Part shown: piece by piece, positions 1-35,565 of the stretch
How positions within the stretch are numbered: position 1 is the first letter of the stretch
Layout: the number at the start of each line of letters is the position of its first letter
Origin: Acidobacteriota bacterium
GTDB lineage: Bacteria; Acidobacteriota; UBA6911
Direction: 5' to 3'
Assembly: GCA_016933615.1 (NCBI GenBank)
Contig: JAFGAO010000286.1
Coordinates: 1 to 35,565, forward strand
Length of the DNA stretch: 35,565 nucleotides
Program-made: the position numbers and the translations under genes
Notes under the pieces: model-generated
What the model saw: the letters and a program-made list of their open reading frames with translations, nothing else
What the model was told of the DNA's origin: nothing
The model's database searches: none

Positions 1-15
1 GGGATTGAGGAAACC

Positions 16-2706
16 ATGAGTGAAAAAAAAGACAGACCGATCCACTGGCACCGGCTTGATCCGGAGGAGGCCGCACAGAAACTGCAATCGTCCGATGACG
101 GCCTTGACTCCGGGGAAGCGGAGCGCCGCTACCAACGGTACGGCCCCAACGAACTGGTCGAAAAGCGGCGCAAACCGCTGTGGATGATGTTCCTGGATCA
201 GTTCAGGGACTTCATGATCGTCGTGCTGATCGCGGCCGCCGTCGTGGCGGGCGTGATCGGGGAGCCGGCGGACTCTATCGCCATCGCCGTGATCGTCATC
301 CTGAACGCCGTGCTGGGCTTCGTTCAGGAATACCGGGCCGAAAAGGCCATGGCCGCGCTGAAAAAGCTGGCGGCCCCTTCCGCCGTCGTCATAAGGGACG
401 GCCGGGCCGAATCCGTTCCCGCACAGCGGCTGGTTCCGGGCGATCTCGTGATTCTGGAGGCCGGCAACGTGGTTCCGGCCGATCTTCGCCTGACCGAAGC
501 GGTCCAGCTCCGGATCCAGGAATCCACCCTGACCGGCGAATCCGTGCCCGTGGAAAAGGACATCGCGCCGATCGGGGAGGCGGAACTGCCCGTCGGCGAC
601 CGCAAAAACATGGCCTATAAAGGCACCCTGGTCACCTACGGCCGGGGGCGGGGATTGGTGACTGAAACCGGGATGCGGACGGAACTCGGCCGCATCGCCG
701 CACTTCTCCAGGACCAGGATGAAGGGCGAACCCCGCTGCAGAAAAGGCTCGCCGCATTCGGGCGCAAGCTCGCCTACGCCGTCCTGGCCATATGCATCAT
801 CGTTTTCATTGCCGGGATCCTCAGGGGCGAGCCGCCGCTTCTGATGCTTCTGACCGCGATCTCGCTGGCGGTGGCGGCCATCCCGGAAGCCCTTCCCGCC
901 GTGATTACCATATCCCTGGCTCTGGGAGCCAAGAAGCTGGTCCGGCAGCAGGCATTGATCCGGAAGCTGCCCGCAGTGGAAACGCTCGGGTCCGTAACCT
1001 ATATCTGCTCCGACAAGACCGGCACGCTGACGCTGAACCGGATGGTCGTGGAAGAGGTCTATGTCGACGATCGTCTGCATCGGTCCGACGAACTGCCGCC
1101 CCCGACCGCGTCCGCCGGCGGTGGATTATCCCCGGATGAAGGAAATCCGGCCCATCTGCTGTGCAGCGCCATGGCGCTTTGCAACGACGCCCGCCTGGAC
1201 CCTTCAGGCGCGCTCTTAGGCGACCCCACAGAAACTGCATTGTTCGGTCTTGCCCGGGAGAAAGGCTGCCTCCGGGAGGAGCTGGATAAAAAATATGCCC
1301 GGGTGGCGGAAATCCCTTTTGACTCGGACCGCAAGCTCATGACCACGTTCCATCCACGGGAAGACGGCCGGATCGTTTCTTTTACAAAGGGAGCGGTTGA
1401 AGAAATCCTGGAGCGCTCCGAAACGGTCCTCGGCGGCAGCGGCCGTGGAGCGCTCGACCGTGCAAAAATCCTGGGGGCGGCCGAACGGATCGCGGGCGAC
1501 GGCCTGAGAATCCTGGGTTTCGCCATGCGCCTGTGGGACGCCGTTCCCGATTCCATGACTTCGGACCGGGTTGAAAAAGATCTGGTCTTTATCGGGATGG
1601 TCGGCATGATGGACCCGCCGCGGCCTGAAGCGGCGGAGGCGGTGGCCACATGCCGTTCGGCCGGCATCCGGCCCGTTATGATCACGGGCGATCATCCGCT
1701 GACGGCCAGGACCATCGCCGAGCGGGTGGGAATCATCCGGTCGGAGGACGAGACCGTCATGACCGGGCGCGAACTCGCGCAGCTTCCTCTGGGAGAATTC
1801 GAAGACAGGGTGGAGCGGATAAGGGTTTATGCCCGGGTCGCTCCCGAGCAGAAACTCAAAATCATCCAGGCGCTTCAGGACAAAGGGCATTTCGTCGCCA
1901 TGACCGGAGACGGCGTCAACGATGCACCGGCGCTGAAACGGGCCGACATCGGGGTCGCCATGGGCATAACCGGCACCGATGTGTCCAAGGAAGCCTCCCA
2001 CATGATTCTGCTGGACGACAATTTCGCCACCACCGTCAAGGCCGTCCGGGAAGGGCGGCGCATCTTCGACAACATACGCAAATTCATCAAATACACCATG
2101 ACCAGCAATTCGGGCGAGATCTTCACGATTTTTCTGGCGCCTTTTCTCGGCCTGCCCATCCCCCTTTTGCCCATTCACATCCTGTGGATAAATCTCGTCA
2201 CCGACGGCGTGCCCGGCCTGGCCCTGGCCGCCGAACCCGGCGAACCGGACATCATGAAACGCCCCCCGAGGGATCCGAAAGAGAGCATCTTCGCCAAAGG
2301 CCTCGGCGCCCACATCCTGTGGGTCGGGCTGCTCATGGGCTTGGTTTCCATCGTCACCCAGGCCATGTTCATCGAAAGCAGCCGGGCCCACTGGCAGACC
2401 ATGGTGTTTACCGTTCTGTGCCTGAGCCAGATGGGGCACGTACTGGCCGTCCGGTCCGAACGGGAATCTTTTTTCAGGCAGGGGGCTTTGTCGAACAAAC
2501 CCCTTTTGGGGGCCGTATTGCTGACTTTCGCCCTTCAGGCGGCCACGATTTACGTGCCGGTTTTAAACCCTGTCTTCAAAACCGTCCCGCTGACCGCGGT
2601 CGAGCTTTTAATAACCATTCTTCTTTCGGCCGTCGTATTTGTGGCGGTGGAGATTGAAAAGGTTTTTAAAAGGAAGCTTTCGCGGCCCGGCACGCTGAAA
2701 GGCTGA
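16..2706 (+). CDS. P-type Ca2+-transporting ATPase (P2A-like)
   Basis: An 896-residue P-type cation pump of the inner membrane that uses ATP hydrolysis to move Ca2+ or a similar divalent cation. The order is typical: N-terminal cation-ATPase domain, actuator loop with TGES near residue 173, phosphorylation motif DKTGT with the aspartate at about residue 333, and hinge motif GDGVNDAP near 631. Cation-site residues resemble those of SERCA and PMR1: PEALP in M4, NSGE in M5 and NLVTDG in M6. This matches a single Ca2+ site (site II) better than a Na+/K+ or heavy-metal pump, and there is no N-terminal metal-binding Cys domain. The ATG at 16 is preceded by TGAGGA at good spacing. No partner gene is visible, because the window begins just upstream. 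Exact ion specificity is inferred from motifs. Confidence 0.93.
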   Translation: MSEKKDRPIHWHRLDPEEAAQKLQSSDDGLDSGEAERRYQRYGPNELVEKRRKPLWMMFLDQFRDFMIVVLIAAAVVAGVIGEPADSIAIAVIVILNAVLGFVQEYRAEKAMAALKKLAAPSAVVIRDGRAESVPAQRLVPGDLVILEAGNVVPADLRLTEAVQLRIQESTLTGESVPVEKDIAPIGEAELPVGDRKNMAYKGTLVTYGRGRGLVTETGMRTELGRIAALLQDQDEGRTPLQKRLAAFGRKLAYAVLAICIIVFIAGILRGEPPLLMLLTAISLAVAAIPEALPAVITISLALGAKKLVRQQALIRKLPAVETLGSVTYICSDKTGTLTLNRMVVEEVYVDDRLHRSDELPPPTASAGGGLSPDEGNPAHLLCSAMALCNDARLDPSGALLGDPTETALFGLAREKGCLREELDKKYARVAEIPFDSDRKLMTTFHPREDGRIVSFTKGAVEEILERSETVLGGSGRGALDRAKILGAAERIAGDGLRILGFAMRLWDAVPDSMTSDRVEKDLVFIGMVGMMDPPRPEAAEAVATCRSAGIRPVMITGDHPLTARTIAERVGIIRSEDETVMTGRELAQLPLGEFEDRVERIRVYARVAPEQKLKIIQALQDKGHFVAMTGDGVNDAPALKRADIGVAMGITGTDVSKEASHMILLDDNFATTVKAVREGRRIFDNIRKFIKYTMTSNSGEIFTIFLAPFLGLPIPLLPIHILWINLVTDGVPGLALAAEPGEPDIMKRPPRDPKESIFAKGLGAHILWVGLLMGLVSIVTQAMFIESSRAHWQTMVFTVLCLSQMGHVLAVRSERESFFRQGALSNKPLLGAVLLTFALQAATIYVPVLNPVFKTVPLTAVELLITILLSAVVFVAVEIEKVFKRKLSRPGTLKG

Positions 2707-2869
2707 AGACGCCGTCCAAATCGAAACGGCGGCTGGCGGCCGCCCTTGCAACGGGAAAGACCGAGAAAGCCCGGGTATTGCGGCGATTCGGGAGCGCGGA
2801 AACGCATCGAGTTCGCGGATGAGCCGAGATCTCCGTATGAGTTGCCCCGCACCCAATGCCGGGGACGAC

Positions 2870-4417
2870 TTATTCCCCCGGAGGCGCGCAGGTGAAATTG
2901 GCGGCGTCGTTGATGTCGCCGCTCCCTTTATACCTCGGAAGATCGGGATAGGCGCACACCGGGCGCGTGCGGTAGACTTTTCCACCCCTGCCTGAGTCCG
3001 TTTGGCCGTAAATGATCCGATCCGGAGCCTTGCCCTCTTCCACCCACTCCTGCAATGCTTCAAACGCCTTGAAGTTCTCGCCGACAACGCAGCCGCCCGC
3101 TCCCGGTATGGAGAAAAGCCGGGCGAAATCCCGCGTCCGCTCGGCCCCCCCCATAGCCTTTTCCACGCTTCTGTAATATTCAGCGACCTGCCTCGGCGGC
3201 AGCGCCAGGCTGTTCCAGGACGAAACGATAATGAGCTTGCCGTTGGATTCCTTAAAGGGCCTTAGATCGGGATTGTTGCCGTCGACGTATTTGGCCGTGC
3301 GTTCTATGCCCAGCTTCGTGTCGCGGTCCGCGTCGAATGTGCGCCAGTCCCAGTCGGGATCCTCAAAAACCATGCCCTTGAAATAGTTGAGATTCACCGA
3401 GAAGGGCTCCTTCTCTATCATGAAGCTCCAGGTGAGTTCGCTTCCGGGTTCGAATCCGCTGTATATCGGAGTCCCGTCTTTGAACCTGGCCCCGGCGTAT
3501 ATCTTTCTCGCCGTCTGAACCTGGCCCGCGGTCAGGCAGGAAGGCTCGTCCGGGCCGGCGCACTGGATAGTCGCCGGGTCGAAATCGCAGTGCGGAGGAT
3601 CTGTGATGAGTCCATCGTCAAGACCGTCATTCATATCGCACGCATCCAGGGCCGCCCGGTTTATCACTGCAAGCTTTTCAGTCGGGATATACCCGGGGCC
3701 TTCGACGCCGTCTTTGAGCGCAACCCAGCTGATGTAAAGGGAGCCCGGCTGCAGGCGCGTTATCCAGAATGCGGGGTCGCTGGCAACGATCCCGTCGAAA
3801 TCGTCCGGGTAGCGCTGGGCCTCGTTCAGCCCCTGGTTGCCGCCGTTGTGGCAGCTGTTCCAATAGGAATATTGAATCGGCCTGCCGTAATATTTCTCCG
3901 CCAGTATCTTGGTCGCAACAACCATTTCATGAACCGCGCGATGGCCCCAGTCCGCCCATTTTTCCGGGTGGCCGACGGCCCACTCGAAACCCGCGTCCAC
4001 GTGGCCCGTATCGGTTCCGGCCGCCACATACCCTCTTTCCATGATTCCCGCGAGTCCGGCGCTGTTGAGGGATCCTATGAATCCGGGATTGCCGGCAGCC
4101 AGAAATTTCCCGTTCCAGCCGGCAGCCGCCGGAAGCCACACCTCGATGCCGATGCGGGAGTCGGCGCTCGGAGCCGAAAAAGCCTCTATCCTGCAGAAAG
4201 GCGCCTGGATTTTTCTTGCGGGCAGCTCGCCCGTGGCGCCGGCCTGGCCGGGCAATTCATAGCCCGGACCGCCGGAGGTGACGGACGTGATGGTGACGTT
4301 GGGGATCTCGAGCGACTTCAGGCTTTCGCAGGTCTGCTGAGCCGCGGCGGGGATGGAAACGAAAGCGAAGCCGGCCAGAAGAAAGAAACCGATATCCGGT
4401 ACTTTACGATGATTCAT
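2870..4417 (-). CDS. Tannase/feruloyl esterase-family protein lacking the catalytic triad
   Basis: A 515-residue secreted protein with an N-terminal signal peptide ending near AAAQQ, belonging to the tannase/feruloyl-esterase family (MHETase and tannase relatives). Family landmarks are present: GTDTGH, EAQRYPDDFDGI and WVEEGKAP. The three catalytic residues appear substituted. The nucleophile motif C-S-x-G-G reads CHNGG (Ser to His), the acid motif GWADP reads SWNSL (Asp to Ser), and PGxGHC reads PGAGGC (His to Gly). The two cysteines that form the disulfide next to the triad are both kept. The frame is intact, so this looks like a retained pseudoenzyme or binding protein rather than a decayed gene. 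The ATG at 4417 has GGAGG just upstream. It lies 136 bp downstream of the UroD-family gene on the same strand, so co-transcription is possible. Confidence 0.85.
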   Translation of the reverse strand: MNHRKVPDIGFFLLAGFAFVSIPAAAQQTCESLKSLEIPNVTITSVTSGGPGYELPGQAGATGELPARKIQAPFCRIEAFSAPSADSRIGIEVWLPAAAGWNGKFLAAGNPGFIGSLNSAGLAGIMERGYVAAGTDTGHVDAGFEWAVGHPEKWADWGHRAVHEMVVATKILAEKYYGRPIQYSYWNSCHNGGNQGLNEAQRYPDDFDGIVASDPAFWITRLQPGSLYISWVALKDGVEGPGYIPTEKLAVINRAALDACDMNDGLDDGLITDPPHCDFDPATIQCAGPDEPSCLTAGQVQTARKIYAGARFKDGTPIYSGFEPGSELTWSFMIEKEPFSVNLNYFKGMVFEDPDWDWRTFDADRDTKLGIERTAKYVDGNNPDLRPFKESNGKLIIVSSWNSLALPPRQVAEYYRSVEKAMGGAERTRDFARLFSIPGAGGCVVGENFKAFEALQEWVEEGKAPDRIIYGQTDSGRGGKVYRTRPVCAYPDLPRYKGSGDINDAANFTCAPPGE

Positions 4418-4458
4418 ATGCGCGCCTCCGGGAAGAACCTGTTTCCGATGATCGTTGA

Positions 4459-4472
4459 AGCTTCATGAAGCT
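4459..4472. promoter_or_regulatory. 14-bp perfect palindrome upstream of the tannase-family gene
   Basis: AGCTTCATGAAGCT is a perfect palindrome about 42 bp upstream of the tannase-family start and about 80 bp past the UroD-family stop. It could be an operator or a small hairpin between two genes on the same strand. There is no following T-run, so a terminator is unlikely. The function is not established. Confidence 0.3.
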
Positions 4473-4553
4473 GAGCCGATTATAGGCAAACAATCCCGGA
4501 TTCAGAAGAAAATTCCCGGCCGGATATCTGCGATGGGCGGGTGCAGCGAAGGT

Positions 4554-5825
4554 TCAGTCGTACCTGCCGCGGCTTTTGGTGATGTCTATCATGGCCTTCA
4601 CGTTTTCCGGCCGGGCTTCGTCCAGGGCCGTGGCCGACATGATAAAACCTCCGTCTTTGCCGCACATCCGGATCAGGTTTTTGCAGTAGTCTTCGACCTC
4701 GGAAACGGCGCCGGCCTGCAGGATGAAGCCGGGGACGTCCAACATGAAGCAGAGGTGCCCTCCCAGAACCGCCTTGGCCTTTTCCGGATCGGTCTTGGCA
4801 AAATGGCAAAGGACTTTGCCCCGGGGCAGTTCCAGAAGGTATTCAAGCCGCCGGTCCCATGTTCCCTCGAAAAACGGGCACGGCGTCCATCCGGCCTCGA
4901 TCAGGGCCAGCAGCACTTTCTTCAGCGTCGGCCAGTAGAACGTCTCGAACTGCGGCAGGGACATGAAACCGTCCGACCCCCTGTGAAGGGCCAGGAAAAC
5001 CCTTCGGACGCTCCCTTCCGCCGGAGCGGGCAGATTCTTTATCATGGCAACGGTCTGTTTGCAGAGCATATCGCAGGTTTCCAGAAGCTTGTCCGGAACC
5101 CGGTACATGTCCAGCATGGAGCCGCGCATGCCGCGCAGGAAATCGGAAATCATGTCGAAGGGCGCCCCGGCCATCATCCTGGAAGTCGTGTAGCAAGGGA
5201 ATCCAAGCCCGGACATCTCCTCATCGAAGCCGACATCCCGGCTCTGCCACTCCGCCTGCAGCTGGGCCGCTCTGCGGAATTTTTCGAGCATTTCCGCCAT
5301 ATCCGGCATGGTGAAGCGCGCCAGGTAGGGAGCCATGCCCATGGCGAATATAAGCGACTGGAAGGGGGGCAGCTTGGCCATGGGCGCGGCGGATTCCAGC
5401 ACCCGCGGCAGATAGGCGCGCAGTATAAAATCCGACGGGTCGCTGAGAAAGGCGTCGTAATCTTCCGGCTTCATGGGCTCCAGCTCGATCATCTGGTGGC
5501 TGTGGTCCGGAGACACGCCGAAACCGGGCCACCTCATTTGACGCGGCCCGAGGATCTCCATCGCTTCCCCGGAAAACCCCGCGGTCTGGGCCCAGTAAAC
5601 ATCGGGCTCGAGCTCCGTGATTGTCCTGAGGTTTGCCGCCCTCCATTTTTCGGCATCGTAATAGGCGGCCGAACAGGGAATGCCGCAATACCTGGCCGCG
5701 AAGTAGCCGACCCAGAGCTGGAAAGGCACCCGGTCGGGCACCTTCATCGCGATGGCTTCGTTTACCCTCTTATCCCTTTCGGCGTATGCCTGCGCAGCGC
5801 CGCCTGCAGATGTCGCGTTGGTCAT
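4554..5825 (-). CDS. Uroporphyrinogen decarboxylase (UroD)-family protein
   Basis: About 423 residues of the UroD fold, in the sub-branch that includes corrinoid-dependent methyltransferases and many uncharacterised proteins rather than true HemE. The C-terminal signature GGFIM...RPENVKAMID is typical of the UroD methyltransferase branch. No signal peptide is seen, so it is cytoplasmic. The ORF is open to 5885, but the ATG at 5825 has GGAGGG about nine bases upstream and is the better start. Such proteins often move methyl groups to or from cobalamin proteins, for example in demethylation of methoxylated aromatics, but no corrinoid protein or activator is nearby, so the substrate is unknown. 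A relic of a paralogous C-terminus lies near 14.05 kb. Confidence 0.85.
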   Translation of the reverse strand: MTNATSAGGAAQAYAERDKRVNEAIAMKVPDRVPFQLWVGYFAARYCGIPCSAAYYDAEKWRAANLRTITELEPDVYWAQTAGFSGEAMEILGPRQMRWPGFGVSPDHSHQMIELEPMKPEDYDAFLSDPSDFILRAYLPRVLESAAPMAKLPPFQSLIFAMGMAPYLARFTMPDMAEMLEKFRRAAQLQAEWQSRDVGFDEEMSGLGFPCYTTSRMMAGAPFDMISDFLRGMRGSMLDMYRVPDKLLETCDMLCKQTVAMIKNLPAPAEGSVRRVFLALHRGSDGFMSLPQFETFYWPTLKKVLLALIEAGWTPCPFFEGTWDRRLEYLLELPRGKVLCHFAKTDPEKAKAVLGGHLCFMLDVPGFILQAGAVSEVEDYCKNLIRMCGKDGGFIMSATALDEARPENVKAMIDITKSRGRYD

Positions 5826-6012
5826 GTTTGGAAACCCTCCGAATTCTCCGTCCGCTCGTGCAATCTTTTTAGAAAGGCCCGACATTATGGTCCGGCATGC
5901 CTAACGGCGCAATGGGAAACAGTTTTCCGGAAATCCCGCACCGTCAAGCAGGTCCGCGCCGCACGCCGGCACAATGGTTTTTCAGTTTAATTCAATTTGA
6001 GGGCATAAAGAA

Positions 6013-6055
6013 AGGGCGGCGTTTCAGATTGTTTTGAAACGCCGCCCTGTTTTTG
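6013..6055 (-). terminator. Rho-independent terminator after katG
   Basis: A perfect 14-bp stem (AGGGCGGCGTTTCA paired with its complement) with an 8-nt loop. It is flanked by a T-rich run on both strands, TTTCTTT reading from katG and GTTTTTG on the plus strand. It sits about 110 bp downstream of the katG stop and insulates katG from the UroD-family gene. Confidence 0.85.
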
Positions 6056-6161
6056 AGTCCGGAGAGCATTCATCCGATATCTGCGAATTAACCGTCCTCC
6101 AGCCTGCCGCCGTGCCTTCCGCAGCACGGTTTCAAAAACTTCGAACGCGCCGTTGCCGGGA

Positions 6162-8560
<2,399 letters not shown>

Positions 8561-8632
8561 AACTTCCTAGGGAAAACACCTGCAATGATATAGGATGTTT
8601 TTTGGAGTTACATTAAGAATATCGGAGATTTT

Positions 8633-9580
8633 ATGATTGTGATAGAGCGTTTGGGCCTGTTGGCCGCAGCGGCCTGCTTATGCCTCCCTGCCCTGCCTTT
8701 AAGAGCCGTGCATTCAAATGAAAAAAGCATGACGCCCGGGGCGTTGATAGAAAAGCACCTGAAATCGATCGGAACCCCTGAAAAGATAATGGCGGTCCGC
8801 TCCTGGGGGGTCAGCGGGAGGGCGAACGTCGAATTCATTCTGGGGGCAACCGGCAATCTCACCGACGGCTTTTTCATGTTTGTTTCCGACGGCCCCAAAG
8901 TGGCGATCAAGATGGATTTCGAAGATGTGAATTATCCCGGAGAGCACCTTGCCTACGACGGCAGGGAAGTGACCGCCGCGCACATCACCCCCGGGCAGAG
9001 GTCCCCGCTGGCGGATTTTGTCTTCCTGCACAACGCGACGATGAGGGAGGGATTCCTGGGAGGGGTCCTGTCGACCGCCTGGCCGCTGCTGCGGATCGAA
9101 GGCAAAATGCCCAGGATGCAGCTGAGGGAAACCGAGATCCGGGGACGCCGGCTTTATGAGCTCGAATACGGGACTCCGGGCAGAAGACCGGGCAATATGA
9201 GGGTGAAACTATTTTTCGACAAAGAGAATTTCCGCCATGTGCGGACGGAATACAAAGTCATGATATCGGACGAATTGACCTCCGTGCGGAGCATTGTCAG
9301 CGGGAGCGTCACCGGCGCGCCGGCGGCTTCGGGCGGAATGCCCGCGGCTTCGGCCCCGATAGCCACAATCATGGAAAGCCAGCCGGATTCCATCTACCAG
9401 CTGGTCGAAGAGTTTGACGATTTTGCGTCTCTGGGCGGACTGGTGCTCCCCATGAGCTACGCTCTCGAGTATTCTCTCGAGGGTCACGGGGCTACATTCC
9501 TGGCCAAATGGACCCTTCAGGCCGAATACTACGCGAACAACGGGGATATCGATCAGAAATTTTTCATCGCTCATAAATAA
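8633..9580 (+). CDS. Secreted protein of unknown function
   Basis: A 315-residue protein with an N-terminal hydrophobic signal (LGLLAAAACLCLPALPLRA) and no later membrane segment, so probably periplasmic. The body is beta-rich with repeated hydrophobic and charged alternation (for example YELEYGTPG and VKLFFDKENF), similar in general look to LolA-like outer-membrane-lipoprotein carriers and to bacterial proteins that measure a 'delta' of lipid-like cargo. I do not recognise a specific family. A short Ala/Gly/Pro-rich stretch near residues 226-246 looks like a flexible insert. GGAG lies about eight bases before the ATG. It is divergent from katG and convergent with the DUF4412-like gene. Confidence 0.75.
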   Translation: MIVIERLGLLAAAACLCLPALPLRAVHSNEKSMTPGALIEKHLKSIGTPEKIMAVRSWGVSGRANVEFILGATGNLTDGFFMFVSDGPKVAIKMDFEDVNYPGEHLAYDGREVTAAHITPGQRSPLADFVFLHNATMREGFLGGVLSTAWPLLRIEGKMPRMQLRETEIRGRRLYELEYGTPGRRPGNMRVKLFFDKENFRHVRTEYKVMISDELTSVRSIVSGSVTGAPAASGGMPAASAPIATIMESQPDSIYQLVEEFDDFASLGGLVLPMSYALEYSLEGHGATFLAKWTLQAEYYANNGDIDQKFFIAHK

Positions 9581-9617
9581 CCCTGCCCGCAGATGGCAGC
9601 CGGCGCTCGATGCGCTT

Positions 9618-9636
9618 TGCCGCATGCCCTGCGGCA
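9618..9636. other. Intergenic hairpin between convergent genes
   Basis: TGCCGCA, a 5-nt loop, then TGCGGCA form a perfect 7-bp stem about 40 bp past the stop of the 8633 gene. There is no T-run, so it could be only part of a termination region or a structural element. The rest of the 230-bp gap shows nothing else clear. Confidence 0.3.
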
Positions 9637-9808
9637 CGGACCCTGCATGAATGAAGTTGTTTGCTTTCGGGAATGATTGAATATTGCCGTATAAATAACG
9701 AAAACTTCGGAATTGAGGCTGAACGGGTCCGGAACAAGTCGCGGAAAGCGCCGCCGCCCGGGCGCCCCCCCCCGCGAATACCGGCCGGCGGCATCGCAGC
9801 GACACCGG

Positions 9809-10549
9809 CTACCGCCCCTGTTGGCTCTGCAGCTCTTCCATTGTCAGAGTGCCCTTGCGGGTATATCCGTCGGGCACGCTGTAAATCCCGGCCGGAGCGG
9901 GCTTCTCGGCGATTTCAACCACTTCCGAATTCTGACGGATTTTGGCTCCCATCATGTCGCCCGTCATTTCCTGGGAGATTACAAAACCGTCGATTTTGCC
10001 CAGTTCGCCGATCGACGCTTCGTCGATTCCGATCATCTGGGTTTTGACCAGCGTACTGTAGAAATTTTTCATATAATTTCTGTAATCGAACGGCACATCG
10101 GATGTCGCGTACATCTTCATTTTCATCGGCATCATGACCATGTTCAGATCGACGTCGTATCCGTCGCAGGATCTTGATCCGATTGTTTTTTTCTGACCGG
10201 TCGGCGTGACCGTAAACGTCACCTTCATGTTCTGAATCATCTCGGCCATCTGGGGCGGCACCAATTGGGAGAAATCCAGCGGAAGGTTGGCCGAAACATA
10301 TGTTTTGTCCCGGTGATTGATTATGTAAAGCACTTTATTTTCAACATCCACAATTGTCGTAGTATCCTCGGTGACAGTGGCCACCCTGCCGTCGCCGATC
10401 CACTGCTCGGTGACGGTGTCTCTGGCCGGCTGATTCTGCCCCATCATGCTGATGGGATCGGTATGGCTTCTGGTTTTCACATACCCGTCGGCGGCGGCGA
10501 AAGTCGAAGCCGATAAAATCAGTAAAAGCGCTGCAAAAACCTGTTTCAT
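9809..10549 (-). CDS. Secreted DUF4412-like protein
   Basis: About 246 residues with a clear signal peptide (MKQVFAALLLILSASTFAAA). The mature part contains features typical of DUF4412-like proteins: a VENKVLYIINHRDKTYV segment, MKMKMYATSDV and repeated Met-rich strands. The function of the family is not established; it is probably periplasmic. The ORF track starts at an upstream GTG (10609), but the internal ATG has an AAGGAGG site immediately upstream and begins the signal peptide, so I prefer it. It is transcribed away from the AOR operon. Confidence 0.75.
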   Translation of the reverse strand: MKQVFAALLLILSASTFAAADGYVKTRSHTDPISMMGQNQPARDTVTEQWIGDGRVATVTEDTTTIVDVENKVLYIINHRDKTYVSANLPLDFSQLVPPQMAEMIQNMKVTFTVTPTGQKKTIGSRSCDGYDVDLNMVMMPMKMKMYATSDVPFDYRNYMKNFYSTLVKTQMIGIDEASIGELGKIDGFVISQEMTGDMMGAKIRQNSEVVEIAEKPAPAGIYSVPDGYTRKGTLTMEELQSQQGR

Positions 10550-10609
10550 GGAACCTCCTTTTTTCCGGATGGAATCGGCCGCCTCTCGGAGCGCGGAGGA
10601 TAAGTACAC

Positions 10610-11003
10610 CGTTTCCGGCTTTACAATCGGACCCCTCTGCTCCCGACTATTATGCCCTGTGTCTGATCGTTAAAAGTAATACGCTATGCCTGCCCGATTC
10701 CACAATATTTTCCAGAAGTTGAATGCCAATTTGCTTGAATTTCCTGTAATGATAAGTGTAGTAATAACGTATTGAACTCGAAACCGGTTTTCGGGTCGGA
10801 AGGGGGAAAATCAACCGAGATGCCAGTGTGGATTCGGGATTCTGCCGCAGGGTTTGTCTTCTCTTTGTTATCCGTTGACAGCAAGCCGCCGCTTATTATA
10901 GAGTGCACTCCACTCCTCATGAATGACGTTACAGATCGGCTTTCTATGAATTCCGACTTTAAAAGGATCCTTTTTACAATGAAATCAAGCAAGGAGTAGT
11001 CCT
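10610..11003. other. Non-coding divergent region upstream of the AOR operon
   Basis: About 390 bp without a convincing gene. It must hold the promoter of the DUF4412-like gene (leftward) and that of the Fe-S/AOR pair (rightward). Small ORFs here (10684..10992 minus, 10772..10999 plus) lack family features and a ribosome site, and I treat them as spurious. Two perfect palindromes and one good sigma-70-type promoter are listed separately. Confidence 0.6.
10875..10910 (+). promoter_or_regulatory. Sigma-70-type promoter with palindrome at the start site, AOR operon
   Basis: A perfect -35 TTGACA (10875-10880) is followed after 16 bp by TATAGA (10897-10902). The palindrome GAGTGCACTC (10901-10910) covers the end of the -10 and the expected start point, a common operator position. 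The leader would be about 95 nt and contains a second palindrome, AAAAGGATCCTTTT (10961-10974), before the ribosome site AAGGAG at 10991. Confidence 0.5.
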
Positions 11004-11810
11004 ATGCCTGGAAGCAAAAAAACCGATAAAGAAGCCGCTGCCAAGAAGAAATTCTCGAGACGCGATTTCATCGCCACCGGCGGAGCCGTAGTCGCTGTGG
11101 ACGCCCTGATCTCCACGACTAAAAGCGATGCCTTTGCGGCGCCCGCGTCTCCGGCAATGGCCGCAAATGAGTATCCCGCATCCAAGGGATACCTTGTTTA
11201 TGACAGCAAGAAGTGCGCCGGTTGTACAACCTGCATGCTCGCTTGTTCCCTGGTGCACTACGGAGTCCAAAACCTGTCCCTCTCGCGCATTCAGATCATG
11301 CAGGACTCCTTCGGCAAGTTTCCCGACGACGTCAAGATGGCGCCCTGCCGGCAGTGCGTAACGCCGCCCTGCGTGATCAATTGCCCGGTTGGAGCCGCAT
11401 ACATCGATACGGAAAACGGCAACGTCCGCAGAATCGATTCCGAAAAATGCATCGGCTGCAAGACCTGCCTCGCCATGTGTCCCCAGCAGCCGCACCGGAC
11501 GGTCTGGAATCACACCATCAACAAGGCCACCAAATGCGACCTGTGCATCGACACGCCCTACTGGAATGAAACCGGCGGCGTCAACGGGAAGCAGGCCTGC
11601 GTGGAATCCTGCCCCATGAAGGCCATTAAATTCGTATCCAAGCCTCCGGACCAGAAAGAAACGGAAGGCTACGACGTGAACATGCGCAACGATTTCTGGT
11701 ACAACCTCGGGCTGGTTGAAAACTCGACGCACGTTCCCCCCGCTTACAGCATGGCCGGACGGAAGCCCGGCGCTGCCAAGGCTAAACCGAAACCGAAGGC
11801 AAAGGAATAG
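11004..11810 (+). CDS. Tat-signal ferredoxin-like electron-transfer subunit of the AOR-family enzyme
   Basis: A 268-residue protein with a Tat signal (SRRDFIATGG) and a DmsB/YdhY-like poly-[4Fe-4S] body. Clusters are marked by CAGCTTCMLAC, CRQC...CVINCPVGA, CIGCKTCLAMCP and CDLC...CVESCP, enough for four [4Fe-4S] centres. The C-terminus is a Lys/Pro/Ala tail (about KAKPKPKAKE). It ends ten bases before the ATG of the AOR-family gene, so the two are translated together and probably form a two-subunit enzyme, as in E. coli YdhY-YdhV. The Tat signal suggests export or membrane tethering, perhaps carrying the signal-less large subunit. The ribosome site AAGGAG is seven bases upstream of the ATG. 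Confidence 0.88.
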   Translation: MPGSKKTDKEAAAKKKFSRRDFIATGGAVVAVDALISTTKSDAFAAPASPAMAANEYPASKGYLVYDSKKCAGCTTCMLACSLVHYGVQNLSLSRIQIMQDSFGKFPDDVKMAPCRQCVTPPCVINCPVGAAYIDTENGNVRRIDSEKCIGCKTCLAMCPQQPHRTVWNHTINKATKCDLCIDTPYWNETGGVNGKQACVESCPMKAIKFVSKPPDQKETEGYDVNMRNDFWYNLGLVENSTHVPPAYSMAGRKPGAAKAKPKPKAKE

Positions 11811-11820
11811 GAGGATGATC

Positions 11821-13932
11821 ATGAAAGGTGGATATACAGGAAAGATTTTATTCGTAAACCTGACCGACAAATCGATCAGCACTATTCCGACTGAGAAGTA
11901 TGTGGATTTCGGCGGCGGTCACGGCATCGGTTCAGCCGTTTTCTTCGACCTAGTGGGGGATCAGCTGCCGTTTGACGCCTTCGACCCGAGAAACCTCATC
12001 CTTATGATAAACAGCCCGTTTTCCGGCACGTTCATGCCGGGCTCGGGACGATGCGAGGTGCAGGGTCTGGCCCCGGGGCTTTACCCGATTGAATGGTTCG
12101 GCCACAGCAACTTCGGAGGCCGGTTCACGGCTCAGCTGAAGTTTGCAGGCTGGGACGGGATCGTGGTGCAGGGCAAGGCTGAGAATCCCGTATGGATCAA
12201 CATCGTCGACGACAAGGTCAAAATCGAGGATGCCAACGGTGTGTGGGGCATGGATACCTGGGACACCCAGCAGGAAATTTCCAGGCGCGTCGTCCCCAGC
12301 CTCAAACACGGCGAATGGGCCGAACTTTCCAACAGCTGCTATACCACGCAGGTCCCGGCGGTCGTCTGCTGCGGCCCGGCCGGAGAGAATCTGTGCCGCG
12401 TCGCGTGCCTGCTTCACGGCGCCGGCTCCCAGGCCGCGCTGGGCGGGTACGGGGCTCTGTTCGGGTCGAAAAACCTGAAGGCGATCAGCGCGCTCGGAAC
12501 CGGCGGCGTACCCATCGCCGATCCGAAGGCGTTCATGGACGCCCGGCTCTGGTTCCGCCAGTTCCAGTGGGACGTCGACAATCCGCGCGAACCTGAAAAG
12601 TTTGCCCAGCGCGGCTACAGCCTGATCAACGGCGCCCCGAGCGGCGGCAATGTCAGCAACGGCAGCGTGCCCCTAGTACCGGCGCGCGCGGCCGCCTGCG
12701 CCTCCTGCCCCAGGGGATGCCGCATGCGGCTGGCCAGCGGCGACAGCAATGAATCGGTCTGCGCCGGGTCGATGTTCGCCCGGATCGGAAGCGGCGGATT
12801 CATGGCCATGGGCGGCGGCGGCGGCGCAAGCGCCAGCAAGATGCCCGCCATCCTCAACGGGAAGCTGACCCGCCAGGCCAACGATCTGATGCACAAATAC
12901 GGCCTGGGGCACTGGCAGCTGATGGCGACATCCGGCTACATCCAGCACCTTCACAGGCAGGGCGTCATCGGAGAGGGGAAAGAGTATGAATGCAACCTGC
13001 CGTTCGACCAGGCCAACACCTACGCCTATCACGAGGCCCTTTACAGGCTGCTTTCGGCGCGCGAAGGGAAATTCGGGGATATGGCCGCGGAAGCCGCAGC
13101 CAGACTGGCGGAAAAGCTCGGCCGCTACGACCAGGATGTAAACAGCGGCGCGCTGCGGCTGAGCTACTGGGGCACCCAGGAGCACTACTCCTCCCAGGTG
13201 GAAGTGGAATGGGGCTTCGGTTCCATCCTCGGAGAAAGGGACCTGATGCTGCACATGATGGCCAACTATCCGCTGCACTGGATGGCCTCGTCCGGCAACC
13301 CCTATCTCACCGCCGAAGAAGCTTCCAAGCTCTACGCCGAGGCGATGGTTCCCTACCAGGACGACCGCTACCTTGTGGACTACGGCGAAGGGCCGACCGG
13401 AGTCTATTCCGACTCCAAGGTCAAACAGGTCGCGTGGACCAAACACTATGAAAAATTCTGGATCGGAGCCGGAGGATTCTGCGGCTGGCGCTGGCCCATG
13501 TGCATCACCAACAACACGGCCGACCGACGGGGCGCGACTCCGCAAGCCGAGCCCAAGTTCTGGAACGCCATCACGGGCGACAACAAAACCTTCGCCGACT
13601 ACATGGAACTCGGGCACAAGATCTACACGCTCGACCGTTCCATCTGGGTCCTGCAGGGCCGCCACCGCAACATGGAAGTTTTCCCGGACTACGTTTACGA
13701 TCAACCCGGAAGAGGCGGCAGCGAAATGCCCATGGTGATAGACGGCAAGTGGGTTTACGACGCGGGCCAGGGCCGGGCGATCGACCGCGCCAAGATGGAG
13801 GATTTCAAATCCAGGTTCTACAAATTCGAAGGGTACAATCCCGATAACGGCTACCCGACGCGGGCTACTCTCGAGAATATGAACCTGAAGAAAGTGGCCG
13901 ACGCTCTGGAAAAACAGGGCAAGCTGGGATAA
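11821..13932 (+). CDS. Aldehyde:ferredoxin oxidoreductase-family enzyme (YdhV-like)
   Basis: A 703-residue tungsto/molybdo-bis-pterin enzyme of the AOR family. N-terminal MKGGYTGKILFVNL and the AOR_N barrel are followed by the [4Fe-4S] motif CASCPRGC (Cys293, 296, 300) and a distal Cys in GGFCGWRWPM. The C-terminal half (KFWNAITGD, NGYPTRATLENM) resembles E. coli YdhV more closely, as I recall it, than archaeal AOR or BamB. The length also matches YdhV (about 700). It probably oxidises an aldehyde or reduces a carboxylate or similar group, with electrons passing to the upstream Fe-S subunit; the substrate is unknown. The ORF is open from 11716, but the AGGAG at 11809-11813 selects the ATG at 11821 (11815 is the alternative). 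A terminator follows. Confidence 0.92.
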   Translation: MKGGYTGKILFVNLTDKSISTIPTEKYVDFGGGHGIGSAVFFDLVGDQLPFDAFDPRNLILMINSPFSGTFMPGSGRCEVQGLAPGLYPIEWFGHSNFGGRFTAQLKFAGWDGIVVQGKAENPVWINIVDDKVKIEDANGVWGMDTWDTQQEISRRVVPSLKHGEWAELSNSCYTTQVPAVVCCGPAGENLCRVACLLHGAGSQAALGGYGALFGSKNLKAISALGTGGVPIADPKAFMDARLWFRQFQWDVDNPREPEKFAQRGYSLINGAPSGGNVSNGSVPLVPARAAACASCPRGCRMRLASGDSNESVCAGSMFARIGSGGFMAMGGGGGASASKMPAILNGKLTRQANDLMHKYGLGHWQLMATSGYIQHLHRQGVIGEGKEYECNLPFDQANTYAYHEALYRLLSAREGKFGDMAAEAAARLAEKLGRYDQDVNSGALRLSYWGTQEHYSSQVEVEWGFGSILGERDLMLHMMANYPLHWMASSGNPYLTAEEASKLYAEAMVPYQDDRYLVDYGEGPTGVYSDSKVKQVAWTKHYEKFWIGAGGFCGWRWPMCITNNTADRRGATPQAEPKFWNAITGDNKTFADYMELGHKIYTLDRSIWVLQGRHRNMEVFPDYVYDQPGRGGSEMPMVIDGKWVYDAGQGRAIDRAKMEDFKSRFYKFEGYNPDNGYPTRATLENMNLKKVADALEKQGKLG

Positions 13933-13959
13933 CAGCCCTGCCGTTCGGCAGATCGAAAG

Positions 13960-14002
13960 AGCCCGGAAGAAGCGCGCAATGCTTTTTCCGGGCTTTTTCT
14001 TT
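13960..14002 (+). terminator. Rho-independent terminator of the AOR operon
   Basis: AGCCCGGAA pairs with TTCCGGGCT over a 16-nt loop and is followed by TTTTCTTTT. It lies 28 bp after the AOR stop. Confidence 0.85.
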
Positions 14003-14018
14003 TCGTTCGGGGACGCAA

Positions 14019-14111
14019 AAGGACGGAGGCCTGATTGTGGGTCCGCGTTCGGTCGTCGACGAGGTCAAACCCGAAAACCTCAAGGCCATGATCGACTCCA
14101 CGCGCGAATAG
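14019..14111 (+). pseudogene. Relic of a UroD-family C-terminus
   Basis: An open stretch ending in TAG encodes GGLIVGPRSVVDE followed by KPENLKAMIDSTRE. This closely matches the C-terminus of the intact UroD-family protein in this window (GGFIM..., RPENVKAMIDITK). The rest of the gene is absent: upstream is the AOR terminator, and no start codon or ribosome site fits. It is best read as the surviving tail of a deleted paralogue, possibly once part of an AOR-UroD neighbourhood. Confidence 0.6.
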
Positions 14112-14315
14112 GGGAAATACAGTTGAAGCTGCGTGGGAACGTATCAACGGGGGAACGTGCGAACGTGAAAACGACGGTCGCTCTCCGTCCCTGTCGCCAG
14201 GTTTCCAGCAAGGACTCCCATCACCGGGCAAATGCCGGTCGCGTTCGTTCGTTTGCGCGTTGACGCGCTTGCACGTCCGGTTCTCCGGCGTTCAGGGAAC
14301 CTCATGCTGGAGCGG
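14112..14315. repeat. Gene-free stretch with short GAACGT-type repeats
   Basis: About 200 bp with no gene. The motif GAACGT recurs three times within 30 bp (GGGAACGT, GGGAACGT, GCGAACGT), and roughly inverted material (CGTTCGTTCGTTTGCGCG) lies 90 bp on. It looks like decayed intergenic repeat material. No array or hairpin of clear function is seen. Confidence 0.3.
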
Positions 14316-15530
14316 CTAGCGCACAAGGGTCAATGCGTCGGGGCGCGGCGTATTTTTTTCATTGTCCCAGTAGGGGGAGAGTTTCCGGAGATTGTTCACG
14401 ATCTTCGGGAAAACTTCCAGAACCTTGTCGATATCCGCATCGGTGGTGTAGCGGCTCAGGCTGAAACGCACGGATCCGTGCACGGCCGTAAACGGCACCT
14501 TCATGGCCCGGAGAACGTGGGAGGGTTCCAGGGAGCCGGACGTGCAGGCGGAGCCGCTCGATGCGCAGATCCCGAAGGAGCTCAGCTGAAACAGCATGCC
14601 CTCCCCCTCTATGTAATGGATGGATATATTGAGGGTGTTGGGCAGCCTCGGGGCGTCCTTGCCGTTGATCTGGACCGAGGATATTGTTTCAAGGAGTCCG
14701 TTTTCCAGCCTGTCCCGGAGCCTGCCGATCCTGGCTTCGTCCTCTTCCCGGCGCTCCAGCGCAAGCGTCAGCGCCCGGCTCAATCCTATGATGTAGGCAA
14801 CGTTCTCGGTCCCGCCGCGTCGGCCGTCCTCCTGATGCCCGCCCAGCATGAAAGGGCGGCAGCGGGTTCCGCGCCTGATGAACAGGGCGCCGATCCCCTT
14901 GGGCGCATGCAGTTTGTGCCCGGAAAAGGAAAGGAGATCTACGAATGGAAGACCGGTGGTCAAATCGACCGGAAGCTTCCCCACCGTCTGGGTTGCATCG
15001 GTGTGGAATATGATGGAAGGGTCCGTCTGCTTCGTGATGCGCGACAGCTGCTCGATCGGAAAAACGACCCCGGTTTCGTTGTTCGCATGCATGATGGAAA
15101 CCAGCAGGGTGTTGTGGGACAGCGACCGGATAAACTCCTTTACGTCCAGGTTCCCGGCCCGGTCCACTCCCAGGTAGGTGACCGGATACCCGTCCCGCTC
15201 CAGTTCGCGGCAAACCTCCAGCACGGCAGGGTGTTCCACGGAGGTAGTGATGATATGCCTGCGGTTGGGATTTCCGTGCGCGGTTCCTACGATGGCGGTG
15301 TTGTTGCTTTCCGTGGCACAGCCCGTAAACAGAATCTCTCTGGGATCCACATGCCCCAAAGCATCGGCAATGGCTTTCCGGGCGGCCACGATTGCATTCT
15401 TGGTACGGCGCGCCGGTTCATACATGGAACTGGGATTGAAGTAATCCTCCGTAAGGAACGGGACCATCGCTTCGTATACTTCGGGCGCGACCTGCGTCGT
15501 GGCGTTGTTGTCGAGATAGGTAATTTTCAT
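14316..15530 (-). CDS. nifS: Cysteine desulfurase, NifS type
   Basis: About 404 residues of a PLP-dependent class I cysteine desulfurase that supplies sulfur to Fe-S scaffolds. The PLP lysine is in SFSGHKLHAPKG and the persulfide cysteine in SSGSACTSGS, with the short class I active-site loop. The N-terminus ITYLDNNATT is typical. The ORF is open to 15638, but the ATG at 15530 begins this conserved N-terminus. It starts eight bases after the nifU stop, so the pair is an operon and almost certainly a functional scaffold-desulfurase couple. Confidence 0.95.
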   Translation of the reverse strand: MKITYLDNNATTQVAPEVYEAMVPFLTEDYFNPSSMYEPARRTKNAIVAARKAIADALGHVDPREILFTGCATESNNTAIVGTAHGNPNRRHIITTSVEHPAVLEVCRELERDGYPVTYLGVDRAGNLDVKEFIRSLSHNTLLVSIMHANNETGVVFPIEQLSRITKQTDPSIIFHTDATQTVGKLPVDLTTGLPFVDLLSFSGHKLHAPKGIGALFIRRGTRCRPFMLGGHQEDGRRGGTENVAYIIGLSRALTLALERREEDEARIGRLRDRLENGLLETISSVQINGKDAPRLPNTLNISIHYIEGEGMLFQLSSFGICASSGSACTSGSLEPSHVLRAMKVPFTAVHGSVRFSLSRYTTDADIDKVLEVFPKIVNNLRKLSPYWDNEKNTPRPDALTLVR

Positions 15531-15538
15531 GGGTTCGC

Positions 15539-16495
15539 TCAAACCTCGATCACGCGTATGCGTTCGTCCACCTGGTCTTTCAAGACACGCTCCACCATCA
15601 GCTTGAGAGTCTGGCCGGCGCCGGCGCAATTGGAGCACGCTCCCTTCAGTTTGCAGTATACGAGGGTGTCCTTGATGTCGTAGATTTCAATATCTCCGCC
15701 GTCCGCCTTCAGCGACGGACGCACATACTCGTCGACGACTTTTTCCACCTTCTTGGCAAATTGATACGGGGAGAATTCCGGATCCCGCTTCACTTCCCTC
15801 GGCGTGATCTGAACCAGCTCCGGGTGCTGCGCCGCCGCCGTTTCCCCGGCCCAGACCTGATCGAGAATATCCTGCAGTCCTCCCGGCACGTGGTGGCAGG
15901 AGGTGCAGCCCCCGCCCGCCTTGATCGCATTGGTTATCTGGGGTATGGACCTCAGGTTCAACTCTCGGATTTTTCTCTTGAGATACGGCTCGGTGATGGA
16001 GAAACATTTGCAGACGATTCTTCCCTCTTCGGTTTCCTGGTCGTGCAGGTCAATGCCGAGGCTTTGGAGGTCCACGCCCCGCCGCTGCGCCCAGTTGAAT
16101 ACGGCGGCCTCGAGAGCTTCCTCCCCCATGACCGAACAGTGTATTTTCTGTTCCGGCAGCCCCTGGAGGTAGTCGACGATGTCGCTGTTCTGGATTTTCA
16201 GCGCGTTGATGGGCGTATACTCCCCCATCTCGATGATGGCGCAGAGCGCTTCGGATGCCGCGATCGCCGAAGTGCAGCCGAAAGTCAGATATTTGGCCTC
16301 GGTGATGACATCCTGCGTCGGGTCGGTCGGGTGGCGCTTTACCCGGAAGCTGAAACGCATGGCGTCTCCGCACGCAATGGATCCGTGTTCCCCGACCCCG
16401 TCCGGGTTTTCAACCTCACCGAGGTGTGTCCCCGGTTTTCCATGAACGGCATCCATGAAAAGCTGTTTCGTTTTTTCGCTGTATTCCCAACTCAT
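15539..16495 (-). CDS. nifU: Fe-S scaffold protein NifU (three-domain)
   Basis: A 318-residue full-length NifU. It has an N-terminal IscU-like scaffold with its ligand cysteines (IACGD, FGCTSA, IHCSVM), a central BFD-like [2Fe-2S] domain (CKCFSIT and GGGCTSCHH), and a C-terminal Nfu domain with CSNC. The modular NifU/NifS pair serves general Fe-S assembly in many anaerobes that lack nitrogenase. No nif structural genes are seen here, while about ten neighbouring genes encode Fe-S proteins, so a housekeeping role is likely. The start at 16495 fits the NifU N-terminus (WEYSEKTKQLF). Confidence 0.95.
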   Translation of the reverse strand: MSWEYSEKTKQLFMDAVHGKPGTHLGEVENPDGVGEHGSIACGDAMRFSFRVKRHPTDPTQDVITEAKYLTFGCTSAIAASEALCAIIEMGEYTPINALKIQNSDIVDYLQGLPEQKIHCSVMGEEALEAAVFNWAQRRGVDLQSLGIDLHDQETEEGRIVCKCFSITEPYLKRKIRELNLRSIPQITNAIKAGGGCTSCHHVPGGLQDILDQVWAGETAAAQHPELVQITPREVKRDPEFSPYQFAKKVEKVVDEYVRPSLKADGGDIEIYDIKDTLVYCKLKGACSNCAGAGQTLKLMVERVLKDQVDERIRVIEV

Positions 16496-16934
16496 CTATA
16501 AGCTCCAAAAAATTTTGCTGTTTCCCGCGCCGCCGATGCATGCCACCTCAGGTGCCTCCGGTGCCGCTGTCCCTGAAATGCTCAGGTCTGCGATTGTTAC
16601 CGCTATGGCGGCCCAACCCCGGGATTTCCGACAGTCATAATATAACGCCTGGAAGCAGCAGGCGCAAAATATAGATTCCATTATAATAATTATCCCCACG
16701 CCGAATCCCGTGTTTGCCTTGCCGTCACGACGGCTTCTCGTGCGCCGATTTCATGCTCCATCCCGCAAATGTCCCGGCGATTGCAGGACAGCCGGATGCG
16801 GGAATACATGATGATGGCTCAGGGGAAAATTGTGTCGGGAACCAAACCGCGGGAAAAGGCGCGGAAGACGTCAGGATAAAGCCGCACAGGTGAAAGGTTT
16901 CGACAAGAAAAACGGAAACTGCTTGAATGAGCCG
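16496..16934. other. Non-coding region between nifU start and DUF3106-like gene end
   Basis: About 440 bp with no supported gene. The longer plus-strand ORF 16830..17900 is a shadow of the DUF3106-like operon. It should contain the nifU promoter. On the minus strand TTGCGC, 17 bp, TATATT is a weak candidate, and an AT-rich TATAAT lies further upstream (16680s). I see no clear IscR-type or Rrf2 operator. Confidence 0.4.
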
Positions 16935-17432
16935 TCAGCGCTTTCGCGATCTTTCCTGACGCTGCCGCAGGCGCTGGCGCTCTTCGGGCGTGAGCCGCTG
17001 CCATCTGCGGTAATTATCTTCCAGCCGGGATTTGCGTTCGGGCGTCATCTGCATGTAACGCCGGTAATTTTGCCTCAGGCGCTCCTGCTGCTCCGGAGAC
17101 AGCGCACGAAAACGCCGGAAGTTCTGCTCGAGGCGCCGGCGCTGCTGTGGCGTCAGGTCCCGGAAACGCGCGTAATTCTCCATGATCCTGGCCCTTTCCG
17201 CAGGGTCCATATCTCTGAGCTGCCTGTCGAGATTGCGGATTTTCTCCTGCTGTTCCGGGGTGAGATTTTTAAACTCCCGGTAGCGCTGCCGCAACGTTTC
17301 CTTCTCCTCGGGCGTCATCCGGTTCCATTGTTCCTGCAGCGAAGGTTCATTCTGCTGCGCCATGAGAGCCGTTGCATTGCAGCCGAGAAACAGCAGAAGG
17401 ATCAGGACTGTAACACCCATAACCTTTTTCAT
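16935..17432 (-). CDS. DUF3106-like secreted protein with seven 18-residue repeats
   Basis: A 165-residue protein with a signal peptide (MKKVMGVTVLILLLFLGC; the Cys may be a lipobox) and a mature part made of seven tandem repeats of 18 residues. Each begins L/M-[TSD]-P-[EQA] and continues with Arg/Glu/Gln-rich helix (LTPEQQEKIRN, LTPQQRRRLEQN, LSPEQQERLRQN and so on). The regular length equals five helical turns, so it probably forms a long charged helix or hairpin in the envelope. DUF3106 proteins resemble periplasmic stress or metal sensors of the CpxP/ZraP style only in general look. Its ATG overlaps the upstream stop (ATGA), placing it as the last gene of the sigma-factor operon. It may be the periplasmic sensor or target. 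Confidence 0.85.
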   Translation of the reverse strand: MKKVMGVTVLILLLFLGCNATALMAQQNEPSLQEQWNRMTPEEKETLRQRYREFKNLTPEQQEKIRNLDRQLRDMDPAERARIMENYARFRDLTPQQRRRLEQNFRRFRALSPEQQERLRQNYRRYMQMTPERKSRLEDNYRRWQRLTPEERQRLRQRQERSRKR

Positions 17433-17713
17433 GGTTTTGGCTCCTCTATTGATTTTTCCTCAGGTATGACGGACCCGTCTTTATCGCTCCATTGCGGATC
17501 CATTGCATTCAGAAGATCCAGGAATTTGATTTCCTCGAGGTTATTGAGCAGGGCCAGGTTTTCCAGGATCTCCCGGTCCTTCATCATCTCCTTTTCCTCT
17601 TCCGTCAGTGCCGTCGCCTCTTTTTCCTTCACGGGCTCCTTGTTTTCACCGGCGAACAGGGGAACCGCCAGGAGCGAGGCAACGACGGAAACCAGAACGG
17701 AGATCCTCTTCAT
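17429..17713 (-). CDS. Small secreted acidic protein of the ECF operon
   Basis: A 94-residue protein beginning MKRISVLVSVVASLLAVPLFA (signal peptide) with a Glu/Lys-rich middle and the motif ENLALLNNLEEIKFLDLL. A similar AL-x-x-NLE motif occurs at the C-terminus of the anti-sigma protein, which suggests a shared binding surface. The ORF is open from 17824, but the internal ATG at 17713 starts the signal peptide. Its stop overlaps the DUF3106-like start (ATGA). I do not recognise a named family. Confidence 0.7.
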   Translation of the reverse strand: MKRISVLVSVVASLLAVPLFAGENKEPVKEKEATALTEEEKEMMKDREILENLALLNNLEEIKFLDLLNAMDPQWSDKDGSVIPEEKSIEEPKP

Positions 17714-17838
17714 AACAACGGCTGCAGAAGCGCAGGCTGCGGCGCGTGCTTTCCCGCATGAAACCGCACCGGTAGACCCCGGGTGCCCGTTCGCTTCGAT
17801 TCCGGCGTTTCCTGTTTCGATCATGGCGCCCCCGCTTT

Positions 17839-18342
17839 TCAGTTCAACTGCGGCAAATTTTCGATCGTTTCCATGTCTTCGAAAAGCTCCAGATTGCTGA
17901 TCAGGGCCATATCCATCAGGATCGGCAGATTTTCCGTCACCTCGAAATCATAGAAAACCTCCGCGACTTCAGGGCCGGACAACGGAGATTGCCTGAGGTA
18001 CAGGCCTGCCGAAACAAAAACGGCCAGCGCCGCCGCGGCTGCAAGCCCCCAGGACCATCGGGGCAGCCATGGCCGTTTCATGCCGAAATCAGGGGAGCCT
18101 TCCTTAGACAGGTTCCGATTTCTTCCTTTTTCGAGCGCGGCGTAGAAACGGTCCGAAAAATCCTCCGACGGGTCGACCGAATCGTCCAGGACCGGGAGGA
18201 TCTCCATGAGATCCTCCCGGTTCAGACTGCAAGCGCACTCCCTGCAGGTTGCCAGGTGCCGGCGGACCTGCAGCATGGAGTTCCTGTCCAGTTCGCCCTC
18301 TAAAAAAGCCTTCAATAAATCCCGGGTCTGTTGGCAGTTCAT
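17839..18342 (-). CDS. Anti-sigma factor with zinc-finger domain
   Basis: A 167-residue membrane protein. The N-terminal zf-HC2/ZAS domain has the metal motif H-x3-C-x2-C (HLATCRECAC), there is one transmembrane segment near residues 95-115 (WGLAAAAALAVFVSAGLYL), and a short acidic periplasmic tail ends ENLPQLN. The ZAS domain binds and holds the ECF sigma factor in the cytoplasm. Its ATG overlaps the sigma stop (ATGA), the usual coupling for such pairs. Confidence 0.9.
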   Translation of the reverse strand: MNCQQTRDLLKAFLEGELDRNSMLQVRRHLATCRECACSLNREDLMEILPVLDDSVDPSEDFSDRFYAALEKGRNRNLSKEGSPDFGMKRPWLPRWSWGLAAAAALAVFVSAGLYLRQSPLSGPEVAEVFYDFEVTENLPILMDMALISNLELFEDMETIENLPQLN

Positions 18343-18995
18343 TTCGGTAAAAGCTCCGAGGTTAAAGGCGCAAGCCTTTCCGCCAGAGCCTCCTTTGCTC
18401 TATGGATTAACGATTTCACGGCTTTCTCGGAACAGTCCAGGACGGCGGCCACCTCGGAATAGGACAGTTCCTGATACTTGTTCAGTATAAAAGCGACGCG
18501 CTGTTTTTCGGGAATCTGCCCGAGCGCCTGTTTTATGATCCTGGCGAGGTCCTTTCGCTCCAAGATCGCATCCGGTCCCGCCGCCGTCCCGATTTCGAGC
18601 GTCCTCTCTTCATTTTCGCCGCCGCCGTCGCGCGGCGGGGCGTCCAGAGACCGGTGCGGGGCGCGGAACCGCGGTTTTCGGATTTCGTTGAGGCATACGT
18701 TGGTCGCGATTCTGTAAAGCCAGGAAGTGAATCTCGCCTGCACCCGGTATCCTGCCGCGTTCTCATAGACCTTTATGAATATCTCCTGCGCCAGCTCTTC
18801 GGCCATTTCACGGTTGCGTACAAAACGATAGGAGAAATTGACGATATTGCGCGTGTGCCGGGCAAACAGCCTGTCAAACGCATCCGTGTCGCCATCCTTG
18901 AATCGAAGCATCAACTGCGCGTCGAGATCGTCTACCGTTGCGCCGGTTTCTTCCGCCATACCGATTACCGAACTCCAGGACCGTACCGCTTCCAT
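18339..18995 (-). CDS. ECF sigma factor (RpoE/SigW-like)
   Basis: A 218-residue ECF sigma-70 factor with region 2 (FDRLFARHTRNIVNFSYRF...EELAQEIF) and region 4 (LGQIPEKQRVAFIL...LSYSEVAAVLDCSEKAVKSLIHRAK). It is the first gene of a four-gene operon with its own anti-sigma factor. The start is uncertain between the ATG at 18995 and another at 18959; neither has a strong ribosome site. A candidate autoregulated promoter lies at 19025-19050. Confidence 0.93.
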   Translation of the reverse strand: MEAVRSWSSVIGMAEETGATVDDLDAQLMLRFKDGDTDAFDRLFARHTRNIVNFSYRFVRNREMAEELAQEIFIKVYENAAGYRVQARFTSWLYRIATNVCLNEIRKPRFRAPHRSLDAPPRDGGGENEERTLEIGTAAGPDAILERKDLARIIKQALGQIPEKQRVAFILNKYQELSYSEVAAVLDCSEKAVKSLIHRAKEALAERLAPLTSELLPK

Positions 18996-19024
18996 TTCAT
19001 GCCCCGATTTTATCCTATTCCTTT

Positions 19025-19050
19025 AAACACAGCCCGACAAAAAAAGTTGC
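19025..19050 (-). promoter_or_regulatory. Candidate ECF promoter of the sigma operon
   Basis: Read on the minus strand: GCAACTTT, then GTGTTTAAA with 15 bp between AAC and GTG. The layout resembles ECF promoters (AAC at -35, GT-type -10). A near copy (GGAACTTT...GTGTTTGAAA, 16 bp) lies upstream of the small repeat-protein gene at 19880. The one-base spacing difference weakens the match. Confidence 0.4.
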
Positions 19051-19212
19051 GCCGCGGGGGCGATTGTTATTCTCGCGGCCCATGAAAAATCCTCGGGGGA
19101 ATCCGGGACGATTCTCCACCTTTTTTGGTATACAATACCGGCAGCTTTGAAAACGCGGTTCGGCTTTACGGGAAAGGAACCGCAATTACGTCCGATTTAT
19201 GAATATAAAAAT

Positions 19213-19764
19213 ATGAAAGAAAAAGAGAACGACACCCTGGCGACCTTCGGCGGGGGATGCTTCTGGTGCACCGAAGCGGTGCTGGGCAGCCTCCGGGGCG
19301 TGATACGGGCGGTTTGCGGCTATTCGGGAGGGCATGCAGAAAATCCCACCTATCAGGAAGTGTGTACGGGAGCAACAGGGCATGCGGAGTGCGTCCAGAT
19401 CACGTTCGATCCCGGCGTGATTTCCTACCAAGAGCTCCTCGAGGTTTTCTGGAAAACCCATGATCCGACAACCAGAAACCGGCAGGGGAACGATATCGGC
19501 ACCCAGTACCGTTCCGTGATCTTCTATCATGATTTGCAACAGAAGGATCTTGCCGAATCCTGCCGCGACAAGCTGGAGGCGGAGCGTGCCTGGGACCGTC
19601 CCTTGGTTACCGAAATCGTCCCCTTAGAAAAATTCTGGCCCGCGGAATCCTATCACCAGGATTATTTCCGGAATAATCCGTCGAATACCTACTGCAGCCT
19701 GGTCGTCGCGCCCAAAATCGAGAAGTTCAAAAAGGTTTTCAGGGACCGTCTGAAAAAACCGTGA
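19213..19764 (+). CDS. msrA: Peptide-methionine (S)-S-oxide reductase MsrA
   Basis: About 183 residues of MsrA, which repairs S-form methionine sulfoxide. The catalytic motif GGGCFWC is near the N-terminus, followed by GYSGGHAENPTY and the EVFWKTHDPTT and DIGTQYRS segments. A C-terminal Cys (NTYCSL) can act as the resolving residue. The active site uses Cys, not selenocysteine. The ORF is open from a TTG at 19147, but the ATG at 19213 gives the normal family length. It is divergent from the ECF sigma gene. Confidence 0.95.
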   Translation: MKEKENDTLATFGGGCFWCTEAVLGSLRGVIRAVCGYSGGHAENPTYQEVCTGATGHAECVQITFDPGVISYQELLEVFWKTHDPTTRNRQGNDIGTQYRSVIFYHDLQQKDLAESCRDKLEAERAWDRPLVTEIVPLEKFWPAESYHQDYFRNNPSNTYCSLVVAPKIEKFKKVFRDRLKKP

Positions 19765-19819
19765 ATCGAGTCTCGTATTCCAAAATCCCGGCTTTTAAGA
19801 AACCCCGAAAAAAAAGAGC

Positions 19820-19847
19820 GGAACTTTCTGCCAGCGGCTCGTGTTTG
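19820..19847 (+). promoter_or_regulatory. Candidate ECF promoter of the small repeat-protein gene
   Basis: GGAACTTT at 19820-19827 is followed by GTGTTTG at 19841-19847, close to the pattern upstream of the ECF sigma operon. The start codon at 19880 lies a suitable distance downstream. It suggests that this gene belongs to the ECF regulon. Confidence 0.4.
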
Positions 19848-19879
19848 AAACACTAGAATATTTGAAAAAGGAGCGAGCC

Positions 19880-20245
19880 ATGAAAATAAAAAATTACACG
19901 ATGAAGATATTGGCCGGTGGCATCCTGATGGCAGGCTCCGTCGGCATCGCGGCGGCCCAGGCCGGATCCGGCCCGGATACGGCGAAAGATCGCATGGAAA
20001 TCAGGCAACAGGTCCGGGAAGTGAAAAACGACAAACGGGAAATTCGCGGAGACCGCCGGGAGCTGCGTTCGGAGCACCGGGAGCTGCGGAGAGACCTCCG
20101 GAACGAGGCCGCGCCCGGAGAAATCCGGGCCGACCGCCGGGAGATACGCCGGACACAAATGGAGCTCAAAGGGAACCATCGCGAACTCAGGCTGGATCGC
20201 CGGGAACTGGGCCGGGACGTCCGGCAGGCCCGGAAAAAACGCTAA
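19880..20245 (+). CDS. Small secreted Arg-rich heptad-repeat protein
   Basis: A 121-residue protein with a signal peptide (MKIKNYTMKILAGGILMAGSVG...) and a mature part of repeated seven-residue units of the type DRRELRx (DKREIRG, DRRELRS, EHRELRR, DRREIRR, NHRELRL, DRRELGR). The regular charge and heptad spacing predict one long amphipathic helix. No named family is recognised. AAAAAGGAG precedes the ATG; the ORF track's upstream start (19841) lacks this. In composition it is akin to the DUF3106-like protein of the ECF operon, and a matching promoter pattern supports a shared envelope-stress role. Confidence 0.75.
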   Translation: MKIKNYTMKILAGGILMAGSVGIAAAQAGSGPDTAKDRMEIRQQVREVKNDKREIRGDRRELRSEHRELRRDLRNEAAPGEIRADRREIRRTQMELKGNHRELRLDRRELGRDVRQARKKR

Positions 20246-20544
20246 TAGAGCTCCGGGATTAGATTAACCTGATGCATCCTCTCCGGAAACGGACGCCTTG
20301 AAAGAACAATTCCGGAAAAATGCCCGCCCATCGAACCGCAGGATGCTTGTTTCCCAAGGACAGGCATCCTGTTCCCGGAATCCCTCCCAATAAGGTAAAG
20401 ACAGAACGCCGCCTCGTCATAGCGGAATCATTTGCGCCCGAACCCCTATTTCAGGGCTGCAAAATTTGTTACAATAAACCCTCTGCTCCGCAGGAAAGAC
20501 AATCTGCGGAGCGCATGTTCCACCGGATCAAGGGGATGGACACT
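20246..20544. other. Leader region upstream of the PQQ-propeller gene
   Basis: About 300 bp without a gene. It holds a 7-bp inverted repeat (AGGATGC...GCATCCT near 20340-20370), a TACAAT -10-like element near 20471, and the strong hairpin listed separately. The ORF track extends the next gene into this region (20320), but without a ribosome site or family similarity. Confidence 0.4.
20485..20512 (+). promoter_or_regulatory. Perfect 9-bp hairpin in the leader of the PQQ-propeller gene
   Basis: GCTCCGCAG pairs exactly with CTGCGGAGC around a 10-nt loop, about 14 bp after a TACAAT -10-like sequence and 30 bp before the chosen start. There is no T-run, so it is more likely an mRNA-stability or translation-control hairpin, or an operator, than a terminator. 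Confidence 0.4.
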
Positions 20545-21804
20545 ATGACCTGCCGCCTGGTAATCGCCTTCTTTTTCCTCGCCCTGTCCACAGTCCGGGG
20601 CGCGGACTGGCCCCAGTGGCGCGGACCGAACCGGGACAATATCTCGACCGAGACCGGCCTGCTGAGAACCTGGCCGGCCGGAGGTCCCAGGGTGCTTTGG
20701 GAAACTCCCATGGCTCAGGGATATGCCGGAGCGGCAATAAAAAACGGCCTCGTGTACGTAAACGACTACGATGAAAATAAAAAGGAGCATGCGGTCCGCT
20801 GCCTCTCCCTGTCCGACGGCAAGGAGGTCTGGCGCTGGAGCTACAAGGTCAACATCCGGCCCAACCACGGAATCACCCGGACCGTTCCCTCCGTGGGCGG
20901 CAGCCTGGTGTTTTCGCTCGATCCCAAATGCCAATTTCACGCACTGGACGCAAAAACAGGGAAGCTCGTGTGGCAGAAAAACCTCGTCGCCGAATACAAA
21001 ACCACCATTCCCCAGTGGTACGCCGGGCAGAATCCGCTCCTGGAGGGAGACAGGGTGATTGTCGCAACCGGCGGCAGCGCGCTTGTCGTCGCTTTCGACC
21101 AGGCAACCGGCAAAGAGGTCTGGAAAACTCCCAACCCGGACAAAGACCTGATGTCGCACGCGTCGCTGATGCCGGCCGAGATCGACGGCGTCAGGCAGTA
21201 CCTCTACCTGACCATGAACAAGGTGGTCGGAGTATCCGCCGCGGACGGCCGGCTGCTCTGGAAAAGCCCCTTCACCGCCAGAATGGCCGCCGCCCCTTCC
21301 CCGCTCTACGTCGGCGGCGGAAAAGTATTCGTTACCAGCGGCTATGAGGCCGGGAGCGTCATGTACCAGGTTAAAAAGTCCGCGGCGGGTTTCAGCGCCG
21401 ATCCGTTATTCACGCTGACGAGCACGCAGTTCAATTCCGAAGTGCACACACCCATCCTTTACAAAAATCACATGTTTGCCGTGGGCAGCAAAAAGAGAGG
21501 GCAGTTTACGTGCATGGACCTCAACGGCAAGACTGTCTGGCAGAGCCCCGTCGCCTCCGGCGATCCCGCGGGCGCCCGAACCTTCGAACTGGGCGGATTC
21601 CTTTTTGCCGACGGCATGTTCTACATCCTGGACGGGGTTTCGGGGATACTGCGGCTCGTGGAAGCCGGCACTGCGGGATACAGGGAGCTCGCCAGCGCGC
21701 AGATTCTTGAAGGTCACGATGTCTGGGGCCCCCCGGCACTTTCGAACGGGAAGCTGATAATCCGGGACATGGGTAAAATGGTCTGCCTCGAGGTCGGAAA
21801 ATAA
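20545..21804 (+). CDS. PQQ-like beta-propeller protein
   Basis: About 419 residues with a signal peptide and repeated PQQ/WD-like blades (ADWPQWRGPNRD at the start, then GKEVWRW, GKLVWQKN, GKEVWKT and GKTVWQS). This is the 'outer-membrane protein assembly BamB-like / PQQ-binding repeat' family, with no dehydrogenase active site that I can see. It is probably periplasmic and could bind a protein partner. The ATG at 20545 is preceded by AAGGGG and starts the signal peptide; ATGs at 20515 and 20536 are alternatives. It lies 71 bp upstream of the NHL gene, so it may lead the redox operon. Confidence 0.85.
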   Translation: MTCRLVIAFFFLALSTVRGADWPQWRGPNRDNISTETGLLRTWPAGGPRVLWETPMAQGYAGAAIKNGLVYVNDYDENKKEHAVRCLSLSDGKEVWRWSYKVNIRPNHGITRTVPSVGGSLVFSLDPKCQFHALDAKTGKLVWQKNLVAEYKTTIPQWYAGQNPLLEGDRVIVATGGSALVVAFDQATGKEVWKTPNPDKDLMSHASLMPAEIDGVRQYLYLTMNKVVGVSAADGRLLWKSPFTARMAAAPSPLYVGGGKVFVTSGYEAGSVMYQVKKSAAGFSADPLFTLTSTQFNSEVHTPILYKNHMFAVGSKKRGQFTCMDLNGKTVWQSPVASGDPAGARTFELGGFLFADGMFYILDGVSGILRLVEAGTAGYRELASAQILEGHDVWGPPALSNGKLIIRDMGKMVCLEVGK

Positions 21805-21875
21805 ATCGCTCCCCTGGATTCGGAACGGAAATCCCCCCGGTTTTTGGAACGGATTCACCCATAAGGAACCTGCCT

Positions 21876-22949
21876 ATGGATTCGAACGACAGGGAAGTTT
21901 CGAATACAAAACTGCCGGAGGGTATCCGCAGATCCTGGATCCCCCTGGCGGCGGTTGGCGCAGCCTTCGCGGCTTTCGTTTCGGCCATTTTTCGAACACG
22001 CCCCGTGCCGGCAGGGGCGACCGCCGGCTCAACCGGGGCCCGAAGCTCCTCCGGTCCGGCCTCGCCGGCGGTTTCCGCCGCCGAGCCCCCGGCGGAATTA
22101 AAAAACCGGTACAGACAGACCGCCGTTGTTTGCGGAGACGGTTCTTCCCATCCTTTCCGCCGCTTCCTGGCGGACATCTGCACAGGTCCCGAAGACAGCC
22201 TGTACTGCCTGGGCGACGATGAAATCCGTGTTTTCGACGCCGGCGGAAGATTCCTCCGCAGCTGGAAGGCGAAGCCCGAAGCCGCCTGCCTGGAGGTCGG
22301 ACCCGACAAACGGGTCTATGTGGGATCGCTCGGCCGCGTCGATATTTACACGCCCGACGGAGTACTTTCCGGAGGCATGGACGTCGGGGATCGCGCCCGG
22401 CCCGGGGCCGTTACGGCGATCAAGCTTTACGGGGACGAGATGCTGGTGGCCGACGCCGCGGCCAAAATCATCCGGCGCTACGATTCTTCCGGGAAACAGA
22501 CCGGGGCAATCGGCGACAGGCTGAAAACCGGAAGCTTCATGCTCCCGAACGGGTGGCTCGATTTCGACATAGACTCCGGCGGGATCGTCATGGCGACCGA
22601 CACCGGCCGGCACCGGGTCACCGAATGGCTGCCGGACGGGACGCCGATCGGCTCCTTCGGAAAATTCGGCATGCAGAATCCGGAGGATTTTGTCGGCTGC
22701 TGCAACCCGGTGAACCTGGCCGTTACGCCCGAAGGAAACGTCGTCACGGCGGAGAAAATGGTCGCCCGGGTCAAGGTATTCGACAGCAGCGGGGCATTGA
22801 TTGCCTATATCGGCCCCGAGAACTTCGATCCCGGCTGCAGGAACATTCACCTGGAAGTCGATTCCGGAGGGCGGATCATTGCGGCGGATCCCGTCCGGCG
22901 TGTCATCAGAATATTTTCACCCGTGCTCCCCGCGGGCGCTTCGGATTAA
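21876..22949 (+). CDS. Membrane-anchored NHL-repeat-type beta-propeller protein
   Basis: A 357-residue protein with one N-terminal membrane segment (WIPLAAVGAAFAAFVSAIF), a Gly/Ser/Ala/Pro linker and a propeller of NHL-like blades (GPEDSLYCLGDDEIRVFDAGG, DKRVYVGSLGRVDIYTPDG, ARVKVFDSSGALIAYIG). The motif GCCNPVNLAV is notable, and I recall similar NHL proteins beside Tat-ferredoxin/NapH-like pairs but cannot check it. Position directly before the Fe-S genes suggests a docking or assembly role for the redox complex on the periplasmic side. Confidence 0.8.
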   Translation: MDSNDREVSNTKLPEGIRRSWIPLAAVGAAFAAFVSAIFRTRPVPAGATAGSTGARSSSGPASPAVSAAEPPAELKNRYRQTAVVCGDGSSHPFRRFLADICTGPEDSLYCLGDDEIRVFDAGGRFLRSWKAKPEAACLEVGPDKRVYVGSLGRVDIYTPDGVLSGGMDVGDRARPGAVTAIKLYGDEMLVADAAAKIIRRYDSSGKQTGAIGDRLKTGSFMLPNGWLDFDIDSGGIVMATDTGRHRVTEWLPDGTPIGSFGKFGMQNPEDFVGCCNPVNLAVTPEGNVVTAEKMVARVKVFDSSGALIAYIGPENFDPGCRNIHLEVDSGGRIIAADPVRRVIRIFSPVLPAGASD

Positions 22950-23010
22950 AAGACCCCGGAGAAATCCCCCCGGCAAAACCGGCAAGTAGATGCAAGGAGT
23001 TTGAAAGCGA

Positions 23011-23604
23011 ATGAGCGAAAAAACAACCCGGCGTGAATTTATCGACAGGTCCGTCCGCATCATCGGCTTCGCCGGCATCGGCGGTGCGGCGGGCCTTCTG
23101 GCCCACAGGGCGTCCGGCGACGCCGTCTACCAGGTCGATCCGTTCAAGTGCACCGCGTGCGATCTGTGCCGCACTTCGTGCGTTCTGAGCCATTCCGCCG
23201 TTAAAGCGGTCAACGACTTCGACAAATGCGGCTATTGAATGCTCTGCCCGGCTTACATGGATGTAAGCAGCATGCCGGACGAAAAAGGGATTCCTACCGG
23301 AAAGGTCTGTCCCCAGGACGCTCTTCTGCGCAGGGTTGTGGGGGACGTCGACCCGGACGATCCCATGAACAATTACTATGAGTACACCGTGGATGAGGAG
23401 AAATGCGACGGCTGCGGGAAGTGTGTCCTGGCCTGCAAACCGCCCGCCGGCAACGGTTCTCTCCGCCTGGAAATCCGCTACGACCGCTGCGTGGAATGCA
23501 ACGACTGCGCCATCAGGATCGCCTGCCCGGATGATGCGATTGTGCTGGTAAAAACGCCGGGGTGGGCTCCGGCAGGGTCCCCTGATGAAGGTGTCCATGG
23601 ATAA
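23011..23604 (+). CDS. Tat-exported poly-[4Fe-4S] protein with in-frame UGA (putative selenocysteine)
   Basis: The ORF track splits this gene into 75- and 121-residue pieces at a single in-frame TGA (23236-23238). Read through, it is one 197-residue protein. It has a Tat signal (TTRREFIDRSVR) and four [4Fe-4S] motifs: CTACDLCRTSC, then CGY-X-MLC with a later CP, CDGCGKCVLAC, and CVECNDCAIRIACP. The TGA is X, the expected second ligand of cluster 2 (C-x2-X-x2-C). No ribosome site precedes the ATG after the TGA, so the second piece is not an independent gene. A SECIS-like hairpin follows. UGA is a normal stop elsewhere here (for example the ATPase and msrA). Alternatives are a nonsense mutation or a base error (TGC to TGA). 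The protein would be a periplasmic electron carrier for the NapH-like and NuoEF-like partners. AAGGAG precedes the first ATG. Confidence 0.8.
23251..23268 (+). promoter_or_regulatory. SECIS-like hairpin downstream of the in-frame TGA
   Basis: GCTTACAT-GG-ATGTAAGC is a perfect inverted repeat: as RNA, a 7-bp stem with loop UGGA (or 6 bp with loop AUGGAU). It starts 12 nt after the TGA, and the loop begins about 19 nt after it. Bacterial SECIS rules ask for a stem of at least 4 bp, a loop at roughly 16-37 nt, and a G in the first two loop positions; all are met. The E. coli fdhF element has its loop at a similar distance. Confidence 0.65.
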
Positions 23605-24610
23605 CCATTCCCACAGCCTTTCCCTTTGGTGCCGTCTCGGGACGGCAGTCGCGGCCGTTGTGCTTCTGTTGTCGGCGCCGCTCGCTGCCCAGTACCAGAT
23701 GCCGCCCCCCGATTTCGGGGAATCGTACAGCCTCCCGACCCAATCCCACCCCGAACCGCCCTCGGGCTGGGTGAATATTCTGGATGTCGCGCTGCTTGCC
23801 TCAGGGCTGGGGCTGGCCGCGTGGCTGATCCTGAAAAAACGCAGCCGCAGGGGCGTTGTGCTGCTCAGCATCGGCGCCCTGGCCTATTTCGGTTTCTACC
23901 GGCAGGGATGCATCTGCCCGATAGGTTCCATACAGAACGTCGCCCTTTCGATTGCGGATCCCGACTATATGATTTCTTTTGGAGTCCTCGCCTTTTTCTT
24001 CCTGCCCCTGGCGGCGGCGCTCCTTTTCGGCCGGGTCTTCTGCGGAGGCGTATGCCCTCTCGGGGCCGTCCAGGACCTGGTGCTCCTCTGGCCCAAAAAG
24101 ATCCCGCGCAAACTCGACCGCGTACTCGGAATCCTTCCGTACGTTTATCTTGCCGCGGCCGTGTATTTCGCGATCTGGAGCCTGCGGCTTACGGGCGGCG
24201 AGGAAGGCATTGTTGTGGCCCGGCGTTTTCTGATCTGCGAATGGGACCCGTTCGTGGGCCTTTTCCGGATTGCCGGATCTTTTCACATGCTGGCGCTGGG
24301 GGCGGTATTCATCATCGGGGGCATGTTCATAGGACGCCCCTACTGCCGGTGGCTGTGCCCCTATGGAGGCATCCTGTCGATCCTGTCCCGGTTTGCCTGG
24401 AAAAACGTCAAGATAACTCCGGGCAGGGAGCTCGACTGCGGGCTATGTGCGGAAGCCTGCCCTTTCGGGGCCATCGCAGGCAACCGCGCCGACAGGGGCG
24501 CGTGCCTCTCCTGCGCGCGCTGCTACGATTCCTGCCCGCTGCACTCGAAACGCGTTCCCGGGCTGGTGACAATCGCGCAGGGCCCCGGAAGAAACGGCGC
24601 ACGGGTCTGA
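23597..24610 (+). CDS. NapH/NosR-like polytopic membrane Fe-S protein
   Basis: About 337 residues with some six hydrophobic segments and several Fe-S motifs: CICPIGSIQN, FCGGVCPLGAVQD, RPYCRWLCPYGG, and a C-terminal double-cluster domain CGLCAEACPFGAI plus CLSCARCYDSCP. Proteins of the NapH/NosR/CcoG type pass electrons between the membrane and Fe-S or haem partners. The start at 23597 has AAGGTG upstream and overlaps the ferredoxin stop (ATGGATAA), so it is translationally coupled to the Tat Fe-S protein; 23585 is an alternative start. It is the natural membrane partner of that exported protein. Confidence 0.88.
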   Translation: MDNHSHSLSLWCRLGTAVAAVVLLLSAPLAAQYQMPPPDFGESYSLPTQSHPEPPSGWVNILDVALLASGLGLAAWLILKKRSRRGVVLLSIGALAYFGFYRQGCICPIGSIQNVALSIADPDYMISFGVLAFFFLPLAAALLFGRVFCGGVCPLGAVQDLVLLWPKKIPRKLDRVLGILPYVYLAAAVYFAIWSLRLTGGEEGIVVARRFLICEWDPFVGLFRIAGSFHMLALGAVFIIGGMFIGRPYCRWLCPYGGILSILSRFAWKNVKITPGRELDCGLCAEACPFGAIAGNRADRGACLSCARCYDSCPLHSKRVPGLVTIAQGPGRNGARV

Positions 24611-24673
24611 AGCGGGTCACGGGCGGTTTTTCCCGCCGGCCGAATTCCTGCCTGCGACTGTTTGAGGAGTTTT

Positions 24674-27526
24674 GTGAAGAAGGATCGCTGGACACTGATT
24701 ATCCGCTCCTGGCTGGGCCTTGCCGCCGCCGCCGTCGCCGTTGCGGCTTCGGTCTGGATACTTTCGTTTTACATCCATGCGCGAATCGTCGATCCCGGCA
24801 ATGCCGCGAGAATCGAGGCGCTCAAGGAGAAGGCGAAGACCGATCCGGAAGTCCAGGAGATTCTCCAGCCCGACCTGGAAAAACAGTACCAGGATCTGAA
24901 AAAGCGGCGCTTCGCCTATGACCTGGGGGGAGCGGTCCTGCTGATTTCGGCCGGTGTGTTTTTCGCCTGGTTCCGCTGGCTTCGTCCCGGCCCCGGTGAC
25001 TGGACCGGCATCCCCGCCGGATGGATGCCTTATCTGGCTTCCCGTGTGGATACGGCGGCCCGCCCGCTGCCGGCTGTCTTGAGGAAACCGCCGCCTGAAT
25101 CCGGCAGTGCCGCCGCGGCATCGGCTGCGCCCGCAGAGGATTGGGTTTCGCCGGCTCCTGTCGAGGGCGGCGCCCTGGACCTCGGCGCCGTGGACGCGAT
25201 TCTGGAAGCCGAGGGAAACAGCCCGGAAGCGGTCATTCCCATCCTGCAGGCAATCCAGTCCCACTACCGCTACCTTCCGGACCAAGCCCTGCGCGCCGTG
25301 TGCCAAAAAGGCGGCATATCCGCCTCGCAGATCGCCGGGGTTTCCACTTTCTACACCCAGTTCCGGCACAAACCTGTCGGGAAGCACATCATCCGCGTGT
25401 GCGAGGGAACGGCCTGCCACGTGTCCGGAGCTGCTGAGATTGGCAACGAGCTGCGGCGACGCCTGAAAATACCGGACGGTTCCGATACCGATCCCTCCGG
25501 GCAATTCACCCTCGAACGCGTCGCCTGCATCGGCTCCTGCAGCCTGGCGCCGGTTATCACCATTGATGAAAATATCTACGGCCACATGAGCGCTCTCTCG
25601 GCGGGAGGAACCGTCCGGGATTTCCTCCGGTCCGCGGACTCCTCCGCGTCCGGCGGCGACGGCAAACCCGGCAAAAGGGCGCAAAGCAGGCAACCGAAAG
25701 AGCCGGTTCCGCCGCCCGTCGAAATCCGCATCGGGATGGGATCCTGCGGCGTGGCCAGCGGCGCCCGCGAGATCCGCGCGGCGCTCCTCGACCAGGTCGC
25801 GCTGCTGGGAGGCGCCGCCGAGATCAAGTCGGTCGGATGCAGGGGCATGTGCCACCACGAGCCCCTGGTCGAGATCGTCGGCGGCGGCGGAAGCACTCTT
25901 TACGGCAACGTCCAGCCGGCGGATGTCCGGAAAATCATACGGGAACATGTCAGGCCCCGTAGCCTCCCGACGAGAATCCATCAAGGCTTCCGGGATGCCC
26001 GCGCGCGCCTCGTCGACGACAGCGCCTGGAAGCCGGCGGCGCAGCGGCGGGTCGATGCAACGCCCTATACCCGGAAACAGAAGCATGTCGTCCTTGAAAA
26101 CTGCGGCATTATCGATCCCCTATCCCTGGAGGACTACCGGCGCCGCGACGGGATCCGGGCCCTGCAAGAGTGCCTGAAAAACCTGTCGCCGGAAGAGGTC
26201 ATAGGAAAAATCAGGATGTCGGGCCTGAGAGGAAGGGGCGGCGCGGGATTCCCGACCGCGGTTAAATGGGACGTCACACGCCGCGCGCCGGGACCGGTCA
26301 AGTACGTCATCTGCAACGGCGACGAAGGCGATCCCGGCGCCTTCATGGATCGCGCCGTGCTGGAAGCGGACCCGTTCCGCGTCATCGAGGGTCTTGTCAT
26401 CGCGGCCTACGCCGTCGGGGCGTCGGAAGGATTCATCTACGTAAGGCGGGAGTACCCCATCGCGGCCTTTCATCTGCGCGAGGCGGTCCAGACCGCCGCC
26501 GCCCGAGGACTTCTGGGCAAAAACATACTGGGAACCTCCTTCGATTTCAAACTTCATATCCGCGAGGGCGCGGGCGCGTTCGTCTGCGGCGAGGAAACGG
26601 CCCTCATACAATCCCTGGAAGGCAAAAGGGGGATGCCGCGGCCCAAACCGCCCTACCCCGCCCAATCCGGCCTTTGGGGCAAACCGACGCTGATCAACAA
26701 CGTGGAGACCCTGGCCTGCGTGCCCTGGATCGTGCGCCGCGGGGCCGAGGCGTTCGCCGCGCTGGGGACCGAAAAATCCAAGGGAACCAAGGTTTTTTCT
26801 CTTGCAGGCAAGATAAACCGGGGCGGGCTCATCGAAGTTCCCATGGGAATCACCATCCGCGAAATCGTCGAAGACATCGGCGGAGGCATAAAAGGCGGGC
26901 GCGCGTTTAAAGCGGTCCTCACCGGCGGCCCCTCGGGCGGGTGCATCCCGGCCCGCCTCGCGGACACGCGGATCGACTTCGAGGAGCTGACGGCGATGGG
27001 CGCCATCATGGGATCCGGAGGCCTCGTCGTTCTCGACGACCGGGACTGCATGGTCGATATCGCCCGCTACTTTCTGCGCTTCACCCAGGACGAATCCTGC
27101 GGCAAATGCACTTTCTGCCGCATAGGCACCAAAAGGATGCTGGAAATACTGGAAAGGATCTGCGAGGGCCAGGGCAAAGAAGGCGATATTGAAAACCTGG
27201 AGAGCCTGGGCAACGAAATCAAAAAGGCGAGCCTGTGCGGGCTGGGACAGACGGCGCCCAATCCCGTTCTGACGACGATCCGTTTTTTCAGGGAAGAGTA
27301 CGAGGCCCACGTCCGGGAGCGGCGCTGCCCGGCCGCCCATTGCAAGGCCTTGATCCGTTTCCGCATCCTGGACAACTGCACGGGCTGCACGCTCTGCGCC
27401 CAGGCATGCCCGGCCGGAGCCATCGCAGCGCGCCCCTACGAAAAACACGAAGTGGACGACGCTCTCTGCACCCGCTGCGGCATGTGCATCGAGGCCTGCC
27501 CGGAAAACGCCGTGGAGGCCGGGTAA
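24674..27526 (+). CDS. Membrane-tethered NuoE-NuoF fusion (possible electron-bifurcating NADH module)
   Basis: About 950 residues. Two transmembrane segments (near 10-30 and 80-100) flank a charged loop predicted as periplasmic. Then comes a NuoE-like [2Fe-2S] domain (C243 in CEGTAC, later CIGSC), and a second thioredoxin-like [2Fe-2S] unit (GSCGVASG, CRGMCHHEP) as in HydB/NuoF of bifurcating enzymes. The NuoF FMN/NADH core follows (RGRGGAGFPT near 517, GDEGDPGAF), then SLBB, the N3-type [4Fe-4S] (CGKCTFCR near 808), and a C-terminal 2x[4Fe-4S] ferredoxin domain (CTGCTLCAQACP, CTRCGMCIEACP). Positive charges by TM2 place the catalytic part in the cytoplasm. The GTG at 24674 has GAGGAG upstream; the ORF's TTG start does not. 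Fusion of E and F plus a membrane anchor is unusual. Confidence 0.92.
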   Translation: MKKDRWTLIIRSWLGLAAAAVAVAASVWILSFYIHARIVDPGNAARIEALKEKAKTDPEVQEILQPDLEKQYQDLKKRRFAYDLGGAVLLISAGVFFAWFRWLRPGPGDWTGIPAGWMPYLASRVDTAARPLPAVLRKPPPESGSAAAASAAPAEDWVSPAPVEGGALDLGAVDAILEAEGNSPEAVIPILQAIQSHYRYLPDQALRAVCQKGGISASQIAGVSTFYTQFRHKPVGKHIIRVCEGTACHVSGAAEIGNELRRRLKIPDGSDTDPSGQFTLERVACIGSCSLAPVITIDENIYGHMSALSAGGTVRDFLRSADSSASGGDGKPGKRAQSRQPKEPVPPPVEIRIGMGSCGVASGAREIRAALLDQVALLGGAAEIKSVGCRGMCHHEPLVEIVGGGGSTLYGNVQPADVRKIIREHVRPRSLPTRIHQGFRDARARLVDDSAWKPAAQRRVDATPYTRKQKHVVLENCGIIDPLSLEDYRRRDGIRALQECLKNLSPEEVIGKIRMSGLRGRGGAGFPTAVKWDVTRRAPGPVKYVICNGDEGDPGAFMDRAVLEADPFRVIEGLVIAAYAVGASEGFIYVRREYPIAAFHLREAVQTAAARGLLGKNILGTSFDFKLHIREGAGAFVCGEETALIQSLEGKRGMPRPKPPYPAQSGLWGKPTLINNVETLACVPWIVRRGAEAFAALGTEKSKGTKVFSLAGKINRGGLIEVPMGITIREIVEDIGGGIKGGRAFKAVLTGGPSGGCIPARLADTRIDFEELTAMGAIMGSGGLVVLDDRDCMVDIARYFLRFTQDESCGKCTFCRIGTKRMLEILERICEGQGKEGDIENLESLGNEIKKASLCGLGQTAPNPVLTTIRFFREEYEAHVRERRCPAAHCKALIRFRILDNCTGCTLCAQACPAGAIAARPYEKHEVDDALCTRCGMCIEACPENAVEAG

Positions 27527-27581
27527 TATTCATGAAGGACGGAAACTGCGGCGCCGTTTCCGGTCAGGCGAAGAATTGAAT

Positions 27582-29645
27582 ATGGTGACGCTGACAATCG
27601 ACGGACGGAAGATTTCGGTCAAAGAAGGGACGACGATTCTCGATGCCGCGGTTTTGCTGGGAATCCGCATTCCCACGCTCTGCAAGGTGGAGAACTTCCC
27701 CCCCTCGGCATCCTGCTTCCTGTGCGCCGTCAAGATCGAAGGACGGAAAAACCTGGCGCCCTCCTGCGCGACGCCGGCCGAGGACGGCATGATCGTCCAC
27801 ACCGATTCGGACGAGGTGCGCGCCTCCCGCAAAACATCTCTCGAGCTGCTGCTGTCCGATCATGTGGGGGATTGCATCGGGCCCTGCCGCACCGGATGCC
27901 CGGCCGTTCTGGACATCCCGGGATTCGTCACCGGAATCGCCGGCGGGGATTTCCGGCGCGCGGCCGAGATCGCCCTGGACTACCTGACGGTCCCGGCTTC
28001 GCTGGGCCGCATCTGCCCGCGCCTGTGCGAGCAGCGCTGCCACCGCTGCGAAACGGGCGAGCCCCTTTCCATAAGGAACCTCCACAGGCTGGCCGCGGAC
28101 CGGGACCTGAAATCGGAATCCCGGTATATCCCGAGAAAAGAAAAGGCCACCGGAAAGAAAGTGGCCGTTGTCGGCACCGGGCCCGCCGGCCTCAGCGCCG
28201 CGCACCACCTGCTGCGGCGCGGCCACCGGGTGGTCCTTTTCGATTCCCGCTCCGCTCCCGGGGGAATGCTCCGCTGGGCCATTCCGGCGTTCCGCCTGCC
28301 GAGGGAAGTCCTGAAACTGGAAATAGACGTTATACGGAAGCTGGGGGCCGAGTTCAGGCTGAACACGAAACTGGGCGCGGACATGACCCTGGACGACCTG
28401 CGCCGCGATTACGACGCCGTGTTTCTTGCCATAGGCGCGCAGGGCTCCAAAAGCCTGGGCTGCCGGGGAGAAGAGCATGCCGTCCCGGCCCTGGACTTCC
28501 TGGGAGAAGTCGCCGAAGGGCGCCGCCCGGAAATCGGGCGCGATGTCCTGATACTGGGAGGGGGCAATACGGCCATGGACGCATCCCGAACGGCCGTCCG
28601 CCTGGGCGCGCGCGGCGTGAAGGTGCTCTACCGCCGGTCGCGCCGTGAAATGCCCTGCCTCATGTCCGAAGTGGAGGCGGCGGAAGAGGAAGGCGTCGGC
28701 CTGGAAACGCTGGTGGCCCCCGTGGAACTCTCACGCGGGGAAAACGGGAAACTGCGGCTCGTCTGCCGCCGCATGGAACTAGGGAAACCCGACCAGAGCG
28801 GCCGCGCGCGGCCCGTTCCCGTCCCGGGCTCCGAGTTCACGCTGGAAGCGGATATGGTGATCGCGGCCATCGGGCAATCGGTGGAATCCGAATCCCTGCG
28901 GGCGAAGGATCTTTCCCTGACCGGCTGGGGGATCGAGGCCCGGCTTTCGACCCTGGCGACCAGCATCGAGGGAGTCTTCGCGGGCGGAGACGCCGTAACG
29001 GGCGCGGACCTTGCCGTCCGCGCCGTAGCCGCGGGAAAGCTGGCGGCGGTTTCGATCGACCAGTATCTGAACGGCCGGCCGGTTCAAGGGGATCCCGACA
29101 TGATCACGGTTCTCATGGGGAAAATGGGCGAGGAGGAGCTCGCGGCATTCTTCCGCAACATCGAGGAGACCCCGCGGGCGCCTATGCCCGAGGTCCCGGC
29201 CGAAGAGCGCGTCAACGATTTCAGGGAAGTCGAGATCGGGTTTTCCGAGGAGACGGCGGTCCGCGAGGCGGAACGCTGCATGGGCTGCGGCTGCGCAAAA
29301 GCCGACACCTGCAGGCTACGGCAGTACGCGACCGAATACGGCGCGGATCCCCTGAGGTTTTCCGGGGCCAGGCGCCGGTTTCAGAGGGATCTCACACACC
29401 CGGAGATCATCTACGAACCGGGCAAGTGCATCCTGTGCGGCGCCTGCGTCGCGGCGGCCGCTGAAGCCGGCTCGGGGCTGGGGCTCGCGATCGTGGGCAG
29501 GGGATTCGATGCCGCCGTGGCGGTCCCGCTCAAAGGAACCATGATCGAGGCCCTGCCCGAGGCGGCGCGCAGGGTGGCCGAAGTATGCCCGACCGGGGCC
29601 TTCTCGCTGAGATCCTCCTGCCTCTGCAAAATGATCAGAAATTAA
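27582..29645 (+). CDS. GltD/NfnB-like flavoprotein with N-terminal [2Fe-2S] domain
   Basis: About 687 residues. An N-terminal [2Fe-2S] ferredoxin domain as in NuoG/HydA (PTLCKVENF...CFLCAV...SCATP) leads to a GltD/NfnB-type region with Cys motifs (CIGPCRTGCP, CPRLCEQRCHRC), an FAD Rossmann motif (VVGTGPAGLSAA) and a pyridine-nucleotide motif (ILGGGNTAMDASRTA). C-terminal Cys motifs (CMGCGCAKADTC, CILCGAC, and a later CPTGAF) can ligate further clusters. This is the subunit type that in Sporomusa-type Nfn (StnC) couples NADP(H) to the NuoEF-like partner. It starts about 55 bp after the NuoEF gene. The ATG at 27582 is preferred over the ORF's TTG. Its stop overlaps the convergent CocE gene. Confidence 0.9.
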   Translation: MVTLTIDGRKISVKEGTTILDAAVLLGIRIPTLCKVENFPPSASCFLCAVKIEGRKNLAPSCATPAEDGMIVHTDSDEVRASRKTSLELLLSDHVGDCIGPCRTGCPAVLDIPGFVTGIAGGDFRRAAEIALDYLTVPASLGRICPRLCEQRCHRCETGEPLSIRNLHRLAADRDLKSESRYIPRKEKATGKKVAVVGTGPAGLSAAHHLLRRGHRVVLFDSRSAPGGMLRWAIPAFRLPREVLKLEIDVIRKLGAEFRLNTKLGADMTLDDLRRDYDAVFLAIGAQGSKSLGCRGEEHAVPALDFLGEVAEGRRPEIGRDVLILGGGNTAMDASRTAVRLGARGVKVLYRRSRREMPCLMSEVEAAEEEGVGLETLVAPVELSRGENGKLRLVCRRMELGKPDQSGRARPVPVPGSEFTLEADMVIAAIGQSVESESLRAKDLSLTGWGIEARLSTLATSIEGVFAGGDAVTGADLAVRAVAAGKLAAVSIDQYLNGRPVQGDPDMITVLMGKMGEEELAAFFRNIEETPRAPMPEVPAEERVNDFREVEIGFSEETAVREAERCMGCGCAKADTCRLRQYATEYGADPLRFSGARRRFQRDLTHPEIIYEPGKCILCGACVAAAAEAGSGLGLAIVGRGFDAAVAVPLKGTMIEALPEAARRVAEVCPTGAFSLRSSCLCKMIRN

Positions 29646-31576
29646 TCCACGATCGGCAGCAGTATCGAACTGGCATGCATGCCGGAACGGTAAATTCTGT
29701 GTTCCGCTTTCTGGAAATCTCCGGGTCTGGCGAAAAAGATATTTTTAACGTAAGTCTGGGGATTCCGGTCGTACAGGGGGAACCAGCTGGACTGTATCTG
29801 CACCATGATCCGGTGCCCCGGGAGGAATACGTGGGTTGCCGCAGGCAGGGTCCAGCGGTACCGCTGCACCCGCCCCTTCGGAACCGGTATCGGATTCGCG
29901 GGATCCTCACGGTAGCGTCCCCGGATTATGTCGGCCGAAATCATGAGCTGGTAGCCCGCCAGTTCCGGCTGTTCGGGATGGCGGTCCGGATAGACATCGA
30001 TCAGCTTGACAATCAGATCCATATCCGTGCCGCTGGTGGAGGCGAAAAGCGAAGCGACGGGCCGGCCGCTGATCCGGACCGGTTCGGTCAGCGCGGACGT
30101 CCGGTAACTCAGCACGTCGCCGCGCCCGTTGTACGGGCGCTGGTCGTCGACCAGCCACAGGCCCCACGTGGAGCCCTGGGAAAATACGGGCTGAATCGGG
30201 CGTTTCCTGTAGGGCACCGGCTTGGAAGGATCGGAAACATAAGCGTCAAAGGCCGCCTCTTTCCCGTCATCCCCTGTGAAATCCAGCCCGAAGCCCGGCT
30301 GCAGATACAGCGGCTTCATTTTATTTTCGCACCCGGATTCGCAGCTCAGCGGCCATTGATCGTAGCGCCGCCACTCGTTGGTTCCCGTTTCGTAAATGAG
30401 CACCGGGGGCACCTTCGCTTCCGGAGCCGCGTCCTTCAGGTGCGCGTCAAGGAATGGCAACAGGAAATTCCGGCGGAAGGTGCGCGCCGTATCGCCCTTG
30501 AACTTGATGGGCCCGAGGGCATATCCATACCCGGAGGCGCCGCCGTGGTTCCAGGGGCCGATAGCCAGGAAGTTCCGGTTATTGTCCGCGTCTTTTATCT
30601 CCGCGGCAAGGTACGCGGCGACGGCGCCGTAAATGTCCTCCTGGTCCCAGAGACTGTGAACGTAATAGGTCGGCACCGCCAGGGGGCGGGCGGCCAGAAC
30701 CTTGTCCATCGCCTGGCTTTGCCAGAATGAATCGTAGGCGGGATGCGTCAGCAGTTTTCTCCAGAAATCGAGCCGGAACATTTCCAGGCGCCGCCCCAAT
30801 GCGCCGGCCGAAATCTCGCGCAGAAAAAATTCATAGTCGTCTTCATTCTCTTTGCGAAGGTTCTTCATCTTGCCGGGCTGTGAAAGGTGGACGTTCAGAA
30901 AATCCAGCGCCATCTGGCGGAAGGCTCCATAATGAAACCAGTCGTCTCCCATCCAGCCGTCCACCATGGGATTGACCGGTACGGCGGCCTTGAGAGCCGG
31001 ATGCGGATCGACAATGCCCATGAGAACGAGGAAGCCGTCGTAGGAAACGCCCACCATGCCGACGCGCCCGTTGTTCTCCGGGACATTCTCCAGGAGCCAC
31101 TGGATCGTGTCGTAGGTGTCCGTGGAGTGATCCACGCCGGTCGGATTCAAAGGACCGCTCAGGGGTCGAGTCACGACGTAATCGCCGCCTGAACGGTTTC
31201 TGCCGCGGATATCCTGGAAAACGCGGATGTACCCCGACCCGGCGAATATGTCGTCGCCGCCGACCAGGACATCTTTCAGGCTCCGGCCCTGTTCGGACCT
31301 GGACCGCAAGGATGCCCCGTAAGGGGTGCGTGTAAGCACCATGGGCATTCTTTCATCGCTTTTCGGCACCAGTATGATCGTATACAGGCCCACGCCGTCC
31401 CGCATGGGAATCATGGCTTGCAGCCTGACGAAATCGGAATGATCGTCATAGACCAGGTCCGGCGGACGAATCCCTTGGCCAAGCAGCTCCTGGCCGGCCG
31501 GCTGCCGGGCTGCCGGGCTGTAGAAAAACAGAAGAAACAACAGGACCGCAGCCCACGATACTGGTATTTTTTTCAT
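29642..31576 (-). CDS. CocE/NonD-family serine hydrolase
   Basis: About 644 residues: a signal peptide, an alpha/beta-hydrolase domain and a C-terminal jelly-roll domain, the X-Pro dipeptidyl-peptidase/CocE/NonD family. The nucleophile motif GVSYDGF is intact, with a likely acid in LWDQEDIYGA and a likely His in GPWNHGG. Members hydrolyse acyl, ester or amide bonds such as glutaryl or cocaine esters; the substrate here is unknown. The start ATG at 31576 has GGGGAG upstream. It overlaps the flavoprotein stop by four bases on the opposite strand. Confidence 0.92.
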   Translation of the reverse strand: MKKIPVSWAAVLLFLLFFYSPAARQPAGQELLGQGIRPPDLVYDDHSDFVRLQAMIPMRDGVGLYTIILVPKSDERMPMVLTRTPYGASLRSRSEQGRSLKDVLVGGDDIFAGSGYIRVFQDIRGRNRSGGDYVVTRPLSGPLNPTGVDHSTDTYDTIQWLLENVPENNGRVGMVGVSYDGFLVLMGIVDPHPALKAAVPVNPMVDGWMGDDWFHYGAFRQMALDFLNVHLSQPGKMKNLRKENEDDYEFFLREISAGALGRRLEMFRLDFWRKLLTHPAYDSFWQSQAMDKVLAARPLAVPTYYVHSLWDQEDIYGAVAAYLAAEIKDADNNRNFLAIGPWNHGGASGYGYALGPIKFKGDTARTFRRNFLLPFLDAHLKDAAPEAKVPPVLIYETGTNEWRRYDQWPLSCESGCENKMKPLYLQPGFGLDFTGDDGKEAAFDAYVSDPSKPVPYRKRPIQPVFSQGSTWGLWLVDDQRPYNGRGDVLSYRTSALTEPVRISGRPVASLFASTSGTDMDLIVKLIDVYPDRHPEQPELAGYQLMISADIIRGRYREDPANPIPVPKGRVQRYRWTLPAATHVFLPGHRIMVQIQSSWFPLYDRNPQTYVKNIFFARPGDFQKAEHRIYRSGMHASSILLPIVD

Positions 31577-31831
31577 CAAGAATGCTCCCCGGCGCTTCAG
31601 TCCCCGTCCGGACGTTTTTATTGTACTGCGAACCCCTGGATTTCCAACTACATTCCGGCATGCATAGCGACCCGAAACAACCGGCGCTTCATACAGGGGG
31701 AAAACCCATTCCTCACAGGCTGCAGCCGTCGGGAGCCCGGGCGCTTTGGCGGTTGACGCATTTTCCCCGCGATAGTAAGATCGACGCGCTGTCTGGCGTT
31801 GTTCCCTTTAATGAAACCCGCGGGTAAGTGC

Positions 31832-33226
31832 ATGCATCAGAATTCCATCTCCTCCGGGCCGCGCACAAGGCTGTCCTTCGCGGAAAATTTCGGTTTCGCG
31901 CTCGGCGACACCGCATCCAACTTTTTCTTTCAGACTTTCAACATCTTCCTGCTCTATTACTACACGGATGTTTTCGGGATCGATGCCGCCGTGGCGGGAA
32001 CCATGTTTCTCGTGACCCGCCTCTGGGATGCCGTCAATGATCCAATCATGGGCCTCATCGCCGACCGGACGGAGACGCGGTGGGGCAAGTACCGTCCCTA
32101 CCTGCTCTGGATGGCCATCCCCTATGGAATTTGCGGCTACCTGCTGTTCGCCAATCCCGGTCTCGAGGGCGCCGGCAAGGTTGTCTATGCCTACGTCACC
32201 TACTCCATGATGATGATGGCCTACACGGCCATCAACGTCCCCTATTCCTCCCTGATGGGGGTTTTAAGCCCGTCTTCCCACGCGCGCACGATTGCCTCGA
32301 ACTTCCGCTTTATCGGCGCCTACGGCGGCGGCCTGCTGATTTCGATGTACGTCCGGGGCCTGGTCGAAAAACTGGGCGGCGGCAACGAGCTCCTGGGATT
32401 CCAGTACACCATGGGACTGTTTGCCGTGGCGTCGGTCATCCTGTTCTGGATCACCTTCCTCACCACCATGGAAAGGGTCCGGCCGCCGTCGGGGCAGAAA
32501 CAGAATGTCCGCGAGGAACTCGGAGAGCTTGTCGCCAACCGCCCGTGGATCATCCTGTTTTTTGCCGCGGTCTTCTCCACGACATTCATCGTGATGCGGG
32601 ATTCGGTCACCATCCACTTCTTCAAGTATGTCGTGAAATCGGGCGACGAGACCGTCTTTTGGGGAATGGACAGGACTTCGCTCTTCCTCAGCTCCGGCAA
32701 GCTCATGATGATGCTGGGTATTTTTTGCGTGGGGTTCCTGGTCCGGCGCATCGACAAGAAAGGCCTGGCAACCGCCCTCACCCTGATAACGGCGGCGTGT
32801 CTTTTCTCGTTTTACTTCATTCCAAGGGAAATGTACGCCCTGATGCTGGCAGTCAACTGCATCGGCTCCTTCATGATGGGGCCGACCTCGGCGATTACGT
32901 GGTCCATGTACGGGGATGTCGCCGACTACGGCCAGCTCAAATTCGGGCGCCGCTCCACCGGGCTGATCCACTCCGCCTCCCTTTTCTCGCTGAAAACGGG
33001 CAGCATGCTGGCCGGTTTCCTCGGCGGCCAGATGCTCGCCTGGTTCGGATTCGCGGCCAACCAGGAGCAGTCGGAACGATCGGTCGCGGGTATTATGCTC
33101 ATGTTTTCGATCGTCCCCGCATGCTTTGCCGTCTGCAAGGGCATCGCATTGTGGATCTATCCCCTGAACCGCAGCAGGGTCCTCGAAATAGAAAAGGAGC
33201 TGGCAAAGGAAAGCAGTCGACCGTAG
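31832..33226 (+). CDS. GPH-family (MelB-like) sugar:cation symporter
   Basis: About 464 residues with roughly twelve hydrophobic segments and the family pattern GDTASNFFFQTFNIFLLYYY near the start, then DAVNDPIMGLIADRT and RPYLLWMAIP. These fit MFS-2/GPH transporters, which move sugars or glucuronides with Na+ or H+. The start is uncertain: the ORF begins at TTG 31799, and ATGs lie at 31811 and 31832. I prefer 31832. It is divergent from the CocE gene across about 250 bp. A REP-like hairpin begins at its stop codon. Confidence 0.9.
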   Translation: MHQNSISSGPRTRLSFAENFGFALGDTASNFFFQTFNIFLLYYYTDVFGIDAAVAGTMFLVTRLWDAVNDPIMGLIADRTETRWGKYRPYLLWMAIPYGICGYLLFANPGLEGAGKVVYAYVTYSMMMMAYTAINVPYSSLMGVLSPSSHARTIASNFRFIGAYGGGLLISMYVRGLVEKLGGGNELLGFQYTMGLFAVASVILFWITFLTTMERVRPPSGQKQNVREELGELVANRPWIILFFAAVFSTTFIVMRDSVTIHFFKYVVKSGDETVFWGMDRTSLFLSSGKLMMMLGIFCVGFLVRRIDKKGLATALTLITAACLFSFYFIPREMYALMLAVNCIGSFMMGPTSAITWSMYGDVADYGQLKFGRRSTGLIHSASLFSLKTGSMLAGFLGGQMLAWFGFAANQEQSERSVAGIMLMFSIVPACFAVCKGIALWIYPLNRSRVLEIEKELAKESSRP

Positions 33227-33247
33227 GGGCGAACCTTGTGTTCGCCC
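33224..33247. repeat. REP-like palindromic repeat at the end of the symporter gene
   Basis: GGGCGAAC-CTTGT-GTTCGCCC is a perfect 8-bp inverted repeat starting at the symporter TAG. TAGGGGCGAACCTTGTGTTC-type repeats are, from memory, common intergenic palindromes in many environmental bacterial genomes. It may also stabilise or terminate convergent transcripts (symporter against the TPM gene). Confidence 0.5.
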
Positions 33248-33295
33248 GCCTCGTGTTCGGTCTATTCAAGACTGAAAATTGAAGATTGTTGTTAT

Positions 33296-34075
33296 TTACC
33301 AGCTGCCGGAAGCTCCGCCGCCTCCGAAACCGCCTCCACCCCCGCCGCCAAAACCCCCGCCCCCGAAGCCGCCCCCGCCGCTCCAGCCGCCCCTGCGGCC
33401 TCCGCCGGACATCAGCAGCAGAAGAAGAAAAAGCCGCGGATATTTGATAAACAGAAAGATGCCCGCGATCACCAGAAGAACGGAAAAAACCTTCTGCAAA
33501 GGCGTGGCCGGCTCGGTGGGGCTCCCCCGCCGCGGATCCGCCCTTACGCCCGCCGGGAGCGTCTCCTCCGGAAGCTGGATCCCGGCATCGGCCGCGATTG
33601 TCCGGGTGATCGTGCGTACGGCGGAAACGATTCCGCCGGAATAATCCCCCTGCCTGAAATAGGGGATCAAATCCTGGTCGATGACCCGCCGGCTGAAGGC
33701 GTCGGTCAGAATCCCTTCCAGCCCGTACCCTATTTCCAGCCTCATTCTCCTGTCCCGCAGCGACACGAGCAGAAGCGCGCCGTTGTCTTTTCCTTCCTGC
33801 CCGACCCTCCACATATCGTGGGCCACGCGGACGGCGAAATCTTCGATGGAGGCTCCTTCAAGGCTTTCAATGGTGAGTACGAATACCTGGGCCGTGGTTG
33901 CCGATTCAAAACGCCCGAGGTATGCGTTCAACAGCGCTTCCCTTTCGGGGTCGATGATGCCGGCAAGGTCGGTCACGTAGTTCGATGGCTTGGCCGGGAC
34001 CTTCACCTGAGCGACGGCTTGGGTTCCAAGCAGGAGGAGCAGGGCCGACAATACCGGGACGGAAAATTTATTCAT
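33296..34075 (-). CDS. TPM-domain (YgcG-like) membrane protein with Gly-rich tail
   Basis: About 259 residues: signal peptide, a TPM domain (VTDLAGIIDPEREALLNAYL...QVFVLTIESLEG...KDNGALLLVSLRDRRMRLEIGYGLEG), one hydrophobic segment near residue 200, and a C-terminal run of Gly/Ser/Phe-rich repeats. TPM proteins sit in the envelope and often pair with LemA. No lemA is visible here, and the adjacent gene is a nucleotidyltransferase-like protein. The ATG at 34075 begins the signal peptide and overlaps the upstream stop; the ORF extends to 34129. Confidence 0.88.
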   Translation of the reverse strand: MNKFSVPVLSALLLLLGTQAVAQVKVPAKPSNYVTDLAGIIDPEREALLNAYLGRFESATTAQVFVLTIESLEGASIEDFAVRVAHDMWRVGQEGKDNGALLLVSLRDRRMRLEIGYGLEGILTDAFSRRVIDQDLIPYFRQGDYSGGIVSAVRTITRTIAADAGIQLPEETLPAGVRADPRRGSPTEPATPLQKVFSVLLVIAGIFLFIKYPRLFLLLLLMSGGGRRGGWSGGGGFGGGGFGGGGGGGFGGGGASGSW

Positions 34076-34814
34076 GAATTTCATCGACGATGGCACCCAG
34101 TTTTTCCGTGGCGGCGTAATATTCTTCAAATATCGTATGCAGCTCTTCGGCGGTCATCTTCGCCTTTTCATGCTTTTCCCTCAGAATTCTGGAAAACACA
34201 TCCGTACTGACGCCCGCGACGCGCCCCAGGGCCTGGATCACCTCATACTGCGGGACGGGAGGCTCCTCCCCGCCGAGCGCGATCAGGCCTCGAAACAATG
34301 GGATATACCCGGTGATGGAGCGGACGAAGCCTTCGGTAAGCAGTTTCCTGTCCCCCTGGGCCGAGAGATACCCCTGACGCAGCCAGATGAGCTTCGTCTT
34401 CAGCTCTCTCTCGCACTGGTTCCTTAGATCCATCCGTTTTATCTCCAGATTGCCCAATATATCTTCCCCGTACACGGTCGAGTGGACGCGTTTGAAATTC
34501 AGAAACTCGATCGGGAAAACGTCCAGGGAGGACGCTATATATGCGGGCGTCATAATCAGAGGAGCCGCGACTTTCTTTTTCCCGTATTTTTTCCCCAGAG
34601 GTGCCAGAAATTCCAGGAATTGCATGTCCATTTTCTCGAGCACGACGATGGAATTCACGTCGGAGACTCTCTCGTCGTAATCATCCGTAACGGCCGTCCC
34701 CGTGATATGCAGGGAGTGGATGGTATCCGGGTACCCGGCCAGCATCTCTTGCAGAAAAGGCTGTATCTTTCCGGCCGCAGCCGGCTTCACTCCATCGAAG
34801 GTAAGATCGGGCAT
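34068..34814 (-). CDS. Nucleotidyltransferase-like protein of unknown function
   Basis: About 248 residues. The segment ITGTAVTDDYDERVSDVNSIVV resembles the G-[ST]...D-x-N/D core of pol-beta-type nucleotidyltransferases, and the rest is helical (EELHTIFEEYYAATEKL). The second acidic position reads Asn (DVN), so it may be inactive, and I do not recognise a named family. The ATG at 34814 has AGGAGG upstream; the ORF track start (34838) does not. It overlaps the TPM gene and is probably co-transcribed with it. Confidence 0.65.
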   Translation of the reverse strand: MPDLTFDGVKPAAAGKIQPFLQEMLAGYPDTIHSLHITGTAVTDDYDERVSDVNSIVVLEKMDMQFLEFLAPLGKKYGKKKVAAPLIMTPAYIASSLDVFPIEFLNFKRVHSTVYGEDILGNLEIKRMDLRNQCERELKTKLIWLRQGYLSAQGDRKLLTEGFVRSITGYIPLFRGLIALGGEEPPVPQYEVIQALGRVAGVSTDVFSRILREKHEKAKMTAEELHTIFEEYYAATEKLGAIVDEIHE

Positions 34815-35005
34815 CGCTCTGGCTCCTCCTGAATGCACAGTGTCCGGGAATTTTTATTTTATCAGAGGTTCGGAATCATGCCACCCTGAAACAAAGACCC
34901 GGAAAATCACAGACGCAGGCCTGTCAAGCCTTATTTCCCGGAATATTCCAATTGATAATTCTGGGACGTACTGATAGTTATATTTGGCATTGGAAGGCAA
35001 GAAAA

Positions 35006-35034
35006 TTATAAACGCCCAAAACCATTTCTATAAT
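35006..35034 (+). promoter_or_regulatory. Candidate promoter giving a nearly leaderless XRE transcript
   Basis: TATAAT at 35029-35034 with a weak -35 (TTATAA) 17 bp upstream. The start point would fall about three bases before the ATG at 35044, and no ribosome site is seen there. An upstream alternative begins with TTGATA at 34952. Confidence 0.35.
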
Positions 35035-35043
35035 GCTTCCGTT

Positions 35044-35409
35044 ATGGCAGAACGTCCTCCAACCAAAGAAGCCCCGCCCTTCGGAAAACGCCTGGCCGCC
35101 GTACGCAAAAAACACGGCTTGTCGCAGAGAGAACTGTCCGAACGGATGGAAACGACGCGCGAGATTATCGATTATTACGAACGCCGCGCCGTGAATCCGT
35201 CGCTGTCGTTTATCGAACGCGCCGCGGAATCCCTGGACGTTTCCGTTGCGGAACTGCTTGGAAGCGATTCCGGAATCACTCGCAAACGGCCCGGACCGGA
35301 GCCTCAGCTCTTTCGCCGCCTCGATCAAATCCGGCAACTTCAGAGGAAAGAGCAGGAGTTTGTGATACGGTTCCTTGATACCGTACTGGAAAGAGCGGGT
35401 AAAACTTAA
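35044..35409 (+). CDS. XRE-family HTH transcriptional regulator
   Basis: About 121 residues with a clear Cro/CI-type helix-turn-helix (FGKRLAAVRKKHGLSQRELSERM...TREIIDYYERR...PSLSFIERAAESL) and a basic C-terminal tail. The ORF track starts at a TTG (34984), but the ATG at 35044 gives the usual domain start. It lies six bases before a nucleotidyltransferase gene, so it is probably the operon's regulator or the toxin-antitoxin repressor. Confidence 0.88.
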   Translation: MAERPPTKEAPPFGKRLAAVRKKHGLSQRELSERMETTREIIDYYERRAVNPSLSFIERAAESLDVSVAELLGSDSGITRKRPGPEPQLFRRLDQIRQLQRKEQEFVIRFLDTVLERAGKT

Positions 35410-35415
35410 AACGTC

Positions 35416-35565
35416 ATGAATCGACAGGATGTTTTTAAAATTATCGCGGATCACCGGGAAAAACTGGCCCGCGATTTCGGAATCAAGTCCCTGGCATTGT
35501 TCGGTTCCGTGGCACGGGATGAGGCCACCTCTGTCAGCGACGTGGATCTGCTTGTGGAGTTTGAC
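35416..35565 (+). CDS. MNT-type nucleotidyltransferase, cut by window end
   Basis: The first 50 residues of a small MNT-domain protein: a helix, then LALFGSVARDEA and SDVDLLVEF, the catalytic GSxAR and DxD motifs of MntA-like antitoxins and minimal nucleotidyltransferases. Such genes usually precede a HEPN (HepT) gene and form a toxin-antitoxin pair. The upstream XRE gene is six bases away. The remainder lies outside the window. Confidence 0.85.
   Translation, partial: MNRQDVFKIIADHREKLARDFGIKSLALFGSVARDEATSVSDVDLLVEFD

Follow-up and report, generated by a model that had tools for sequence, protein, structure and literature searches.

Introduction

The closest described relatives of the protein analysed here are the feruloyl esterases FaeB of Aspergillus oryzae (6g21, 3wmt) and FoFaeC of Fusarium oxysporum (6fat, 8bhh, 9hun), together with MHETase of Ideonella sakaiensis (6qz3 and others), a member of the same family whose catalytic residues are Ser225, Asp492 and His528 and whose active site is braced by the disulfide Cys224-Cys529 (PMC7568301). 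Ten cysteines forming five disulfides are the rule in the tannase family, and at one position of the oxyanion loop Gly is found in 91% of 6,671 family sequences; MHETase has Ser131 there, a residue that matters for substrate fit (PMC7568301). The wider alpha/beta-hydrolase fold tolerates catalytic residues that are missing or have moved: the acid lies on strand beta6 in many groups, where it is an accepted alternative site, some lyases use an acid-His dyad without a Ser, and CGI-58 lacks the Ser (PMC11878206). The elbow nucleophiles included in the same survey are Ser, Asp and Cys, and His is not among them. In plants, an inactive companion serine carboxypeptidase-like acyltransferase is reported for Camellia, a triad-lost member of a serine-hydrolase family kept beside active paralogues (PMC11886809). 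Our literature search, in which few subscription journals were covered, returned no description of a triad-less tannase clade or of a tannase pseudoenzyme.

Results

A tannase-fold protein with an intact frame and a probable export signal

The gene under study lies at positions 2870..4417 on the minus strand of the window, by which we mean the whole 35,565-nucleotide stretch that was analysed, and encodes a tannase-fold protein of 515 aa that belongs to what we term the CHNGG clade. The single open frame of 515 codons was confirmed together with its coordinates and strand, and the two signals that the preliminary description had attached to it were both found. A ribosome-binding site, GGAGG (4425..4429, minus strand), is visible in the sequence 7 nt ahead of the ATG, and the N-terminus, MNHRKVPDIGFFLLAGFAFVSIPAAAQQ-TCE..., has by inspection the appearance of a Sec-type signal peptide, probably spanning residues 1 to about 27 and ending ...IPAAAQ (4337..4417, minus strand); N-termini of the same type are also present in clade relatives. 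The Pfam Tannase profile PF07519 matched with E = 3.1e-96 and 323.6 bits against a cut-off of 29.8, and the match is near full length (residues 85-511 on profile positions 14-490 of 490). Feruloyl esterases of known structure also matched by sequence, 6g21 over its whole length with an E value of 1.1e-63. The AlphaFold2 monomer (pLDDT 91.7, pTM 0.90) has the alpha/beta hydrolase core with a large lid, and the best Foldseek matches in the PDB were FaeB/FaeC-type feruloyl esterases (TM 0.86-0.88; 0.88 to 6g21) followed by MHETase. In this model a strand runs from 183 to 189, a helix starts at 190 and a further strand covers 209-215; since the first strand ends at 189 and the helix begins directly after it, the nucleophile elbow is intact.

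Replacement of the active-site residues

Alignment with the solved feruloyl esterases and MHETase placed the motif NSCHNGG of the window protein on CSxGG, SSWNSL on GWADP and IPGAGGC on PGMGHC. The MHETase residues Ser225, Asp492 and His528 thus correspond to His190, Ser403 and Gly442, which upheld the initial claim that the catalytic Ser, Asp and His had all been replaced. His190 (3848..3850; this and the residue coordinates that follow are all on the minus strand) stands at the nucleophile-elbow position and was His in 28/28 clade members versus Ser in 61/61 comparison tannases. Ser403 (3209..3211) stands at the position of the catalytic Asp. The loss of this Asp had originally been read from SWNSL, and the Asp is indeed gone, but the residue that replaces it is Ser403, while the Asn sits one place before; Asn402 was therefore rejected as the replacement, and Asn at this position also occurs in ordinary tannases. 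In addition, it is in the window protein and the subclade around it (subclade A) that the acid is lost, whereas the sister subclade (subclade B) and the basal members carry Glu there. At the catalytic-His position, Gly442 (3092..3094) is Gly in subclade A and Met in subclade B, and His was absent from all 27 clade members that cover it.

A fourth change, missed in the preliminary description, is the substitution of Gly by Pro at residue 111 (4085..4087) in the oxyanion loop, a position that corresponds to Ser131 of MHETase and Gly122 of FoFaeC and that is invariant within the clade (28/28 Pro versus 61/61 Gly in ordinary tannases). We considered and rejected the idea that Pro111 abolishes the oxyanion NH itself: it occupies the neighbouring specificity position, and because the MHETase oxyanion residue Gly132 aligns with Gly112, Pro111 does not remove that NH. 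The clade retains Gly or Ala at residue 112.

The disulfide cysteines and fold motifs had been said to be kept, and they were. The window protein has exactly ten Cys, each at a family disulfide position; among them are Cys189 (3851..3853), at the active site, and its partner by homology Cys443 (3089..3091), which lies beside the lost His and was Cys in 27/27 members where covered. This pair corresponds to the disulfide Cys224-Cys529 of MHETase. The calcium-type motif of the lid, residues 260-277, CDMNDGLDDGLITDPPHC (3587..3640), retains the family Cys and Asp residues, and D261, D264 and D268 are invariant in 28/28 clade members. The window protein is therefore like FaeB and FoFaeC in its predicted fold (TM about 0.88), in its lid and in its disulfide cysteines, but differs from them in having His190 for Ser, Ser403 for Asp, Gly442 for His and Pro111 for the oxyanion-loop Gly. 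A Ser-Asp-His triad shifted to other residues was looked for and none was found: the protein appears to be without a free Cys, the only Ser conserved in 27-28 of the 28 clade members are residues 87 and 326, which are family-wide and form no part of the active-site motifs, and position 442 no longer carries His. Given the ten Cys at disulfide positions and the lack of a conserved Ser in the active-site motifs, no hidden nucleophile would be expected. Since the elbow Ser, the catalytic Asp, the catalytic His and the oxyanion-loop Gly were each sought and all four were absent, the window protein belongs to PF07519 by profile and fold but falls outside the CS-D-HC serine esterases. Catalysis of the canonical serine-esterase kind is very unlikely, and with the three MHETase catalytic residues replaced and Pro in place of Ser131, acyl-enzyme chemistry is not expected.

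Asp214 (3776..3778), which lies towards the end of strand beta6 and immediately ahead of the lid, was Asp in 27/28 clade members versus Ala in 54/61 tannases. It falls inside strand 209-215 of the model, near the strand end, and from strand order and adjacency it may contact His190. As a clade invention Asp214 is a weak candidate, given that Asp is also found in 7/61 ordinary tannases.

Distribution and phylogeny of the clade

Searches of related genomes and of a species-genome collection yielded a clade of 28 distinct members from 15 genomes, in which identity to the window protein is 48-83% for the remaining sequences; 61 tannases formed the comparison set. By the organism labels of the record titles these genomes fall into three differently labelled lineages: 9 of the 10 species of the window's genus, 3 of 17 genomes of one Deltaproteobacteria-labelled family, and 2 of 53 of one Gammaproteobacteria-labelled family together with one further Gammaproteobacteria-labelled genome. 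The remaining sampled genomes of the window's phylum (396 searched) and of the Deltaproteobacteria-labelled phylum (392) gave no match at clade-level score. The sequences come mostly from metagenome bins, several of them (the Zodletone series) from one site, so that misbinning may account for part of the apparent transfer between lineages, although two Gammaproteobacteria-labelled clade loci lie on contigs of 218 kb and 305 kb.

In a maximum-likelihood tree of 24 members from which the trait columns had been removed, the clade was monophyletic with support 100/100. The combination of His190 and Pro111 was found in 28/28 members and in 0/61 comparison tannases, a contrast greater than chance would give, so that the replacement sought in relatives was indeed shared, although positions 403 and 442 vary between subclades. 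Subclade A, which contains the window protein, has Ser403/Gly442, subclade B has Glu403/Met442, and basal members likewise have Glu and Met. Across the clade, position 403 is Ser in 14 members, Glu in 13 and Gly in 1, and position 442 is Gly in 15 and Met in 12 of the 27 that cover it; by entropy they rank 245 and 265 of 486, more variable than about half of all positions. Trp146, Trp157, Gln223, Gly237 and Asp314 are further clade-specific invariant residues, and Asp214 is absent in one member. The simplest reading of the tree shape is that the clade first acquired His for Ser, Glu for Asp, Met for His and Pro for Gly, and that positions 403 and 442 relaxed later in subclade A.

The window genome, a 3.6 Mb bin (G000), has seven family matches, namely the window gene, another clade protein (L002), four Ser-elbow proteins (L001, L003, L004 and L006) and a C-terminal fragment (L007). 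The second clade protein, encoded on contig C253 (locus L153, 2412-3950, minus strand), belongs to subclade B and carries the motifs CHNGG, SWNETW and PDMGMC, with Glu at the acid position and Met at the base position. Copies of both subclades co-occur in several genomes. At another locus (L149:9126-12277, plus strand) two clade genes follow an FAD-linked oxidase gene as a tandem pair with 32 bp between them; the product of the first has CHEGG and AWEES, so that Asn191 and Asn402 are both changed to Glu, and the same pair of changes occurs in L132.

Selection on the clade

In close pairs, dN/dS was 0.08-0.17 within the clade, equivalent to the 0.12-0.22 of active-type paralogues, by the NG86 method, which is crude at high divergence. 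The clade values amount to ordinary purifying selection. His190 is encoded by both CAC and CAT and Pro111 by all four Pro codons; given these synonymous changes at both sites, it is the amino acids that selection maintains. The normal triad is missing from close relatives too, which show the same change, and this sharing, together with the purifying selection, supports the earlier suggestion that selection had kept a changed protein. The family's ancestral catalytic residues have been lost from a gene under purifying selection, as in a pseudoenzyme. Recent decay was accordingly rejected. A decaying gene or an assembly artefact has the missing catalytic residues as its sole point in favour, and set against 28 distinct open frames in 15 genomes, the low dN/dS and the frozen His190 and Pro111, its probability is negligible. 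Because the His-centred replacement pocket is unchanged across the subfamily, this is a maintained protein with a changed job and not a dying gene.

Gene neighbourhoods

No operon partner was conserved across the clade loci compared, and the neighbours differ between lineages. The neighbours that recur in several genomes are catabolic or redox genes, with the qualification that the neighbour probes were picked from clade loci and their counts are biased accordingly. An iron-sulfur protein and an aldehyde:ferredoxin oxidoreductase-like protein (AFOR) are encoded immediately upstream of the clade gene in L040, a cytochrome lies 30 bp downstream of a subclade B protein in L147, and an FAD-linked oxidase is upstream of the tandem genes in L149. 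Near other clade genes lie a family III CoA-transferase and malic enzyme (L150), a 3-hydroxyacyl-CoA dehydrogenase and a LigB-like protein (L079), and an SDR (L083 and L084).

In two Deltaproteobacteria-labelled genomes, a run composed of an SMP-30-like protein, an 8-CXXCH cytochrome and a twin-arginine-type aldo/keto reductase is followed by the clade protein (L148:6576-14139, minus strand; L151:2-5322, plus strand), and in the former an AFOR precedes the run. This mostly exported redox run looks like an undescribed periplasmic pathway.

Possible functions

The data showed that in an exported tannase-fold subfamily of single origin the serine-esterase machinery disappeared a single time, and that the subfamily has maintained ever since another pocket under equal constraint, comprising His190, Pro111, Asp214 (27/28) and new invariant Trp and Gln residues. 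The reading that we tentatively put first, at somewhat under even chances, is that a phenolic pocket has been repurposed, with His190 as a non-covalent base or acid and Asp214 as its possible partner. The lid would still close over a phenolic or aromatic ligand, but a serine acyl-enzyme would be impossible; the phenolic nature of the ligand is suggested by the family and by the neighbouring genes. His190, at the helix start, would probably lie beside Asp214 of the neighbouring strand and, in the sister subclade, near Glu403, and it would serve as general base or acid in, for example, a lyase, isomerase, hydratase or decarboxylation step, in the periplasmic section of a catabolic or respiratory pathway for plant phenolics. 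A Glu403-His190 dyad is possible only in subclade B and the basal members. A bolder version, less likely than not, is that the subfamily consists of tannase-fold enzymes in which a His has taken over the elbow and, together with a beta6 carboxylate, runs a reaction other than serine-type ester hydrolysis on plant phenolics; such an active-site layout is absent from the superfamily survey (PMC11878206). The clade shares its fold with the non-standard alpha/beta hydrolases discussed above, but none of those described in the survey has His at the elbow (PMC11878206).

Nearly as likely as a His190 base or acid, though still short of an even chance, is a non-catalytic binding protein, which would serve in the periplasm or outside the cell as a receptor for phenolic acids or esters or as their carrier, and in which His190 and Pro111 would shape the pocket or hydrogen-bond the ligand. 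Such a role is in keeping with the joint loss of nucleophile, acid and base, with the Pro in the oxyanion loop, with the retained lid, calcium-type motif and disulfide cysteines and with the signal-peptide-like N-termini, and the drift at acid position 403 and base position 442 is as compatible with a binding site as with an enzyme. In a pure scaffold, however, there would be no need for an invariant imidazole where the fold is most reactive, and in several genomes the genes lie among catabolic enzymes. The clade proteins might instead be companion subunits that pair with an active tannase paralogue, or A with B, and tune stability or specificity. Ordinary-triad paralogues are indeed present in the window genome and in other clade-bearing genomes, the A and B copies co-occur in several genomes, and two clade genes form a tandem pair 32 bp apart (L149); the Camellia companion, a plant enzyme of another family, offers a precedent by analogy (PMC11886809). 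At most loci, however, no active tannase is adjacent, and the window protein is confidently modelled as a monomer. This role is unlikely. Less probable again is ester hydrolysis by another route, with His190 as nucleophile or as base for direct attack by water and one oxyanion NH left to assist: the overall fold is retained and Gly112 aligns with the MHETase oxyanion residue Gly132 (PMC7568301), but the clade conserves no partner base and no beta7 acid, and the superfamily survey lists no alpha/beta hydrolase with a His nucleophile (PMC11878206).

A family profile will name the clade proteins tannase or feruloyl esterase, despite their inability to use that mechanism. If they are catalytic, their elbow residue lies beyond the Ser, Asp and Cys variants of the survey (PMC11878206). 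If they are non-catalytic, they form, to our knowledge, the first conserved pseudoenzyme clade in the tannase/MHETase family. The clade also provides a natural series of single origin, leading from active tannases through an inferred His190/Glu403/Met442 state to Ser403/Gly442, in which the loss of the triad and the fixation of a new pocket in a serine hydrolase can be followed.

Other genes in the window

The clade gene adjoins a gene for a URO-D family protein (4554-5885, minus strand; a weak match, E 4e-9), a relative of which is also found near the clade gene in L082. This is followed, on the strand of the clade gene, by a peroxidase of 736 aa with two PF00141 stretches (6162-8372, minus strand), in a genome rich in iron-sulfur and ferredoxin chemistry. 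About 7 kb from the clade gene, an iron-sulfur protein (11004-11810, plus strand) and an AFOR (11815-13932, plus strand) form the same kind of pair as in L040. Further along, at 24674-29645 on the plus strand, a NuoE/NuoF-like iron-sulfur flavoprotein of 950 aa is followed by a 2Fe-2S/4Fe-4S pyridine nucleotide-disulfide oxidoreductase, and the two resemble an electron-bifurcating or NAD(P)H:ferredoxin-like module.
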